Part shown: piece after piece, positions 1 through 64,000 of the stretch | Layout: every line of letters begins with the position of its first letter | Position numbering within the stretch: the stretch's first letter is position 1 | Origin: an uncultured Pelagibacteraceae bacterium | GTDB taxonomy: Bacteria; Pseudomonadota; Alphaproteobacteria; Pelagibacterales; Pelagibacteraceae | Assembly (NCBI GenBank): GCA_902550805.1 | Contig: CACDAL010000001.1 | Coordinates: 62,001 to 126,000 of the forward strand | Length of the DNA stretch: 64,000 bases | Direction: 5' to 3' | Notes under the pieces: model-generated | The model's database searches: none | What the model was told of the DNA's origin: nothing | The model's input: the letters and a program-made list of their open reading frames with translations, nothing else | Translations under genes and position numbers: made by a program

Positions 1-1
1 A

Positions 2-868
2 CCCCAAACATTTATAGCCACAGGCCTTGCAATAAAATATTGTGGAGCAAACCCGGTTTTTTGCGATATTCAAATTGATACTGGAAATATTTGTCCCATC
101 TCTATTAAAAAAAAAATCTCAAATAGGACAAAGGCAATTATTGCCGTTCATTGGAGCGGTTATCCTTGTGATATGGATGAAATTCAAAAAGTTATTAATA
201 AATCTAAAAAAAAAATTTATGTTATAGAAGACGCAGCTCATGCATTTGGAGCAGAGTATAAAGGAAAAAAAATTGGTAAAATTTCCGATTTTACTTGCTT
301 TTCTTTTCAGTCGACAAAACATTTAACTTGTGGAGACGGAGGCGCAATAGCTTGTTTGGATAAAAAACATTATGAGGAAATTAAGAAGTTAAAATGGTTT
401 GGTATACATCGAGAAAAAGATAAACCGGGTTTTTTAGGAGAAAGAATATATGACCTAAAAAGTCTTGGTTATAAGTATCATATGAATAACTATTCAGCTA
501 GTTTAGGCATAGAAAATATTAAAATTATGAAAAAAGTTTTAAAATATCATCGCAAGATTGGGGACTTATACTTTAAACATTTAGAAAATATAGACGGAAT
601 AAGTTTGATGAAATATGAAAAAATAAATTTACATTCATATTGGTTTTTTCAACTTCTTGCGGATGATAGGGAAGAATTTATTACAAAAGTAAGGTCTTTA
701 AATATACCCTGCAATGTTGTTAATCAAAGAATTGATAAATATAAAATCTTTAAAAAAATAAGTGAAAAAAATATTAATTTTTTTTATAAGCATCACATTG
801 GTCTTCCAGTAAATACTTCCATTAACGAAAGTCACATATTAAAAATTGCCAAAATTTTAAAAAAATAA
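2..868 (+). CDS. DegT/DnrJ/EryC1-family sugar aminotransferase (5' partial)
   Basis: PLP-dependent aminotransferase fold type I, probably converting a nucleotide keto-sugar to an amino-sugar for surface glycan. The frame is open from base 2 with no start, so the N-terminus lies outside the window. The aspartate that contacts the PLP ring nitrogen is in the IEDAAHAFGA motif, and the Schiff-base lysine is in FSFQSTKHLTCGDGG (codon at 317-319), both typical of DegT/perosamine-synthase-like enzymes. Substrate cannot be read from the fragment. It ends 2 bp from the convergent gene on the minus strand. Family confidence is high; specificity is unknown. Confidence 0.88.
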   Translation, partial: PQTFIATGLAIKYCGANPVFCDIQIDTGNICPISIKKKISNRTKAIIAVHWSGYPCDMDEIQKVINKSKKKIYVIEDAAHAFGAEYKGKKIGKISDFTCFSFQSTKHLTCGDGGAIACLDKKHYEEIKKLKWFGIHREKDKPGFLGERIYDLKSLGYKYHMNNYSASLGIENIKIMKKVLKYHRKIGDLYFKHLENIDGISLMKYEKINLHSYWFFQLLADDREEFITKVRSLNIPCNVVNQRIDKYKIFKKISEKNINFFYKHHIGLPVNTSINESHILKIAKILKK

Positions 869-870
869 TT

Positions 871-2025
871 TTATTCTTTTAATACTTCATTAATTATTGA
901 TGACATTTTATGCTGATACTTTAATTGACCAAAGTACTTTTTTATTTTTTTAAAATTTGATCTCGAAATTTTATATCTGTTTTTTTTGAAATTAATTACC
1001 TTTTTTTTAAAACTTTTATTGTTAGTAAAATTATTTTCAATAAATGAAATATTTTTTGGAGAATTTTTTCTATTTGTGAGCAAATATTTGTTGTGTTCTA
1101 TAGATTCTGTATAAACAGATGTCCAACCATGATTCATGTAAGTGCTAGATTTCATATAGGTTAACATAATGTCTGATTTCTTAAGATACTTTTCGTAGTC
1201 TTTTTGAGACAGTTTTTTTTTAAAATATTTAATTTTGTATCCTTTTCTTTTCAGTTTTTGAATTTCTGAAACTAATTTTATAAAATAATCGTCCGGTCGA
1301 GATGCAACATATTGTTGATTGCTTAAATACGATCCAATAAAAATAAACAAAATATCATTTTTTAATTTACTTAACGATTGAAATAAATTTAATATTTTAA
1401 AATAATCTCTTCTTATTTTATCAATTGCTCCAGGGACACCTATTGTTAGTAATTTTTTTTTATTATAGGAAAATTTTCTTGAGTTGATTGAAAACGGTAT
1501 TTCATAAATTTTTTTTTTATTAAATTTAGTTTTTAATATTTTTGTATCTCTATAGCCGTTAGTTATAACCGCAGTAGATCTCTTAATAATGAGATATCTT
1601 ATTAAATTAAAAAGAAAATTTTTTATTGAATGTATAATTCTGGATTTTTTTTCAATACCATGAAATAAATTTCCCAAGTAGTTTTCTACTCTAAATGCAA
1701 TCAATATTGTTTTGCATTTTGGAAAAAACAAAAATCTAAAAGGAAGAATGAAAAAAAAATCTTGAACAGTAAAATAAAAACATAAGTCAAAGTTCTTTGA
1801 ATTTTTATAGAAATTATACAAAAAACCTAAAAGTGTATTTTTTGGAACTTTAATTTCAACATTATTAACTTTATTGCCAAGGTAGTGACGAAGATCTCTC
1901 AAATTTGATTTTGTAGTAAATATAGTAACCGAATACTTTTTGAAATCGATTAAATCTACTAAAGTTTTAACAAATCCAAGATGGAATTCGATTTCTAAAA
2001 TAGCAATTTTTTTTTTCATTTGCAA
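871..2025 (-). CDS. Putative GT-B-type glycosyltransferase
   Basis: A 384-residue soluble protein, very lysine- and phenylalanine-rich. The N-terminus (KKKIAILEIEFHLGFVKTL) looks like the first beta-strand and glycine-containing loop of a GT-B Rossmann domain. A later stretch (TIGVPGAIDKIRRDYFKIL) resembles the start of the second GT-B domain, followed by an acidic loop (YTESIEHNKYLLT) where family GT4 enzymes bind the nucleotide sugar. No strongly diagnostic motif is present, so the call rests on this layout and on its place among glycan genes. A second ATG six bases in (2019) is an equally good start. It is divergent from the flippase gene, with 65 bp between. Confidence 0.45.
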   Translation of the reverse strand: MQMKKKIAILEIEFHLGFVKTLVDLIDFKKYSVTIFTTKSNLRDLRHYLGNKVNNVEIKVPKNTLLGFLYNFYKNSKNFDLCFYFTVQDFFFILPFRFLFFPKCKTILIAFRVENYLGNLFHGIEKKSRIIHSIKNFLFNLIRYLIIKRSTAVITNGYRDTKILKTKFNKKKIYEIPFSINSRKFSYNKKKLLTIGVPGAIDKIRRDYFKILNLFQSLSKLKNDILFIFIGSYLSNQQYVASRPDDYFIKLVSEIQKLKRKGYKIKYFKKKLSQKDYEKYLKKSDIMLTYMKSSTYMNHGWTSVYTESIEHNKYLLTNRKNSPKNISFIENNFTNNKSFKKKVINFKKNRYKISRSNFKKIKKYFGQLKYQHKMSSIINEVLKE

Positions 2026-2090
2026 TCTATGATTGTTTTTTTTATTTTAATGTTTAACAACTATATTATTAAAATCTAGTTAAACATAAA

Positions 2091-3800
2091 ATGATATTAA
2101 AAAAATTCAATAAAGAAATATTTCAAGCTTTAAAACTTATTGGAAACGACAAATTAAAAGCATTAATGCTTTTTTGTTTATTTCTTATAGTAAGTATTCT
2201 TGAGTTTTTTGGATTAGGATTAATGGTCCCTCTTTTATCATTTTTTTTTGAAAGCAATAATAATGAAAAAATATTTATTTTTAATTTTGAATTACTAAAA
2301 AAAATACCAAAAGAAACAATATTAATCCTATTTTCAGTTGTTTTTTTAATTAAATATATTTTGTTATTATTGCAAAATTATTTACTTCCAAAATTTGCTT
2401 ATAATAATCAAAAAAAATTAAGAAAAAATCTGATTAAAAATTTTTTTTTAAATAAATCTAATTTGCAAAGTTCAGAGTTAATACAAACGACTACTGGCAC
2501 ATTATCAATGTTTACAGCTCAATATTTAATTAACGCTTTTAAAGTGCTTTCAAGTTTTATTACTGTTTTTGTAATATTTTGTTTTCTATTGTTATTTAAT
2601 TATAAAGGAACTTTATTTATAACAATTATTCTTTTAATTTTATTTATATTTTATAAGTTTTATTTTAAGCACAAGTTTAAACTTTTAGGTGATGAACTTA
2701 TTAACTCTAATTCAAAGATTATAGAAATATCAAATGAAATTTTCAAAGGAATTGATGAAATCAAAGTATATGGAAAATATAAATTATTTTTAAATAAAAT
2801 AAATAATATTAGCAGCAAATATACTGATGCTGAAGTTTCAATAAGATTTTTAGTACCTTTTCCAAGAATTTTGATTGAAATAATAGTTTTATCAAGTTTT
2901 TTTTTAGTTTTATCTTTTTCAGTTTTATTTGGAAATAAAATACAACTAATGTCTTTATTAATTTTTGGTTACGCATCATTAAGAATAATTCCGAGTTTAA
3001 ATGAATTTATGACCTCAATTAATGTCGCAAGATCAGCAAAAAAAGCCGTGAACGATCTATACAAATATGCTTTAGAGAATTTAAATAAACCAAATAACAA
3101 AAATAGATTAAAAAAAAACAAATTTCAAAAATTAATTGTAAAAAAATTAAATTTTAAATATCAAAACTCTAAATTTCAAAGTATTAAAAATTTAAGTTTT
3201 GAGATAAATAGAGGGGATTTTTTAGGCATAATAGGACCGTCGGGAGTTGGCAAATCTACTTTAATGAAAATACTGATAGGTTTTATAAAACCAAATAATG
3301 GAAAATTAATATTAAACGGATTTAATAAAAAAAATTATGAAATTAATATTCGAAACTTTTCTAGCTACATTCCACAAGATAATTTTATCCTTAAATCTAC
3401 AATTAGAGAAAATATTTCTCTAGAAGATAATGAAAATAAAAGTAATGATCAAAAAATTTGGAACTCGTTAAAATTAGCTGGGCTAAAAGAAAAAGTGAAA
3501 TCTTTGAATAATGGCCTTAGTTATAAACTGAATGAGTATGGAAAAAATTTGTCAGGAGGTCAAAAACAAAGAATATCAATTGCTAGATCATTATTTCATA
3601 AAAAAGAAGTACTTTTTTTTGACGAGGGCACATCTTCTTTAGATCCTAAAAGTGAAAATGAAATTTTAAATTATTTAAGTAAAAGTAAAGATATAACAAA
3701 AATAGCAATATCCCATAGGAAAAGTATTATGAAATATTGTAATCTTATAATAGATTTTTCTTCAGGGGAGGCAGTTTTTAAAAAAAATGTTAAAAAATGA
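2091..3800 (+). CDS. ABC exporter with fused membrane and ATPase domains (lipid-linked glycan flippase type)
   Basis: A 569-residue half-transporter. Residues about 20-310 hold roughly six membrane segments (ABC exporter type 1), and residues about 345-565 hold the nucleotide-binding domain. Walker A is GPSGVGKST near residue 382, the signature is LSGGQKQR near 487, and Walker B is VLFFDEG near 508 with the catalytic glutamate, then the SHR switch histidine (ISHRKS). Size and context resemble PglK/MsbA-like flippases that turn over lipid-linked oligosaccharides. The 3' end overlaps the next glycosyltransferase by 14 bp, implying cotranscription. The transported glycan is inferred from neighbours only. 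Confidence 0.85.
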   Translation: MILKKFNKEIFQALKLIGNDKLKALMLFCLFLIVSILEFFGLGLMVPLLSFFFESNNNEKIFIFNFELLKKIPKETILILFSVVFLIKYILLLLQNYLLPKFAYNNQKKLRKNLIKNFFLNKSNLQSSELIQTTTGTLSMFTAQYLINAFKVLSSFITVFVIFCFLLLFNYKGTLFITIILLILFIFYKFYFKHKFKLLGDELINSNSKIIEISNEIFKGIDEIKVYGKYKLFLNKINNISSKYTDAEVSIRFLVPFPRILIEIIVLSSFFLVLSFSVLFGNKIQLMSLLIFGYASLRIIPSLNEFMTSINVARSAKKAVNDLYKYALENLNKPNNKNRLKKNKFQKLIVKKLNFKYQNSKFQSIKNLSFEINRGDFLGIIGPSGVGKSTLMKILIGFIKPNNGKLILNGFNKKNYEINIRNFSSYIPQDNFILKSTIRENISLEDNENKSNDQKIWNSLKLAGLKEKVKSLNNGLSYKLNEYGKNLSGGQKQRISIARSLFHKKEVLFFDEGTSSLDPKSENEILNYLSKSKDITKIAISHRKSIMKYCNLIIDFSSGEAVFKKNVKK

Positions 3801-4731
3801 AATTAACAGATCTCCAGTATGTATTTTCTTATTCAACAAATATCATTTGATTGATAGGTTTTTAAGATCCATTAAGAGATGTAATAATTTTAAAAAGCAT
3901 AAAATATTTATATTTTCAGATTCTTTTTCAAAATTAGAAGATAAAAATAAAGTAATTTTTATTAGAAAAAAAATTAGTGAATTTAAAAAGCTAAATAAAA
4001 ATGTTCAAATAATATTTAGGAATAAAAATTTTGGACTTAAAAAAAATATAATTTCAGGAGTAAATGAAATTATAAATAAATATAAAAGAACAATAGTAAT
4101 CGAAGATGATTTGTTATTAGCAGAAGATTTTTTAGATTACATGAACTTAAATTTAAATTATTATAAAAATAAAAAAGCAGTATTTTCTATATCGGGATAT
4201 TCACCAAATTTTCACAAAACAAACAAATATCAAAATTTTTTTTCTTATACACCTTCATCTTGGGGTTGGGCTACATGGTTAAATAGATGGAGAAAGTTTA
4301 AACCGGTATATAAATTAGATGGTTCAAAATTAAAAAAAGTAAAAAGAAAATTTCAACTAACAAATTACGACAATTATATTTCCTTTAAAGATATTAATAT
4401 TAAAAAGAGAGATTTATGGTCAGCTAATTTTACTTATGCTTCTCTTATAAATAAAAGTTTAAATTCTTTTCCCATTAAATCCAGAGTATCAAATATTGGC
4501 TTTGATGGTAGTGGACAAGGAGGAATATCCAAAAGATTTTCTCATAAACTAACAAATAATAATTTAAATAAAATATGTTTAAACTCTGAAATTAAAATAA
4601 ACAAAAAACTAGATCAAAAATTATTATCTCATTTTAAGAAAAATAATTTTTTTATACTTATAAAATACTTTATACCATTAAATATAAAAAAAATTATCAA
4701 AAAATATTTTATTACACTGATGAAAAAATAA
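3787..4731 (+). CDS. Glycosyltransferase, GT2/GNT-I-like GT-A fold
   Basis: A 314-residue transferase. The N-terminus (SPVCIFLFNKYHLIDRFLRS) matches GT-A enzymes that start with a short beta-strand and a sugar-nucleotide loop. The metal-binding acidic motif is TIVIEDDLLLAEDFLDYM near residues 104-120, of the EDD type seen in GNT-I-like and related bacterial transferases. A tryptophan-rich stretch (SSWGWATWLNRW) follows, a common acceptor-site feature in this group. It overlaps the upstream flippase by 14 bp and precedes an FkbM methyltransferase. Donor and acceptor are unknown. Confidence 0.65.
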   Translation: MLKNEINRSPVCIFLFNKYHLIDRFLRSIKRCNNFKKHKIFIFSDSFSKLEDKNKVIFIRKKISEFKKLNKNVQIIFRNKNFGLKKNIISGVNEIINKYKRTIVIEDDLLLAEDFLDYMNLNLNYYKNKKAVFSISGYSPNFHKTNKYQNFFSYTPSSWGWATWLNRWRKFKPVYKLDGSKLKKVKRKFQLTNYDNYISFKDINIKKRDLWSANFTYASLINKSLNSFPIKSRVSNIGFDGSGQGGISKRFSHKLTNNNLNKICLNSEIKINKKLDQKLLSHFKKNNFFILIKYFIPLNIKKIIKKYFITLMKK

Positions 4732-4749
4732 TTTTAGCTATAATTAAAA

Positions 4750-5550
4750 ATGAGAATAATTAAATTTATATATAGAAAAATAATCATTTTTTTACTTAAT
4801 TTTTTATTTAAACGAAAAAAAATAAATTATTTAACTTTTGGTTCAAATTATGGTGCTTGGAGTTTTATTGAACTAGGTAATTTGAATAATAGTACTATAA
4901 TTAGTTGTGGTGTAGGAGAAGATATTTCTTTTGATATAGAGATGATAAACAAATTTAACTCAAAGGTTATTTTTGTTGATCCTACCCCAAGAGCAATAAA
5001 ACATTATGATTTAGTAATTAAAAACTTAGGTAAAAAAAAAATAAAAAATTATTCTTTAGAAGGAAAGCAGGATACTGAATCTTACGATTTATATAAGATA
5101 AAAATGGAAAATTTAAACTTGATTAAAAAAGCTATATGGAATGAAAATTTGGGTAAAAAAAAATTTTTTTCTCCTAACAATTTAAAGAATGTAAGTTATT
5201 CATTTTCAAATTTTTCAAATCAATATAATCAAAAAGCAAACCATATTAATGTAGAGACTATAAAGTATGATAATCTAATTAAGGAAAATAATTTAAAATC
5301 ATTACCACTTATCAAATTAGATATTGAAGGTTCTGAAATTCAAGTAATTTATGATTTACTAAATAATAGAATTTTACCCGATCAAATTTTGGTTGAATTT
5401 GATGAGCTTACAACATATGACATAAAAAATATAAATAAGTATTACAAACTTAACAAAGAACTAAAAAAAAGGGGATATTTAGCAATCAATATAAATAGTT
5501 TTTCGAACCAACTTTATGTAAGGAGAATATGCCTAGAAAAATTGCATTAA
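4750..5550 (+). CDS. FkbM-family SAM-dependent methyltransferase
   Basis: A 266-residue protein with the FkbM domain. The SAM-site region begins at IISCGVGEDISFDIEMINKF with the acidic residue of VIFVDPTP after it. The FkbM hallmark LIKLDIEGSEIQVIYDLL lies near residues 178-195. FkbM enzymes are O-methyltransferases, and in glycan clusters they commonly methylate sugar hydroxyls. A basic, hydrophobic N-terminus (about residues 1-20) may associate with the membrane. The end overlaps gmd by 22 bp. A second FkbM protein is encoded at 13748-14467, so methylated sugars are likely in this glycan. Confidence 0.75.
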   Translation: MRIIKFIYRKIIIFLLNFLFKRKKINYLTFGSNYGAWSFIELGNLNNSTIISCGVGEDISFDIEMINKFNSKVIFVDPTPRAIKHYDLVIKNLGKKKIKNYSLEGKQDTESYDLYKIKMENLNLIKKAIWNENLGKKKFFSPNNLKNVSYSFSNFSNQYNQKANHINVETIKYDNLIKENNLKSLPLIKLDIEGSEIQVIYDLLNNRILPDQILVEFDELTTYDIKNINKYYKLNKELKKRGYLAININSFSNQLYVRRICLEKLH

Positions 5551-6578
5551 TAACTGGTATAACAGGTCAAGATGGGGCTTATTTAGCAAGATTACTTTTA
5601 AAGAAAAAATATATTGTTCATGGAATAATCAGAAAATCATCTTCATTTAATACTGCCAGAATTGATGAAATCTATGAGGACCCATTTAAAAAAAAAAAAT
5701 CTCTAATTTTGCATTATGGTGATATGACTGATTTTTCTAGCATTAACTCTATAGTTTCCAAAGTAAAACCTGATGAAGTATATAATTTAGCTGCACAATC
5801 TCATGTTGCGGTATCTTTTAAAAATCCTGAGTATACAACTGATGTTAATGCACTTGGCGCTTTAAGATTACTAGAGTCTATTTATCAGAACAATTTAAAA
5901 AAAACTAAGTTTTATCAAGCAAGTACATCTGAATTATTTGGAAACCCAAAATATAAAATTCAGAATGAGAAGACGCCTTTTTATACAAAATCTCCCTACG
6001 GTACTTCTAAACTTTTTGCTTATTGGATTACAAAAAATTATAGAGAATCTTATAACATGTTCGCTTCAAATGGGATTTTATTTAATCATGAAAGTCCTTT
6101 AAGGGGAGAAACTTTTGTTACAAAAAAAATCACAAAGGCAATAACAAAAATTTATAAAAAAAAACAGGACTGTTTATATATTGGAAATCTTAATAGCAAA
6201 AGAGATTGGGGTCATGCAAAAGATTATGTTTATTTCCAGTGGCAAATCCTTCAACAAAAAAAACCAATGGATGTTGTGGTTTCAACAAATAAGCAATATT
6301 CAGTAAGACAATTTATAGAGGAATGCTGCAAACATATTGGCTGGAATATAAAATGGAAAGGACGTGGATTAAATGAAGTTGGTTACATTTTAGAAAAAAG
6401 AAGAAAAAAAATTATTATTAAAGTAAGCAAGGCATATTTTAGACCAAATGAAGTAGAATCTCTTAGAGGAAAATCTTTACTTGCTAAACAAAAATTAAAA
6501 TTAAAATTAAAATATTCATTTAAAGATATTGTAAAAGAAATGATGGATGATGATTTAAAAAAAATTGAATATGAATAA
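5529..6578 (+). CDS. gmd: GDP-mannose 4,6-dehydratase
   Basis: Extended short-chain dehydrogenase converting GDP-D-mannose to GDP-4-keto-6-deoxy-D-mannose, the precursor of GDP-fucose, colitose and perosamine. The NADP Rossmann motif is TGITGQDGAYLARLL, followed by the GMD-typical HGIIRKSSSFNTARID. STSELFG supplies the catalytic Ser/Thr-Glu, and the YxxxK pair is in YGTSKLFAYWI. The length of 349 residues is normal for GMD. It overlaps the upstream FkbM gene by 22 bp and the downstream fucose synthase by 14 bp, so it is a translationally packed pair with fcl. Confidence 0.93.
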   Translation: MPRKIALITGITGQDGAYLARLLLKKKYIVHGIIRKSSSFNTARIDEIYEDPFKKKKSLILHYGDMTDFSSINSIVSKVKPDEVYNLAAQSHVAVSFKNPEYTTDVNALGALRLLESIYQNNLKKTKFYQASTSELFGNPKYKIQNEKTPFYTKSPYGTSKLFAYWITKNYRESYNMFASNGILFNHESPLRGETFVTKKITKAITKIYKKKQDCLYIGNLNSKRDWGHAKDYVYFQWQILQQKKPMDVVVSTNKQYSVRQFIEECCKHIGWNIKWKGRGLNEVGYILEKRRKKIIIKVSKAYFRPNEVESLRGKSLLAKQKLKLKLKYSFKDIVKEMMDDDLKKIEYE

Positions 6579-7548
6579 AATTGATAAAATTTTTCTAGCA
6601 GGTCATAATGGCTTAGTAGGAAATGCAATTTTTGACGAACTTAAAAAGTGTGGTTTTAAAAATATTATTGTTTCAAATAAAAAAAAATTAAATTTGTTGG
6701 ATAGTAAAGCTGTCATGAAATTTTTTAAATTAAAAAAATTTGACGTAGTATTAATCTGTGCAGCCAAAGTGGGTGGTATATATTCTAATTCTACTCAATC
6801 TTATAAATTTTTGGTTGAAAACGTAACTATTCAAAATAATATTTTTAATGCTTGCTTAAAATATAAAGTAAAAAAGACAATGTATTTGGGTAGCTCATGC
6901 ATTTATCCAAAAAAATCTAAAATTCCAATTAAAGAAGAATACATTCTTTCAGGCAAACTTGAAAAAACGAATGAAGCTTATGCTCTCGCAAAAATTTCTG
7001 GTCTAAGGGCAGCAGAGAGTTTGATTTTAAATGATAATATGGATGTTAGATGTTTTATGCCATGCAATTTGTTTGGGAAAAAAGATCAATTTTTTGATGA
7101 AAAAAATAGTCATGTATTACCTGCGTTAATGCATAGGATTTATGAAGCAAAATTAAATAATTTATCCAAAATTATAGTTTGGGGTGACGGATCTCCAAAA
7201 AGAGAATTTATGTTTTCAGAAGATTTAGCAAAAAATTTAGTTAAGTGTATGCGCTTAAATAAGAATATTTTTTTCAAAAATATTGGAAATAATTATTTTT
7301 ATAATATTGGATCTCATTTTGAAATTACAATTAAATTATTGTGCAAAAAAATTTCTAAAGTAATAGGATACAAAGGAAAACTAATATTTGATAAAACAAA
7401 ACCCAACGGCACGTTGCGAAAGTATATGAGTAAAAATAAAATAAGTAAAATAATTAAGTTAGATTTGACTCATATAGATTATTCACTCAAAAAAACTTTC
7501 CAATATTATTTGAGTGAGAGGAAAAAAAATAATTTAAAGATAATTTAG
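6565..7548 (+). CDS. fcl: GDP-L-fucose synthase (GDP-4-keto-6-deoxy-mannose epimerase/reductase)
   Basis: NADPH-dependent 3,5-epimerase/4-reductase that completes GDP-L-fucose synthesis from the Gmd product. The Rossmann motif is AGHNGLVGNAI, and the GFS-typical VGGIYSNSTQ segment is near residue 70. The catalytic serine lies in GSSCIYPK and the YxxxK pair in YALAKISGLRAAESL. The 327-residue length fits WcaG/Fcl. The start ATG overlaps gmd, and the stop overlaps by one base the GTG of the next membrane protein. The gmd-fcl pair makes GDP-fucose the expected product, though a GDP-6-deoxy-talose or colitose branch cannot be excluded. Confidence 0.9.
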   Translation: MNMNKIDKIFLAGHNGLVGNAIFDELKKCGFKNIIVSNKKKLNLLDSKAVMKFFKLKKFDVVLICAAKVGGIYSNSTQSYKFLVENVTIQNNIFNACLKYKVKKTMYLGSSCIYPKKSKIPIKEEYILSGKLEKTNEAYALAKISGLRAAESLILNDNMDVRCFMPCNLFGKKDQFFDEKNSHVLPALMHRIYEAKLNNLSKIIVWGDGSPKREFMFSEDLAKNLVKCMRLNKNIFFKNIGNNYFYNIGSHFEITIKLLCKKISKVIGYKGKLIFDKTKPNGTLRKYMSKNKISKIIKLDLTHIDYSLKKTFQYYLSERKKNNLKII

Positions 7549-8813
7549 TGCAAGAATATATAGTTAATATAAAAAATAATTTTAATAAATTAAACTTTTC
7601 AAATATTTTTTTAACGCTTATAATTCTTAGCTTTCCTTTTAATTATAAAATATTTTTATTTTTAAGGCTTCAAGATTTTTTTGTTTTAGGATTTATTTTT
7701 ATAAATATTAAAAAAATTAAATTTCAAGAATTTAAATTTATTTTACTATTTATTTTTTTCTTACTAATTTCCTGTTTAAATGGGTACATTTTTTATGAAA
7801 AATTTTATTTTTTTAAATTAGCATTTATCTATAAAATCATCATACCAATTTTATTTATTTTTTTAATTAAAGATTATTTTAAATTTAGTAAAATCGATAA
7901 TATTTACCTTCAAGTAAATTTAATATTTATTTTTTATTTGCTTTATATATTGAGTTTTTATTATTTTAGTTTTGCGGGAACTTATATATCTGTTCCAAAA
8001 CTTCCAAGCAGTATAAGCATTTTTAACACGATCAAACAAAATACTCTACTTGATAAGCATTTGATGGGAAATCTTGTAGGTCTATTTTTCTCAATTCAAA
8101 TAATATACCAATTTGAATTCATCAAAAATAATTCTAATAAATTATTTAATGTATTTATACTATACGTTTTTTTATTAATTTTTTCTAAATTATTTGAGAG
8201 TAGAGGAATATATTTATACACACTTATTGCAGCTTACTTAAACATTAATTATATTTTTCAAAATTATTTTTCCAAAGTTGCCAGAATCACAATAAACATA
8301 TTATTAATATTTGTTTTATTTGTTATTTTACTGTTGTTTTATAGATATGATTTAATAAATAATTACTGGGTTTTTTATGATCTTAAATATTTATACAAAA
8401 TTTATATTTCCGAGACTACTTTTGTTGGAATGCATGCTTCAAGAATAATGGGTTGGTATGATTATTTGTCAAATAATATATTGATCCTTATGTTCGGGAG
8501 AGGTCTCACTTCCTACAAACAGCTATTTCTTGATAATGGTATATTATTTATAATTTTAAATTTAGGATTTATACCTTCAATTATATTAGTTTTATTTTTA
8601 ATTAAGAATTTTAAAATAAATGTAAATTTACCTTATTCTTTTAAATTTATATTTTATTCAGCAATTATTGTTAATTTATTTATATCTGAGTTTTACTTAG
8701 TATCCAGATATATTTATATTTTGATAATTTTATATTTTTTATTTGAAATAAAAACCAAGACTTTTATTTCTAAAAAGGAAAATAATGAAAAGACTCATGA
8801 AGTAAATCATTAA
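7548..8813 (+). CDS. Polytopic membrane protein, probable O-antigen polymerase (Wzy-like)
   Basis: A 421-residue protein with about ten strongly hydrophobic segments and a larger loop between residues about 265 and 330 (LISETTFVGMHASRIMGWYD, then GRGLTSYKQLFLDNG). Wzy/O-antigen ligase-type proteins show this topology and a similar late periplasmic loop, but primary sequence is poorly conserved in the family, so the call rests on topology and location. The start is GTG at 7548, one base overlapping the fcl stop. Its last 75 bp overlap, tail to tail, the coding region of the minus-strand gene at 8739-9452. A second ligase/polymerase-like protein is at 10184-11497. Confidence 0.55.
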   Translation: MQEYIVNIKNNFNKLNFSNIFLTLIILSFPFNYKIFLFLRLQDFFVLGFIFINIKKIKFQEFKFILLFIFFLLISCLNGYIFYEKFYFFKLAFIYKIIIPILFIFLIKDYFKFSKIDNIYLQVNLIFIFYLLYILSFYYFSFAGTYISVPKLPSSISIFNTIKQNTLLDKHLMGNLVGLFFSIQIIYQFEFIKNNSNKLFNVFILYVFLLIFSKLFESRGIYLYTLIAAYLNINYIFQNYFSKVARITINILLIFVLFVILLLFYRYDLINNYWVFYDLKYLYKIYISETTFVGMHASRIMGWYDYLSNNILILMFGRGLTSYKQLFLDNGILFIILNLGFIPSIILVLFLIKNFKINVNLPYSFKFIFYSAIIVNLFISEFYLVSRYIYILIILYFLFEIKTKTFISKKENNEKTHEVNH

Positions 8814-9452
8814 TGTCGTCGAAAGACTTAATTTTAAATCATAATTTTCTATCTTTGGGACAATTTTTTTATCGAGAACAAAAAAAGTTTTTTTATTTAA
8901 ATAATGCTCTCTTTCCTTAATCATATTTAATAATTTTTTTTTCTTAACTGTAAAATAAATTTCAGAGATATTCGATGTATTCATTGTGTTTAAAAGTTGA
9001 TTGTAAATTTTTAATTCGTTTTTAATATTTTCGATAAGAATATTGTGAATTTCATCTTCATTAATTTTATAAATTAATAATTCTAAACTTGATTTGCTCC
9101 CTATAAAGCTTGTACGGTTTGTGGTGTAATGATCAAAGCATTGTTGAGAATTCAAAGTTGAAACTATAACCTTATCTAAAGAATCAGCATTATCATTTTG
9201 ATTTTTATAATTTTTTATTATTTCTTGATAATAAAGATTATGTACAAGAAAATAGTCTACAGATACTTCATGATCATTTAATAATTTACTTCCTATTAAT
9301 TCATAGAAAAAATCAAGTTGATGGCAAGTAATTTTATATTGTAAGAAAAGTGTGCTATAATCTTTTTTATTCTTTGCAAAATAGATTACAGTAATGTAAA
9401 CCAGACAAAAAATCATTGTAATCGAAAATAAATGTTTGAAAACTAATCTCAT
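8739..9452 (-). CDS. Protein with terminal membrane helices, Wzz/chain-length-determinant-like topology
   Basis: A 237-residue protein I do not recognise by sequence. It has one hydrophobic helix at residues about 8-27 and another at about 210-230 (TTLMIYFMSLFIIFLF), with a hydrophilic, helix-rich segment between that contains three cysteines. Such a layout (TM, periplasmic alpha-helical domain, TM) is that of Wzz polysaccharide co-polymerases, and the gene lies next to a Wzy-like polymerase, but the Pro/Gly-rich second-helix motif of Wzz is not evident. It starts only 6 bp from the divergent GT2 gene and overlaps the Wzy-like gene by 75 bp at the 3' end. Confidence 0.5.
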   Translation of the reverse strand: MRLVFKHLFSITMIFCLVYITVIYFAKNKKDYSTLFLQYKITCHQLDFFYELIGSKLLNDHEVSVDYFLVHNLYYQEIIKNYKNQNDNADSLDKVIVSTLNSQQCFDHYTTNRTSFIGSKSSLELLIYKINEDEIHNILIENIKNELKIYNQLLNTMNTSNISEIYFTVKKKKLLNMIKEREHYLNKKTFFVLDKKIVPKIENYDLKLSLSTTLMIYFMSLFIIFLFRNKSLGFYFK

Positions 9453-9458
9453 TTTATT

Positions 9459-10196
9459 ATGCTATTTAGTATCATAACACCAACTTCAAACTCTGATAAG
9501 TACTTAAATGATCATTTAAATAGTGTAAGATTACAAAAATTAAAAGATTTAGAACATATTTTTATAGATAATAAATCAGAAGATGACACTTTAAAAATTT
9601 TGAAAAAATATAAAAAAGACGCTCCATTTTCAGTAAAAATATATTCAAGAAAGGATAGCGGCATATATCACGCATTTAATAAAGGCTTAGATTGCTCAAA
9701 AGGTAAAATTATTACTATACTAAATTCAGATGATTTTTTTTCAAATCAAAATATTCTTCATAACGTAAAAAAAAAATTCGAGGAATCAAATTGTGACTTT
9801 TTGTATGGTGATATTAGCATTGTTTCTAGGGATAAAATTAATAAAAAAATTAGAAATTGGAAATCAAAATATATACAAAACGGCGAGTTTTATAAAGTGC
9901 CTCATCCATCTTTTTTTTTAAAGAAAAAATTTAAAGAAAATAATAATTTAAAATTTAACACCAAATATAAAATTGCATCCGATCTTGATTTTATAATTAG
10001 ATGTTTTAAAAAATCAAATAATTTTTATTATTTTAATAAAGAGCTTGTTCGTCAAAGAAGTGGGGGAACTTCTCAAAAAATATTAAATATTTTTAAATCT
10101 AACTTCGAAGTATATAAAATTTTATATTCTAATAATATATATAATAAGTTATTTTTTCTATCAAAAAAAATTATTTTTAAAGTATGTCAATTATAA
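9459..10196 (+). CDS. Family 2 glycosyltransferase
   Basis: A 245-residue GT-A enzyme. The N-terminal strand-loop is FSIITPTSNSDKYLNDHLNS, and the uridine/metal-binding region contains HIFIDNKSEDDTLKIL. The KDSGIYHAFNKGL segment and the DXD-like ILNSDDFF follow near residues 65-92, all characteristic of WcaE-like GT2 proteins. It is probably cytoplasmic, adding one sugar to a lipid-linked repeat unit. It overlaps the following ligase-like gene by 13 bp. Its start is 6 bp from the start of the divergent minus-strand gene, so its promoter must overlap coding sequence. Confidence 0.85.
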   Translation: MLFSIITPTSNSDKYLNDHLNSVRLQKLKDLEHIFIDNKSEDDTLKILKKYKKDAPFSVKIYSRKDSGIYHAFNKGLDCSKGKIITILNSDDFFSNQNILHNVKKKFEESNCDFLYGDISIVSRDKINKKIRNWKSKYIQNGEFYKVPHPSFFLKKKFKENNNLKFNTKYKIASDLDFIIRCFKKSNNFYYFNKELVRQRSGGTSQKILNIFKSNFEVYKILYSNNIYNKLFFLSKKIIFKVCQL

Positions 10197-11497
10197 GTGA
10201 ATTTAAAAATTTAAATTTTAGAGACAGATATTTAAATTTATTATTTATATTAATCATGCCATTGTTTGTTATAGGTCAGTTTTATTTTAAATTAGTACTT
10301 ATAATTATAATTTTTTCAGGAATTTATATTTTTAAATATAAAATATTAAATATAAAAAAAAACTTTATTAATATATTTTTTTTAATCTTAATAATTTATT
10401 TTTTAATCAATGCAATCTTAATTAGTCCACATTATTATTATTTTAATCTAAGATTTTTAACTTTTATTGGAATAATTCTATTTTTTTTAGTTACAAATTA
10501 TTTAATTGTTAATGATATTTTAAATTTAAAATTAATTTTTAAAACTTATGCTTTGTTTTTTTGTTTCATATTATTTGATACTTTGTATCAAATAATATAT
10601 CTTAAAGATTTATTCGGATATGATTATCTTTTCGGATACAGTAGATTTGCAGGACCTTTTGGCGATGAATTTATACTAGGTGCTTTTATGTCTTTCTTTT
10701 TGATGCCGGCTATAATTTTATCATATAAAAATGATGTAAATTTACAAACAAAAATTTGTTTTTTATTTTTCTTTTATTTTTCCATCTATATAGCATTGAA
10801 AACCGGAGAAAGAATAGCTTTGCTAACAATTCTTTTGCAAATTTCTTTATTTCTTTTGATATTCAAATTTAACATTAAATTAATTTTTGCTGGTATTTTT
10901 TCATTAATAATAATTTTTTTAACAATTATATTTGATCATAATGTTAGAGATAAATATCAACATTTTTACAGATTAATATTTGATTATCAAAAAAACTTTA
11001 TTAATACAGATAATTTAAATAATGAAGCAAAAGAACAAAAAAATATCAATTCAATTAGTTTTTTAAATACTCAATCAGGAGCACATTTTTTAACAGCTTA
11101 TGAAATTTGGAAAAACTATCCAATTTTAGGAATAGGTATAAAAAATTTCAGAAATGAGAGTAGCAAAGAAAAGTATGCAAATATTAAATCACATCAGGTA
11201 GATTTTAGATCTGCAACACATCCTCATAATTATCAACTTGAATTGCTATCCGAAACTGGATTAGTAGGAATAATTTTATTTAATATATTTATGATAAGTT
11301 TAATTTATAATTTCTTTATTAAATATAGAGAGAAAAATAAAGATATCATTTACCTTAATGTTTTTATGATAATTATTATTAGTAAATATTTTCCGTTGAA
11401 AACTGATTCAAGCCTGTTTTCTTCGTCACTTGGTGCGTTATTCTGGATTTTTCTAATATACAGTATTGCAAGCTATAACAAATCAATCAAATATTAA
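10184..11497 (+). CDS. O-antigen ligase/polymerase family membrane protein
   Basis: A 437-residue protein with about ten or eleven membrane segments. The Wzy_C/O-antigen-ligase signature is clear: a tryptophan-containing ILGIGIKNFRNESS segment, followed by ATHPHNYQLELLSETGLVGI near residues 345-366. This is the conserved periplasmic His/Asn loop of WaaL/Wzy proteins, ending in the start of the next helix. A short conserved GERIALLT motif lies upstream. It probably ligates or polymerises the repeat unit built by surrounding transferases. It converges with the heptose fusion gene, overlapping it by 4 bp. Confidence 0.8.
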   Translation: MSIISEFKNLNFRDRYLNLLFILIMPLFVIGQFYFKLVLIIIIFSGIYIFKYKILNIKKNFINIFFLILIIYFLINAILISPHYYYFNLRFLTFIGIILFFLVTNYLIVNDILNLKLIFKTYALFFCFILFDTLYQIIYLKDLFGYDYLFGYSRFAGPFGDEFILGAFMSFFLMPAIILSYKNDVNLQTKICFLFFFYFSIYIALKTGERIALLTILLQISLFLLIFKFNIKLIFAGIFSLIIIFLTIIFDHNVRDKYQHFYRLIFDYQKNFINTDNLNNEAKEQKNINSISFLNTQSGAHFLTAYEIWKNYPILGIGIKNFRNESSKEKYANIKSHQVDFRSATHPHNYQLELLSETGLVGIILFNIFMISLIYNFFIKYREKNKDIIYLNVFMIIIISKYFPLKTDSSLFSSSLGALFWIFLIYSIASYNKSIKY

Positions 11498-12687
11498 TTA
11501 ATCATTTCTTGGTCTAAATATTTTATTTTTGATTTCAATGCCAGCTTTTTGTCTTTTATGTCATTGCCAATCATAAAAATATTTTTTCCTTTTTTTATCT
11601 CTAGTTCTTTTAGAGCATTAATTATCATTTTTGTATTTGGTTTTCTAAAATTACAATTGAATTTATAATTATTTTTATTTGCATCAATATGATGCGGACA
11701 ATAATATATCTTTGACAAATAAATGTTATTCTTCTCTAATTTATTATTTAATTTTGCCATAAAATTTTTGAAATTTTTTTCACTAAAATAACCCCTACCA
11801 ATACCGGATTGGTTAGTTACGATGATTTTTAAATAACTTTGAAATTTTTTTTTAATGAAAGAAATATTTTTATTTATTAGTTTTAAATCTTTTATTTTAT
11901 ATGTGTAACTCTTATCATATGTAATGGTATTGTCTCTATCAAGAAACAAAATTTTTTGATTGAAATAATTATTTTTCATAAATTTTTTTAAATTTTTTAA
12001 TGATGAATATGAACCAATATCTATAAAATTATTATTTGATTTTATTCCCCTTACTTGTTTGGATAATATTTTTTTTTTTAAAATAAAATTTTCAAAAGAA
12101 CATTTTTTAATTTTATAAAATTTTTTTAAATTTTTTTTTTTGAAAAAATAAATTCCTGAATTCATAAGTTTTTTTTTTGAAAAATAAATTTTATTTTTTT
12201 TATTTATATTCATAGAATTTAATTTGCTGCTTTCTTTAGAACTTTTAATTAATAACATCTGCAATGAATTTTTTTTTTTAAATTCATCATAAATTAAGTT
12301 AAAATCAGCATTTAAATAAGTGTCTCCATTTATTAGCAGAAAATCATTTTTATTATTTATTTTGCTCAAGGCGTTTATAACCGCTCCCCCTGTATCCAGT
12401 TTTGTTTTTTCTTTTACTATGCTAATTTTAGTTTTAATTTTACCTTCATATTTTTTTTTAAACTTAATAAAATCTTTATTTTTATAATGTGTTAATAAAT
12501 AAAAATTATCAAAATTGTATCTGGTTAGGTTTTTTATTAGAAAATATAGGAAAGGTTTATTAAAAATCTTAACTAATGGTTTGGGCGTTTGTTTTGTTAC
12601 CTTTGATATTCTTGATCCAAAACCTCCACATAAAATCATTACATTAACTTTCTTTTTTTCTAAAATTATTTGATGAGAATGTTTCAT
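11494..12687 (-). CDS. Fusion: heptose-1-phosphate guanylyltransferase-like domain plus HAD heptose-bisphosphate phosphatase-like domain
   Basis: A 397-residue two-domain protein. Residues about 15-238 form a sugar nucleotidyltransferase with LCGGFGSR and TPKPLVKIFNKPFL near the start and FIDIGSYSSLKNLKKF at the end, resembling HddC. Residues about 245-397 form a HAD-IIIA phosphatase of the GmhB/HisB type: FLDRDNT (Asp250 and Asp252), TNQSGIGRG, then a CPHH element and RKP. In GmhB a CxH...CxC set binds zinc; here Cys330, His332 and Cys345 are present but the last cysteine is Phe347. Predicted role: dephosphorylation of heptose-1,7-bisphosphate and GDP-heptose formation. No gmhA or heptose kinase is in the window. 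Confidence 0.78.
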   Translation of the reverse strand: MKHSHQIILEKKKVNVMILCGGFGSRISKVTKQTPKPLVKIFNKPFLYFLIKNLTRYNFDNFYLLTHYKNKDFIKFKKKYEGKIKTKISIVKEKTKLDTGGAVINALSKINNKNDFLLINGDTYLNADFNLIYDEFKKKNSLQMLLIKSSKESSKLNSMNINKKNKIYFSKKKLMNSGIYFFKKKNLKKFYKIKKCSFENFILKKKILSKQVRGIKSNNNFIDIGSYSSLKNLKKFMKNNYFNQKILFLDRDNTITYDKSYTYKIKDLKLINKNISFIKKKFQSYLKIIVTNQSGIGRGYFSEKNFKNFMAKLNNKLEKNNIYLSKIYYCPHHIDANKNNYKFNCNFRKPNTKMIINALKELEIKKGKNIFMIGNDIKDKKLALKSKIKYLDQEMIN

Positions 12688-13745
12688 TAAAGTAAAAGTT
12701 TTTTTTCAAATTTATTTAAAAGTAAATAAAAAATTAAATACAAAATAAGACAAATTAAAAAATATAATTTACATGCAAAATTATCATATCTAAAAAAAAA
12801 TGAGGGAAATATAATAATTAAATAAAATAAATTTATAAAAATACTTGTCATATAATTTGCTTTTAATTTATCTTTAAAAAATTTTATATTTAAAATTCTA
12901 AATAAAACCATATGTAAATGATTGTCATCTGGCAGCAAAGGATTATGGTTTATTATTTTTTTTCTTGTAAATGAAAATAAAACTTCAAAAAAAATATAAA
13001 ATAACAATATACAGAAAAAAAATGGCGAAACTTCAGAGTTATAATTTGAAGTTTGTATTACAAAAAGTGAAATTATAAAACCGATAGAATAAGCGCCAGA
13101 GTCACCCAAAAAAATTTTTGCTTTAGGAAAATTTAAAAACAAAAACAGAAAAAGACAAATTAATAAAATTAATGTCTGATTGAAATAAATATTGTGCATA
13201 TTTAGCAATAAAAGAAAAAATGAAATGATTATTGAATGAATAAGTAGTAGGCCGTTGAATCCATCTATAAAATTACATCCATTAATAATAGTTAAGAAAC
13301 AAAATAATAAGAAAATGAACTGTAAAATAAAAAAATTGCTAAGTAAATAGTTTAACAATTGTACGCCAGTACTTTCCACATTTGTATTTGATAAAAATAT
13401 AACAATTAAAATACTCGATATGAGTAAAGTTATTCTTAATTTAGGATTTTCTAAAATTTTAATATCATCTAAAAAACCAATAAAAAAAAAAGGAAATAAA
13501 CTAAAAATATATCCAATTTTCATTTCATTAAAATAAGAATATGAAACTGATAATAAGATAAAGTTTAAAAAAAATAACAGACCTCCTATTCGAGGGGTTG
13601 GTTCTACATGAAATGCCTGTGGTTTAGAAAAATTTTTATCAACAATATTGAATGTATTTATTTTTTCACGAAACTTGATTATGATATAAAGATTAGCTAG
13701 AAATAAAAATAACCCAAAAAGTAATATTAGTATATAATTTGTCAT
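12687..13745 (-). CDS. WecA/MraY-like polyprenyl-phosphate sugar-1-phosphate transferase
   Basis: A 352-residue integral membrane enzyme with about ten helices that would start lipid-linked glycan assembly by moving a sugar-1-phosphate onto undecaprenyl phosphate. Family motifs are present in order: HVEPTPRIGGLLFFLNF near residue 47, FIGFLDD near 88, NGCNFIDGFNGLL near 155, KIFLGDSGAYSIGF near 210 and DDNHLHMVLFR near 274. This is the GT4 family layout of WecA/TagO/WbpL. It overlaps the heptose fusion gene by one base. Its start codon is separated by only 2 bp from the divergent FkbM gene. Confidence 0.88.
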   Translation of the reverse strand: MTNYILILLFGLFLFLANLYIIIKFREKINTFNIVDKNFSKPQAFHVEPTPRIGGLLFFLNFILLSVSYSYFNEMKIGYIFSLFPFFFIGFLDDIKILENPKLRITLLISSILIVIFLSNTNVESTGVQLLNYLLSNFFILQFIFLLFCFLTIINGCNFIDGFNGLLLIHSIIISFFLLLLNMHNIYFNQTLILLICLFLFLFLNFPKAKIFLGDSGAYSIGFIISLFVIQTSNYNSEVSPFFFCILLFYIFFEVLFSFTRKKIINHNPLLPDDNHLHMVLFRILNIKFFKDKLKANYMTSIFINLFYLIIIFPSFFFRYDNFACKLYFLICLILYLIFYLLLNKFEKKLLL

Positions 13746-13747
13746 AA

Positions 13748-14467
13748 ATGGGCTATATAAATTTCTTAAAAAAATTAATACCTAATAATATAATTTTTTT
13801 TTTAAAAAAAAGAAGTATTTTAAGAAAGAAATTTTTTGGTCTTAATAATTTAGACGAAAAAATTTTAAAATACCTTAATTACCAAAATGGATATTTTGTA
13901 GAATTAGGAGCAAATGATGGTATTTCTCAATCAAACACATTACATTTTGAATTGTATAAAAATTGGAACGGTATTCTTATTGAGCCGATTAAGTTAAAAT
14001 TTAATCAATGCAAACTTATAAGAAGTAAAAATAATAAATATTATAATTGCGCATGTGTTTCTGAAAAATTTAATAAAGAAACTGTTGAAATAATTTATTC
14101 AAATTTGAGAACGGTTACAAACGATTATAAAAATCTTATAAATCCCAAACATCATATTAACAAAGAAGATTTAAATATTTATGAAAACCATGACAACAGA
14201 TCTGTGAGCGCTAGAACATTAAACTCGATTTTAAAAGATGCAAATGCTCCAAAATTGATAGATTTTTTATCATTAGACACGGAGGGTTATGAGAATGAAG
14301 TGTTAGGAGGTATAGATTATAATGAATTTAAGTTTAAATATATTATGGTAGAGACAAAAGATTTTGAAAAAACAAATGAAATACTTACTAGTAAAAATTA
14401 TGAATTAGTGGAAAAATTTACCTACCACGATTATTTTTTTAAATATTATGATAATAAGCTTTATTAG
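13748..14467 (+). CDS. FkbM-family methyltransferase (second copy)
   Basis: A 239-residue protein. The SAM-binding segment is GYFVELGANDGISQSNTLHF near residues 49-68, followed by the acidic ILIEP element. The FkbM signature IDFLSLDTEGYENEVLGG is near residue 172. It differs from the FkbM protein at 4750-5550 and is closer to the FkbM subgroup with the VELGANDG motif. Its probable role is O-methylation of a sugar in the surface glycan. The 3' end overlaps the large two-domain transferase gene by 20 bp, suggesting coupled translation. Confidence 0.8.
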   Translation: MGYINFLKKLIPNNIIFFLKKRSILRKKFFGLNNLDEKILKYLNYQNGYFVELGANDGISQSNTLHFELYKNWNGILIEPIKLKFNQCKLIRSKNNKYYNCACVSEKFNKETVEIIYSNLRTVTNDYKNLINPKHHINKEDLNIYENHDNRSVSARTLNSILKDANAPKLIDFLSLDTEGYENEVLGGIDYNEFKFKYIMVETKDFEKTNEILTSKNYELVEKFTYHDYFFKYYDNKLY

Positions 14468-16610
14468 CCCAATTTATAATGAAGAAAATCTTATAAACAA
14501 TCTTCTAAAAAAAATTGAGTTTTTTTATAATGATTATGATTTTGAATGGATTTTCATTGATGACCATTCCACAGATAAAAGTTATGAAATTTTAGAAAAT
14601 TTTGCAAAAAATAAGGATAAAATTAGGCTTATAAAAAATCCGGGACGTGGGAAAATTGATTCAGTAAATGAAGGTTTAAGAATTTCCAATGGAAGTTTTA
14701 TAAAATTCGTAGCCGGAGATGATGAAGTGGATTTATCTTTTATAAAACTTTTACATGAATACAACGATGGCAAAACTTCAATAGTGCATAACGGTAAAAT
14801 AGTAGATGAGAATAATAAGACATTAGGCAATTACATTCCACCTTATCAACTATTTAATTATGATTTAGATAGTTATATTTTGAATAACATTAGTTGCCCA
14901 AGTTGGTGCTGGATCTTCCCCAGAGAACAGGCAAAGAAATTTTTTCCAATACCAAAATGCGAATATGAAGATTTATATTTATCATTTTGTCTTAAAAAAT
15001 TTACCAAAGTTCATTATTTAAAAGATTTCTTTTATAAATTTAAACAAAATCGAGGACAAACATTTGGAAATATTTTGAAGTTTGATGATAAAATCGGAAT
15101 TTACAGAAGCAAAAGAAGCTTAAAGAGTCTTTCTATTATGAAAAACTCGAAAATTTTTAATTTGAGGGAAAAGTATTTATTATCAAAGAGTCGTTTATAT
15201 TTTATTTTATATTTAAAAAAAAAAAATATTCTTCAAGTTTTTAAATCTGAATTACCATTTCAGAGAAAATTAAAGTTAATAATTTTTAGATATTTTTTTA
15301 GATTTTATGGAATATTTCAAATTATTAAGTATCAGTATGATAATATTTATCATTTTTTTCCAAGAAGTAATCTTGATAAAAATAAAGATATAGAAAAAAA
15401 TTCATCGTTTAAAGAAGATTTTAAAGAGATTAAAAACAAAAAAATAATATTTTTAAAAACCTGTGTAAGTTTTCCTTCCTCAGATGGACTTACTAATCAA
15501 TATTATGATTTTCTAGATTATTTCTGTTCTAAGAACGAATATAAAGGTTTTCTTTTTTGTAAAAAAGATTTTAAAATTGATGATTTTTTAAATAGGTACA
15601 AAAACATTAAAAATATTAAATTTATCAATGATTATCCTGACAAATTTTCAATTTTAACTATTAAATTAATAATTCAAGTTATAATTCATAAATTAAGAAT
15701 AAAAAAAAATAAATTATTTTCAGATTTGGAAGTTCTTTCAAAAGATTCAGCTTTTAAATTTTATTTTCACGACATATCACTTTATCCATTATTACTTTTA
15801 AATATTAATAAAAAAAAAATAATTTTTAGTATTACTGACTTTCAAGTAAATAGATTGTTCAAGTTAATTTTTATATCGAAGGGAATTTTTAATTCTTTAT
15901 ATTATTTTTTAGGTTTCTTGCACTGTCTAGTTATAGAGCCTTTTATTTTTAAAAAAATAAATACACTGCATGTGTATTCTCAAAAAGATGAATTTTACTT
16001 AAAAAACTATTTTTTCTGTAAAAATACTGTATCTATTCCAAATTTTAACCTTACTAAAAGATCGGATATCAATGAAGAAAAAAATAATTTTTCTTCTAAC
16101 AAAAATAAAATTTTAATAATGGGAGATTTAAGTCAATCAGAATTATTTGATGGTGTTATAAAATTAAAAAATACAAAATATTTTTCAAAATTTCAAAAAA
16201 AATATACTTTTGTTGCTAAAGGCAAATATAGCCTAGAACTAAAATTAGAATTAAATAAAATATTTTCAAATATTGAATTTAATGAATATTGGATAGATAA
16301 CAAAAATTATTTAAATTATTTAGATAGTTTCAAATTATTATTGTTTGTTGATAGTATAGACTTTGGTTTATCAAATAGGGTAGCAGACGCCCTTAAGTCA
16401 AAATCTCTTATTGCAGGTTTTGAGACAGCTTTTACAGGTTATAATTTAAAAAATTTTCAACATATAATTTTAATAAATAATTTTTATGATTTAGTTTATG
16501 CTACTAATTTAAAAAATATCAATAAGCAATTACTCATTGAAAATGCAAATAAAGTTTCCAAAGAATACAATTTATCTATAGTAAAAGATAAATGGAATTC
16601 TATATTATAA
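14448..16610 (+). CDS. Two-domain glycosyltransferase: N-terminal GT2 and C-terminal GT-B-like
   Basis: A 720-residue protein. Residues about 1-250 are a GT2 domain with ISFISPIYNEENLINNLLKK, WIFIDDHSTDKSYEIL and the DXD-like FVAGDDEVD. A basic linker follows. From about residue 325 a second domain begins with KKIIFLKTCVSFPSSDGL. It ends with a GT-B-like nucleotide-sugar site (ILIMGDLSQSELFDGV, then LFVDSIDFGLSNRVADALKS and a late glutamate-containing segment). Both halves appear intact, so one polypeptide may add two successive sugars. No family assignment is certain for the C-terminal half. Confidence 0.72.
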   Translation: MIISFISPIYNEENLINNLLKKIEFFYNDYDFEWIFIDDHSTDKSYEILENFAKNKDKIRLIKNPGRGKIDSVNEGLRISNGSFIKFVAGDDEVDLSFIKLLHEYNDGKTSIVHNGKIVDENNKTLGNYIPPYQLFNYDLDSYILNNISCPSWCWIFPREQAKKFFPIPKCEYEDLYLSFCLKKFTKVHYLKDFFYKFKQNRGQTFGNILKFDDKIGIYRSKRSLKSLSIMKNSKIFNLREKYLLSKSRLYFILYLKKKNILQVFKSELPFQRKLKLIIFRYFFRFYGIFQIIKYQYDNIYHFFPRSNLDKNKDIEKNSSFKEDFKEIKNKKIIFLKTCVSFPSSDGLTNQYYDFLDYFCSKNEYKGFLFCKKDFKIDDFLNRYKNIKNIKFINDYPDKFSILTIKLIIQVIIHKLRIKKNKLFSDLEVLSKDSAFKFYFHDISLYPLLLLNINKKKIIFSITDFQVNRLFKLIFISKGIFNSLYYFLGFLHCLVIEPFIFKKINTLHVYSQKDEFYLKNYFFCKNTVSIPNFNLTKRSDINEEKNNFSSNKNKILIMGDLSQSELFDGVIKLKNTKYFSKFQKKYTFVAKGKYSLELKLELNKIFSNIEFNEYWIDNKNYLNYLDSFKLLLFVDSIDFGLSNRVADALKSKSLIAGFETAFTGYNLKNFQHIILINNFYDLVYATNLKNINKQLLIENANKVSKEYNLSIVKDKWNSIL

Positions 16611-16616
16611 TTAATT

Positions 16617-18035
16617 ATGAATAAAAAATTACTTACAGTTAATGATGCAAAAAAATTAGACATAGGCACAGTACAAGAATTTTATAAAAATCATATTTCA
16701 AAATCACAATTAAATTTTTTTAAAAATTTTACTTTTGGTAATGATGTAATTCAAAAAGCTGAGGGCAGTTATATATATACCTCCAATAAAAAAATCTTAG
16801 ATTTAACAGGAGGAATTGGAGTACTTAATCATGGTCATAATAATAAAAAAATATTAGATGAAAGAATTTGTTTTCAAGAGGAAAAAAGAATGGAAGTCCA
16901 TAAACTTTTTTTTTCACAATACTTAGCTGCCTTAAGTTACAATATAGCCCAGATATTACCTGGAGATTTAAATAGGTCTTTCTTTCCCAACTCCGGAGCC
17001 GAGGCAATCGAGGGTGCTATAAAATTAGCATATAAATATTATAGCGGAAAAAGAAAATATATTCTTCACTCAGATATATCATTTCATGGCAAAACAATTG
17101 CTGCGGCTAGTATTTCTGGATCAGAAGAAATTAATTTTGATTATCAAAAAATATCAGGTGTAGATAAATTTATTTTTAATAATTTTGAAAGCTTGAAAAA
17201 AAAAGTTTATGAAATTAAACAAAAAAACGAAGATTGTTATGCAATTATTATTGAGCCTTTAAGCGCGAGCACATTGAGAAAAAGTGATAATGATTTTCTT
17301 ACACAAGCTAGAGATTTATGTGATAAAGAAAATATAATTTTAATATACGACGAAATCTACTCTGGATGGTGTAAAACAGGTCATCTATTTAATTTTTTAA
17401 GATCAGATACAATTCCTGACATACTGGTTTATGCAAAATCTTTTGGAGGGGGAAAGGCCTCAATATCTGGCTACACAACAAGAGATCACATTATGTTAAA
17501 AGCATATGATAACTCTGATGATTTCAGCCTACAATCATCTACATATAATGGCTTCGGAGAAGAATGCATAACTGCAATAGAAGCTATAAATTTAATAATT
17601 GAAAATAACTATGAAAAAAAGTCACTTGAAAATGGAGAGACATTAAGAAAAATCCTTGAAGAAACAAAAAAAAAATTTCCTAATATTATAGACGAAATTA
17701 GAGGATCGGGAAGTTTCTACGGGTTTACATTAAATAATCCTTTTAATGAAAAAATTGAGAATTTAATAACCCAATTTATACCAATTAAAACTTATAGAGA
17801 CAAAAATTTTTTTAAAAAATTACTTTGCGCATCTATAATTAATCAATTATATCAAGATAAAAATATTTTAACTTTTGGAAGTTTTGCATCGGACATATTA
17901 TTTAAAGTTTCTCCAGCAATCGAAATTGATAAAAAAGATTTGGAAGAATTTGAAATTGGACTTATTAATGTTTTAAAAATTGGAAGTTTGAATTTAATTG
18001 GAAATTTTTTAAAATATAAATTTTCAAAAAAATGA
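16617..18035 (+). CDS. Class III (acetylornithine/GSA-type) PLP aminotransferase
   Basis: A 472-residue fold-type-I aminotransferase of class III. Visible are the LDLTGGIGVLNHGHN entrance motif and the PLP phosphate-binding FFPNSGAEAIEGAIKLA. The FHGKTIAAASISGS loop follows, then the PLP-contacting IIIEPLS and ILIYDEIYSGWCKTG segments. The Schiff-base lysine is in YAKSFGGGKASISG. The substrate is an amine donor plus an aldehyde or keto acid and cannot be assigned. It lies 7 bp after the preceding transferase and before a small membrane protein and a GMC oxidoreductase, which may produce its carbonyl substrate. Confidence 0.85.
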   Translation: MNKKLLTVNDAKKLDIGTVQEFYKNHISKSQLNFFKNFTFGNDVIQKAEGSYIYTSNKKILDLTGGIGVLNHGHNNKKILDERICFQEEKRMEVHKLFFSQYLAALSYNIAQILPGDLNRSFFPNSGAEAIEGAIKLAYKYYSGKRKYILHSDISFHGKTIAAASISGSEEINFDYQKISGVDKFIFNNFESLKKKVYEIKQKNEDCYAIIIEPLSASTLRKSDNDFLTQARDLCDKENIILIYDEIYSGWCKTGHLFNFLRSDTIPDILVYAKSFGGGKASISGYTTRDHIMLKAYDNSDDFSLQSSTYNGFGEECITAIEAINLIIENNYEKKSLENGETLRKILEETKKKFPNIIDEIRGSGSFYGFTLNNPFNEKIENLITQFIPIKTYRDKNFFKKLLCASIINQLYQDKNILTFGSFASDILFKVSPAIEIDKKDLEEFEIGLINVLKIGSLNLIGNFLKYKFSKK

Positions 18036-18065
18036 TTCCTTTTTTTCAAAATAAAAATATTATTC

Positions 18066-18356
18066 ATGAATAAATTTTTTATAAATGAGAGTATTAAAAT
18101 AAACTGTCATATCTTAAATTTGAAAAGCAGATTAGACTATAACGATTTAATAAAAGAATTTATTTTAAAATTGGAACTTCCAACAAAATTGCTTGTATTC
18201 TTTGGTTCAATATTTTTTATTTTATTTTATTTTATTTTTTTATTTTTTCTTCCAAAGGACATCCAATTTAAAATATTACACAATATTCCGTTGATTAATA
18301 AAATATTACATTTTTATAGAAAAATAATTTTAATTACATATTACGAGGAAAAGTAG
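18066..18356 (+). CDS. Small single-TM protein next to GMC oxidoreductase
   Basis: A 96-residue protein, not recognised with certainty. One long hydrophobic helix spans residues about 42-64 (LLVFFGSIFFILFYFIFLFF). After it comes FLPKDIQFKILHNIPLINKI and a basic FYRKII segment. This C-terminal part loosely resembles the N-terminal region found in some membrane-associated GMC alcohol oxidases. It may therefore be a separate anchoring subunit for the GMC protein encoded 7 bp downstream. That is inference from adjacency and a weak motif. Confidence 0.6.
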   Translation: MNKFFINESIKINCHILNLKSRLDYNDLIKEFILKLELPTKLLVFFGSIFFILFYFIFLFFLPKDIQFKILHNIPLINKILHFYRKIILITYYEEK

Positions 18357-18363
18357 ATTAAGT

Positions 18364-19818
18364 ATGAGCGACTTTACAATTATTGGATCGGGAGCTGGAG
18401 GTTCATCGGCTGCACTTGAATTATTGGAAAATGGTTATTCCGTTGAAATCTTTGAGGAAGGAATTAACTATAATAATGAAAAAAACAGTGTTTTACAAGG
18501 ATTGATGTCTTTGTGGAGAAATAATGGAATTAATCTTTTTCATGGTAGTCCAATTTTAAATTTTGGAGAAGGAAAATGTGTTGGAGGCTCTACTATAATA
18601 AATGGTGGAGTAATAGAACCCACTAACGAAAAAATACTCGAATTATGGGATAATATTTTAGATGAAAACTTTTTTTTGAATGATGAATTTATAAAAATCA
18701 GTAATGAAATTAAAGAAAAGTTGGTTCCCGAAAACCAGCAAGATGATGATAATTTGATTTCAAGTTCAAGTGAAATTTTATTAGAAGCTGCAAAAAAAAA
18801 AAATTACATTACTAAATCAACTAATCTTGCATTTAATAATCTCAGAGTAAATCACAATAGTCCTTTTGGTTGTTCAGATAATTCTAAAAATAGTCTTGAT
18901 AAAAATTATCATATTTTTATTAAAAATAAGGGTGGAACTATAATAAGCAATTCTAAAGTTGTAGATATAATTAAAAAAGAAAATGCTGCAGAAAAAATTA
19001 CTATTGAAAATAATAAAACAAAAGAAAAAAAAGAAATAAAAATTAAAAATTTAATTTTAAGTGCTGGACCCACGCAAACCCCAAAACTTATACTAAAAAA
19101 TAATTTATCAAATTTTGTAAATAATTTAAATTTTCATATGAACTTAAAAATTCTATGCTTTTATGAAAACGAAATTGAAAGTTATAAATCAAGTTTGTTA
19201 ACGCATCATGTAAGAGAATTTGAAAAAAATGGAGTTCTTTTTATGGCCTCGAATTACATTAAACCTTTAATTGCATCTTATCTAAATTTTCAGAAATCAG
19301 ATAATATAACTGAATTTATGGAGGTTTATAAAAATGGGACAATTTTTAACTGTCAAATCCAACCCAATTTTAGCACAGCTAATATTAAAAAATCTAATTT
19401 ATTAAATAAAGTAAATATATCCTGGAATTTAGATGAAAGAGATTTTTTAAAAATTAAAAAGTATTTAAAAATTTTAACTGAATTAGTTTTTATAAGTGGT
19501 GCTAAAAAAATTTTATTACCCTTTGAGAATAATTCAGCAATATCAAGAAGTATTGATGATGCATTTAACAAGATAGATACTTTAAAAAAAAAACATTTAG
19601 AAATAACCTCAGTTCATGCTATGAGCTCATGCTCATTAAACAATGGTGATAAAAATATAATTAACAAATTTGGATTATTGAAAAATTTTAAAAATATTTA
19701 TCTGATGGACTCAAGTATTATGCCGTCTAATACTGGCCAACATCCTCAATTAACAGTGATGACCATGGTAAAAAAATTAATTCAAAAAAATATAGAAAAT
19801 AAAAAATTCAAAGTATAA
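18364..19818 (+). CDS. GMC-family FAD-dependent oxidoreductase
   Basis: A 484-residue flavoprotein. The dinucleotide-binding motif is FTIIGSGAGGSSAALELL at residues 4-21. The GMC-typical FAD loop GEGKCVGGSTIINGGVI is near residue 76. The C-terminal active-site region carries SVHAMSSCSLNN and MDSSIMPSNTGQHPQLTVM, with the conserved His and Asn/His pair. Such enzymes oxidise alcohols to aldehydes or ketones. Context next to a class III aminotransferase suggests alcohol oxidation followed by transamination to an amine, but no pathway of this kind is known to me in SAR11. A run of 12 A bases lies within the gene near 18792. Confidence 0.83.
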   Translation: MSDFTIIGSGAGGSSAALELLENGYSVEIFEEGINYNNEKNSVLQGLMSLWRNNGINLFHGSPILNFGEGKCVGGSTIINGGVIEPTNEKILELWDNILDENFFLNDEFIKISNEIKEKLVPENQQDDDNLISSSSEILLEAAKKKNYITKSTNLAFNNLRVNHNSPFGCSDNSKNSLDKNYHIFIKNKGGTIISNSKVVDIIKKENAAEKITIENNKTKEKKEIKIKNLILSAGPTQTPKLILKNNLSNFVNNLNFHMNLKILCFYENEIESYKSSLLTHHVREFEKNGVLFMASNYIKPLIASYLNFQKSDNITEFMEVYKNGTIFNCQIQPNFSTANIKKSNLLNKVNISWNLDERDFLKIKKYLKILTELVFISGAKKILLPFENNSAISRSIDDAFNKIDTLKKKHLEITSVHAMSSCSLNNGDKNIINKFGLLKNFKNIYLMDSSIMPSNTGQHPQLTVMTMVKKLIQKNIENKKFKV

Positions 19819-19835
19819 AAATTTATTTTGCTAAT

Positions 19836-20567
19836 ATGAAAAAAATTATAAAAAAAAAAAAAATAAAAATTAATAATATTTCTATTGGACTACCATGCTA
19901 TAACGAAGAAAATAATATTAAAAAATCAATTACGCAATGTCTTAATTTTATTAAATCAAATAAAATTATTAATTATGAAATATTAATAGTTGACAACAAT
20001 TCAAGTGATAAAACAATTCAAAAAATTGAGATTTTCAAAAAAAATAAAAATATTAAAATTATAAAAAATAAAAAAAATATTTTTTACTCAGGGTCAGTAG
20101 GAAAAATAATAAGATTATCAAAATATAAAGATATCGGAATAATTGATACCGATGGCCAATATAGCTATAATGATTTTAAGAGACTTTTTTTTAAGTTGTA
20201 TGAAGGAAATGATATTGTTTTTGGTTTTAGATCAAATAGAAAAGATAGTTTGTTTAGAATTTTAGTTTCAAAAATATTTAATCTTCTTTCAAAAATTATT
20301 TTAAGTAGTAATTTATATGATTTAAACTGTGGTATAAAAGTTCTAAAAAAACCAAAAAAATTTAAAAATTTAAAGTTCAAAATAAATCATGCTAATCCTG
20401 AGCTTTTTTGTATTTTTAAAAGTAACAAAAAAATTATAGGTGAAGTTGATGTTTCTCACAAATTTAGAAATGAAGGGAAAAGTATACATAATATACTTAA
20501 TTTATTTTATACTTTTTTTGAGGTTTTGATTTATTTTATCAAATTAAAAAAAAAATATTCAATATGA
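19836..20567 (+). CDS. Family 2 glycosyltransferase (dolichol-phosphate-mannose-synthase-like)
   Basis: A 243-residue GT-A transferase. The N-terminal IGLPCYNEENNIKKSI motif, the EILIVDNNSSDKTIQKI segment and the catalytic IGIIDTDGQYSYND (DXD with Q) match the DPM1/ArnC branch of GT2. It lacks the C-terminal membrane helices of ArnC but ends with a hydrophobic FFEVLIYFI stretch. It could load an undecaprenyl-phosphate sugar for the GT-C membrane enzyme at 24451-26115. An uninterrupted run of 14 A bases (19850-19863) lies 14 bases after the start codon. Confidence 0.82.
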   Translation: MKKIIKKKKIKINNISIGLPCYNEENNIKKSITQCLNFIKSNKIINYEILIVDNNSSDKTIQKIEIFKKNKNIKIIKNKKNIFYSGSVGKIIRLSKYKDIGIIDTDGQYSYNDFKRLFFKLYEGNDIVFGFRSNRKDSLFRILVSKIFNLLSKIILSSNLYDLNCGIKVLKKPKKFKNLKFKINHANPELFCIFKSNKKIIGEVDVSHKFRNEGKSIHNILNLFYTFFEVLIYFIKLKKKYSI

Positions 20568-20613
20568 AAAAAGATAATATTTGGTAATCTAATTTTAGTT
20601 AATAATTTATAAA

Positions 20614-21387
20614 ATGAAAACAATAATATTGTGTGGTGGAAAAGGTCTCAGAATAAGAGATGTTTCTGATAGTCTGCCTAAACCAATGATAAAAATTGGC
20701 AAATACCCAATTGTTCATCATATCATGAAAATATATTCTAAATATAATTTTAATAAATTTATTTTATGTGTTGGATATAAAGGTGAAGTTATTATAAATT
20801 ATTTTAAAGACCTTCCTTATATTGACTCTGATATTTTTTTTAACTACAGCAAAAAAAAGGAAACTTTTGAAGTAGAAAAATACATTAAAAAGTGGGAAGT
20901 TCAAATAGCTCAAACTGGCAATGATTCAAATACAGGGTATAGAGTATTTGCAGTAAAAAAATATATAAAGGAAAAAAATTTTTTCCTTACTTATGGTGAT
21001 GGAGTTGGCAATATAGATATAAAAAAATTATTAAATTTTCATTTTTCTCACAAAAAATTAGTAACCCTTACGGCTGTAAGACCCCCTTCAAGATTCGGGG
21101 AAATTATTACCAAAAACAATTTAGTTTTAAATTTTAATGAAAAACCACAAGTTAAAATTGGTAGAATAAATGGAGGATTTTTTGTTTGTAAAAAAGAAAT
21201 TTTCGACTACTTCAATAAAAATGATATTGAAACGTGTAGTTTTGAACATGATATTTTGCCAAGGATAGCAAAAGACAAACAATTGATGAGTTATGATCAT
21301 AAAGATTTTTGGATGCCAATGGATACAAACCGAGAATATGAGGTTTTAAATAAATTATGGAAAAAAAGTCCAAAACTTTTCTTTTAA
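20614..21387 (+). CDS. rfbF: Glucose-1-phosphate cytidylyltransferase
   Basis: Makes CDP-glucose from CTP and alpha-D-glucose-1-phosphate, the first step to CDP-deoxyhexoses. Motifs match RfbF/DdhA: IILCGGKGLRIRD at the N-terminus, LPKPMIKIGKYPIVHHIMK near residue 24, LTYGDGVGNIDI near 127, FNEKPQ, RINGGFFVC, and FEHDILPRIA. Length (257) is that of the family. The 3' end overlaps rfbG by 31 bp, and the pair forms a packed translational unit. Confidence is high because the linked dehydratase confirms the pathway. Confidence 0.93.
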   Translation: MKTIILCGGKGLRIRDVSDSLPKPMIKIGKYPIVHHIMKIYSKYNFNKFILCVGYKGEVIINYFKDLPYIDSDIFFNYSKKKETFEVEKYIKKWEVQIAQTGNDSNTGYRVFAVKKYIKEKNFFLTYGDGVGNIDIKKLLNFHFSHKKLVTLTAVRPPSRFGEIITKNNLVLNFNEKPQVKIGRINGGFFVCKKEIFDYFNKNDIETCSFEHDILPRIAKDKQLMSYDHKDFWMPMDTNREYEVLNKLWKKSPKLFF

Positions 21388-22439
21388 AAAAGTATTATAA
21401 AAAAAAAAGAGTTTTAGTTACTGGAGCAAATGGCTTTAAGGGTATTTGGTTGAGTTTAATACTTAAAACGTTTGGAGCAGAAGTCTATGGCATTGGTATC
21501 TTTAATAAGAGTTACTTACTTTCAAAGTATTTAAAATTAGAAAATATAATTAATTACAAAAATTTGAATATTAATAATCAATTACATTTAAAAAGATACG
21601 TAAATAAAATAAAACCTGATATTATATTTCATTTAGCTTCAGAAAGTTTAGTGAGTAGTTGCCATGAAAATCCAATTAATGCATTTAACACAAATGTATT
21701 GGGTTTAGTAAAATTCTTAGAAATATTTAAATCATTAAAATCAAAAAAAAAATTAATATTGAATATCGTTACATCTGATAAATGTTATCTACCACAATCA
21801 AAAAAAAAATATCAAGAACATGACTCGCTTGGTGGATACGATATTTACAGCGCATCAAAATCTTGTCAGGAGATCGTTGTTAAGTCGTATTTTGAGAGCT
21901 TTTTTAAAAAAAATAAAAATATTTTTTTAACAACTTTTAGGGCTGGAAATGTAATAGGCGGTGGCGATTATGCTTTAAATAGACTTTTTCCCGACATATC
22001 TAGAGTTCTTAACAATAAAAAAATAATTAAAATTAGAAATCATAGGTCTACAAGACCATGGCAACATGTATTGGATTGTCTTAATGGTTATTTACAAACA
22101 ACTATTTATTGCGATTTAAATAGAATAGCTTTTTCGAATTGGAATTTTTCACCATCATATAAATCAATGTCTGTTAAAAATATTATTTCTTTATTAATAA
22201 AAAATAAATCAATAAATCGAAAACAAGTAGTTTTTATAAATAATTTTATCAAAGAAAGTTTACATTTAAATCTGAATAACAAAAAAGTTACAAAATTAAT
22301 TAAGTGGAAAAATAAGTTTAATTTTAAACAGACAGTGATTGAAACAATAAATTTTTATATCGAAATAAATAAAAACAAAAAAAATCCAATTTTACTCATG
22401 AAATCTGTGGAAAAAAAAATTAGCAACTTTTTCAATTAA
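21357..22439 (+). CDS. rfbG: CDP-glucose 4,6-dehydratase
   Basis: Extended SDR converting CDP-glucose to CDP-4-keto-6-deoxyglucose. The Rossmann motif is VLVTGANGFKGIWLSLIL, typical of RfbG/DdhB with its FKG. LASESLVSSCHENPINAFNTN is present near residue 97. TSDKCY and the YSASKSCQEIV YxxxK pair complete the active site, and RAGNVIGGGDYALNRLFPD is the family-specific substrate loop. The length of 360 is typical. It overlaps rfbF by 31 bp and the next gene by one base. The product is the branch point to 3,6-dideoxyhexoses or CDP-6-deoxyhexoses; no rfbH homologue lies in the window. Confidence 0.92.
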   Translation: MEKKSKTFLLKKYYKKKRVLVTGANGFKGIWLSLILKTFGAEVYGIGIFNKSYLLSKYLKLENIINYKNLNINNQLHLKRYVNKIKPDIIFHLASESLVSSCHENPINAFNTNVLGLVKFLEIFKSLKSKKKLILNIVTSDKCYLPQSKKKYQEHDSLGGYDIYSASKSCQEIVVKSYFESFFKKNKNIFLTTFRAGNVIGGGDYALNRLFPDISRVLNNKKIIKIRNHRSTRPWQHVLDCLNGYLQTTIYCDLNRIAFSNWNFSPSYKSMSVKNIISLLIKNKSINRKQVVFINNFIKESLHLNLNNKKVTKLIKWKNKFNFKQTVIETINFYIEINKNKKNPILLMKSVEKKISNFFN

Positions 22440-23221
22440 TGGATATTCATTTAGGATCGAGTAGTTATTTAAGTAGATCTTTAAGAAAGAAAGAAACAAA
22501 TTCTTTAAATATATCATCAAAAAATAAAAATAAATTTATATACAGTAATTTTAGCTTAAAACTTATTAAAGATTATAAATATAATTTCATATTTATTTTT
22601 TTAGGAAAAAACTTTAAAAATAGAAAAAAACAAAAATCTGAAAAAATAAATTACAAATTACCCCTGAAATTAATTAGTAAATTAATTAGATCAAAAAAAA
22701 AAATAAGAGTAATTTTTTTTGGTTCATTTTCTGAATTTGATAGTGTGCTTGGAAATAATAGAGATTATATTCAAAATAAAATAAAACTTAGAAAAAAATT
22801 AAATGACATAAGTAGAACAAATAAAAATTTTGAATTTGTTTGGATATATTTGCCAAACATTTATGGAAAAAAACAAGTTAAAAGTTTTTTAATTCAGAGA
22901 CTAATTTATAATGTAAAAAAAAGGAAAAAATTAAAAGTAAATAATGGATTAAAAAAAATCTATCTATTAAATATTGATGAGTTTGTAATTATGATTGATC
23001 AAATAAAAAATAACTGGATTAGATATAAGAATAGATCAATTTTCTCTCCATATGAGGGACCTTTTGTACTAAAAGATATTATAAGTAAAATAATAAAAAA
23101 TTTTAAAAAAAAAATTGCAATAGATATGTCTTTTAATGATGTTTATGAGAAAAAAATTAAGTCTAATTTTAAGTTAAGTAAAAAAAATAGTTTTTCTAAA
23201 TTTTTAAGAAATGTCGACTAA
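22439..23221 (+). CDS. Degenerate NAD(P)-dependent SDR-like protein, possible CDP-4-keto-deoxyhexose reductase
   Basis: A 260-residue protein that looks like a diverged extended SDR. The N-terminal nucleotide loop is GSSSYLSRSL in place of the usual GxxGxxG. A strand with an active-site serine is seen in VIFFGSFSEFD, a Tyr-x-x-x-Lys pair in YIQNKIKLRKKL, and a product-side loop in WIYLPNIYGKKQ. These align in order with SDR reductases such as abequose or tyvelose-pathway enzymes, but cofactor binding is uncertain. It starts at the last base of rfbG and overlaps the FAD protein by 11 bp, placing it in the CDP-sugar branch. Confidence 0.6.
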   Translation: MDIHLGSSSYLSRSLRKKETNSLNISSKNKNKFIYSNFSLKLIKDYKYNFIFIFLGKNFKNRKKQKSEKINYKLPLKLISKLIRSKKKIRVIFFGSFSEFDSVLGNNRDYIQNKIKLRKKLNDISRTNKNFEFVWIYLPNIYGKKQVKSFLIQRLIYNVKKRKKLKVNNGLKKIYLLNIDEFVIMIDQIKNNWIRYKNRSIFSPYEGPFVLKDIISKIIKNFKKKIAIDMSFNDVYEKKIKSNFKLSKKNSFSKFLRNVD

Positions 23222-24479
23222 AAATCTTATTTTAGGATCAGGACTTTCGGTATTAGGTTTTCTAGAAAAAAACAAATTAAATAATTTTGAAGTCTTTGAT
23301 AAAAATGATTATTTTGGAGGCCATGCCTATTCTCATAATATTAATGGATATTTTTTTGATGAAGGTGCACACATAAGTCATTCTAAAAATAATCAATTTC
23401 TTGAAATTGTTTTAAAAAATAATGATATTAATTTTAATCAATTTAAAAGCTTAATTTTTAATTTTAAGAACTCTAAACAATTAGGTTACCCAATTCAGTT
23501 AAATTTAAAAGATTTAGCAATTTCAGAAAAAACAAAGATATTCATGGAAGCATTATTTCACAATAAAAAAAATATAAATAAAAACTACTATGAATGGCTA
23601 GTTTCAAACTATGGAGAATACTTAACTGAAAATTATTATAAGATTTACACCAAAAAATATTGGAGATGTGATCCTGAGGAAATGGATGTAAATTGGGTAA
23701 GCGGGCGACTAGCAAAAAGGAATATTTCAAAAACTTTATATAGTTTATTTCTAAAATCAGACAATAATAATTTATCCTATAATAAATTTAGATATCCTGT
23801 AAAAGGTGGTTTCTTTGGACTATTTCACAATTTATATAAAAATAAATCAATAAATTTAAACTCAAAAATTACTAAAATTAATTTAAAAAAAAAAACAGTT
23901 TTAATTAATAATAATTTAGAAAAACCATTTGATAACTTAATTAGTTCTATACCTTTAGTTGATTATCAAACTTTAATACCTGAATTAGATGATGATATAA
24001 AATTTAATCTTAGTGAATTTAAATATACAAGTTTGATTTCATATAATTTTAAAATAAAAAAAAAAATTACAATAAATTTTCAGTGGTGTTATTTCTATGA
24101 TAGAGATATTGACGTTTCAAGAATGTCTATAATTAACAATTTCAATCAAGAAAAAAACGAAGATGACTTTTATATAGTTCAAATGGAGGTATTTAGAAGA
24201 AATGATGAAAAGATAAATTATGATGAAATAGACAAAAACACTAAAAATCACTTAATTAATTTTTTTAAAATAACACATAATGATATTTATTTTGAGAAAA
24301 GATTTTTTGTAGAAAAAGCATATCCTATACCTCTTATAGGAGTAGAGGATAAAAGATTGAAAATATTAGATTATCTAAAAAAAAATAAAATATTTCAAAT
24401 TGGTTTATATGGAAAATGGAAGTATATGTGGTCAGATCAAAGTTTTTTAGATGGATACAATTTTGAATATGAAAATTAA
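23211..24479 (+). CDS. FAD-dependent amine-oxidase/protoporphyrinogen-oxidase-like protein
   Basis: A 422-residue flavoprotein. The FAD Rossmann segment is LILGSGLSVLGFLEKN, followed by the GGHAYSHNINGYFFDEGAH region, which is typical of the amine-oxidase/UDP-galactopyranose-mutase superfamily. The C-terminus (QIGLYGKWKYMWSDQSFLDG) is the FAD-binding tail seen in related proteins in O-antigen clusters. It could rearrange or oxidise the CDP-deoxyhexose made next door, for example to a furanose, but that is speculation. It overlaps the SDR by 11 bp and the GT-C gene by 29 bp. Confidence 0.68.
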   Translation: MSTKNLILGSGLSVLGFLEKNKLNNFEVFDKNDYFGGHAYSHNINGYFFDEGAHISHSKNNQFLEIVLKNNDINFNQFKSLIFNFKNSKQLGYPIQLNLKDLAISEKTKIFMEALFHNKKNINKNYYEWLVSNYGEYLTENYYKIYTKKYWRCDPEEMDVNWVSGRLAKRNISKTLYSLFLKSDNNNLSYNKFRYPVKGGFFGLFHNLYKNKSINLNSKITKINLKKKTVLINNNLEKPFDNLISSIPLVDYQTLIPELDDDIKFNLSEFKYTSLISYNFKIKKKITINFQWCYFYDRDIDVSRMSIINNFNQEKNEDDFYIVQMEVFRRNDEKINYDEIDKNTKNHLINFFKITHNDIYFEKRFFVEKAYPIPLIGVEDKRLKILDYLKKNKIFQIGLYGKWKYMWSDQSFLDGYNFEYEN

Positions 24480-26115
24480 TCATATTATTAATAAAAATTT
24501 AGCACTAATAATAATATTATTTTTTTACTCTATTTTTTTGTCTTTATTGCTGCCAGCCAGAGATTGGGAAACCGATTATGGATCTTATTATAGTTTGTCA
24601 ATGTTTTTAGACAATGAAAATATTTTATATGAAAATATGTTTTCTCACAGTGGTCCTTTTTATTTCTTTTTTATTAAAATTTTGGGCTATGTAGTAGGTT
24701 GGGGTTGGAAATCAAGCATAATAGTTTATGCAATATCTTATTTTCTTCTTTTTTTATCAATATTTTATTGTTGCAAAAAACTTAAAATTGGTTTCTTTGA
24801 AACTCTTATTGTCTTAGTTTTATTTACTTCATATCAAAAGTATTTCGGTTCAAATGTATCTCTCCAGATTTTCTTTAATATAAATTTAGTACTTTTTTCA
24901 CTTTATTTATTATTATTTATTACAGAAGAATTTAAAAAGAAAAATTTATTTCTCTCAATATTTTTTTTATCTTTATTAATACTAACACGCATAGATGGAA
25001 TTATTTATTCAGCTTTATTTATATTTTCATATTTGTATTTTCTTTATATCAAAAAGATAAATTTAAAATTGTTTTTTAATGATTTAATAATTGGCTTATT
25101 AATTTTTTTAATAGTATTTTTATTCTTTAAATTTTATTTTGGTTATTCTTTTAAAAGTTATTTTGATCATAATATAATATTTAATTTAAAATATGGTTTG
25201 CTGCATGATAAACTAAATAATTTTAGTTTTATTTTAGATTTAACACCTAAAAAATTAACATTATCTATAATATTTTTTATAATTACTTATTTTATAATAA
25301 TTTTTGCTAAAGAAAAAAATAAATCTAAATTTACAATTCCATTAATATTTTTATACATTGTTTTATTTTTAATTTATAACTTCGAAATTCAAATTAATTA
25401 TTATTTCTTTGTTAACTTAATTTTAATTATTTTAACTCTAAGTTTGCTTATATTAAAAGATACTAGATATATATATCTTTGTTATAGTACTATTTTTTAT
25501 CTTATTTCAATTTTTATATTAAATTATTCTGGTGGCTACAAATTGTACTATACTGCAATGCTTCATCCCCCTTATATATTCTTATTCATCTCTGTATTAA
25601 TATTGATAAAGAAAATTAATTTAAATATTTATAAATATCTTGCATATTTTGTCTTTATTTTTTTAATTGCTGATCAATATAAAAAACATATATTTTTTTT
25701 TAATAGTCAAGTATTGGAAAGTGAAAAAATAAGTTTTAAAAATGATATAAATAATTTTTTTTATGATGATAGTCTTATTAAAGATAGCAAGATAATAGTT
25801 TTTCAAAAAAAAGAAAATGTTAAAGTAATTTGTGGCAGAGGGTGGTTGAATGTATTTTCAGAAAAAAAAACCAAAGGGAATTTGTATGATTGGTGGTATT
25901 TTGCTTACATTTTATTTGATACAGAATATTTTAATAATGATTATGAATACTTCATAAAAGGAAATTTAGGAAATTTTTTTTTGATTGATAAAGGTTGCTT
26001 AAAGCCAAGTATAAAAAGTTCAGATAAATTAAAATACATAATTAAAAATTCTGTTCCAAATAAAGAATTTAATTTTTTCAATAATACTTATGAATTAAGA
26101 AGACTTTTGCAATAA
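24451..26115 (+). CDS. Membrane glycosyltransferase of the GT-C superfamily (ArnT/PMT-like topology)
   Basis: A 554-residue protein with about ten to twelve membrane helices and a hydrophilic C-terminal tail of about 130 residues. The first periplasmic loop carries the acidic GT-C motif LPARDWETDYGSYYSL, and the ENMFSHSGPFYFFFIK segment resembles the conserved loop of PMT/ArnT enzymes. Such proteins use polyprenyl-phosphate sugars as donors in the periplasm. The start could be ATG 24451 or ATG 24469; the latter overlaps less with the upstream gene. It is the last island gene before the 5S rRNA, 79 bp away. Confidence 0.68.
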   Translation: MDTILNMKINHIINKNLALIIILFFYSIFLSLLLPARDWETDYGSYYSLSMFLDNENILYENMFSHSGPFYFFFIKILGYVVGWGWKSSIIVYAISYFLLFLSIFYCCKKLKIGFFETLIVLVLFTSYQKYFGSNVSLQIFFNINLVLFSLYLLLFITEEFKKKNLFLSIFFLSLLILTRIDGIIYSALFIFSYLYFLYIKKINLKLFFNDLIIGLLIFLIVFLFFKFYFGYSFKSYFDHNIIFNLKYGLLHDKLNNFSFILDLTPKKLTLSIIFFIITYFIIIFAKEKNKSKFTIPLIFLYIVLFLIYNFEIQINYYFFVNLILIILTLSLLILKDTRYIYLCYSTIFYLISIFILNYSGGYKLYYTAMLHPPYIFLFISVLILIKKINLNIYKYLAYFVFIFLIADQYKKHIFFFNSQVLESEKISFKNDINNFFYDDSLIKDSKIIVFQKKENVKVICGRGWLNVFSEKKTKGNLYDWWYFAYILFDTEYFNNDYEYFIKGNLGNFFLIDKGCLKPSIKSSDKLKYIIKNSVPNKEFNFFNNTYELRRLLQ

Positions 26116-26194
26116 ATCTATGTGCAATTTGTACTATATGAATTATGTAATATTTTATTTACTTTACAAAATTTAATTTATCACTTAAATAATC

Positions 26195-26314
26195 TTGCCT
26201 GGTGATTTTTGCGAAAGGGTAATACCCGATCCCATTCCGAACTCGGAAGTCAAGCCTTTCTGCGCCGATGGTACTTTGTCTTAAGACATGGAAGAGTAGG
26301 ACATTGCCAGGCAA
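26195..26314 (+). rRNA. rrf: 5S ribosomal RNA
   Basis: About 120 nt with the terminal helix TTGCCTGG / CCAGGCAA pairing exactly. The conserved internal block CCGATCCCATTCCGAACTCG is at about 26228-26247, with GCGCCGATGGTACT at about 26262-26275 and a GAGAGTAGG-like end (GAAGAGTAGGAC). This is a complete 5S gene without adjacent 16S or 23S. It is flanked on both sides by polysaccharide genes in the same orientation. The next gene starts 16 bp after its end with no visible terminator. Confidence 0.96.
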
Positions 26315-26330
26315 ATATTAATCAATCCAG

Positions 26331-27233
26331 ATGAAAAACATTTTAGTAATAACTGGTGGTGCTGGATTTGTAGGATCTAATCTAGTTAATTTTCTTTTAG
26401 AAAAAACAAAATTCAAGATTATTAGTCTAGACAATTATTCAACAGGGACAAAAAAAAATCATAATAATTCTAAAAGAGTAAAATATATTAGAAGTGATAC
26501 TTCAAATATTAAGAAAGCATTATCGAAATATAAAAAAAATATAAATTCAATTTTTCATTTTGGAGAATTTTCAAGAATATTTCAAAGTTTTGAAAAATTT
26601 AATAAATGTATTAAATCAAATTCTATTGGAACAAGTGAAGTTTTTAATTTTTGTTTGGAAAATAAAATTAAACTTGTCTACTCAGCAACATCAGCAACAA
26701 TCGGTAATAATGGAGAAGATAAAAACTTATCTCCATATGCATTTACAAAATCTAAAAATTTAGAATTATTAGAAAATTTAAGAAGTTGGTTTAATTTTAA
26801 ATATGAAATAATTTACTTTTATAATGTATACGGACCTAATCATATAAAATCAGGTGAAATGGCAACAGTCATAGGTATTTTTGAAAATCAATTTTTAAAA
26901 AAAAAACCTTTAACCGTTGTCAAACCAGGCACTCAATCAAGAAGATTTACTCATATTTATGATACAATCAATGTTTGTTATGAAGCGTGGGTGAAAAATA
27001 AATGTGCTTATTACAGTATTTCACATAGAAAATCATATTCAATAAAAAAAGTTGCAAAAATGTTTAAAAAAGAAATTAAATATTTGCCTCCAAGATTAGG
27101 TGAGCGTTATGCATCTGCGCTTACAAATATTTCTTATGAAAATAAAATTTTTAAAAGATTTGGAAAAAAAAGATTGGAAGATTACATAAAAAATTTTATT
27201 CAAAATAATCAATCTAACAAGAAAAAAAATTAA
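26331..27233 (+). CDS. NAD-dependent nucleotide-sugar epimerase/dehydratase (extended SDR)
   Basis: A 300-residue SDR with ITGGAGFVGSNLVNFLL, LDNYSTGTKKNH and an HFGEFSRIFQS segment where WbpP/GalE-type enzymes have HxAA. Catalytic residues are in YSATSATIG and YAFTKSKNLELL, followed by the FYNVYGPNH loop. This points to a UDP-hexose or UDP-HexNAc 4-epimerase/4,6-dehydratase; specificity is unclear. It starts 16 bp after the 5S rRNA, so it may be cotranscribed with it. It opens the cassette of amidine-sugar genes that follows. Confidence 0.8.
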   Translation: MKNILVITGGAGFVGSNLVNFLLEKTKFKIISLDNYSTGTKKNHNNSKRVKYIRSDTSNIKKALSKYKKNINSIFHFGEFSRIFQSFEKFNKCIKSNSIGTSEVFNFCLENKIKLVYSATSATIGNNGEDKNLSPYAFTKSKNLELLENLRSWFNFKYEIIYFYNVYGPNHIKSGEMATVIGIFENQFLKKKPLTVVKPGTQSRRFTHIYDTINVCYEAWVKNKCAYYSISHRKSYSIKKVAKMFKKEIKYLPPRLGERYASALTNISYENKIFKRFGKKRLEDYIKNFIQNNQSNKKKN

Positions 27234-27237
27234 AATA

Positions 27238-28254
27238 ATGTTAAAAATTGGTATAATTGGATGTGGAAAAATAATAATCAAACACTTAAATGCAATTCAA
27301 AAATTGAAAAAAAATTTAAATTTAGTAAGTGTTTGTGATGTTGAATTATTTAAAGCAAAAAAAATAGCTAATAAATTAAATATTAAACCTTATTCAAATT
27401 ATAAAGAGATGCTTAAAAATGAAAATTTAGATTTGGTCTCATTATTAACACCACATGGATTTCATTTAAAGCAGTATCTAGAAATTTCCAAGTTTAAAAT
27501 AAATTGTATAATTGAGAAGCCATTAGCAATAAAATTCAATGATGCTAAAAAAATAAAACAAAGAAGTAAAGAAATAAAAAAAAAAATATTTGTAGTTAAG
27601 CAAAATCGATTTAATCCTACTTTAAAATATTTTAATGATTTAAATAAAAAAAAAATATTTGGAAATCTTTTTTTGGGAAATGCAACAATTAGATGGAGAA
27701 GGAATGAAAAATACTTTAACCAAGCAAAATGGCGAGGTACCAAAAAATTAGATGGAGGAGTTATTGCAAATCAAGCAAGTCATCATTTAGATTTTTTAAT
27801 TCATACACTGGGAAAAGTTAAATCTGTACATGCAATGGGTTCGAAATTTCTAGCTAAAAATATAGAAGCAAAAGATACCTTAATAGCAAACTTAGAATTT
27901 GAAAAAAATAAATATGCCTCTATAGAGGCTACTACAGCCACATCTCCAGAAGATATAGAGGGATCTATTTCATTTCTTGGAACTAAAGGAACAATCATTA
28001 TAGGTGGTTTTGCTATGAATGAGTTAATATATTGTAAATCTAGCAACAAAATAAAAAAAAATAAATTTATATTGAGTCAAAAAAATATTAATTCTACCAG
28101 TAATCACAAGAAATTTTATGATTTTGTTATTAAAAATTATAATAATAATAAAATCATAAATAAAAATTTAGATTTAGCAGTTCATGTTTCTGAAGTAATT
28201 GAGGCTATAAATAAATCAGCTGAAACTAATAAATTAATAAAACTTAAAAATTAA
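27238..28254 (+). CDS. Gfo/Idh/MocA oxidoreductase, WbpB/WlbA-like
   Basis: A 338-residue oxidoreductase. The NAD motif is IGIIGCGKIIIKHLNAI, and the family EKP motif is in CIIEKPLAIKFND. The catalytic region is LDGGVIANQASHHLDFLI (Asp and His near residue 180-185), as in WlbA/WbpB. WbpB oxidises the 3-OH of UDP-GlcNAc-uronate to feed the WbpE aminotransferase. Both a WbpE-like and a WbpD-like gene follow in this cassette, so that role fits. No WbpA (6-dehydrogenase) is in the window. The stop is 2 bp before the GTG of the HisH-like gene. Confidence 0.83.
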   Translation: MLKIGIIGCGKIIIKHLNAIQKLKKNLNLVSVCDVELFKAKKIANKLNIKPYSNYKEMLKNENLDLVSLLTPHGFHLKQYLEISKFKINCIIEKPLAIKFNDAKKIKQRSKEIKKKIFVVKQNRFNPTLKYFNDLNKKKIFGNLFLGNATIRWRRNEKYFNQAKWRGTKKLDGGVIANQASHHLDFLIHTLGKVKSVHAMGSKFLAKNIEAKDTLIANLEFEKNKYASIEATTATSPEDIEGSISFLGTKGTIIIGGFAMNELIYCKSSNKIKKNKFILSQKNINSTSNHKKFYDFVIKNYNNNKIINKNLDLAVHVSEVIEAINKSAETNKLIKLKN

Positions 28255-28256
28255 AA

Positions 28257-28862
28257 GTGACTATCAGTATAATTGATTACGGTGTCTGTAATTCATATTC
28301 AGTTAAAAATATGATTAACAGAATAGGGTATCCATGCAATATTATAAATTCACCAAGTGAGATAAAAAATGATAGCAAACTTATTCTTCCAGGAATAGGA
28401 TCTTTTGACAACGGTATAAAAAATCTTAAAAAATTTTCTTGGGATATATATTTGAAAAACGATTTTAAACCTGACAAACAACATCTTCTTTGTTTTTGTT
28501 TAGGTATGCAGCTATTATTTAACAATAGTGAAGAGGGTAATTTAGATGGTTTAGCTTTAATAAGTGGAAATGTGAGAAAATTAAAAAAAGGCTCAATGAA
28601 AATTCCAAATATGGGATGGAGAAATTTAAAATTAATTAAATCACATCCCATCACAAATAATATATTGCTTGAGGATAAATTTTATTTTGTACATTCTTAT
28701 TTTTGTGATCTTGATGAGAAACATACTGTGTTAGCCGAGTCAAATCATGCAGAACCATTTCCCGCTATTATAGAAAAACAAAAAATAATTGGTTGTCAAT
28801 TTCATCCTGAAAAAAGTAATATTTATGGAATGAAAATCATAGAAAATTTTATAAATTTATGA
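28257..28862 (+). CDS. hisH2: HisH-like glutamine amidotransferase (HisH2 paralogue for sugar amidation)
   Basis: Class I glutaminase of 201 residues, starting at GTG 28257. The oxyanion loop is LILPGIGSFDNGI, the nucleophile is Cys81 in CFCLGMQLLF, and the His183/Glu185 pair is in CQFHPEKS, so the triad is intact. It should hydrolyse glutamine and pass ammonia to a partner. The partner here is not histidine synthesis: the following HisF-like protein lacks the cyclase aspartates, and next comes an N-acetyl-sugar amidotransferase. This matches the wbpG-hisH2-hisF2 arrangement of Pseudomonas O-antigen clusters. The stop overlaps the hisF-like start (ATGA). Confidence 0.87.
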   Translation: MTISIIDYGVCNSYSVKNMINRIGYPCNIINSPSEIKNDSKLILPGIGSFDNGIKNLKKFSWDIYLKNDFKPDKQHLLCFCLGMQLLFNNSEEGNLDGLALISGNVRKLKKGSMKIPNMGWRNLKLIKSHPITNNILLEDKFYFVHSYFCDLDEKHTVLAESNHAEPFPAIIEKQKIIGCQFHPEKSNIYGMKIIENFINL

Positions 28863-29587
28863 AAAATTATCATAGAGTTATACCCACCCTTCTTCTTCAA
28901 GATAGAGATTTTGTAAAGACAATAAAATTTAGCAATCCAAGGTATCTCGGCGATCCAATAAATATAATGAGAATTTTTAACGATAAATTTGTTGATGAAT
29001 TGTGCATATTAAACATTACAAATAATTTAAAAAAAAATAATTTTGATTTTTTAAAAGATATATTTAGCGAATGTCTTCTCCCATTATCTTATGGAGGAAA
29101 TATTGGAAGTATAGAGGATGTTAGAAAAATTTTTAAAATAGGTGCGGATAAAATTATTTTTTCTAGCAATCTTTATCAAAAACCAGAGTTGGTTAAAGAA
29201 ACAATCAAAGAAGTTGGCTCACAAGGAGTTGTTGGCTGTGTAAATGTTATAGAAAATGCTAACAATTACTCAATTTATTTGTCTGGCACGAAAGAGTTAA
29301 TTCACACAAATAATATCCAAGATAAAATCAAAGAGTTAGTAGATTTCGGTTTAGGTGAGTTGATAATTAACTTTGTCTCAAGAGATGGGATGAAATCAGG
29401 ATATGATTATAATTTTATAAAAAAAATCTCCACAAAAATAGGAATACCCTTAATCGTTCTTGGTGGAGCCAATTCAAAAGACGATTTTAATAAAGCTATA
29501 AATTCTGGCGCTAATGCCGTCGCGGCAAGTTCATACTTTGTTTTTATGGGAAATAGAGATGCGGTTATGTTAAGTTATAATAAATAA
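28859..29587 (+). CDS. hisF2: HisF-like protein (HisF2 paralogue) lacking cyclase catalytic aspartates
   Basis: A 242-residue TIM-barrel homologue of imidazole-glycerol-phosphate synthase cyclase. The barrel landmarks LPLSYGGNI, GADKIIFSS, SRDGMKSGYD and LGGANSKDDF are present. Aligned to Thermotoga HisF, the catalytic Asp11 position is Leu12 (VIPTLLLQD) and the Asp130 position is Asn129 (GCVNV). Histidine-pathway cyclase activity is therefore unlikely. In wbpG systems the HisF-like partner is thought to conduct ammonia from HisH to the amidotransferase. It overlaps hisH2 by 4 bp and precedes the wbpG-like gene by 3 bp. Confidence 0.86.
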   Translation: MKNYHRVIPTLLLQDRDFVKTIKFSNPRYLGDPINIMRIFNDKFVDELCILNITNNLKKNNFDFLKDIFSECLLPLSYGGNIGSIEDVRKIFKIGADKIIFSSNLYQKPELVKETIKEVGSQGVVGCVNVIENANNYSIYLSGTKELIHTNNIQDKIKELVDFGLGELIINFVSRDGMKSGYDYNFIKKISTKIGIPLIVLGGANSKDDFNKAINSGANAVAASSYFVFMGNRDAVMLSYNK

Positions 29588-29590
29588 TAA

Positions 29591-30766
29591 ATGTACGATA
29601 ATAAAAATATTAATTTCTATTATGATGATCCAATAAAAACTGTAAAAGATTCATTACAAAAAAAATTTGTTTCGAATTATAAGATTTGTAATACTTGCAT
29701 ATTTGATAATTCAATTGAAGATATATATTTTGACAAGAATGGATCGTGCTCTTTTTGCTTAGGATATAAAAAAAACAAAATTTCTGAAAAAAAGTTAAGC
29801 AAAATAATTAATAAAATTAAAAGTAGTAAAAAAAAATATGATTGCATTGTTGGTCTAAGTGGGGGAGTAGATAGCAGTTATGTGGCCTTAAAATGTAAAG
29901 AATTAGGATTAAATGCATTGCTTGTACATTTGGATAATGGATGGAATACAGAAACATCATGTAAAAATATAGAACTTATACAAAAATTTACTGGTTTTGA
30001 CTTAATTACACACATTGTTGATTGGAACGAATTTAAAAATTTGCAATTATCATTTTTAAAAGCAGGACTTTCAAATTTTGAAGGACCATCAGATCATGGA
30101 ATTTTTGCCACAATATATAATTATGCGATTAAAGAAAAAATTAAATACATAATTACAGGAGTTAATATTTCAACAGAGGCAATAAATGTTAAAACAAAAA
30201 GTAAAAAACTTTTATTCTGGTATGGATATTTATATCATGATTTATATCATTTAAATTCAATTAACAAAATTTTTTCACCAAAAAATAAATTAAATACATT
30301 CCCAAAAATATCTATATTTAAAAGAAAATTATTAGAAATAATTGGGAAAGTTGAAACGGTACATATTTTAAATCATATTAATTATGATAAGAAGCATGCT
30401 TTAAAAACTCTTAAAGATATTGGTTGGCAAGAATACAAAAACAAGCATTACGAGTCTATTATAACAAGGTTTCATCAATCTTTTATTTTACCAGTAAAAT
30501 TTGGCATAGATAAAAGAATGTGGCATTTGTCCAGTTTAATATGGTCAAATCAAATCACAAGAGATGAAGCAATAAAAAAAATAAGTGAAGATATTTGTGA
30601 TGATAAAATTTTAGTTCAGGATTATTATTTTTTTTTAAAAAAATTTAATCTATCGCAAGAAGAATTCGTGTCAATTTTGAGAAATAAAAACAAATATTTC
30701 TTTGAATATCCAAATAGATATTGGCTTATTAAACCAATGATAGATATAAGAAATATAATTAGTTAA
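29591..30766 (+). CDS. wbpG: N-acetyl sugar amidotransferase (WbpG/LfnA/PseA-like)
   Basis: A 391-residue PP-loop enzyme that would convert an acetamido group on a sugar to an acetamidino group using ammonia and ATP. Four cysteines form a zinc-type knuckle, C33-x2-C36 and C53-x2-C56, with the intervening FDNSIEDIYFDKNG as in this family. The PP-loop GLSGGVDSSYVAL begins near residue 88, followed by VHLDNGWNTETSCKNI. Directly upstream hisH2/hisF2 would supply ammonia, as in Pseudomonas aeruginosa. The adjacent diamino-uronate genes suggest the substrate is a diacetamido sugar. Confidence 0.88.
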   Translation: MYDNKNINFYYDDPIKTVKDSLQKKFVSNYKICNTCIFDNSIEDIYFDKNGSCSFCLGYKKNKISEKKLSKIINKIKSSKKKYDCIVGLSGGVDSSYVALKCKELGLNALLVHLDNGWNTETSCKNIELIQKFTGFDLITHIVDWNEFKNLQLSFLKAGLSNFEGPSDHGIFATIYNYAIKEKIKYIITGVNISTEAINVKTKSKKLLFWYGYLYHDLYHLNSINKIFSPKNKLNTFPKISIFKRKLLEIIGKVETVHILNHINYDKKHALKTLKDIGWQEYKNKHYESIITRFHQSFILPVKFGIDKRMWHLSSLIWSNQITRDEAIKKISEDICDDKILVQDYYFFLKKFNLSQEEFVSILRNKNKYFFEYPNRYWLIKPMIDIRNIIS

Positions 30767-31876
30767 ATGAAAAAAAAAATTAAATTTGTTGACTTGTATG
30801 CTCAGTATAAAAATCATAAAAAATTAATTGATAATTCCATAAAAAAAATAATTTTGAAATCAGATTTTATTAATGGTCAAAGCGTTAAGAGATTTGAAGA
30901 CAATTTTAAAAAAAAACTTAAAATAAATTATTGTATTACTACCAACAATGGAACAGACAGTTTGTATATTGCAATGAAATCTTTAAATTTAAAAAAAGAT
31001 CAAGAAGTTATAACTTCCGCACATACATGGATATCTTCAAGTTCATCAATTACACAGGCAGGAGGAAGACCTGTTTTTTGTGATACTTACGAAGATACCT
31101 TTAACATTGATGTTGATCAAATCAAAAAAAAAATTAACAAAAAAACAGCTGGAATAATTGTAGTCCATTTATATGGTCAACCTTGTAATATTTCTGAAAT
31201 AGTTAAATTGGCAAAAAAAAATAAAATGTGGATTATAGAAGATTGTGCACAGTCACATTTTGCTAAATATAAAAATAAATTCACCGGAACGTTTGGAGAT
31301 TTTGGATCTTTTTCTTTTTATCCAAGCAAAAATTTGGGAGCTTACGGAGATGCTGGTGCTTTAGTTACAAATAATAAAAGATTATATAAAAAAGCTCTAG
31401 TCTTTTCCAAACACGGTGGCTTTAAAAAAAATCAGCATCTAATAGAAGGAACAAACTCCAGGATGGATGGATTACAAGGTGCTATATTGGATATTAAACT
31501 TAAATATATTGATAAGTATAACTTAAAAAGATTGAATATTGCAAGATTGTATTCGAAACTCCTTTATGATGTAGGAGATATAGAGACACCAAAAATTATA
31601 GAAAACAGAGACCATGTCTTCCATCTATATGTTATTAAAACAAAAAAAAGAGATAAATTAAAAAAATTTTTATTACAAAATAATATTTCTTGTTCAATTC
31701 ATTACCCTAAATGTTTACCGAAACTTGCCGCCTATAAAAAATATAAATTTAAAGTAGACAGTTACCGCAATGCTCTAAAAAATCAAAAAAAAATTTTATC
31801 TCTTCCAATCTATCCAGAACTTGAAAAAAATAAGGTAAAATATATTTGCAAAAAAATTAAAGAATTTTTCTCTTAA
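30767..31876 (+). CDS. DegT-family aminotransferase, WbpE-like
   Basis: A 369-residue PLP aminotransferase. The N-terminal FVDLYAQYKNHKKLID is typical of WbpE/WlbC and related 3-aminotransferases. NNGTDSLYIAMKSL binds the PLP phosphate, MWIIEDCAQSHFAKY carries the pyridine-contacting Asp, and FYPSKNLGAYGDAGA holds the Schiff-base Lys. Predicted role: amination of the 3-keto product of the WbpB-like enzyme at 27238. The start ATG follows the wbpG-like stop directly. Its last 20 bp overlap the convergent acetyltransferase gene. Confidence 0.86.
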   Translation: MKKKIKFVDLYAQYKNHKKLIDNSIKKIILKSDFINGQSVKRFEDNFKKKLKINYCITTNNGTDSLYIAMKSLNLKKDQEVITSAHTWISSSSSITQAGGRPVFCDTYEDTFNIDVDQIKKKINKKTAGIIVVHLYGQPCNISEIVKLAKKNKMWIIEDCAQSHFAKYKNKFTGTFGDFGSFSFYPSKNLGAYGDAGALVTNNKRLYKKALVFSKHGGFKKNQHLIEGTNSRMDGLQGAILDIKLKYIDKYNLKRLNIARLYSKLLYDVGDIETPKIIENRDHVFHLYVIKTKKRDKLKKFLLQNNISCSIHYPKCLPKLAAYKKYKFKVDSYRNALKNQKKILSLPIYPELEKNKVKYICKKIKEFFS

Positions 31877-32321
31877 ATCTTGCGGGATTACCCGCATATA
31901 TTCCAGGTTGAGATATATTTTTTGTTACCACAGAACCAGCTCCGATTATTACATTTTTACATATTTTTACTGGCAATATTGTACTGCCTGATCCAATTTT
32001 TACATTATCTCCAACTTTTGTTTCTAACCAACTACTTTTTTTTTTACTCTTATATTTTTTTTTTGTAAATAAATCATTCGTAAACATCACTCCATGACCT
32101 ATAAAGCAGTTTTTTCCTATTTTAACTTTTTCACATAAAAAAGAATGACTAGAAATTCTAGTATTTTTTCCAATTTTGACATCTGCTTGAATTTCTACAA
32201 AAGGTCCAACAAATACATTTTCATCAAATTCACAGTTGTAGATATTTACTGGATTTATAATTGTTAAATTTTTTTTATATTTGATGTTTACAACTTTAAT
32301 TGACTTTTTAATTATTCCCAT
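31857..32321 (-). CDS. Hexapeptide-repeat sugar N-acetyltransferase, WbpD/WlbB-like
   Basis: A 154-residue left-handed beta-helix protein with successive hexapeptide repeats (VFVGPFVEIQADVKIGKNTR, VKIGKNCFIGHGVMFTND, VGDNVKIGSGSTILP, VIIGAGSVVTKN). It ends in the family tag YAGNPARFKRKI. The HGVMFTND segment, with an Asn/His-rich active loop, is characteristic of WbpD/WlbB, which acetylates the 3-amino group made by WbpE. Its minus-strand orientation is the only exception in the cassette, and it overlaps the WbpE-like gene tail to tail by 20 bp. Confidence 0.87.
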   Translation of the reverse strand: MGIIKKSIKVVNIKYKKNLTIINPVNIYNCEFDENVFVGPFVEIQADVKIGKNTRISSHSFLCEKVKIGKNCFIGHGVMFTNDLFTKKKYKSKKKSSWLETKVGDNVKIGSGSTILPVKICKNVIIGAGSVVTKNISQPGIYAGNPARFKRKIL

Positions 32322-32497
32322 ATTAGAAACTAATCTTTTTTATTGATGTCCAAGTCTAACATTCTGGGATTTTATTTCATCAAATATTTTATTTTTAAAG
32401 GTTTTTTAATCATAAATAAAATCAATAAATTTATTAATATATATTAAATATTAAAAATTATTTTAACAAAAGTGCCTCAATAAAAACAAAAAACTAT

Positions 32498-32526
32498 TTG
32501 AAAGATAAGACTAATCAATATATACG
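32498..32526 (+). promoter_or_regulatory. Candidate sigma-70-type promoter for rpmJ
   Basis: TTGAAA at 32498-32503 and TATACG at 32521-32526 are separated by 17 bp, with rpmJ starting 20 bp downstream. The whole 224-bp interval 32322-32545 has no other coding sequence that I can support, and it is the border between the glycan island and the core genes. In such AT-rich DNA chance matches are frequent, so confidence is low. Confidence 0.35.
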
Positions 32527-32545
32527 AACTAAAAAAATACAAAAA

Positions 32546-32671
32546 ATGAAAATCGCAAGCTCACTTAAATCTTTAAAAAAAAGAGATCTAAATTCTAAAC
32601 TCGTAAGAAGAAGAGGAAGAGTTTATATAATTAATAAAAAAAATCCTAAATTTAAAGCAAGACAAAAGTAA
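32546..32671 (+). CDS. rpmJ: Ribosomal protein bL36
   Basis: A 41-residue basic protein: [14 protein letters not shown] at the start, then the family core [20 protein letters not shown] and a final RQK. It matches the alphaproteobacterial bL36 form (SLKSLK...RRRGRVYVINK...FKARQ), which lacks the zinc cysteines. It stands alone between the glycan island and the transhydrogenase operon, as is common for rpmJ in alphaproteobacteria. Confidence 0.95.
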
Positions 32672-32746
32672 TTTTATGGGTCAATATAACCATAAAAATT
32701 TATGGAATGTTTGTTATTATTCTAATCTCAATATTTCTAATTTAAA

Positions 32747-33835
32747 ATGATTATTGGATCAATTTCAGAAAATGTTAACTTTGAAAAAAGAGTTGCTTTA
32801 ACGCCAGAAATTTCAAAAAAATATAAATCATTAGGATTTGAAATATGTATAAATAAAAATTATTCAAATCACCTTGGATTTTTTGATGAAGATTATTCAA
32901 AAGAAGGTGTTAAAATTTTAGAAAATGAAAAAGAAGTTATTTCTAAATCAAATATTATTGTTCAAATGAATATCCCTGATAAAAATATGCTTAATTTTTT
33001 AAAAAAAGATCAAACATTAGTTGGAGTTTTAAATCCATATTCTAACGAAGCAATATTAAAAAATTTAACAGAAAAAAATATTAATTGTTTTTCTCTTGAA
33101 TTGCTTCCAAGAATTACCAGAGCTCAAACTATGGACATCTTGTCTTCTCAAGCAAACTTATCTGGCTACAAAGCAGTTGTTGACTCATTCTCACATTTTC
33201 AAAAAGCTATTCCAATGATGATGACTGCTGCTGGAACTATTTCAGCAGCAAAAGTCTTGGTCGTTGGAGCTGGCGTTGCTGGCTTACAAGCAATAGCAAC
33301 AGCAAAAAGAATGGGAGCAATTGTATATGCTACAGACGTAAGAATTGCTTCAAAAGAACAAGTTGAAAGTTTAGGGGGAAAATTTTTAACAGTAGATGAA
33401 TCAGAAAATATGGAAACTCAAGGCGGATATGCAAAAGAAACATCTGATGATTTTAATAAGAAACAAGAAAAATTATTAAATGATACATTAAAAAAAATAG
33501 ATGTTGTGATCTGCACCGCTTTAATTCCAGGAAAAAAAGCGCCAATAATAATAAAAAAAGAAATGATAGAAGAAATGCAAAGTGGATCGGTAATTTATGA
33601 TTTGGCGGCAATCCAAGGTGGTAACACAGAATTAACCAAAGTTGATGAAGTTATTGAAATTAAAGGAGTTAAGATTCTTGGAGAAAAAAATATTTTAAAT
33701 AAACTTCCAGTTTCTGCATCAAATTTATATGCAAAAAATATGTTTAATTTTATAAGCAATCTATACAACAAAGAAGAAAAAAAAATTGAAGTTAACTTAG
33801 AAGATGAGATTATAAATAAAACTTTGATAAAATAA
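32747..33835 (+). CDS. pntAA: NAD(P) transhydrogenase subunit alpha part 1 (domain I, NAD-binding)
   Basis: A 362-residue soluble dI component of the proton-translocating transhydrogenase, which transfers hydride from NADH to NADP+. The alanine-dehydrogenase-like N-terminus (RVALTPEISKKYKSLGF) is followed by LPRITRAQTMDILSSQANL and AIPMMMTAAGTI. The NAD motif is VLVVGAGVAGLQAIATAKRM near residue 168, with YATDVR after it. It is separate from the membrane part, as in Rhodospirillum-type three-subunit enzymes. It sits 2 bp before pntAB. Confidence 0.94.
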   Translation: MIIGSISENVNFEKRVALTPEISKKYKSLGFEICINKNYSNHLGFFDEDYSKEGVKILENEKEVISKSNIIVQMNIPDKNMLNFLKKDQTLVGVLNPYSNEAILKNLTEKNINCFSLELLPRITRAQTMDILSSQANLSGYKAVVDSFSHFQKAIPMMMTAAGTISAAKVLVVGAGVAGLQAIATAKRMGAIVYATDVRIASKEQVESLGGKFLTVDESENMETQGGYAKETSDDFNKKQEKLLNDTLKKIDVVICTALIPGKKAPIIIKKEMIEEMQSGSVIYDLAAIQGGNTELTKVDEVIEIKGVKILGEKNILNKLPVSASNLYAKNMFNFISNLYNKEEKKIEVNLEDEIINKTLIK

Positions 33836-33837
33836 TT

Positions 33838-34140
33838 ATGGAAATAGACCCTTTTATATTTAGATTGAGCATATTTATTCTTTCGATATTCGTTGGTTAT
33901 TACGTTGTTTGGAGCGTAACACCATCTCTTCACACTCCGTTAATGTCAGTAACCAATGCAATTTCTTCAGTTATAATAGTTGGAGCAATTATTGCAGCTT
34001 TAGCTGGATCATCTTCAAATATTTTTGAAGGATCAAATATATTTGGCTTTTTGGCAATAATTTTAGCAGCAGTAAATATTTTTGGTGGATTTTTAGTCAC
34101 TCAAAGAATGTTGCAAATGTACAAAAAGAAGAAAAAATAA
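33838..34140 (+). CDS. pntAB: NAD(P) transhydrogenase subunit alpha part 2 (membrane domain)
   Basis: A 100-residue protein with about three to four membrane helices, corresponding to the C-terminal membrane part of E. coli PntA. Conserved features include VGYYVVWSVTPSLHTPLMSV, with the loop leading to NAISSVIIVGAI, and GGFLVTQRMLQMYKKK at the end. It forms the proton channel together with pntB. The gene lies 2 bp from both neighbours' ends in the pntAA-pntAB-pntB operon. Confidence 0.94.
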   Translation: MEIDPFIFRLSIFILSIFVGYYVVWSVTPSLHTPLMSVTNAISSVIIVGAIIAALAGSSSNIFEGSNIFGFLAIILAAVNIFGGFLVTQRMLQMYKKKKK

Positions 34141-34142
34141 TT

Positions 34143-35540
34143 ATGATCTCGGTTAATTTATCTGCAATTTTTTATTTAATTTCTGGAATACTATTTATCT
34201 TGGCGCTTAGGGGGCTATCTTCTCCAGAAACATCTAGACAAGGTAACTATTTTGGAATTGCAGGAATGCTAATAGCTATCGTAGTAACCTTTTTATCTGT
34301 AGGAAATTTTGGAACAGGTTTTATATATGTATTAATATTTTTGCTTATAGGAGGTTCGATTGGAGCTACAATAGCTTTTAGGATACCCATGACAGCAATG
34401 CCAGAATTGGTAGCGGGATTTCACAGTCTTGTTGGCTTGGCTGCCGTTTTTGTTGCTATATCTGCATTCTTAAAACCCGAGGCATTTAATTTAGGAGCTG
34501 TTGGAAATATTAAACTAGCGAGTTTAATCGAAATGTCATTAGGAGCCGCCATTGGAGCAATTACATTTTCTGGATCAATAATTGCTTTCTTAAAATTAAG
34601 AGGAATTATGTCTGGAGCACCAATCACTTTTAGTGGTCAACATATTATAAATTTAGTTTTAGGATTATCTATAATTGTTCTTATGTTCTATCTATGCAAA
34701 ACTCAATTAGATAGTCTATTTTGGACAATAGTTGCAATATCTTTTTTGGTTGGCGTGCTGTTAATTATTCCAATAGGTGGAGCCGACATGCCAGTTGTGA
34801 TTTCAATGCTTAATTCATATTCTGGATGGGCAGCGGCAGGAATAGGATTTACCTTAGAAAATACAGCTTTAATTATCACGGGTGCATTAGTAGGTTCATC
34901 AGGAGCAATTTTATCATACATAATGTGTAAAGGGATGAATAGATCATTTTTCAATGTTATTTTGGGAGGATGGGGAGCAACCGAACAAACTTTATCTTCA
35001 ACATCTAAAGAACAAAAACCAGTAAAAAATGGAAATGCCGATGATGCTGCTTTTTTAATGAAAAATGCATCCTCAGTTATTATAGTCCCTGGCTATGGAA
35101 TGGCAGTTGCGCAAGCACAACATGCATTGAGAGAAATGGTTGATGTATTAAAAAAAAATGGTGTTAAAGTATCCTATGCCATTCATCCCGTTGCAGGAAG
35201 AATGCCCGGTCACATGAATGTCCTTCTGGCTGAGGCTAATGTTCCCTATGATGAAGTATTTGAACTAGAAGAGATAAATAGCGATTTTGCGAATTGTGAT
35301 GTAGCTTATGTAATTGGTGCAAATGATGTAACAAACCCAGTTGCAAAATCAGACCCACAAAGTCCAATATATGGCATGCCAATTTTAGATGTAGAAAAAA
35401 GTAAGTCAGTTTTATTTGTTAAAAGAAGTTTGTCACCTGGTTATGCAGGAATTGATAATGATCTTTTTTACAGAGATAATACTCTTATGTTATTTGCCGA
35501 TGCAAAAAAAATGACCGAGGAAATAGTTAAAAGTTTATAA
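34143..35540 (+). CDS. pntB: NAD(P) transhydrogenase subunit beta
   Basis: A 465-residue protein with about nine membrane helices followed by the NADP-binding domain III. The membrane half shows RIPMTAMPELVAGFHSLVGL and GADMPVVISMLNSYSGWAAA. The domain III motif VPGYGMAVAQAQHALREM begins near residue 318, then HPVAGRMPGHMNVLLAEA and IGANDVTNPVAKSDPQSPI with GMPILDVEKS. All are typical. In SAR11 the enzyme is a likely main source of NADPH, which is inference. The transaldolase follows after one base. Confidence 0.95.
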   Translation: MISVNLSAIFYLISGILFILALRGLSSPETSRQGNYFGIAGMLIAIVVTFLSVGNFGTGFIYVLIFLLIGGSIGATIAFRIPMTAMPELVAGFHSLVGLAAVFVAISAFLKPEAFNLGAVGNIKLASLIEMSLGAAIGAITFSGSIIAFLKLRGIMSGAPITFSGQHIINLVLGLSIIVLMFYLCKTQLDSLFWTIVAISFLVGVLLIIPIGGADMPVVISMLNSYSGWAAAGIGFTLENTALIITGALVGSSGAILSYIMCKGMNRSFFNVILGGWGATEQTLSSTSKEQKPVKNGNADDAAFLMKNASSVIIVPGYGMAVAQAQHALREMVDVLKKNGVKVSYAIHPVAGRMPGHMNVLLAEANVPYDEVFELEEINSDFANCDVAYVIGANDVTNPVAKSDPQSPIYGMPILDVEKSKSVLFVKRSLSPGYAGIDNDLFYRDNTLMLFADAKKMTEEIVKSL

Positions 35541-35541
35541 A

Positions 35542-36234
35542 ATGACTAAAATTTTTTGTGATATTGCTGATATACATCTTGTTAAAAAATTCAATAAATT
35601 GAATTTAGTTAAGGGTTTTACAACAAACCCAAGTCTTATGAGAAAGGCTGGAGCTAAAGATTACACTTCTTATTCTATAAAAATTCTTAAAATCACAAGC
35701 AAACCGGTATCTTTTGAGGTTTTTGCTGATAATGAAAAAGAAATGATTTCTCAAGCATTAAAAATATGCAAATGGGGAAAAAATGTTTATGTAAAAGTTC
35801 CAATCACTAACTCAAAAGGAAAATTTATGGGTAAAGTTATTCAAATTTTGAATGAAAAAAATATAAAACTCAATATTACTTCCGTTTATAGCGCTACACA
35901 AACCAAGAAAATTCTTAAAAAAATAAACAAGAAAACAAAAGTTATCATCTCAATATTTGCTGGAAGAATGGGAGATGTTGGTAAAGACCCAATTCCTGAA
36001 TTAAAAAAAAGTATAAATTTATCTAAAAGTTATAACAATGTAGATATTCTTTGGGCTAGCACAAGAGAACCTTATAATTTTGTTCAAGCTAAAAAGATAA
36101 ACTGTGATATAATAACTGCTCCTCCAGCAATAATTAATAAAATAATAAAATTTGGAAAATCATTTGATCAACTTACCAAAGATACAGTAAAAGGTTTTCT
36201 AATAGATTCAATAAAATCAAAATTTCGAATTTAG
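35542..36234 (+). CDS. tal: Small transaldolase (TalC/fructose-6-phosphate-aldolase-like)
   Basis: A 230-residue class I aldolase of the short transaldolase group. The N-terminus (IFCDIADIHLVKKF, KGFTTNPSLMRKAGA) contains the conserved Asp and TTNPSL. The Schiff-base lysine is Lys85 in VYVKVPIT, and LNITSVYSATQ and ISIFAGRMGDVGKDP follow. It would interconvert sedoheptulose-7-phosphate/glyceraldehyde-3-phosphate and fructose-6-phosphate/erythrose-4-phosphate, linking with the transketolase at 42620-44578. It lies one base after pntB, so probably in the same transcript. Confidence 0.87.
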   Translation: MTKIFCDIADIHLVKKFNKLNLVKGFTTNPSLMRKAGAKDYTSYSIKILKITSKPVSFEVFADNEKEMISQALKICKWGKNVYVKVPITNSKGKFMGKVIQILNEKNIKLNITSVYSATQTKKILKKINKKTKVIISIFAGRMGDVGKDPIPELKKSINLSKSYNNVDILWASTREPYNFVQAKKINCDIITAPPAIINKIIKFGKSFDQLTKDTVKGFLIDSIKSKFRI

Positions 36235-36326
36235 TTTTTAAGATAAATCCTTATCCTATGAGGATATTCGCATTACTCTTTAGTGATTTAAGAATTAACT
36301 TTACTCCAATTCCTAATAATTATTTT

Positions 36327-36403
36327 TGGTTGCGGGGGACGGATTTGAACCGCCGACCTCAAGGTTATGAGCCTTGCGAGCTACCAGGCTGCTCCACCCC
36401 GCG
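36327..36403 (-). tRNA. tRNA-fMet (initiator, anticodon CAU), CCA encoded
   Basis: On the minus strand the gene begins CGCGGGGTGG and ends CCCCGCAACCA. Base 1 is C and base 72 is A, the unpaired C1:A72 hallmark of bacterial initiators. The anticodon loop is CTCATAA on a stem CAAGG/CCTTG. The T arm GGCGG-TTCAAAT-CCGTC closes normally (one G-U). The usual three G-C pairs of the initiator anticodon stem (29-31/39-41) are here A29-U41, G30-C40, G31-C39. The 92-bp gap to tal contains only a small inverted repeat (TATCCT/AGGATA at 36252-36266) without a clear U tract. Confidence 0.95.
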
Positions 36404-36407
36404 ATAA

Positions 36408-36602
36408 TTAAATCCTATTTTTGAGTTTGTTAAGTTTCTTTACTCTTTTTATATTTTCTTGAAGAATTCTCTTCTTCTTTTCTGATGGTTTTTCATAAGT
36501 ATTTTTTAATTTTATTATTTTAAAAAAACCATCACGCTGTAGCTTTCTTTTTAAAACTCTTAGCGCCTGTTCAATATTATTGTCTTTAACTTCTATTTTA
36601 AT
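36408..36602 (-). CDS. rpsU: Ribosomal protein bS21, probable AUU start codon
   Basis: The reading frame encodes a bS21: KDNNIEQALRVLKRKLQRDG, then YEKPSEKKKRILQEN and a basic tail. There is no ATG or GTG in frame upstream. The only upstream near-start is TTG at 36614, but it overlaps the GGAGG Shine-Dalgarno (36608-36612) and has no site of its own. An ATT at 36602 sits 5 nt after GGAGG and lines up exactly with the initiator Met of alphaproteobacterial S21 (MQVLVRDNN versus IKIEVKDNN). I therefore place the start there, giving 64 residues; using TTG gives 68. Confidence 0.85.
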   Translation of the reverse strand: MKIEVKDNNIEQALRVLKRKLQRDGFFKIIKLKNTYEKPSEKKKRILQENIKRVKKLNKLKNRI

Positions 36603-36612
36603 AACAACCTCC
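36602..36612 (-). promoter_or_regulatory. Strong Shine-Dalgarno preceding the ATT start of rpsU
   Basis: GGAGG (36608-36612 on the minus strand) followed by TTGTT and ATT. The spacing of 5 nt to ATT is optimal. No ATG, GTG or productive TTG lies in the right window: the TTG inside the spacer is in another frame and hits a stop within five codons. The site decides the start of rpsU. Confidence 0.7.
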
Positions 36613-36669
36613 AAAAAGTGCGATTAGATATCACTTTAAAAAATGTTTGTCTATTATAATCCATTAAAA

Positions 36670-37239
36670 TCATTTAGATAATTGAGCTTTTTCTTTTTCT
36701 TTTTTTTCTCTATTTATTCTTCGTTCTGCTTTTTGAACTGCATCTAAGAGATCCTTTTGTGTAAATAAACCCATTGCAACTGGATCTTTTGCATTTAAAT
36801 TATTAAAATTCCAATAACTTTTATTTCTGATTGCCGTAACAGAGTTTTTAGTTATTCCAACTAATTTTGCAATTTGTGAATCTTTTAAAATTGAATGTTG
36901 TTTTATAAGCCATAATGCAGAGTCCGGTTTATCTTGACGTTTTGATAAAGGTATATATTTTTTTACTTTTTTTTCAGAGCTTTCGATTTCAACTTCGCTT
37001 GTTATGAGGCTTAAAGGTCTATTGTTGTCTTCTGAAGAAAGTTTAATTTCTTCTCTGCTCAATTGACCAGATATAATTGGATTGTAACCCACTATTCCTT
37101 TCGCAACTTCTCCATCTGCAATACCCTGCACTTCAACTTCATGTAATTTACAAAATTCTGCAATTTGCTTAAAAGTTAAAGTAGTATTTTCAACAAGCCA
37201 AACAGCAGTTGCCATTGGCATTAATGGAGCGTTGGACAT
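36670..37239 (-). CDS. DUF1013-family protein, TrcR-like cell-cycle transcriptional regulator
   Basis: A 189-residue protein restricted, as far as I know, to Alphaproteobacteria. The family start PLMPMATAVWLVENTTLTFK, EVQGIADGEVAKGIVGYNPI and GQLSREEI are very characteristic. A second helix-turn-helix-like region (DSQIAKLVGITKNSVTAIRN) follows, with basic RRINREKKEKEKAQ at the C-terminus. Homologues are annotated as the cell-cycle transcriptional regulator TrcR. It overlaps the rpmE stop by one base, so it is cotranscribed with ribosomal-protein genes. Confidence 0.85.
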   Translation of the reverse strand: MSNAPLMPMATAVWLVENTTLTFKQIAEFCKLHEVEVQGIADGEVAKGIVGYNPIISGQLSREEIKLSSEDNNRPLSLITSEVEIESSEKKVKKYIPLSKRQDKPDSALWLIKQHSILKDSQIAKLVGITKNSVTAIRNKSYWNFNNLNAKDPVAMGLFTQKDLLDAVQKAERRINREKKEKEKAQLSK

Positions 37240-37469
37240 TAATCTTTCTTTTCTGATCTAAAGTTTTGGAATTTTTTATTAAATTTACTTATTCGACCTT
37301 TATCCAAAATTCTTTGCTTACCGCCAGTCCAAGCAGAATGAGATTTTGGATCTATCTCAAGTTTTAAAACATCTCCCTCAGATCCCCAAGTTGATTTTGT
37401 TTCAAATTGTGTGCCATCGGTCATTTCAACTTTAATTGTATGATAATTGGGGTGTAAATTTTTTTTCAT
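37239..37469 (-). CDS. rpmE: Ribosomal protein bL31
   Basis: A 76-residue protein with the family start [19 protein letters not shown], the [17 protein letters not shown] segment and [18 protein letters not shown]. It has no cysteines, so it is the zinc-free (C-minus) form usual in alphaproteobacteria. It lies 35 bp after the inositol-monophosphatase-like gene start and overlaps the trcR-like gene by one base. Confidence 0.95.
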
Positions 37470-37504
37470 ATGCGGGTTTATAACAAAAGTCTTCGTAAAA
37501 ACAA

Positions 37505-38245
37505 TTAAAAGTTCTTGAGTTTTTCAAGCATTTTTGGGTAAATATTACTACTAGCTGCTCTTATATCTATATTATTTATTTCAAAATTATTTAAATCATT
37601 AACTTTACCGCCAGCTTCTTTTATAATTATTGCTCCTGCCGCTATATCCCAGATATTTATTTTATTTTGAAAAAAACCATCTAATCTTCCAGCACCAACA
37701 TATGCTAGATCTAAAGCTGCACAGCCAGTGTATCTTAAATTTAAATCCGAGTATTTTGCTCCTAAATGATTAGTTGTAAACAGACATTCTTCTAAATCAT
37801 TTTTTTTGGAAACTCTAATTCGTTGATTATTAAAAAAGGACCCATAATTTTTTTCTGCATAAAATATTTCGTTTTTTATTGGATCAAAAACCACTCCCGA
37901 TCTAATTTCATCATTAAATTTTAAAGCAATAGAAATTGCAAAGTGAGGAATTCCATGTAAAAAATTTGTTGTTCCATCAATTGGGTCAATTATCCAAAAA
38001 GTATTTTTATCTGAATTTTTTATAATTCCAGTTTCTTCAGTTATAAACGAATAGTTTTTTTTACTTTTTGTTAATTCTTCAATTAATATTTTCTCTACGC
38101 GTTTATCTGTTTTTGTTACAAAATCTTTAGGACCTTTTTTTGATACTTGTAAGTTTTCTAATTCACCAAAATCTCTAATAATAACTTTTGAAGCTTTTTC
38201 ACAAGCTTTAATCATAATATTTAGATTTGGAGATATTGAATTCAT
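37505..38245 (-). CDS. suhB: Inositol monophosphatase family protein (SuhB-like)
   Basis: A 246-residue metal-dependent phosphatase. Metal ligands are visible in ITEETG, in [15 protein letters not shown] (the Asp-Pro-Ile-Asp-Gly-Thr signature near residue 85) and in [15 protein letters not shown] near residue 199. SuhB homologues hydrolyse myo-inositol-1-phosphate and in E. coli also act in rRNA transcription; which role applies here cannot be read. It lies 12 bp downstream of efp on the same strand, with rpmE next. Confidence 0.87.
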
Positions 38246-38257
38246 TAAAATTAAAAT

Positions 38258-38818
38258 TTAAATTTTCTTAATATACTCAATAGTTCTGGTATCAACAATA
38301 ATTTCATCTCCATTTTCAATAAAAGGAGGAACTTGAATGTTTATCCCATTATCTAAAATTGCTGGCTTGTAAGAAGAGGATACCGTTTGTCCTTTGATTG
38401 CAGCATCTGTCGATTCGATTTTACAAGTTACTTGATTCGGCAAATCAACACTTAAAGGTTTATTTTCATAAAAGCTAATATTTACTTCCAGATTTTCAGT
38501 CAACATTTTCCCTTTTTCTCCGACAATTTTTTTTGTAATATTTATTTGGTCAAATGTTTGGGGGTTTATAAAATAGTAATCAGTTTCATCTTCGTATGAA
38601 TAACTAAATTTTGACTCTTCTAATGAAGCTTTTTCAACAGATTCACTAGATCTAAATCTCTCATTTAGTTTTGTATTTTTCATTAAACTTTTCATTTCAA
38701 CTTGCGCAAAAGCTCCTCCTTTTCCAGGTTTTACATGTTGAGTTTTTAATACTTGCCAAAGATCATCTTTATATTCTAATAGCATTCCAACTCTTATATC
38801 GCTTGCGCTTATTTTCAT
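38258..38818 (-). CDS. efp: Elongation factor P
   Basis: A 186-residue translation factor that relieves ribosome stalling at polyproline. The N-terminal KOW-like domain contains the KPGKGGAF loop, whose Lys33 matches the modified Lys34 of E. coli EF-P. The second and third OB domains follow, with YYFINPQTFDQINI and the C-terminal GDEIIVDTRTIEYIKK. Length is normal. Its ATG overlaps the thiE-like stop by 4 bp. No epmA/epmB is in the window. Confidence 0.95.
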   Translation of the reverse strand: MKISASDIRVGMLLEYKDDLWQVLKTQHVKPGKGGAFAQVEMKSLMKNTKLNERFRSSESVEKASLEESKFSYSYEDETDYYFINPQTFDQINITKKIVGEKGKMLTENLEVNISFYENKPLSVDLPNQVTCKIESTDAAIKGQTVSSSYKPAILDNGINIQVPPFIENGDEIIVDTRTIEYIKKI

Positions 38819-39429
38819 TTTAATATTTTAATAGCTTCAATAGGTTTATATTTTTTGTTGTTCCAAATGTATCCTGAGATAGCCAAAAAGTTAGCTTTAT
38901 TCAATAAAAGTTTTTTATAATTGTCTAAATTTATCCCTCCAATGGCAACTATTGGTATGTTTGTGATTTTTTTAACCAAATGGAGAATTTTAATATTTGA
39001 TTTATATTTAGTTTTTTTAGTTTTAGATTTATAAAAAGAGCCAAAAGCTATATAATCAGCTTTATTACAAATAGCTACTTTGGCCAATTTTATAGAATTG
39101 TGGCAAGTAATACCTAATATTTTATTTTTTAAAATTTTTCTTGCATTTTTAATATTGAAGTCTTTTTGTCCTATATGACAACCGTCAGCTTTTATTTTAT
39201 TTGCTAGATAAGGGTCGTCATTAATTATGAATTTTACTTTATATTTTTTTGTTAATTTTTTTATTTTTTTTGCAATTATTATTATTTTTCGTTTTTTCTC
39301 TTTTTTAAGCCTAAGTTGGAAAAAAAATATTTTTTTAGTTTTAAAAATATTTTCCAGGTCATCATAAAAATCTGAAGATAAAATTTTTTTTGGAGAGATT
39401 AAATAAATAAACTTTTTATATTTTCTCAA
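38815..39429 (-). CDS. thiE: Thiamine-phosphate synthase (ThiE-like)
   Basis: TIM-barrel enzyme joining HMP-pyrophosphate and thiazole phosphate. Motifs: IFFFQLRLK, FIINDDPYLANKIKADGCHI, GQKDF, GITCHNSIKLAKVA, DYIAFGSFYKSKTKKTK and IPIVAIGGI, in the right order for ThiE. The open frame extends to an ATG at 39513, but that would overlap the aldolase gene by 98 bp and add a non-homologous leader. A TTG at 39429 gives 204 residues, the normal ThiE size, and a 14-bp overlap. I prefer TTG. A thiD gene lies at 58482-59294. Confidence 0.8.
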   Translation of the reverse strand: MRKYKKFIYLISPKKILSSDFYDDLENIFKTKKIFFFQLRLKKEKKRKIIIIAKKIKKLTKKYKVKFIINDDPYLANKIKADGCHIGQKDFNIKNARKILKNKILGITCHNSIKLAKVAICNKADYIAFGSFYKSKTKKTKYKSNIKILHLVKKITNIPIVAIGGINLDNYKKLLLNKANFLAISGYIWNNKKYKPIEAIKILK

Positions 39430-40423
39430 GTTCCTTTTTCCATTCTCCTTTAGCGGCAAGAGTAGACATGCGGGCCCTATGATTAAATACTTTTTGAGTT
39501 CCTTCAGTATCATCTTGGTTTTTTGACCAGTATTTTAAAGCGCTTTGCTGAAGAGCTCTTCCATAAGAATAAGTCATTTTAAAATTAGAACTATTTTTTA
39601 AGTTAATCATATTTAAGTTTTCTGTTGCTTCAATTTCAGACTGTCCTCCTGATAAAAAAGCAATTCCTGGAATTTCACTTGGAACGTTTTTAATCAAACA
39701 TTCCAAAGTTAATTTTGCAATTGTTTCAGAATTAATTTTTTCTTCAGAATTTGTTCCAGGAAGTATCATATTAGGTTTTAAAATTACTCCTTTAAGATCA
39801 ACTTTTTGATCAATCAGCTCATCGAAACATTTTCTAATTACTTCAGATGTTTTGTCTAAGCAAGTTTTTGAATTATGATGTCCATCCATAAGAACTTCAG
39901 GTTCAATAATAGGAACCATGCTGGACTCTTGAACTAATGATGCATACCTAGCTAATGCGTGGGCATTAGTAGAAATTGCTACTTTGCTAGGGTAAGATTT
40001 TGAAATTGTATAAACACCCCTCCATTTTGTAAATCTTGCTCCTAGTTTATAATACTCTTTTAATCTTTCTCTTAAACCATCTAATCCTTCAGTTATTTTT
40101 TCTTCTTTTGAGCTCGATAGAGTTTTTGCACCAATATCAACTTTTATTCCTGGTATTGCTCCAGACTCCGAAACAATTTCAGAAATTGATTTTGATCCAA
40201 TAGATTGTTTAATTGTTTCGTCGAATAATATTACTCCACCTATACATGATTTCATATTGCTGGATGTGAAAAGAGTATTTCTAAATTTTAATCTACTTTC
40301 AGGAGTTGATTTTGCATTAACTGCTTCTAGTCTTTTAGTCATAGTGCCATTGCTTTCATCGGCGGCAAGTATTCCTTTTCCGGAAGAAATTATTTTTAGC
40401 GCTATTGAATTTAATTCAGACAT
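39416..40423 (-). CDS. fba: Fructose-bisphosphate aldolase class I
   Basis: A 335-residue class I aldolase: GKGILAADESNGTMTKRLE near the N-terminus, FDETIKQSIG, FTKWRGVYTI with the first active-site lysine, PIIEPEVLMDGHHNSKTC, and VILKPNMILPG with the Schiff-base lysine, then LSGGQSEIEAT. Interconverts fructose-1,6-bisphosphate and the trioses, in SAR11 probably mainly in the gluconeogenic direction. One of four clustered central-carbon genes (tkt-gap-pgk-fba). Its start abuts the pgk stop. Confidence 0.94.
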   Translation of the reverse strand: MSELNSIALKIISSGKGILAADESNGTMTKRLEAVNAKSTPESRLKFRNTLFTSSNMKSCIGGVILFDETIKQSIGSKSISEIVSESGAIPGIKVDIGAKTLSSSKEEKITEGLDGLRERLKEYYKLGARFTKWRGVYTISKSYPSKVAISTNAHALARYASLVQESSMVPIIEPEVLMDGHHNSKTCLDKTSEVIRKCFDELIDQKVDLKGVILKPNMILPGTNSEEKINSETIAKLTLECLIKNVPSEIPGIAFLSGGQSEIEATENLNMINLKNSSNFKMTYSYGRALQQSALKYWSKNQDDTEGTQKVFNHRARMSTLAAKGEWKKELEKI

Positions 40424-41605
40424 TTAATCTAGAGCACTTATACCAGGTAAATTTTTTCCTTCAAGATATTCAAGAAAAGCTCCACCAGCGGTTGAAACAA
40501 ATGTAAAAGAATTTAATTTATTAAATTTATTTATTGCCGCAACAGTTTCCCCACCTCCAGCAACAGAAAATATTTTATTATTTTTTGTTCTTTGAGAAAT
40601 TATTTCTAAAATTTGTTTAGTGCCATTTTGAAAATTAGGATTTTCAAAGTATCCAGCCGGTCCATTCCATAATACAGTATTAGAACTATCAATTACTTTT
40701 TTAATAGAAGAAATAGTATTTGTTCCAATATCTAATATCATATCATCTTCATCTATTTCTTTCAGGTTCTTATTTTCTCCATTACTTTCCATATTTTTTG
40801 AAACGACAACATCCTCGGGACATATAAGTTTACAATTATATTTATTAGAATTTTCTAAAATTTCTTTTATTAGAGACCCGCAATCTTTTTCGCATACAGA
40901 TTTTCCTATATTTGAACCGGTATGATGCAGCATTGTATTGGCCATACCTCCTACTATAATTATATTGTTAAATTTTTTTATTAAATTATTTATAATTTTA
41001 ATTTTTGTTGAAATTTTTGATCCTCCTATAATTAGAGTAATCGGTTTTTTTATTTTAGATGTTATTTTTTTTAGAGCATTAATTTCTTCGGTAATTTGCA
41101 GACCAAAATAAGAAGGAATATGTTTTGTAATACCTTCTACAGAAGCGTGAGATCTATGAGAAACTGAAAAAGCATCGTTAACGTATATATCTCCCAATTC
41201 TGATATTTTTTTTGAAAATTCTGCGTCGTTTAGTTCTTCTCCTTCGTTAAAGCGAATATTTTCCAACATCATTATCGAACCGTTTTCAATTTTATTTACT
41301 TCTAAAAGAGTATCTTCGTTAATTGTATTTTTGTTAAATAAGATTTCTTTATTTAATAATGAAGATAATTTTTTAGAAATTGGTTCTAAAGTCATTCCTT
41401 TTACGATCTTACCTTTTGGCCTGCCAATGTGAGATAAAATTATTATCTTTGCCTCTTTTTCTATTAATAGTTTTATTGTTGGTATTATTTTTTCAATTCT
41501 GGAAGTTTCAGTTATAGCTCCATTTTTTATTGGAACATTCAAATCAACCCTAAGTAAAACTTTTTTACCCTTAAGGGTTAAATTTTGATTTGAAATATTG
41601 TTCAT
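40424..41605 (-). CDS. pgk: Phosphoglycerate kinase
   Basis: Converts 1,3-bisphosphoglycerate plus ADP to 3-phosphoglycerate plus ATP. Motifs: KGKKVLLRVDLNVPIKNGAI, IILSHIGRPKG, LENIRFNEGEE, VNDAFSVSHRSHASVEGI, GGSKISTKI and AGGGETVAAINKF near the end. The frame is open further up to 41716, but that would add 37 residues inside gap. The Met at about 41605 (MNNISNQNLTLKG) gives the normal family start and an overlap of zero to a few bases with gap. Typical length of about 393. Confidence 0.93.
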   Translation of the reverse strand: MNNISNQNLTLKGKKVLLRVDLNVPIKNGAITETSRIEKIIPTIKLLIEKEAKIIILSHIGRPKGKIVKGMTLEPISKKLSSLLNKEILFNKNTINEDTLLEVNKIENGSIMMLENIRFNEGEELNDAEFSKKISELGDIYVNDAFSVSHRSHASVEGITKHIPSYFGLQITEEINALKKITSKIKKPITLIIGGSKISTKIKIINNLIKKFNNIIIVGGMANTMLHHTGSNIGKSVCEKDCGSLIKEILENSNKYNCKLICPEDVVVSKNMESNGENKNLKEIDEDDMILDIGTNTISSIKKVIDSSNTVLWNGPAGYFENPNFQNGTKQILEIISQRTKNNKIFSVAGGGETVAAINKFNKLNSFTFVSTAGGAFLEYLEGKNLPGISALD

Positions 41606-41612
41606 AAAAAAA

Positions 41613-42617
41613 TTAGATTTTATGAAGATACTCAACAATATCACACATTCTATTTGAAAAACCCCACTCATTATCATACCAAGCTGAAATTTTTCCCATA
41701 TTTTTTCCAACAACATTGGTTAAAGAGGAGTCAACAATTGCTGATGCGGGATTATGATTAAAGTCAACCGATACAAGTTTTTCAAAAGTTATTTCTAATA
41801 TTTTTTTTAATTGTTTTTTAGAAGCTTTAGTAAATGCTTCATTAATCTGTTCTTTAGTTATTTTTTTTTTTGTGCAAAATACCAATTCTATAAGCGAAAC
41901 ATTTGGAGTGGGAACTCTCATTGCTACGCCTTCTAGCTTGCCCTTTAAAGATGGAATAATATCCCCAATTGATTTTGAAGCACCTGTAGATGTTGGAACG
42001 ATAGATTGACTTGCAGATCTCGCTCTTCTAGGGTCTTTATGAGAATTATCCAATATTCTTTGGTCAGTCGTAAAAGAATGAATAGTTGTCATAAATCCTT
42101 TTTCAATATTAAAATTTTCATTTAAAACATTTGCAACTGGAGCCAAGCAATTTGTTGTGCAAGAAGCGGCAGAAATTATTTTATCATTTTTGGTAAGTCT
42201 TTTTTCATTTACTCCAAATACAATTGTTTTATCAGCATTTTTACATGGAGCAGAAACTATTACTTTCTTTGCGCCATTTTTTATGTGTGTTAATAATTTT
42301 TCTTTTGAATTGAATTTTCCAGTACATTCAAAAACATAATCAACTCCGAGCTTTTTCCAATTTATTTCTTCAATATTTGTTTTTTGAGAAAATGAAATTT
42401 TATTTTTATTAATAATTAAATGACTTTTATTAAAAGATAGATTTGCATTAAATTTTCCATGGATTGAATCGTGCTTTAGTAACGTACAACACATTTCCAA
42501 ATTCGTTCTATTATTGATGTGTTTAATTATTATATTTTTATTTTTATTTTCAACAATAGCTCTTACTACCATTCTTCCAATTCTACCCATTCCGTTGATT
42601 CCAATTTTTATTTTCAT
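41613..42617 (-). CDS. gap: Glyceraldehyde-3-phosphate dehydrogenase, type I
   Basis: A 334-residue NAD(P)-dependent GAPDH. The Rossmann motif is INGMGRIGRMVVRAI at residues 7-21. The catalytic cysteine lies in SAASCTTNCLAPVANV near residue 150, followed by the MTTIHSFTTDQRILD histidine, RRARSASQSIVPTSTGAS and the C-terminal WYDNEWGFSNRM. The segment after the second strand (INNRTNLEMCCTLLKHDS) has HINN where NAD-specific enzymes have IND, so cofactor preference is uncertain. It sits between tkt and pgk. Confidence 0.94.
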   Translation of the reverse strand: MKIKIGINGMGRIGRMVVRAIVENKNKNIIIKHINNRTNLEMCCTLLKHDSIHGKFNANLSFNKSHLIINKNKISFSQKTNIEEINWKKLGVDYVFECTGKFNSKEKLLTHIKNGAKKVIVSAPCKNADKTIVFGVNEKRLTKNDKIISAASCTTNCLAPVANVLNENFNIEKGFMTTIHSFTTDQRILDNSHKDPRRARSASQSIVPTSTGASKSIGDIIPSLKGKLEGVAMRVPTPNVSLIELVFCTKKKITKEQINEAFTKASKKQLKKILEITFEKLVSVDFNHNPASAIVDSSLTNVVGKNMGKISAWYDNEWGFSNRMCDIVEYLHKI

Positions 42618-42619
42618 AC

Positions 42620-44578
42620 TTATTTTTTTAAGAAATTCTTTGTAGTTTTTGAAATTTTTTCAGCGGTTAATCCAAAATGTTTAAAAATTTCTTTATAAGG
42701 AGCACTTTTGCCAAAGTCATTAATGCCAAATGTTAAACCTTTTAAACCAACATATTTTTTCCAAGAGTCTACCGAGCCTGCTTCTATTGATATCTTAAAT
42801 TTTGTTTCATCAAGAATCTTATTTTTATATTTATTTGATTGTAAATCGAAAAGATTTTGGCTTGGCATGGATATAACTTTAGAATAAATATTATATTTGG
42901 CTAATTTAAGGCTGGTTTGGATCGCTAAATTAACTTCAGAGCCACTAGCTAAAATAGTTAAACCAATCTTATTTTTTGTTCTTAAAACTTCGTATGCGCC
43001 AAAAGAACATTTGTTTATATTGGAGTATTTTTTTCTAATCGGATTAAGATTTTGTCTCGTGAGAGATAAAACGCTTGGAGAATTGTAATTTTTTAAAGCC
43101 AATTCCCAACATTCAATTGTTTCCATTCTATCTGCTGGTCTAAAAACATTTAAATTGGGTATGGCTCTTAAGCCAGATAATTGCTCTATTGGTTGATGAG
43201 TGGGTCCATCTTCACCCAATCCTATGGAATCATGAGTCATTACGAAAATAACTCTTTGTTTCATTAAAGCTGATAATCTTATTGAAGGTTTGCAATAATC
43301 GGAAAAAATTAAAAATGTCCCACCATAAGGAACTAGTTTACTATGTAGAGCCAGTCCATTCATAATTCCACACATCGCATGTTCTCTGACGCCATAATGA
43401 ATATAATTTCCAGCAAAGTTTCCCGGTTTAATTATTTTATGAAATTTAGTTTTTGTATTGTTTGAACCAGCCAGGTCAGCTGATCCACCGATCAAAGTAT
43501 TGTCATATCTCATAAGAGTTGTTAATGTGGATTCTGAAGATTTCCTGCTAGCTATACTTCTAGTTTCTTTTATTGCTTTTTTTTTCTCAAAATTAAAAGA
43601 ACTAGAAAAATTATTTTTAAATAATTTATTTATTTTTTTCTTTTCTTTTCGATAATATTTATTCCATTTGGTTTCAAGTTTTGCACCTTTATTGCCAATT
43701 TGTTTCCATTCATTTAAAATACTATTTGGAATTTCAAATGGTTTATATTTCCAATTTAATTTTTTTCTTACTAGTTTTATTTCTTCTCTTCCGAGAGGGC
43801 TACCATGAGAAGAAGCTTTTCCGGATTTATTTGGTGAGCCGTAACCAATTTTAGTTTTGCAAGAAATTAAGGTTGGCTTATTTGCAATTTGCGCTTTTTT
43901 TAATGCCTTAAAAATATCTTTCTGATTATGACCATTTATATTAATATAATTCCAACCATAGCTTTCAAATCTTTTTTTATAATTGTCTGAAACAGCTAAA
44001 CTAGTTGATCCATCAATAGATATAGAATTGTTATCAAATAACATAATTAAGTTTTTGAGTTTTAAATGTCCAGCTAAACTCATTGCCTCATGACTTATTC
44101 CTTCCATTAAACACCCATCTCCAGCCAATACATATGTTTTGTGATTAAAGATTTTCTTTCCTAATTTTTTTTTTAAAATTTCTTCTGCAATAGCAAATCC
44201 AACCGCATTAGATATTCCTTGTCCAAGAGGCCCTGTAGTAGTTTCAATTCCAGAATTAGGGCTATACTCTGGATGTCCGGCACAAATAGAATTCAACTGC
44301 CTAAAATTTTTTATATTATTTAAAGAAATACTTTTATAGCCAGTTAGGTAAAGAATTGAATACAAAAGCATTGAGCCATGACCAGCAGACAAAACAAATC
44401 TATCTCTATTAAGCCAGCTTGGATTTTTTGGATTAAATTTTAAAAAATATTTAAAAAGAATAGTTGCAACATCGGCCATGCCCATGGGCATGCCAGGATG
44501 GCCAGAATTAGCTTTTTCAACAGCATCCATTGATAGTGCACGTATTGCGTTAGATAAAGTTCTATTTTGTTTATTCAA
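42620..44578 (-). CDS. tkt: Transketolase
   Basis: A 652-residue TPP enzyme of the pentose-phosphate pathway. N-terminal domain: GHPGMPMGMADVATIL, SAGHGSMLLYSILYLTG, TTGPLGQGISNAVGFAIAE and the TPP motif VLAGDGCLMEGISHEAMSL through LFDNNSISIDG. Middle domain: GSADLAGSN, YGVREHAMCGIMNGLA and DSIGLGEDGPTHQPIEQL. It is the first gene of the minus-strand tkt-gap-pgk-fba run. It is divergent from a coiled-coil gene across 52 bp, which must contain both promoters. Confidence 0.95.
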   Translation of the reverse strand: MNKQNRTLSNAIRALSMDAVEKANSGHPGMPMGMADVATILFKYFLKFNPKNPSWLNRDRFVLSAGHGSMLLYSILYLTGYKSISLNNIKNFRQLNSICAGHPEYSPNSGIETTTGPLGQGISNAVGFAIAEEILKKKLGKKIFNHKTYVLAGDGCLMEGISHEAMSLAGHLKLKNLIMLFDNNSISIDGSTSLAVSDNYKKRFESYGWNYININGHNQKDIFKALKKAQIANKPTLISCKTKIGYGSPNKSGKASSHGSPLGREEIKLVRKKLNWKYKPFEIPNSILNEWKQIGNKGAKLETKWNKYYRKEKKKINKLFKNNFSSSFNFEKKKAIKETRSIASRKSSESTLTTLMRYDNTLIGGSADLAGSNNTKTKFHKIIKPGNFAGNYIHYGVREHAMCGIMNGLALHSKLVPYGGTFLIFSDYCKPSIRLSALMKQRVIFVMTHDSIGLGEDGPTHQPIEQLSGLRAIPNLNVFRPADRMETIECWELALKNYNSPSVLSLTRQNLNPIRKKYSNINKCSFGAYEVLRTKNKIGLTILASGSEVNLAIQTSLKLAKYNIYSKVISMPSQNLFDLQSNKYKNKILDETKFKISIEAGSVDSWKKYVGLKGLTFGINDFGKSAPYKEIFKHFGLTAEKISKTTKNFLKK

Positions 44579-44630
44579 AATTTATCCTTTGTAGACTCAG
44601 CTAATTGAATTTAATAATATAGATATATAT

Positions 44631-44954
44631 ATGAAAACTATTGATGAAAAAGAAAAAAAACTTGATGAAGTTTTGAATGAATTAAAGAATTTAGAAATTT
44701 CAAAACCTAAAGAAAAAGAAGAGCTAGAAATTTTGAAACATCAGAAAAATCAATTAGAAATTGAAAAATTAGAATTAGAAAACAAATATAATTGTCTTGA
44801 GCAAGAAAACGAAAGGCTTAAACACAAATTTGAAGAATTTAAGAAAAAAGAGATTGATGGACAAAAAAAAGAACTCGAGTTTTCAGAAAAAATAGATGAA
44901 TTAAATCAGGAAACAGATAGTTTGATGAATGAGCTAGAAAAATGGCAAATGTAA
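44631..44954 (+). CDS. Small coiled-coil protein upstream of zapA
   Basis: A 107-residue protein that is almost entirely charged coiled coil (for example LEIEKLELENKYNCLEQENE with heptad leucines). No catalytic motif or signal is seen. Small coiled-coil proteins (DUF4164-like) often precede zapA in alphaproteobacteria, so a role with ZapA in Z-ring assembly is plausible. It overlaps zapA by 13 bp, which suggests stoichiometric coupling. Function is inferred from position only. Confidence 0.7.
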   Translation: MKTIDEKEKKLDEVLNELKNLEISKPKEKEELEILKHQKNQLEIEKLELENKYNCLEQENERLKHKFEEFKKKEIDGQKKELEFSEKIDELNQETDSLMNELEKWQM

Positions 44955-45388
44955 ATATAAAGTTCAATGGTAAAGAATTCTTGCTTTCCTGTGAAAATGG
45001 ACAAGAAGAACATCTAGAAGATCTATCTTTACATTTAAATCAAAAATTTAATGATTTAAAAAAAAATCTTGGAAATATTGGTGAAAATAAACTTTTACTA
45101 ATTACTTCAATTACTGTTATGGATGAATATTTTGAGACCAAAAAAAAAATTGAAGAACAAAAAGATGAGATTAATAAAATTAAAGATAAGTTTAAAGAGC
45201 TTAAATCTCTAGTTTATAAATATAAAGATGATAAAGAAAAGGAAATTTATAACTTTAGCGAAGACCAATCAATGCTTAAAAATGATATTGAGAAGCATAA
45301 AATGAATTATGAAAATTTAGTTGATAAAGCAACTTCGCAAATTGAAAATTTTATCAAAAAAAACGATACCGATTCTCAGGTTCAATAA
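44942..45388 (+). CDS. zapA: Cell division protein ZapA
   Basis: A 148-residue protein with the ZapA domain at the N-terminus (MANVNIKFNGKEFLLSCENG, then EEHLEDLSLHLNQKFNDLKK and LLLITSITVMDEYFETKKKI). A long coiled coil follows to the C-terminus. ZapA bundles FtsZ filaments. It is longer than the E. coli protein, as in other alphaproteobacteria. It overlaps the upstream coiled-coil gene by 13 bp and is 8 bp from the cyclo-ligase gene. The usual zapA-6S RNA-ygfA spacing found in many proteobacteria is absent here. Confidence 0.85.
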   Translation: MANVNIKFNGKEFLLSCENGQEEHLEDLSLHLNQKFNDLKKNLGNIGENKLLLITSITVMDEYFETKKKIEEQKDEINKIKDKFKELKSLVYKYKDDKEKEIYNFSEDQSMLKNDIEKHKMNYENLVDKATSQIENFIKKNDTDSQVQ

Positions 45389-45396
45389 ATATTATA

Positions 45397-45942
45397 GTGT
45401 CTAAAGAATTTGTAAGAAGAAAATTAATACTTTCTAGAAAAAAAAAATTCAAAAAAGTAAATATTAAAATTTCAACAGTCATAGGGGTTTTTAAAAAATT
45501 TAAATTATTAAAAAAAAAAATGATAGGAGCTTATTATCCAATTAATTTTGAAATTGAATGTTTTGAAATTTTAAAAAAATTAGAAAAGCTTGGAAATCAA
45601 ATTGCACTACCTGTTACAAAAAAGAAAAACCAAATGGATTATTTTGAATGGTCTTTTAGTGAACCTCTTAATGTTGGCAAAATGGGAGTTCCGGAACCAT
45701 ACAAAAAACGAAAAGTTTATCCTGATATTTTATTTGTTCCTTTGGTTGCTTATGATAATCATAAATATAGACTTGGGTATGGCGGCGGGTACTATGATAG
45801 ATACATAGAGAAAATTTCAAAAATAAAAAAAATATTAACTATAGGTTTGGCTTTTTCATCTCAAAAAGTGAATAAACTTCCTATAGATAATCATGATAAA
45901 AAATTAGATTTTATTTTGACAAATAATTATATTAAAAAATGA
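45397..45942 (+). CDS. 5-formyltetrahydrofolate cyclo-ligase
   Basis: A 181-residue enzyme (YgfA/FAU1-like) converting 5-formyl-THF to 5,10-methenyl-THF using ATP. The start is GTG at 45397. Motifs: IGAYYPINFEIECFEIL, LPVTKKKNQMDYF, GVPEP, DILFVPLVAYDNHKYRLGYG and the ATP-binding GGGYYDRYIEK. The 4-bp overlap with the ymdB-like gene (ATGA) indicates coupled translation. It fits the folate-heavy one-carbon metabolism of SAR11. Confidence 0.88.
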   Translation: MSKEFVRRKLILSRKKKFKKVNIKISTVIGVFKKFKLLKKKMIGAYYPINFEIECFEILKKLEKLGNQIALPVTKKKNQMDYFEWSFSEPLNVGKMGVPEPYKKRKVYPDILFVPLVAYDNHKYRLGYGGGYYDRYIEKISKIKKILTIGLAFSSQKVNKLPIDNHDKKLDFILTNNYIKK

Positions 45943-46745
45943 AAATTTTATTTTTGGGAGACATTGTCGGTAATTCTGGATGCTTAGCAGTAAAAAATAA
46001 TTTGCAGAATATAAAAAAAGAAAAAAATATAGATTTTGTAATTGTAAATGGTGAAAACGCCGCTAAGGAAGGTGTTGGTATTACAGAAAATATTACAAAT
46101 GAATTATTTAGTTCAGGAGTTGATGTAATTACCACAGGCAACCATGTATGGGATCAGAAAGAAACCTATGATTTTATTGCTAAAGAAAATAGATTGCTTA
46201 GACCTTTAAATTTATTAAATGATGCTCCCGGAAAAGGTTTTCATATTTATAATTCGACAAAAGGTTTTAAAATTGGTGTTCTAAATTTGATGGGAAACAT
46301 ATTTATGAAAAAATGCAAAGATGTATTTGAGGTTGCAAAAAAATTTTTAGACGAAAATAAACTAAAAGATTCTTATGATTTTTTAATAGTCGATTTTCAT
46401 GGTGAAATAACTAGTGAAAAAATGGCTATGGGGCATTATTTTGATGGAAATGCAACTTTATTTGTTGGCACACACACACATGTGCCAACAAATGACGGAA
46501 GAGTTTTGGAAAAAGGAACAGCTTATTTAACTGACGCCGGCATGTGTGGAGATTATAATTCAGTGATAGGAATGAATACTCAAAATTCTTTAAATAAATT
46601 TTTAAAAAATAATTCACTTAAACATTTTCCAGCTGAAGGAAAAGCATCTTTAAGCGGCGTGATAGTTGAAGCTAAACAAGATAATGGTCTAGCAAATAAA
46701 GTTGATAGTTTTATATTTGGTGGTGATTTAAAAAATATAAATTAA
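45939..46745 (+). CDS. YmdB-family metallophosphoesterase
   Basis: A 268-residue protein. The dimetal site is visible as FLGDIVGNSG, VIVNGENAAKEGVGI, TTGNHVWDQKE, IVDFHGEITSEKMAMG and VGTHTHVPTNDGRVL. This is the TIGR00282/YmdB family; in Bacillus and Deinococcus members hydrolyse 2',3'-cyclic nucleotides. Length is typical. It overlaps the cyclo-ligase gene by 4 bp and lies 3 bp before yebC. Confidence 0.88.
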   Translation: MKILFLGDIVGNSGCLAVKNNLQNIKKEKNIDFVIVNGENAAKEGVGITENITNELFSSGVDVITTGNHVWDQKETYDFIAKENRLLRPLNLLNDAPGKGFHIYNSTKGFKIGVLNLMGNIFMKKCKDVFEVAKKFLDENKLKDSYDFLIVDFHGEITSEKMAMGHYFDGNATLFVGTHTHVPTNDGRVLEKGTAYLTDAGMCGDYNSVIGMNTQNSLNKFLKNNSLKHFPAEGKASLSGVIVEAKQDNGLANKVDSFIFGGDLKNIN

Positions 46746-46748
46746 GTT

Positions 46749-47471
46749 ATGGCAGGACATTCACATTGGGCAGGAATAAAACATAAAAAAGGTAAAGCCG
46801 ACAAACAAAGATCAAAAATTTTCTCAAAACTATCTAGAGAAATAACTATAGCAGCTAAATTGGGAGATAAAAATCCAGAAATGAATGCGAGATTAAGATC
46901 TGCAATTCAAGCAGCAAGATCGGCTAATATGCCAAAGGACAATATAGAGAGAGCAATAGACAAATCATCAGTTAATACAGATTCTAATTTCGAAAACATT
47001 AGATATGAGGGTTTTGGACCAAACAAAACCGCAGTTATTGTTGAAACTTTAACAGATAATAAAAATAGAACCGCTTCGAGCATGAGAGTTTTATTTGAAA
47101 AAAATGGAGGAGGACTTGGAACGCAAGGGTCCGCATCTCACAATTTTCAACAGTTGGGAGTAATAAAAATAGAAAAAAAAGAAATTGAAGATGAAGAAAT
47201 ATTTGAGCTTGCAATTGAAGCAGGAGCAAATGAATGTTACTCAGATGAAGATTATCATGAAATACATGCCAATGTTAATGAGATCTATGAAGTAAAAAAA
47301 AAATTAGAAAATAAAATATCAAATTTTATATCAACTGATATAGAATGGATACCAATTAATTTAATTAATTTAGATGGAGAGAATAAGGATAATATGATTA
47401 AATTTTTAGAAAAATTAGACGATAATGATGATGTTCAAAATATTTTTACAAATGCAAGCCTTAAAAATTAA
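46749..47471 (+). CDS. yebC: YebC/PmpR-family protein
   Basis: A 240-residue protein with the invariant N-terminus MAGHSHWAGIKHKKGKADK, KIFSKLSREITIAAKLG, NMPKDNIERAID and YEGFGPNKTAVIVETLTDN. It also has the central GGLGTQGSASHNFQQLGVI. Family members act as transcriptional regulators and in translation of polyproline stretches. It directly precedes ruvC with no gap, the usual yebC-ruvC order in alphaproteobacteria. Confidence 0.94.
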   Translation: MAGHSHWAGIKHKKGKADKQRSKIFSKLSREITIAAKLGDKNPEMNARLRSAIQAARSANMPKDNIERAIDKSSVNTDSNFENIRYEGFGPNKTAVIVETLTDNKNRTASSMRVLFEKNGGGLGTQGSASHNFQQLGVIKIEKKEIEDEEIFELAIEAGANECYSDEDYHEIHANVNEIYEVKKKLENKISNFISTDIEWIPINLINLDGENKDNMIKFLEKLDDNDDVQNIFTNASLKN

Positions 47472-47963
47472 ATGTTAATAATTGGAATAGATCCAGGAAT
47501 ATCTGGTGCAATATGTTTTTTTGAAAATGGAGAAGTTTTGGACGTAATAGACATGCCAACAATGGCAGATGGAAAAAAAAATAAAAGACAAGTTAATGGT
47601 AGACAAATTTATAATGAAATATCATCAAGAATTAAAAATTATTCCCTAACAAACATTAGAGTAGTAGTGGAGCAAGTTTCGGCTATGCCAGGACAAGGTG
47701 TAACTAGTATGTTTAATTTTGGTCAGTCTTTTGGGGCAATAAAGGGTATTTGTGCTGCTATGCAATTGCCAATCTTTTTTGTAAGACCCGCAAAATGGAA
47801 AAAATATTTTGATCTAATAAAATCACAAAAAGATGCAAGTAGAACAAAAGCTATTGAAATATTTCCTAAAATTTCAACGATTCTTTCAAAAAAAAAAGAT
47901 TCAAATAAAGCTGATGCAATTTTAATAGCTAGTTTTTTTGATAATACTAAAGAAAGCGCTTAA
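47472..47963 (+). CDS. ruvC: RuvC-like Holliday junction resolvase, phage-type variant
   Basis: A 163-residue RNase-H-fold nuclease with acidic residues at Asp7 (IIGIDPGISGAI), Glu67 (VVVEQVSAM) and Asp148 (KADAILIA). The sequence is not the canonical E. coli type: DMPTMADGKKNKRQVNGRQI, the PGQGVTSMFNFGQSFGAIKG block, RPAKWKKYFDL and KDASRTKAIEIFP are those of the phage/organellar-like RuvC group. It occupies the normal yebC-ruvC position, but no ruvA or ruvB follows; tolQ comes next. Function as junction resolvase is expected but its partners are unclear. Confidence 0.8.
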   Translation: MLIIGIDPGISGAICFFENGEVLDVIDMPTMADGKKNKRQVNGRQIYNEISSRIKNYSLTNIRVVVEQVSAMPGQGVTSMFNFGQSFGAIKGICAAMQLPIFFVRPAKWKKYFDLIKSQKDASRTKAIEIFPKISTILSKKKDSNKADAILIASFFDNTKESA

Positions 47964-48016
47964 TAGTTTTATTAAATAGTCAAATTCATGACACATTTTA
48001 GTGTGAAATAATTTGA

Positions 48017-48691
48017 ATGGAAGCGGATATAACTTCACAAGCAGTAGGCCTTGCTAGCAATACTGATTTTTCAATAGTAAGCTTATTTTTTAGAGCAGAT
48101 ATAATCGTAAAATCAGTTATTATAATTTTGATCGCAAGCTCTGTTTATTCATGGGCAATAATCTTTGATAAAATAAAGATGTTTAGAAAAATAAATAAAA
48201 GTGCTGAAGAATTTGAGGAAAAATTTTGGAAATCCAAATCAGCAGAAACATTTTATAATAATTTACCGGCAACATTAGATGATCCTATGGCAAAATTATT
48301 TAAAAATTCAATGCAAGTAGTGATGAAAACTAGATCCAGATCTAATCTTAGTGAAAAACTTACAACTATTTTAGAGGTTAATGTTGAAAAGGAAATGTAT
48401 GAAGTAGATAAAAATTATACTTTTTTAGCCACAGTAGGTTCAACAGCTCCATTTATTGGATTGTTTGGTACTGTCTGGGGAATTATGAATTCTTTTCAAT
48501 CAATAGCCATTTCAAGAAATACCAGTTTAGCAATAGTTGCCCCTGGAATAGCAGAAGCATTATTTGCAACTGCTTTAGGTTTATTGGCTGCTATACCTGC
48601 AGTTATTGCATACAATAAATTTAGCAATGACTCAAAAAAATATTCTCAAAAATTAGAAAATTTTTCTAAAAGATTTATTTCAATAATTTAG
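48017..48691 (+). CDS. tolQ: Tol-Pal system protein TolQ
   Basis: A 224-residue inner-membrane proton-channel component with three helices: about residues 30-50, 135-155 (FLATVGSTAPFIGLFGTVWG) and 170-190 (IAEALFATALGLLAAIPAVI). The conserved Thr/Pro/Gly residues of the TolQ/ExbB/MotA family are there, and the NKFSNDSKKYSQKLENFSKR tail is cytoplasmic. It powers outer-membrane constriction with TolR and TolA. First gene of tolQ-tolR-tolA-tolB; a 53-bp gap after ruvC probably holds its promoter. Confidence 0.93.
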   Translation: MEADITSQAVGLASNTDFSIVSLFFRADIIVKSVIIILIASSVYSWAIIFDKIKMFRKINKSAEEFEEKFWKSKSAETFYNNLPATLDDPMAKLFKNSMQVVMKTRSRSNLSEKLTTILEVNVEKEMYEVDKNYTFLATVGSTAPFIGLFGTVWGIMNSFQSIAISRNTSLAIVAPGIAEALFATALGLLAAIPAVIAYNKFSNDSKKYSQKLENFSKRFISII

Positions 48692-48692
48692 A

Positions 48693-49109
48693 ATGGCATT
48701 TAAGTTAAGACGTTCAGAAAAAGAACCTATTAGCGAAATTAATGTTACTCCATTTGTTGATGTTATGCTTGTTCTTTTAATTATTTTTATGGTTACTGCT
48801 CCATTATTAACAGTAGGAGTTCAAGTTGACTTACCAGAAACTTCAGCGGATACTTTGCCAGAAGAAATAGAACCTTTAACATTGACTATTAATGCCAAAG
48901 GAGAAATATTTATTCAGGAAACTAAAGTTGAGTTTAAAAAGATAATTCCAAAAATTCTTGCAGTTTCAAATAATAGAACAGACACTAGAATATTTGTAAG
49001 GGGTGACAAAAATATAAACTATGGAAGAGTTCTTGAAATTATGGGGATGCTTTCAGGTTCCGGTTTTACAAAAGTTGCTTTAATTTCCGAGCCCTACAAA
49101 GAAAGATAG
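48693..49109 (+). CDS. tolR: Tol-Pal system protein TolR
   Basis: A 138-residue protein with one N-terminal membrane helix carrying the essential aspartate in EINVTPFVDVMLVLLIIFMV. A periplasmic domain follows (VDLPETSADTLPEE ... VFVRGDKNINYGRVLEIMG-like segment near the end, ALISEPYK). It couples proton flow through TolQ to TolA. It sits one base after tolQ and 2 bp before the tolA-like gene. Confidence 0.93.
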   Translation: MAFKLRRSEKEPISEINVTPFVDVMLVLLIIFMVTAPLLTVGVQVDLPETSADTLPEEIEPLTLTINAKGEIFIQETKVEFKKIIPKILAVSNNRTDTRIFVRGDKNINYGRVLEIMGMLSGSGFTKVALISEPYKER

Positions 49110-49111
49110 TT

Positions 49112-50083
49112 ATGTATAAAAGTCTATTCTTCTCTTCTGGTTTTCACATAGGGATTATTTTTTTAAGCATATTTACATTACCTTTTATTGCTAAAAAACC
49201 AATCGATGTTCCTCCTTTAATTTCAGTTGAATTAATTCAAATTTCAGATGTTACAAATATTCCATATGCACCTAAGGCAAAAAAAATAATTGAAAAAGTT
49301 AAAAAAGAGAAAGAAAAATTATTATCAGAACAAGCTCCACCAAAAAAAATAAAAAAAGACAATATTAAAAAGATTAATTTAGATAAAAAAAAAGAAAATA
49401 TAAAGGAATTGACCCCAAAGAAGACACCTACACCTGAAAACAAAAAAGAAAAAGTAAAAAAAGAAAAGCTGGATGCTATACCTATGCCGAACCAAAAAAA
49501 AGAAAAGCTTCAAATTGAAGAAGAAAAAAAACAAAACCCATCAAAAAAAATAGATAAGGATAAAAAGTTAAAAAAAATTATAGAATCTAAAAAACCAAAT
49601 ACACAAGAAAATAAAGTAAAACAGGTATCTGAATTTGAAAAAAAAGAGTTATTTGACCCCAATAATATTGCCGCTTTAATTGATAAATCCAAGGAAGATT
49701 TGGGAGAAACAAATAAAAAGACTGATAAAATAACTCAGTCACAAGATGCTTCTATGAATATTTCAACATTAACTCTGGGTGAAGAAGATGCTTTAAAAGC
49801 ACAAATTTTTGGTTGTTGGAGCATTCCTTTAGGTTTACCATATAATGAAAATTTATTAGTTAGGATTAAATTAAAATTAAAACCAGATGGAACTTTGCTG
49901 AAATCAGAAATAATAGATCATGCAAGAATGAATATGCCTGGGCAAGGTTTTTACAAAGTACTTGCCGAGAGTGCTCTTAGAGCTATTAGGTTGTGTCAGC
50001 CTTTAAAAGTCCCAACTAGTGGTTATGAAAGATGGAAAGATTTGCAACTTAACTTTGATGCAAGAGAAATGTTAGGAGGTTAA
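49112..50083 (+). CDS. tolA: TolA-like periplasm-spanning protein
   Basis: A 323-residue protein. One N-terminal helix (about 5-25) is followed by a long Lys/Glu-rich region (residues about 50-215) that would form an extended helix across the periplasm. The C-terminal domain ([53 protein letters not shown]) is the TolA/TonB_C type with two cysteines. Sequence similarity to E. coli TolA is low in the middle, but position between tolR and tolB makes the call secure. Stop and tolB start share one base. Confidence 0.87.
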
Positions 50084-51435
50084 TGAAAAAATTAAAACTA
50101 TTAACTATAATAATTTTATTTTTTATTATAAAAACATCTAATTCGTATTCTTTAATTGAGGTTGATATTACTAGAGGAAATTTAAATCCCTTACCAGTAG
50201 CAGTTTCTCCTCTTTTTCAAGATAATAAATCAAAAAACGAATTTACTAAAGAATTAGATTTAGAAGATTTGGGATTAGAGATTTCTAGAGTAATTGAAAA
50301 TAATTTAAAACAATCTGGTTTATTCAATCCTTTAAGTAAAGATGCTTTTTTACAAAAACCAGATATAGCTCACCTAAAGCCAAGGTTTGAAGATTGGGCT
50401 TTAATTAAAGCACAAGCATTAATTACCGGTAAAGTTTCATTAGATAATCAAAAATTAAAAGTAGAATTTAGACTGTGGGATGTCTTAGCAGGAAGAGAAA
50501 TGTTAGCTTTAGCATTTACAACCGTTCCAAACAACTGGAGAAGAGTAGGCCATATAATTACCGATAAAGTATATGAAAGATTGACAGGAGAAAAAGGTTA
50601 TTTTGATACAAGAATTATTTATGTTTCAGAAGAAGGTCCAAAAACTCAAAGAATAAAAAAACTTGCCATAATGGACCAAGATGGATTTAATAACAAATAT
50701 TTAACTTTAGGAAATGAACTTGTATTGACACCAAGATTCAATCCAACAAATCAAATGATAACTTATTTATCTTATTTTAGAAATCTACCTAGAGTATACT
50801 TATTAGATATAGAAACTGGAATTCAAGAAGTGGTTGGTGACTTTCCGGGAATGACATTTGCACCAAGATTTTCTCCTGATGGGAAAAAAATAATTATGAG
50901 TTTTGCAAAAGATGGCAACTCGGATATTTATACAATGGATTTGGAGAATAGAATTGTCGAGCAAATTACAAAGCATCCATCAATAGATACATCCCCGTCA
51001 TATTCTCCAGACGGAAAATACATAACATTTAATTCTGATAGAAGTGGTTACCAACAAATTTATGTTATGAAAAGTAATGGCAGTAATGTCAAGAGAATTT
51101 CTTTTGGCAACGGCATATACGGCACTCCTGTTTGGTCGCCAAGAGGGGACTTAATTGCTTTCACAAAACTACATAAAGGAAAATTTTATATTGGTGTTAT
51201 GAGAACAGATGGCAAAGGTGAAAGATTATTAACAGAAAATTTTTATCAAGAAGCACCATCTTGGTCTCCAAATGGAAGAGTTTTAATATTTTACAGAGAA
51301 ACAAAGACTAATAAAAAAGGAGAGGGTTTTAGTGCAAAATTATGGTCAATTGATTTGACAGGATACAACGAGAGGTTGGTTGAAACTAAAACTGACGCTT
51401 CCGACCCATCTTGGTCATCTTTATTAAGTAATTAG
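50083..51435 (+). CDS. tolB: Tol-Pal system beta-propeller protein TolB
   Basis: A 450-residue periplasmic protein with a signal peptide (residues about 1-21, ending near SNSYS). The N-terminal domain contains the [19 protein letters not shown] strand. Repeated propeller blades from about residue 200 carry [40 protein letters not shown] and [17 protein letters not shown] motifs. It binds Pal and the TolA C-terminus. A 99-bp gap then separates it from pal. Confidence 0.93.
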
Positions 51436-51479
51436 TACTATTTTTATATATTTAACGTAAATTAAGTTGATTTTTATGC

Positions 51480-51509
51480 TTGAAACATTTAATTAGTTGT
51501 GAATAAGTT
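51480..51509 (+). promoter_or_regulatory. Candidate promoter for pal in the tolB-pal gap
   Basis: TTGAAA (51480-51485) and TAAGTT (51504-51509) with an 18-bp spacer lie upstream of a strong TAAGGAG ribosome site (51523-51529), 5 bp before the pal ATG. The 99-bp gap is one of the longest in the core part of this window, and pal has its own terminator, so separate expression is plausible. Hexamer matches are weak in AT-rich DNA. Confidence 0.3.
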
Positions 51510-51534
51510 CTAAAATTACAGTTAAGGAGATTTA

Positions 51535-52032
51535 ATGGATCCATTCAAAATTTTAAGAAATGCAGTTCTTCTGATATTATTTGGTTTAGTTGTAACCGCC
51601 TGCGCAACTAAGAAATCAACTACAGCGCCTAGTAAGATAGATTCACAAATACAAGGTGATGTTTATATCGGATCAGACACTGTTGGAGAACTAGCCAAAG
51701 GAGTTCCTGATAGAGTTTTCTTCGCAACAAATGAGTCAATTTTAACAACAAAATCAAGAGACACTTTAAGAAAACAGGCTGCTTGGTTAAGAGAAAATTC
51801 AAACGTAAATGTTGTTGTTGAAGGTCATGCGGATGAAAGAGGAACAAGAGAATACAATTTAGCTTTAGGTGAGAGAAGAGCAAATGCAGCTAAAGATTAT
51901 TTGATGACTTATGGAATTTCAGCGGATAGAATTTCAGTAATTAGTTATGGAAAGGAAAGACCAGTTGACCCTGGATCTAACCCTTTATCTTGGTCTAAAA
52001 ACAGAAGATCGGTTACAGTAAAAGCTAATTAA
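51535..52032 (+). CDS. pal: Peptidoglycan-associated lipoprotein Pal
   Basis: A 165-residue outer-membrane lipoprotein. The lipobox is VVTAC at residues 19-23 (cleavage before Cys23), followed by an unstructured KKSTTAPSK linker. The OmpA-C domain contains RVFFATNESILTTKSRDTL, VVVEGHADERGTREYNLALG, ERRANAAKDYLMTYGI and ISYGKERPVDPGSN, with the Asp and Arg that bind diaminopimelate. An unusually strong TAAGGAG ribosome site precedes it. It is followed by a clear terminator. Confidence 0.95.
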   Translation: MDPFKILRNAVLLILFGLVVTACATKKSTTAPSKIDSQIQGDVYIGSDTVGELAKGVPDRVFFATNESILTTKSRDTLRKQAAWLRENSNVNVVVEGHADERGTREYNLALGERRANAAKDYLMTYGISADRISVISYGKERPVDPGSNPLSWSKNRRSVTVKAN

Positions 52033-52050
52033 ACTATATTAACAAAAATT

Positions 52051-52096
52051 AAGACTCTGTTCATAATAATTAAATTATGTGCGGGGTCTTTTTTTT
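52051..52096 (+). terminator. Rho-independent terminator after pal
   Basis: AAGACTC (52051-52057) pairs with GGGTCTT (52084-52090, one G-U) around a loop of 26 nt that can itself fold. The T run at 52089-52096 follows directly. It ends 27 bp before the cpoB start, and it argues against starting cpoB at the GTG at 52079, which lies inside the stem-loop. Confidence 0.6.
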
Positions 52097-52123
52097 GCCA
52101 TTATTATAATTAGTAATCAATTA

Positions 52124-53119
52124 ATGAAACAATGTTTAAAGAAAATTTTATTTCTTTTAATTATTTTTCCTTTTACATTCATATTTCATTCAAATGCAGA
52201 AACTTTAGAAATAAAGGAAATTTTAGAAATTATTCAACAGGATTTAAGAACTCTGGAAAGGGCAGTATACTCAGAGTCATTTTCTAAATCTTCAGAAAAT
52301 TCATCATCTCAAAGTCCTTTAGATCAAGACACTGAAGAAACTTTAACGAGGCATTTATTAAAACTTTCAGAAATTGAAAAACAGTTTCAAGAATTAACAA
52401 ACAGATATGAGGAAATTAATTTTAAATTAGATAAATTATCTTCTAGAATATCAAAAGTTCAAGCAGATAATCAATTACGTTTTCAACAATTAGAAAGCAA
52501 CTCAACATCTAATAATGTAAATAATTCTACAGTAAAAATACCTAAATCAGAAACTAATCAAGAAAAAATATTACCCGGATCTTCACAGCCTCAAGAACTT
52601 GGTTCAATATCATATAAAGACATGACTGATAACAGCGATACCCAGGCAATCCAATCGGTTGATCAAACTAAAACTGTAGTTACAGAATCTTTTCAGTCAG
52701 AAGAAAAAATATTACCAGAAGGAAGTGAAAAAGAACAATATGAGTTTGCCACAAGTTTTTTGAAAGTCGGAGATTATAATATGGCAGAGAGAGCCTTCAG
52801 GGAGTTTGTTGATACTAATCCCAATCATGCTTTATCAGGTAATGCCCAATATTGGTATGCAGAAACTTTTAGGATCAGACAACTATATACAGATGCCGCT
52901 TCAGCATATTTAGAGGGTTATCAAAAGTATCCAAAAAGTGAAAAGGCTCCTATAAATTTATTAAAACTTGGAGTATCATTAGTCCAGATAGGAGAAAAAG
53001 ATCAAGGCTGTTTAATGATTGCAGGAGTTAAACAACAATATCCAGATGCAACTCAATCAGTACTTCAAAAAGCAAAATATGAAGCAAAGAAATTTGAGTG
53101 CAAAAAAGAAAATTCATAG
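52124..53119 (+). CDS. cpoB: Cell division coordinator CpoB/YbgF-like periplasmic TPR protein
   Basis: 331 residues from the ATG at 52124. A signal peptide (KKILFLLIIFPFTFIFHSNA, cleaved near residue 25) is followed by a coiled coil (EKQFQELTNRYEEINFKLDK) and a low-complexity linker. A C-terminal TPR domain follows: YEFATSFLKVGDYNMAERAF, HALSGNAQYWYAETF and KAPINLLKLGVSLVQIG. It links peptidoglycan synthesis to Tol-Pal constriction. An in-frame GTG at 52079 would add 15 residues but lies inside the pal terminator, so it is rejected. The end overlaps the tilS reading frame. Confidence 0.87.
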   Translation: MKQCLKKILFLLIIFPFTFIFHSNAETLEIKEILEIIQQDLRTLERAVYSESFSKSSENSSSQSPLDQDTEETLTRHLLKLSEIEKQFQELTNRYEEINFKLDKLSSRISKVQADNQLRFQQLESNSTSNNVNNSTVKIPKSETNQEKILPGSSQPQELGSISYKDMTDNSDTQAIQSVDQTKTVVTESFQSEEKILPEGSEKEQYEFATSFLKVGDYNMAERAFREFVDTNPNHALSGNAQYWYAETFRIRQLYTDAASAYLEGYQKYPKSEKAPINLLKLGVSLVQIGEKDQGCLMIAGVKQQYPDATQSVLQKAKYEAKKFECKKENS

Positions 53120-54128
53120 TTTTTTTTTAAAACATCTAAAAAATCATAAAATAAAAAAAATATATTTAGAATTTAAAAAAAATATAGAAAATAGTGGTGC
53201 AAAAAATTTTTGTATAGCTCTTTCAGGTGGTCCCGATAGCATAGCATTAACTTTTTTGGCCAAATGTTATTCTATTGAAAAAAAAACTAACTATTATTAT
53301 TATATTGTTGATCACAAACTAAGGCCTAATTCCACAGATGAGGCAAAGTTGGTAAAAAAACAATTAGCTAAATTTGATATAAAATGTGAAATTTTAACTT
53401 GGAAAAATAAAAAAATTTATTCAAATATTCAGTCTAAGGCTAGAAATAAAAGATATGAATTAATTTTTACAGAATGTTTGAAAAAAAAAATCAATCTTGT
53501 TTTAACTGCCCATCAAAAAGACGATCTATTTGAAAATTTTTTTATTAGATTGATTAGAGGATCGGGCTTAAAAGGTTTAAGTTCTTTTAGTAAAATTAAA
53601 ACAAGAATTATCAAGAAAAAAGATATTTATGTTTTAAGACCATTATTAAATTTTTCAAAATTAGATTTAATTTATATTGCAAAGAATACGTTAAATTTTT
53701 TTGTAAATGATCCATATAATGAAAATGATTATTTTTTAAGAATAAAAATAAGAAAATTAATTAAACAATTAAATCAATCAGGTCTAAACTTTAAAAAATT
53801 TAAACTAACATTAGAAAATCTTTACAAAAGTAATTTAACAATTGAATTTTATGTTAAGAAAAATATTCAGAAAAATACAAAATTTTTAAGTAATAAAAAG
53901 TCCATTATTATTAAAGAAAATTTTTTTAAAAAACCAGATGAAATAGTCTTTAGATCGCTTTCTGAATTAATACATATGATTGGTAATAAACAAATGTATA
54001 CCAGAGGAAGTAAGATAAAAAATTTAATAAAAAATATTAAATCTATTAATAATTTCAAAAAATCGACTCTTTCGGGTTGCATTATTGAAAAAGCCAATAA
54101 ATCAATAATTATTTATTCAGAAAGTTAG
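53079..54128 (+). CDS. tilS: tRNA(Ile)-lysidine synthase TilS
   Basis: PP-loop ATPase that modifies C34 of tRNA-Ile(CAU) to lysidine. The motif is CIALSGGPDSIALTFLA, then YYIVDHKLRPNSTDEA, SKARNKRYELIF and LTAHQKDDLFENFFIRLIRG SGLKGL, and NDPYNENDYFLRIKIRK; this is the short, TilS_C-lacking form. The frame is open up to 53019, which would overlap cpoB by 101 bp. I chose ATG 53079 (41-bp overlap, 349 residues); TTG 53094 is an alternative. The start is uncertain; the family is not. Confidence 0.88.
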   Translation: MKQRNLSAKKKIHSFFLKHLKNHKIKKIYLEFKKNIENSGAKNFCIALSGGPDSIALTFLAKCYSIEKKTNYYYYIVDHKLRPNSTDEAKLVKKQLAKFDIKCEILTWKNKKIYSNIQSKARNKRYELIFTECLKKKINLVLTAHQKDDLFENFFIRLIRGSGLKGLSSFSKIKTRIIKKKDIYVLRPLLNFSKLDLIYIAKNTLNFFVNDPYNENDYFLRIKIRKLIKQLNQSGLNFKKFKLTLENLYKSNLTIEFYVKKNIQKNTKFLSNKKSIIIKENFFKKPDEIVFRSLSELIHMIGNKQMYTRGSKIKNLIKNIKSINNFKKSTLSGCIIEKANKSIIIYSES

Positions 54129-54197
54129 TTTTTTTTACTTTTTTGGGTAAAAATGACACTTGTTTAATCAAGAATAATTCTTACTTTACACTAATAT

Positions 54198-56090
54198 ATG
54201 AACTTAAAAAATTTAGCGATGTGGGGAATTATAGTCCTGTTAACACTAGGATTATATAACATGTTTAAAAACCCCCAAGGATCTGTTGCCCAAAAAAAAA
54301 ATATAATCTTCTCAGAATTCTTATCGGAAGTAGATAATGGAAGAGTAGTTCAGGTAGAAATACAGGGTAAAAATATTAAAGGAGTTTTTTCAAATGGTGA
54401 ACAGTTTAATACTTATGCTCCTGAAGATCCAAATTTAATTCAAAAACTAAATGATAAGGGAGTTAGTATTTCAGCAAGTCCTCTAGATGAAAAAATGCCA
54501 TCATTATTAGGAGTTCTACTTTCTTGGTTTCCAATGTTGTTACTTATAGCCGTATGGATATTCTTTATGAGACAGATGCAAGGAGGCAAAGGAGGTGCTA
54601 TGGGCTTTGGAAGATCCAAGGCTAAAATGATGAATGAACTTAAAGGAAAAGTAACTTTTAATGATGTTGCGGGAGTAGAAGAAGCAAAAGAAGAAGTTGA
54701 AGAAGTTGTTGAATTTTTAAAAGATCCAAAAAAATTTAGTAGACTAGGTGGAAAAATACCAAGAGGCTGTCTGCTTGTAGGTCCTCCTGGCACTGGAAAA
54801 ACTTTACTAGCAAGAGCAATAGCTGGAGAAGCTGCAGTACCTTTTTTTACAATATCAGGATCTGACTTTGTAGAAATGTTCGTTGGAGTTGGAGCCTCAA
54901 GAGTTAGAGACATGTTTGAACAAGGAAAAAAACATGCGCCGTGTATAATATTTATAGATGAAATTGATGCCGTTGGAAGAAGCAGAGGCGCAGGATTAGG
55001 AGGAGGAAATGATGAAAGAGAACAAACTTTAAATCAATTATTAGTAGAAATGGACGGATTTGATACTAATGAAGGTGTAATTATTATTGCAGCAACAAAT
55101 AGACCAGATGTACTAGATCCAGCTTTATTAAGACCGGGAAGATTTGATAGACAAGTTGTTGTTTCACTTCCAGACATCATCGGAAGAGAAAAAATATTAA
55201 AAGTTCATGCTAAAAAAATATCAATGGCACCAGATGTCAATCTAAGAACAATTGCTAGAGGAACTCCAGGTTTTTCAGGAGCAGATTTGGCAAATTTAGT
55301 TAACGAATCAGCTTTATTAGCTGCTAGAAAAAATAAAAGAATTGTAACTTATCAAGAATTTGAAGAGGCAAAAGATAAAGTAATGATGGGCGCTGAAAGA
55401 AGATCGATGGTTATGACTGAAGAAGAGAAAAAATTAACCGCATATCACGAGGCTGGACATGCGATTGTAACTATTAATGAAAAGGCAGCACACCCTATTC
55501 ATAAAGCTACAATAATTCCAAGAGGTAGAGCGCTTGGAATGGTTATGCAATTACCTGAAAGAGATGAATTATCTCAGACTAGAGAGCAGCTGCATGCGCA
55601 AATGGCTATTGCAATGGGAGGTAGAGTGGCTGAAGAAATAATTTTTGGTGATGATAAAGTTACTACAGGGGCAGCAAGCGATATTGAGCAGGCTACCAAA
55701 AGAGCAAGAGCCATGGTAATGAGAGCAGGCTTAAGTAAAGAGTTGGGACCGGTAGCTTATGGAGAAAATGAAGAAGAGGTGTTTCTGGGAAGGTCTGTTG
55801 CAAGACAACAAAATATGTCTGAAGAAACAGCTAGAAAAGTAGACAATGAAATAAGAAAGATAGTTGATAAAGGGTATGAAAGAGCAAAAAAATTATTAAC
55901 AGAAAAAATTGACGATCTACACAAGCTGGCTAAGGCTTTGTTAACTTACGAAACTTTAAGTGGTACTGAAATTGAGGAATTAATTAATAAAAACCTTTAC
56001 CCTAAAAATAAAGAAGATCTAAAATTAAATGAAGACGATGAACAGTCGGCTTTAGGCTCGATAGGTTTGAAGCCAAAAGTAGTTCATTAA
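54198..56090 (+). CDS. ftsH: ATP-dependent zinc metalloprotease FtsH
   Basis: A 630-residue membrane AAA+ protease. Two N-terminal helices (about 5-22 and 104-125) flank a periplasmic domain. Walker A is [11 protein letters not shown], Walker B is [11 protein letters not shown], and the SRH and arginine fingers lie in [20 protein letters not shown]. The zinc site is HEAGH (His417-Glu418-His421) with a later Glu/Asp in [11 protein letters not shown]. It degrades membrane and regulatory proteins, including sigma-32 in other bacteria; rpoH is encoded nearby. The 69-bp upstream gap contains AAGAATAATTCTT (54170-54182), a small inverted repeat of unknown role. Confidence 0.96.
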
Positions 56091-56096
56091 GTTTTA

Positions 56097-57152
56097 ATGA
56101 AAAAATATTACACTAGAGCGTGTAATTTTTATTATGGCTTAATTTCAAAAGAAAAGATAAAAAAAAAACTTTCTTTACCTATTGGTGGAAATAATTCAAT
56201 ATCATTTGATCAAATCGAATTAATAACCAGAAAATCAAAAAAATTAATTCATATTAAAAAAATTAATAAATTACCAAAAAAAATAAAAAATAAAGTTTTT
56301 TTAGACTTAAAAAATATTACAAAAAAAAAATATTTTAAAGGTATAAGTTTTAAAAACTCACCTATATTAATGGGCATTTTAAATGTGACACCAGATAGTT
56401 TTTCTGATGGTAAAAAGTTTTTAAATAAAATCTCTGCAAACAATCATATAAAAAAATTAATTAAAGATGGAGCAACTATTATTGATATTGGAGGAGAATC
56501 AACTCGCCCAGGTGCATTAGAAATCAATGATAGAAAAGAATGGAAAAGAATTAAATCAAAATTAAATATTTTAAAAAAGAAAAAATGTTTTGTCTCACTA
56601 GACACAAGAAAAAGTTATATAATGGAAAAAGGTTTGAATTATAATATAAATTTAATCAATGATGTATCAGGTTTGAATTATGATAGGAATACAATTAATA
56701 TTTTAAAAAAATATAAAATACCTTTTGTATTAAATCATATAAAAGGAAATCCAAAAACTATGCAGCAAAGCCCGACTTATAAAAATGTTTTACTAGACAT
56801 TTATGATTTCTTTGAAAAAAGGATAAAATTCATTAGATCTAATAAAATTTATCATAAAAATATAATATTAGATCCTGGAATAGGATTTGGAAAAAACTTG
56901 AAACATAATATTACTCTAATAAGCCAAATTTCTATTTTTCACTCTTTAGGTTTTCCTATAATGTTAGGATTATCTAGAAAAAGATTTATTAAAGACCTGT
57001 CGGAAAAAAATGATAGCAAAGAAAGAATAGGAGGAACAATATCTTCATGTTTGTATGCAACCTTGCAGGGAGTTCAATTTTTAAGAGTTCATGATGTAAA
57101 TGAAACGAAACAAGCATTAAAAATATTTAAAAAACTACAATTTAATTTATGA
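56097..57152 (+). CDS. folP: Dihydropteroate synthase
   Basis: A 351-residue enzyme making dihydropteroate from pABA and hydroxymethyl-dihydropterin-PP. The TIM barrel starts at about residue 88 with LMGILNVTPDSFSDG, then GATIIDIGGESTRPGA, FVSLDTRKSYIMEKGL, NDVSGL, VLNHIKGNPKTMQ and ILDPGIGFGK. The extra 80-residue N-terminal part (YTRACNFYYG, LPIGGNNSISFDQIELI) resembles the leader found in other alphaproteobacterial FolP proteins. Overlaps glmM by 4 bp. Confidence 0.92.
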   Translation: MKKYYTRACNFYYGLISKEKIKKKLSLPIGGNNSISFDQIELITRKSKKLIHIKKINKLPKKIKNKVFLDLKNITKKKYFKGISFKNSPILMGILNVTPDSFSDGKKFLNKISANNHIKKLIKDGATIIDIGGESTRPGALEINDRKEWKRIKSKLNILKKKKCFVSLDTRKSYIMEKGLNYNINLINDVSGLNYDRNTINILKKYKIPFVLNHIKGNPKTMQQSPTYKNVLLDIYDFFEKRIKFIRSNKIYHKNIILDPGIGFGKNLKHNITLISQISIFHSLGFPIMLGLSRKRFIKDLSEKNDSKERIGGTISSCLYATLQGVQFLRVHDVNETKQALKIFKKLQFNL

Positions 57153-58480
57153 GAAAAAAATATTTTGGAACAGATGGAATTAGAGGGAAGGTTAATCTTG
57201 ATAAAATTAATGGAGAAATGTTTTTTAAATTTGGATTGGCGGCAGGAACATACTTCAAAAATTTAAAAAAAAATAAACAAACAGCCATAATATCAAAAGA
57301 TACAAGACTTTCGGGATATGCTTTAGAACCCGCTTTAGTCTCAGGATTAGCTTCTGCTGGAATGCACGTATATACTTTAGGGCCCATGCCAACCAATGGA
57401 CTTGCAATGCTTACAAAAACAATGAAAGCGAACATGGGCATTATGATTACCGCTTCTCATAATCCTTACTATGAAAATGGTTTAAAACTTTTTGGACCAG
57501 ATGGACTCAAACTTTCTGACAATATAGAAAGAAAAATTGAAAAATTAATAGACTCTAATATTGAAAGAAATCTTAGCAAACCAGAAACTTTAGGCAGAGT
57601 AAAAAGATTAGAAGATGGAAATGAAAAATATATAAATATTATTAGAAAAAACTTCCCTAAAAATTTTAGTCTTAAGGGTATGAAAATAGCAATAGATTGC
57701 GCAAATGGCGCTGGATATAAAGTTGGCCCTTTACTGCTTAAGTCTCTTGGGGCAAAAGTATATGCAATGGGAACCTCTCCAAATGGATTAAATATCAACC
57801 AAAATTGCGGTTCTACTTTTCCCAAAAAGATAAAAAATCTATCAGCAAAACACAAGGTTGATTTAGGAATTTCTTTAGATGGCGATGCAGATAGAATTAT
57901 ATTATGTGATGAAAAAGGAAATATAGTAGACGGAGATCAAATTGTAGCAACTCTTGCAGAAAGATGGAAAAGAAAAAAAATTCTTAAAGGAGGGGTTGTT
58001 GGCACTTTAATGTCAAATTACGGTTTGGAAAAATTTTTTAAAGCCAAGAAAATTAAATTTTTAAGAGCAAATGTAGGAGATAGATATGTAAAAGAAATCA
58101 TGCAAAAAAATCATTTCAATTTAGGTGGAGAACAATCGGGGCATATTATACTTGGAAAATTTGCAACAACAGGAGATGGAATGTTGGTTGCTCTTGAAGT
58201 TCTTTTTTCTATGAGAAAAGGAAAGAAAGCTAGTGATTTATTTGAAAAGTTTAAACCAACTCCTCAACTTTTAGAAAACATAACAGTTAAAAACAAATCA
58301 ATAATTAATTCAAAAAAGTGCAAAAAGGCAATAAATAATGCCAACAAACTTATAAAAGGTTATGGAAGGATGTTGGTAAGAAAATCAGGAACAGAGTCTA
58401 AAATTAGAATAATGGCAGAATCTAACAATAGAGATCTAATTATTAGATGTGTTAATATTGTAAAAAGATCTATTAATTAA
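57149..58480 (+). CDS. glmM: Phosphoglucosamine mutase
   Basis: A 443-residue enzyme converting glucosamine-6-phosphate to glucosamine-1-phosphate for UDP-GlcNAc, feeding both peptidoglycan and the island's amino sugars. Motifs: YFGTDGIRGKVN, the phosphoserine site GIMITASHNPYYENGLKLFG, the Mg site SLDGDADRIILCDEKG, GGEQSGHII, and the C-terminal LVRKSGTESKIRIM. Start overlaps folP (ATGA). Typical folP-glmM order of alphaproteobacteria. Confidence 0.95.
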   Translation: MRKKYFGTDGIRGKVNLDKINGEMFFKFGLAAGTYFKNLKKNKQTAIISKDTRLSGYALEPALVSGLASAGMHVYTLGPMPTNGLAMLTKTMKANMGIMITASHNPYYENGLKLFGPDGLKLSDNIERKIEKLIDSNIERNLSKPETLGRVKRLEDGNEKYINIIRKNFPKNFSLKGMKIAIDCANGAGYKVGPLLLKSLGAKVYAMGTSPNGLNINQNCGSTFPKKIKNLSAKHKVDLGISLDGDADRIILCDEKGNIVDGDQIVATLAERWKRKKILKGGVVGTLMSNYGLEKFFKAKKIKFLRANVGDRYVKEIMQKNHFNLGGEQSGHIILGKFATTGDGMLVALEVLFSMRKGKKASDLFEKFKPTPQLLENITVKNKSIINSKKCKKAINNANKLIKGYGRMLVRKSGTESKIRIMAESNNRDLIIRCVNIVKRSIN

Positions 58481-58481
58481 A

Positions 58482-59294
58482 TTGAAACCTAATTCCAAAA
58501 TATTGATCATAGCTGGTTCAGACTCATCTGGAGGAGCGGGCATACAGGCAGATATTAAAACGGTTACCTCATTAGGCTCATATGCTATGACTTCTATTAC
58601 CGCGGTTACTTCTCAAAATTCGACTGGAGTTTTGTCTATAACACCTATTCCTTCTAAAGAAATATCCAAACAAATTGAATTTACATCTAAAGATATAAAA
58701 CCTGATGCTATAAAAATTGGAATGTTAAATTCAGTTGGTGTTATTAAATCAGTAATCAAATCACTTTCTAAAATAAGAATTAGAAAAATAATTTTGGACC
58801 CAGTAATGGTTGCTAAAGGAGGAACTAAACTTATAGATAATCAATCTATTAAAATATTAAAAAATGAATTATTAAGAAAAGTAACACTTATAACTCCAAA
58901 TATTCCTGAAGCTGAAATATTAACAAACATTAAAATTAATTCAAAAAAAGATATGATATCTGCTGGAAAAATTTTAATAGAAATGGGTGCTAAAAATGTT
59001 TTAGTAAAAGGAGGCCATCTTTCTTCAAATGTAATGTTAGACATTCTAATAAATAAAAAAGAAATTTTTATCTTTAAAAATAAAAAAATTAGAACAAAAA
59101 ATACTCATGGAACTGGATGTACATTATCTAGCGCAATAGCTACATTTTATTCATGTGGAAAAACGCTAAAGAAATCTTGTGAAATGGCAATTAATTATGT
59201 TAACCATGCAATAGGAACAAGACCTAATTATGGTAAAGGTCATGGACCGATTAACCACTTAAATACAATTATTATAAAAAAAAAATTTAGATGA
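58482..59294 (+). CDS. thiD: Hydroxymethylpyrimidine/phosphomethylpyrimidine kinase
   Basis: A 270-residue ribokinase-fold kinase phosphorylating HMP to HMP-PP for thiamine. Motifs: [75 protein letters not shown], and the catalytic [14 protein letters not shown]. The start is TTG at 58482, one base after glmM. It overlaps purA by 4 bp. Together with thiE this fits the SAR11 need for external HMP (thiC absent here), but a thiC elsewhere cannot be excluded. Confidence 0.93.
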
Positions 59295-60583
59295 AAAATG
59301 TTGTAGTAGTAGGTTCTCAATGGGGAGACGAAGGAAAAGGCAAGATTGTAGATTGGTTATCAAGTAAAGCTGATGTTGTAATAAGATTCCAAGGCGGACA
59401 TAACGCTGGACATACATTAGTTATAGATGGAATAACTTACAAGCTTAGATTGCTTCCTTCCGGAATAGTTAGGAAGGATAAAATCTCAGTTATTGGAAAT
59501 GGTGTTGTGGTAGATCCATGGGCTCTTTTAGAAGAAATAGAAGAGATAAAATCAAAAGGAGTAGAGATTAATAATAAAAATTTAATTTTATCTGAAGCGG
59601 CTACTTTAATATTGCCGATACATAGAGAAATGGATGAAATTAGAGAAGATTCATCAGGAGTTAATAAGATCGGAACAACAAGAAGAGGTATTGGACCAGC
59701 TTATGAAGATAAGATTGGTAGGAGATCTTTAAGGGTTATGGATCTGGCTTCAGAAAAAAATTTAGATAATAGATTGGAAACAATTCTAATACATCATAAT
59801 GCTCTAAGAAAAGGTTTAGGAAGAGAAGTTTATAAAAAAGACAAATTAAAAGCTGATTTATTAAAAATTGCACCTAAACTTCTTAAGTTTTCCCAACCAG
59901 TATGGAAAAAAATTGATGAATTTAAATCACAAGGAAAAAAAATATTATTTGAGGGAGCGCAAGGAATATTACTTGATGTTGATCATGGAACCTATCCTTT
60001 TGTAACTTCTTCAAATACAGTTGCGGCATCAGCATCAATAGGATCTGGATGCGGCCCAAATTCCATAAATTATGTTCTTGGAATTACTAAAGCTTATACG
60101 ACTAGAGTAGGAGAAGGCCCTTTTCCAACAGAGTTAAAAGATGAAATAGGAGAGCATCTTGGAAATGTAGGAAAAGAATTTGGAACTGTAACAAGTAGAA
60201 AAAGAAGATGCGGTTGGTTTGATGGTGTTCTAGTTAGGCAAACAATAAAAATTTCAGGTATAGATGGTATAGCACTTACAAAGTTAGACGTTCTAGATAA
60301 ACTTGAAGAGATTAAAATGTGTGTTGCCTACGAAATTGAAGGAAAAAAAATTGATTATTTGCCAGCTTCAGCAGATGATCAATTAAAAATTAAACCAATT
60401 TATAAAAATTTTAAAGGATGGAAATCTTCTACCGCTGGAATTAAAAGTTTTAATGATTTGCCTGAAAATGCCAAAATATATATTAATGAATTAGAGGCTT
60501 TTATTGAAACAAAGATATCAAGTATATCCACAAGCCCTGAAAGAAATGATACAATATTAGTTGAAGATCCTTTTAATTATTAA
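59291..60583 (+). CDS. purA: Adenylosuccinate synthetase
   Basis: A 430-residue GTP-dependent enzyme making adenylosuccinate from IMP and aspartate. N-terminal [20 protein letters not shown] contains the catalytic Asp13-equivalent, and [12 protein letters not shown] the catalytic His. [33 protein letters not shown] and [14 protein letters not shown] are intact. It starts in an ATGA overlap with thiD. Its stop overlaps the convergent rpoH stop by 4 bp, leaving no room for a normal terminator. Confidence 0.96.
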
Positions 60584-61470
60584 TTTGCAGTAAGTAAGTT
60601 TTTTGATTTGGCCGAATTTAGCATGTGTTTTTGAAGTTTTTCAAAAGCCCTATTTTCAATTTGCCTTATTCTTTCTCTACTAATTTTAAATTTTTTACTC
60701 AAATCTTCTAGAGTAATAGGTTTATCTGTTAGTCTTCTTGAATATAAAATTTCTTTTTCTCTATTATTTAATATTTTAATAGAATCTTGTAAAAGATCTT
60801 TTCTTTGTTCCATTTCTTCGTTCTGAGCAAATCTAACCTCATGATCCATTTCTTTATCAACAACCCAATCTTGCCATTCATCACCATCTTCTCCTATAGG
60901 AGTATTTAAAGATTGTTCTTTACCTAAAAGTCTTCTGTTCATTGAAACCACTTCTTCTTCACTAACATTAAGTCTGTTAGCAATATCTTTTACATGTTCA
61001 TCTTTTAAATCACCTTCAGTTTTTGGAGATATCTGATTTTTAATTTTTTTCAGATTAAAAAATAATTTTTTTTGTGCGGTAGTTGTTCCAATTTTTACCA
61101 GACTCCAAGACCTTAATATATATTCTTGTATCGAAGCTTTTATCCACCACATAGCATATGTTGCTAGTCTAAATCCTTTTTCTGGATCGTACTTTTTTAC
61201 TGCTTGCATTAATCCAACATTTCCTTCTGAGATCATTTCATTTAAAGGAAGACCATAACCCTTATAACCCATTGCTATTTTTGCAACCAATCTTAAATGG
61301 CTTGTTACAAGTTTTTCAGCAGATTTCACATTTCCTGTTGCAAGCCAATTTTTTGCTAACATATATTCTTCTTCAGCATCTAACATTGGAAATTTTTTGA
61401 TTTGAGCAAGATAAGCTGTCAAACCTCCTTCGTTAGAAAGTGCAGGCAAATTATAAGTTTTAGTATTCAT
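60580..61470 (-). CDS. rpoH: RNA polymerase sigma-32 factor (RpoH)
   Basis: A 296-residue heat-shock sigma factor. Region 2 includes [34 protein letters not shown] and [20 protein letters not shown]. The RpoH box is [12 protein letters not shown], which distinguishes it from RpoD. Region 4.2 is [20 protein letters not shown]. Possible targets nearby include ftsH. A 20-bp perfect inverted repeat (61496-61515) lies just upstream. Convergent with purA. Confidence 0.93.
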
Positions 61471-61495
61471 AGCGAGTATTTATTTAATAAAGAAT

Positions 61496-61515
61496 TAAAT
61501 TATTACAATAATTTA
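61496..61515. repeat. Perfect inverted repeat between rluD and rpoH
   Basis: TAAATTATT-AC-AATAATTTA, nine-base arms with a 2-base centre. It overlaps the rluD stop codon region and ends 26 bp upstream of the rpoH ATG, within a 42-bp gap. It could be an operator or a weak hairpin, but with no G-C pairs it may be a chance product of AT richness. Confidence 0.45.
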
Positions 61516-62490
61516 TTTGTTAGTATTTCTTAGCTTTTTTAAAATATTTTCCAAATCCAAAGGTAAATTTGAAGAAAATTCCAAATACTCCTTAGTATTT
61601 GGGTGTTCAAATCCTAGAGTTTTAGCATGTAGAAATTGCCTGTCTAACTTAAAAATAGATTCTTCAAGTTCAGGTTTTATATTTTTAAATTTTTTAAATT
61701 TTTTTTTGTATTTTTTATCTCCTAATATATTATTTCCTTTAAAACTCATATGAACTCTAATCTGATGAGTTCTTCCAGTTTCAAGTCTACATTCAATAAG
61801 ACTAAAAGTTGGAGTGTTATTATTTTGAAATATTTCTATAGTTTTATAATTTGTTATTGCTTTTTTTCCTTTTGTTGTTCCAACTTGCATTAGTTGTCTA
61901 TTTTTTGTACTCCTTTTTATCAAGGTCTCTATTTTTCCATTTTGAGGTCTTAGCTTGCCCCAAATAATGGCTTGATAGATTCTTGTAATTTTGTGTTCGC
62001 TAAATTGATTTGATAAATATTCATGACTTTTATTATTTTTTGCAATTACAATTAGTCCAGAAGTGTCCTTATCAATTCTATGTACAATTCCAGGTCTAAG
62101 TTCATCTCCAATATTTGATAAATTTTTGTTATAGTATATTAATGCATTAACAATAGTATTGTCATAATTGCCAGCACCTGGATGCATTGATATTCCAGAT
62201 GATTTATTTATAACAATTAAATCATCATCTTCATAAACAATATCAAGTTTGTAATTATAAGGTTTTAGAGAAGATTTTTTTGGACTGGGTATTTCAAATA
62301 TAATTCTATCACCCTTCGATACCTTTTTTGAAGGATCTTCTAAAATCTTGTTGTTTAGTTTTAGTTTTTTTTTTAGAATTAAATTTTTTACTCTTGTCCT
62401 GCTTAATTCTTTTTTTTTTTTAGTTATAAAAGCATCTATTCTTAATGGACTGTCATTATTATCTACAATTAAGTTAATGATATTTTTCAT
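61513..62490 (-). CDS. rluD: RluA/RluD-family 23S rRNA pseudouridine synthase
   Basis: A 325-residue enzyme. An N-terminal S4 RNA-binding domain (RIDAFITKKKKELSRTRVKN ... LKLNNKI) is followed by the pseudouridine-synthase domain. DIVYEDDDLIVINKSSGISM and the catalytic-Asp motif RPGIVHRIDKDTSGLIVIAK (Asp in HRIDKDT) are clear, then CRLETGRTHQIRVHM. RluD/RluC modify 23S rRNA helices; which site cannot be told by sequence alone. Upstream on the opposite strand is tRNA-Arg. Confidence 0.9.
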   Translation of the reverse strand: MKNIINLIVDNNDSPLRIDAFITKKKKELSRTRVKNLILKKKLKLNNKILEDPSKKVSKGDRIIFEIPSPKKSSLKPYNYKLDIVYEDDDLIVINKSSGISMHPGAGNYDNTIVNALIYYNKNLSNIGDELRPGIVHRIDKDTSGLIVIAKNNKSHEYLSNQFSEHKITRIYQAIIWGKLRPQNGKIETLIKRSTKNRQLMQVGTTKGKKAITNYKTIEIFQNNNTPTFSLIECRLETGRTHQIRVHMSFKGNNILGDKKYKKKFKKFKNIKPELEESIFKLDRQFLHAKTLGFEHPNTKEYLEFSSNLPLDLENILKKLRNTNK

Positions 62491-62513
62491 ATTTTATAAT
62501 AATAATACTATAT

Positions 62514-62590
62514 GCGTTCGTAGCTCAACTGGATAGAGCGCCAGATTTCGGCTCTGGAGGTTCAGGGTTCGACTCCTTGCGGGCGCACCA
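62514..62590 (+). tRNA. tRNA-Arg (anticodon UCG), CCA encoded
   Basis: Acceptor GCGTTCG pairs with CGGGCGC (two G-U), D arm GCTC..GAGC, anticodon stem CCAGA/TCTGG with loop TTTCGGC (anticodon TCG). T arm CAGGG-TTCGACT-CCTTG and a genomic CCA complete the molecule. Seventy-seven nucleotides including CCA. Its last base abuts the stop codon of the convergent ABC permease gene at 62591. Confidence 0.95.
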
Positions 62591-63388
62591 CTACTCACCT
62601 ATATTAATTAAAGTGCCTCTTTTCCTTGCTTGATTAAAAGAATAGTAGAATAAAGATATTGCAATTATCAAATAAACGCCATTTAAACTAAATGCAGTAA
62701 TTATATTTTCCATATTTACAGTTTTGTCTATAAGTATACTTCTAGCTTCTTCAAAAATATATACAAGTGGTAGCGAATAAGCGATTTTTTGAAAAGTTTC
62801 TGGTAAAATTTCAATTGGATAATATATACATCCAAAAGGCGCTAACAGAAACATGGTCGACCAAGCTATATTTTCAAATGAAGGACCAAATCTAAGCAAT
62901 CCAGCCGATACTAAAATTCCCAATGTGATACCAAAGAAATACAAGCTTAAAAATAAGAAAAATAAATAAATCCCTAGATCTAATATTGATATTCCAAAAA
63001 GAGGCGAAGTTAAAAGAATTGCAGGCACCAGACCTATTAATGCTCTAATTAAAGCTGTAAAAACTAATGAAATGATTATTTCACTAATTTTTATTGGGGC
63101 AATAAATAGATTGGTAAAATTTCTGCTCCAAATCTCCTCTAAAAACAGCATATTAAAACCAATGCTTGTTCTAAATAAAAAATCATAAAGAATTGCACAA
63201 GTTAGTATTACTCCGACTGCATTATTGTAGTAAGTGCTATGAGAAGCAAAAAAATTTGAAATAAATCCCCACAAAGTTATTTGAATTGAAGGCCAATAAA
63301 TTAAATCTAATATTCTTGGAAAAGATCTAGTAATTAAATAAAAATGTCTTAAAAAAAGTCCATAAATTCTAATTAAATTCATCTTCAC
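62591..63388 (-). CDS. ABC-2-type transporter permease
   Basis: A 265-residue integral membrane protein with six predicted helices and the ABC-2 permease features: an N-terminal amphipathic YGLFLRHFYLITRSFPRILD, NLFIAPIKISEIIISLVF near residue 90, and APFGCIYYPIEILPETFQKI, the typical loop before the last helices. It pairs with the ATPase encoded immediately upstream (20-bp overlap). Substrate is unknown; similar pairs export polysaccharides, lipids or drugs. The stop codon touches the tRNA-Arg gene. Confidence 0.86.
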   Translation of the reverse strand: MKMNLIRIYGLFLRHFYLITRSFPRILDLIYWPSIQITLWGFISNFFASHSTYYNNAVGVILTCAILYDFLFRTSIGFNMLFLEEIWSRNFTNLFIAPIKISEIIISLVFTALIRALIGLVPAILLTSPLFGISILDLGIYLFFLFLSLYFFGITLGILVSAGLLRFGPSFENIAWSTMFLLAPFGCIYYPIEILPETFQKIAYSLPLVYIFEEARSILIDKTVNMENIITAFSLNGVYLIIAISLFYYSFNQARKRGTLINIGE

Positions 63389-64000
63389 TCCTTGAAAGTT
63401 TTAGGAAAACTTCTTCTAGATTTTGTCTACCGTGTTTTTTTATTAATTCTTCAGGACTGCCTTGATCTACAATAACACCTTCTTTCATCATTAATGTAGA
63501 TTTGCACAATCTAGTAACTTCATTCATATTATGTGAGGCCAGCAAAATTGAAATTTTTTTTTCTTTTTTATAATTTTCTAAAAATGTTCTTACATAATCT
63601 CCAATTTCAGGGTCAAGTGAAGCGGTAGGTTCGTCTAACAATAATACAATAGGGTCGTTTATTAAAGCTTTAGCTAAACTTACTCTATTTTTTTGTCCCG
63701 AAGAAAGTTCTCCTGTTACACTATTTAATAAATCAAATAATCTTAATTTTTCAATTAGATATTCAATTCTATTATTTAGGTTTTTAATATTATATAATTT
63801 TCCGTACACGATTAGATTTTGTTTTACTGTAAGTTTTTTTGGTAATTCAATATAAGGAGAGATGAAATTAATTTTTTGAAGAATTTCAATTCTATTTTCT
63901 TCAATTTTTTTACCTTCTATAAATATTTCTCCATTTGTGGGTTTTAACAAACCCAACATCATTCCTATTGTGGTTGTTTTCCCACATCCATTTGGACCAA
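63369..64000 (-). CDS. ABC transporter ATP-binding protein (5' partial)
   Basis: About 210 residues are visible and the frame continues past the right edge. Walker A is GPNGCGKTT at the very edge (63974-63998 on the minus strand). Q-loop NFISPYIELPKKLTVKQ, signature LSSGQKNRVSLAKAL, Walker B IVLLLDEPTASLDPE and switch His in LASHNMNEV are intact. It forms an exporter with the ABC-2 permease encoded downstream. Confidence 0.9.
   Translation of the reverse strand, partial: GPNGCGKTTTIGMMLGLLKPTNGEIFIEGKKIEENRIEILQKINFISPYIELPKKLTVKQNLIVYGKLYNIKNLNNRIEYLIEKLRLFDLLNSVTGELSSGQKNRVSLAKALINDPIVLLLDEPTASLDPEIGDYVRTFLENYKKEKKISILLASHNMNEVTRLCKSTLMMKEGVIVDQGSPEELIKKHGRQNLEEVFLKLSRSEDEFN

Follow-up and report, generated by a model that had tools for sequence, protein, structure and literature searches.

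A six-gene cassette beside the O-chain cluster of a Pelagibacteraceae bacterium, a probable source of a nucleotide-activated 3-acetamidino sugar

A cassette of six genes in the genome of an uncultured Pelagibacteraceae bacterium probably directs the synthesis of a nucleotide-activated 3-acetamidino sugar. The cassette proper occupies positions 27238–32321 of the window, i.e., the whole stretch of 64,000 nucleotides that was analyzed, and lies between a resident SDR gene and rpmJ, as we name the gene at 32546–32668. The amidine chemistry is known; the gene set is a variant of it, and the insertion site is unusual. The features of the locus, with the protein functions as predicted, are as follows.

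26198–26312, plus strand: 5S rRNA (Rfam RF00001, 90.3 bits), which marks the right-hand edge of the SAR11 O-chain biosynthesis cluster (context)
26331–27233, plus strand: extended SDR (epimerase/dehydratase-like), resident and outside the cassette; copies adjoin the 5S rRNA in relatives
27238–28254, plus strand: Gfo/Idh/MocA sugar 3-dehydrogenase, WlbA-type (PDB 3q2i, 1.5e-55)
28257–28862, plus strand: HisH-like glutaminase paralogue (TIGR01855, 208.6 bits)
28859–29587, plus strand: HisF-like ammonia-channel paralogue of the AglZ/HisF2/WbuZ group (NF038364, 253.5 bits, below cut-off)
29591–30766, plus strand: N-acetyl sugar amidotransferase, WbpG-type clade (TIGR03573, motifs, tree, fold match 8wex)
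30767–31876, plus strand: DegT-family PLP sugar aminotransferase (Pfam PF01041, 4.4e-100)
31857–32321, minus strand: left-handed beta-helix acyl(acetyl)transferase, hexapeptide type (Pfam PF00132)
32546–32668, plus strand: presumed rpmJ, for ribosomal protein L36, flanking the insertion on the right (context; tblastn 90% with the copy in genome G063)

The seven open reading frames that the earlier note had described between 26331 and 32321 all exist and are tightly packed. They stand in series for the most part only, because the acyltransferase gene is read from the minus strand and meets the aminotransferase gene tail to tail. The same note had matched six of the seven to the Pseudomonas aeruginosa set for diamino-uronic acids. 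This match stands for the amidination trio, whereas the other three genes agree in enzyme class only, and the seventh, the SDR gene, is resident. The 5S rRNA and rpmJ were absent from that note.

The cassette is located just outside the SAR11 O-chain cluster, which is bounded by the 23S and 5S rRNA genes (PMC11898729) and is complete, from 23S to 5S, on the same contig. For comparison of the 5S locus, eight genomes were fetched, and the 5S rRNA was located in six (the stretches of G218 and G374 were without it). All six carried a copy of the SDR gene beside the 5S rRNA (60–73% identity), and none carried the cassette there. The SDR was therefore rejected as the epimerase of the pathway, since its true relatives adjoin the 5S rRNA without any cassette. 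The SDR encoded between the Gfo and DegT genes in G515 and G680 was rejected as its counterpart, being only 26–27% identical to it and no nearer to it than other SDRs. At the insertion edges, a search for direct and inverted repeats returned only short A+T-rich matches. A promoter and terminator scan gave counts like those in shuffled sequences. Eight further loci with a cassette or module were without rRNA nearby. The six-gene cassette contains no glycosyltransferase genes.

The amidotransferase scored 259.8 bits against TIGR03573 in the family search (cut-off 203.2). The WbpG/WbuX/PseA family is marked by the PP-loop SGGxDS and the tetracysteine pattern CxxC..[GN]xCxxC (PMC10607449); in the cassette enzyme, SGGVDS lies at residue 90 and CxxC...GxCxxC begins at residue 33. 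When its AlphaFold model (pLDDT 80) was searched with Foldseek, 8wex ranked first (1.5e-13, TM 0.61); the rmsd of this match was large for that TM score (8.9). These features support well the prediction that the enzyme converts an acetamido to an acetamidino group. In a tree of 53 rows, it fell into a 13-row clade (SH-aLRT 96). The tree was built from 40 stretches, taken from the strongest and weakest amidotransferase hits and from dehydrogenase hits, and from 79 loci found through the dehydrogenase, so that the sample is not a random draw. In this selection-biased sample, 10 of the clade's 12 other rows had a related 3-dehydrogenase or a HexNAc 6-dehydrogenase at their loci, compared to 5 of the 39 rows (4 loci) of the other clade. 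SGGxDS was found in 47, and the tetracysteine pattern in 45, of the 55 sequences examined with the tree. One row, L088_7603, was a false recruit with a long branch and without both motifs. Most SAR11 amidotransferase rows (39/53) lie outside the clade of the window enzyme, in one that is presumed to be of PseA/legionaminic type. This distribution could point to amidination of a nonulosonic acid of the pseudaminic or legionaminic type, as by PseA-like enzymes. We regard such a function as very unlikely for the cassette, where the enzyme belongs to the clade linked to 3-amino sugars and its neighbors are 3-dehydrogenase, aminotransferase, and acyltransferase genes.

The HisH paralogue scored 208.6 bits against TIGR01855 (cut-off 105.4), and its alignment with the genome's own canonical copy showed that the Cys, His, and Glu of the glutaminase triad are kept. 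The HisF paralogue remained below the cut-offs of its two best families (NF038364, 253.5 bits, cut-off 310; TIGR03572, 212.8 bits, cut-off 299.7). In the alignment, two aspartates of canonical HisF were replaced by L and N; the second is kept by 9 of 10 aligned clade members and lost in the cassette copy. We take the triad and these aspartates to be catalytic. Canonical hisB-hisH-hisA-hisF-like genes are found on another contig, C5 (names other than hisF assigned by eye), and the hisF score was 350 bits for the C5 copy compared to 142 for the cassette copy. The HisH score above the HisH cut-off would also be expected of ordinary histidine-biosynthesis genes lying here by chance. However, with canonical his genes on C5 and both aspartates lost from the cassette HisF, this explanation is extremely improbable. 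The retained triad, the lost aspartates, and the separate his genes give good support to the earlier proposal that the two paralogues feed the amidotransferase.

The remaining three enzymes were confirmed as WbpB-, WbpE-, and WbpD-like classes, but not as clear orthologues of the P. aeruginosa proteins. The closest solved sequence to the 3-dehydrogenase was WlbA (3q2i, 1.5e-55, 192 bits; ~31% identity), and WbpB was not listed among its PDB matches at 1e-10. WlbA with bound UDP-GlcNAcA was also the first fold match of its AlphaFold model (pLDDT 89), and the active-site stretch is largely conserved. This stretch looks similar whether or not the locus has a HexNAc 6-dehydrogenase. The best solved relative of the aminotransferase was 7b0d (311 bits); WbpE (191 bits) came behind others as well. 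The acyltransferase was closest to 4mzu and reached only 37.7 bits with 3mqg, presumably WlbB, the equivalent of WbpD. It is 58–62% identical in five relatives, where it is the partner of the same dehydrogenase/aminotransferase pair. Judged by these matches and by those of the G063 proteins given below, the dehydrogenase and acyltransferase come from other subfamilies than WbpB and WbpD, and the aminotransferase probably from another than WbpE.

Related gene sets occur at other loci. Locus L079 has the same six classes in the order HisH-HisF-WbpG-Gfo-LbH-DegT at a contig end. HisH-HisF-WbpG adjoins genes for this dehydrogenase and aminotransferase in G280 and G461, and lies near such a pair, with one gene between, in G680, G515, and G544. 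The stretches read of these five genomes gave no match to the cassette-type acyltransferase, which suggests that acetylation is not always encoded locally. In the parts of the sources available to us, a Sphingomonas exopolysaccharide screen lists a comparable gene set (PMC11340318), and the one pertinent item in PMC3686209 is a SAR11 table entry, 'glutamine amidotransferase class I'.

From the observed gene content, families, motifs, clade, and insertion site of the cassette, we infer the following reaction order, substrate, and destination of the sugar. The Gfo enzyme would oxidize a UDP-HexNAc at C3. The resulting keto group would be aminated by the DegT enzyme, and the 3-amine so formed would be acetylated by the hexapeptide enzyme. 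HisH would release ammonia from glutamine and channel it through HisF to the WbpG-type enzyme, which would convert the 3-acetamido group to an acetamidine with ATP. Glycosyltransferases of the neighboring O-chain cluster would then add the sugar to the surface glycan. On the best reading, the product is a 3-acetamidino-HexNAc donor; it is probably derived from UDP-GlcNAc with gluco configuration, and a manno form is unlikely. Counted against this explanation were the HisF scores below curated cut-offs, the loss of the second HisF aspartate that most clade members keep, the five related cassettes with no match to the acyltransferase in the stretches read, the lack of a glycosyltransferase in the cassette, the poor rmsd to 8wex, and a nearest solved dehydrogenase that uses UDP-GlcNAcA in a genome where no HexNAc 6-dehydrogenase was found.

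The P. aeruginosa O5 route to UDP-ManNAc3NAmA (WbpA-B-E-D-I with WbpG/HisH2/HisF2) shares with the cassette the amidotransferase and the HisH/HisF paralogues and, as classes, the dehydrogenase, aminotransferase, and acetyltransferase. It differs in having WbpA and WbpI. Neither a WbpA-type UDP-HexNAc 6-dehydrogenase nor a WbpI/WecB-type 2-epimerase was found in the cassette genome, an assembly that is 80% complete and lacks a fifth, and the epimerase was found in none of 12 relatives. The P. aeruginosa diamino-uronic acid named as the product in the earlier note is thus not supported. The search of the rest of the genome that this note had proposed returned only an NDP-sugar 6-dehydrogenase of UDP-glucose type over the family cut-off, and a uronate is neither proven nor refuted by it. 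The UDP-glucose-type gene has a galU-like neighbor (by eye).

In a full uronate route, UDP-GlcNAc would first be oxidized at C6 by an enzyme encoded in the unassembled fifth, leading to UDP-GlcNAc3NAmA. This would be a refinement of the 3-acetamidino reading, not its opposite. The nearest relatives of the 3-dehydrogenase in sequence and fold, WlbA of Bordetella pertussis and Chromobacterium violaceum (3q2k, 3q2i), bind UDP-GlcNAcA, a compound whose maker was not found in the cassette genome. Of eight genomes in which the dehydrogenase and the amidotransferase share a cluster, three (G461, G680, G515) encode a HexNAc-type 6-dehydrogenase on that contig, 12–14 kb from the amidotransferase. Its absence was therefore rejected as a general proof against a uronate, which the substrate of WlbA also makes possible. 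A HexNAc-type 6-dehydrogenase is also present in G399, which shares the dehydrogenase-acyltransferase-aminotransferase trio, and in G063. This single-contig SAR11 genome carries the same HisH-HisF-WbpG trio at locus L049, with an amidotransferase of the same clade; unlike the cassette genome, it has this 6-dehydrogenase and genuine WbpB/E/D-type genes near the trio. Among solved proteins, the G063 dehydrogenase is closest to WbpB (1.3e-79), the aminotransferase to WbpE, and the acyltransferase to 3mqg (176 bits); no WecB-type gene was found in G063.

Against a uronate, no HexNAc 6-dehydrogenase was found in the cassette assembly although the O-chain cluster is complete from 23S to 5S, so that the missing gene is not accounted for by an interrupted island. 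Among the 19 genomes over the search threshold for this dehydrogenase, 11 had no HexNAc-type 6-dehydrogenase, 6 had one, and 2 were ambiguous, with matches in relatives considered to 1e-30 only. This count carries less weight because 13 of the 19 are <90% complete and most SAG islands are partial (PMC11898729). G258 and G718 have a second dehydrogenase of ambiguous type, and the G412 enzyme lacks the motif searched for, yet is closer to the HexNAc type. Left out of the 19 were G399; G400 and G401, also Pelagibacteraceae, with dehydrogenases at 38% and 35% (G400 with one unclassified NDP-sugar dehydrogenase, G401 with none); and G398 and G405, which look like G618 and G629. Taken together, the full uronate route is quite possible, at slightly under an even chance.

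The 3-dehydrogenase could also act on UDP-glucuronate supplied by the core UDP-glucose dehydrogenase; the product would be a 3-acetamidino-3-deoxy-glucuronate that lacks an amide at C2. A dehydrogenase of UDP-glucose type is present in the cassette genome and its relatives, and the WlbA-like carboxylate contact would be retained without WbpA. However, its known relatives take 2-acetamido sugars as substrates, and we know of no precedent for this route, which we consider improbable.

Without any C6 oxidation, the WlbA-like enzyme would use UDP-GlcNAc itself, and the cassette, inserted beyond the O-chain island with the 5S-linked SDR gene on one side and rpmJ on the other, would yield UDP-2-acetamido-3-acetamidino-glucose. 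This version, too, is a serious candidate that falls a little short of being as probable as not. As described in the available part of PMC7663294, GnnA/GnnB oxidize and aminate UDP-GlcNAc at C3 for lipid A with no prior oxidation at C6. These are the two reactions proposed here for the Gfo and DegT enzymes; the likeness is in the reactions as described, and amidination is absent from that description.

If the non-uronate route is true, the sugar would be net-cationic and not zwitterionic. If the cassette does operate without WbpA and WbpI, a shorter gene set would be shown to suffice for amidine sugars. The main text of PMC11898729 on SAR11 O-chain clusters contains no amidine, Wbp, or uronic vocabulary. 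With amidotransferases over the cut-off in 117 of 397 Pelagibacteraceae genomes, these very abundant ocean cells may often bear amidine sugars, and surface charge is likely to affect the access of phages, grazers, and solutes to the SAR11 cell.

All seven ORFs claimed by the earlier note were found in the window. Family searches assigned them, in order, to an SDR, Gfo/Idh/MocA, HisH, HisF, N-acetyl sugar amidotransferase, DegT aminotransferase and hexapeptide acyltransferase. The earlier note described the genes as lying in series, but the acyltransferase is on the minus strand. The assembly that carries the window (G000) is 80% complete and comprises 29 contigs, with the window at C1:62001-126000. 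The features of the site are as follows (window positions, unless contig C1 is indicated):

~C1:26.2-30.8 kb, 16S and 23S rRNA (Rfam)
26198-26312, 5S rRNA (Rfam)
26331-27233, SDR
27238-32321, Gfo-HisH-HisF-WbpG-DegT and the acyltransferase (minus strand)
32546-32668, rpmJ

PMC11898729 delimits the SAR11 O-chain cluster by 23S and 5S. On this basis the cluster spans ~57 kb (~C1:30.8 to 88.2 kb), with the seven ORFs starting just beyond it. For comparison of the 5S-SDR site, eight relatives were fetched, and 5S was located in six of them (G063, G003, G017, G040, G009, and G035). In all six, a 60-73% identical copy of the SDR adjoins 5S, rpmJ lies close behind the SDR or 5S, and neither the dehydrogenase nor the acyltransferase of the cassette has a match at this site. 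The gap between the SDR and rpmJ is nearly zero in G063, compared to 5.3 kb in the window. Because the relatives keep the SDR and rpmJ without the cassette, the SDR is a resident, 5S-linked gene and not part of the cassette. The inserted cassette therefore comprises only the Gfo-HisH-HisF-WbpG-DegT genes and the back-facing acyltransferase. No clear repeats were found at the cassette ends. The cassette genes have a G+C content of 23.0-28.8%, compared to 21.8% for the O-chain part of the window and 29.0% for the downstream part. Of note, the right boundary of the O-chain cluster is marked by a stable junction of 5S, a conserved SDR and rpmJ (window; loci L203, L208, L210, L217, L223, and L228), with the SDR on either side of 5S.

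Genes within the O-chain cluster itself include:

16617-18035, class-III aminotransferase
18364-19818, GMC oxidoreductase
20614-22439, glucose-1-phosphate cytidylyltransferase-like gene (under cut-off) and CDP-glucose 4,6-dehydratase (over cut-off)

Sugar oxidation by the GMC flavoenzyme is conceivable, and the last two genes are predicted to form a CDP-sugar branch. Outside the window, an AdoCbl-II riboswitch (L191 3355-3435, minus strand, 90.9 bits) lies just upstream of an ORF that by eye resembles a TonB-type receptor.

The amidotransferase scored above its family cut-off and carries the family motifs described in PMC10607449 (PP-loop and tetracysteine). The first fold match of its model (pLDDT 80) was the solved enzyme 8wex, with a TM of 0.61; the rmsd, at 8.9, is large. 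The glutaminase residues are kept in the HisH paralogue. Alignment of the HisF paralogue revealed the loss of two aspartates, which are catalytic in canonical HisF; the second is kept in 9/10 aligned clade members and lost in L040. The canonical his genes are located on contig C5. Locus L040 (same as L085) encodes at 977-3070 a 698-residue protein whose first half is an amidotransferase, while the remaining ~350 residues had no NCBIfam match at 1e-12. In two other loci, L053 and L077, a single 19-kb stretch carries two or three amidotransferase-family genes together with two pairs of HisH/HisF, which suggests more than one amidine sugar in each strain.

The amidotransferase tree has 53 rows, of which one is a false recruit, and places the window's protein in a 13-row clade (SH-aLRT 96). 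A related 3-dehydrogenase (>120 bits) or a HexNAc-type 6-dehydrogenase is present at the locus in 10/12 other rows of this clade vs 5/39 (from 4 loci) in the other clade; the row choice is biased, with five of the twelve (L079, L080, L090, L091, and L129) reached via the dehydrogenase, and L039 and L040 chosen since both genes were already known there. The remaining five rows have the 6-dehydrogenase in L047, L049, and L050, and neither gene in L046 and L048 (contigs <6 kb). Four of the other clade's loci likewise contain dehydrogenases, of a more distant kind (<120 bits).

By sequence, the nearest relatives of the dehydrogenase are WlbA of Chromobacterium and Bordetella (192 and 183 bits), in agreement with the profile search, and the first 11 fold hits of its model (pLDDT 89) are WlbA with NADH and UDP-GlcNAcA. 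The best NCBIfam match, archaeal UDP-GlcNAc 3-dehydrogenase, reached 101.9 of 450 bits, far under cut-off. The stretch RWxRxxxYxxxAxWRGTxxxDGGxxxNQxxHHxD does not settle the substrate, because it is largely common to dehydrogenase loci with and without the HexNAc 6-dehydrogenase. In L079, L085 (G308), L088 (G399), L132, and L177 (G616), the dehydrogenase and aminotransferase are accompanied by a relative of the acyltransferase (58-62% identity). An amidotransferase above cut-off is present in 5/19 genome entries with a dehydrogenase relative (two pairs of entries look like the same genome), and amidination thus appears to be an add-on to the 3-amino module. In two SAR11 genomes, proteins with similar starts and, by eye, a metallo-beta-lactamase-fold look adjoin this module (L132 13775-15145 and L083 593-1942).

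As a yardstick, we used G063, a single contig given as 99% complete. Its genes match WbpB (1.3e-79), the acetyltransferase 3mqg (WlbB; 6.6e-51) and WbpE (6.7e-83) as best solved structures. They are neighbored by HisH-HisF-WbpG and a 6-dehydrogenase for which HexNAc dehydrogenases rank as next-best models, under their own cut-offs; all lie together at L049 6923-15065. This gene set, in a genome that has no WecB-type gene, suggests that the sugar of G063 is GlcNAc3NAmA. Compared likewise, the window's dehydrogenase and acyltransferase are not of the WbpB and WlbB type, and its aminotransferase matches WbpE (191 bits) but scores higher with 7b0d (311 bits). The proposed match to the Pseudomonas aeruginosa set is therefore retained for the enzyme classes, but not for these two subfamilies. 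As judged from sequence, the window's dehydrogenase, acyltransferase and aminotransferase belong to the same classes as those of G063, but the first two, and probably the aminotransferase, to other subfamilies.

The earlier note placed WbpA and WbpI outside the window. Only one 6-dehydrogenase above cut-off was found in the 80% complete G000. It adjoins a galU-like gene (by eye), groups on the E. coli Ugd side and away from WecC, and carries the motif GPSYGGSC, which, in line with the Ugd/WecC tree, would mark the UDP-glucose type. No WecB/WbpI-type epimerase was detected in G000 or in any of 12 relatives, so the manno form of the sugar is unlikely. The acid-forming and epimerizing steps were thus not found for the cassette in G000.

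Among the 19 genomes with this dehydrogenase, the HexNAc-type 6-dehydrogenase is present in six (G069, G412, G461, G469, G515, and G680), absent in 11 and unclear in two; it is also present in G399, found by another route. In the eight genomes with amidotransferase and dehydrogenase in one cluster (G000, G280, G308, G461, G515, G544, G680, and G718), three have it and one (G718) is unclear. All three copies are on the same contig as the amidotransferase, 12-14 kb away, which fits a uronate route with a C6 carboxylate in the product. We regard this route as a serious possibility, though somewhat less likely than not. The copy in G515 may serve something other than the Gfo-linked cassette, because a second amidotransferase of the family is on that contig. 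The absences weigh less because 13/19 genomes are <90% complete, cassettes of G280, G308, L079, and G718 lie near contig ends, and SAR11 islands are mostly incomplete (163/806 complete in PMC11898729). On the other hand, they gain weight from the island of the window itself, which is present in full on its contig. A non-uronate route is about as likely as the uronate route.

No amidine-sugar cassette in SAR11 appeared in titles or abstract beginnings among the matches listed, and no word in the main text of PMC11898729 begins with amid, Wbp or uronic. An exopolysaccharide screen of freshwater Sphingomonas (PMC11340318) lists a comparable gene set; the ManNAc3NAcA route is described in PMC10622841, and GnnA/GnnB in PMC7663294. 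The amidine-sugar cassette of this Pelagibacteraceae bacterium is real and probably working. It belongs to a known kind, but its 3-amino module is a variant and it lies outside the standard island.
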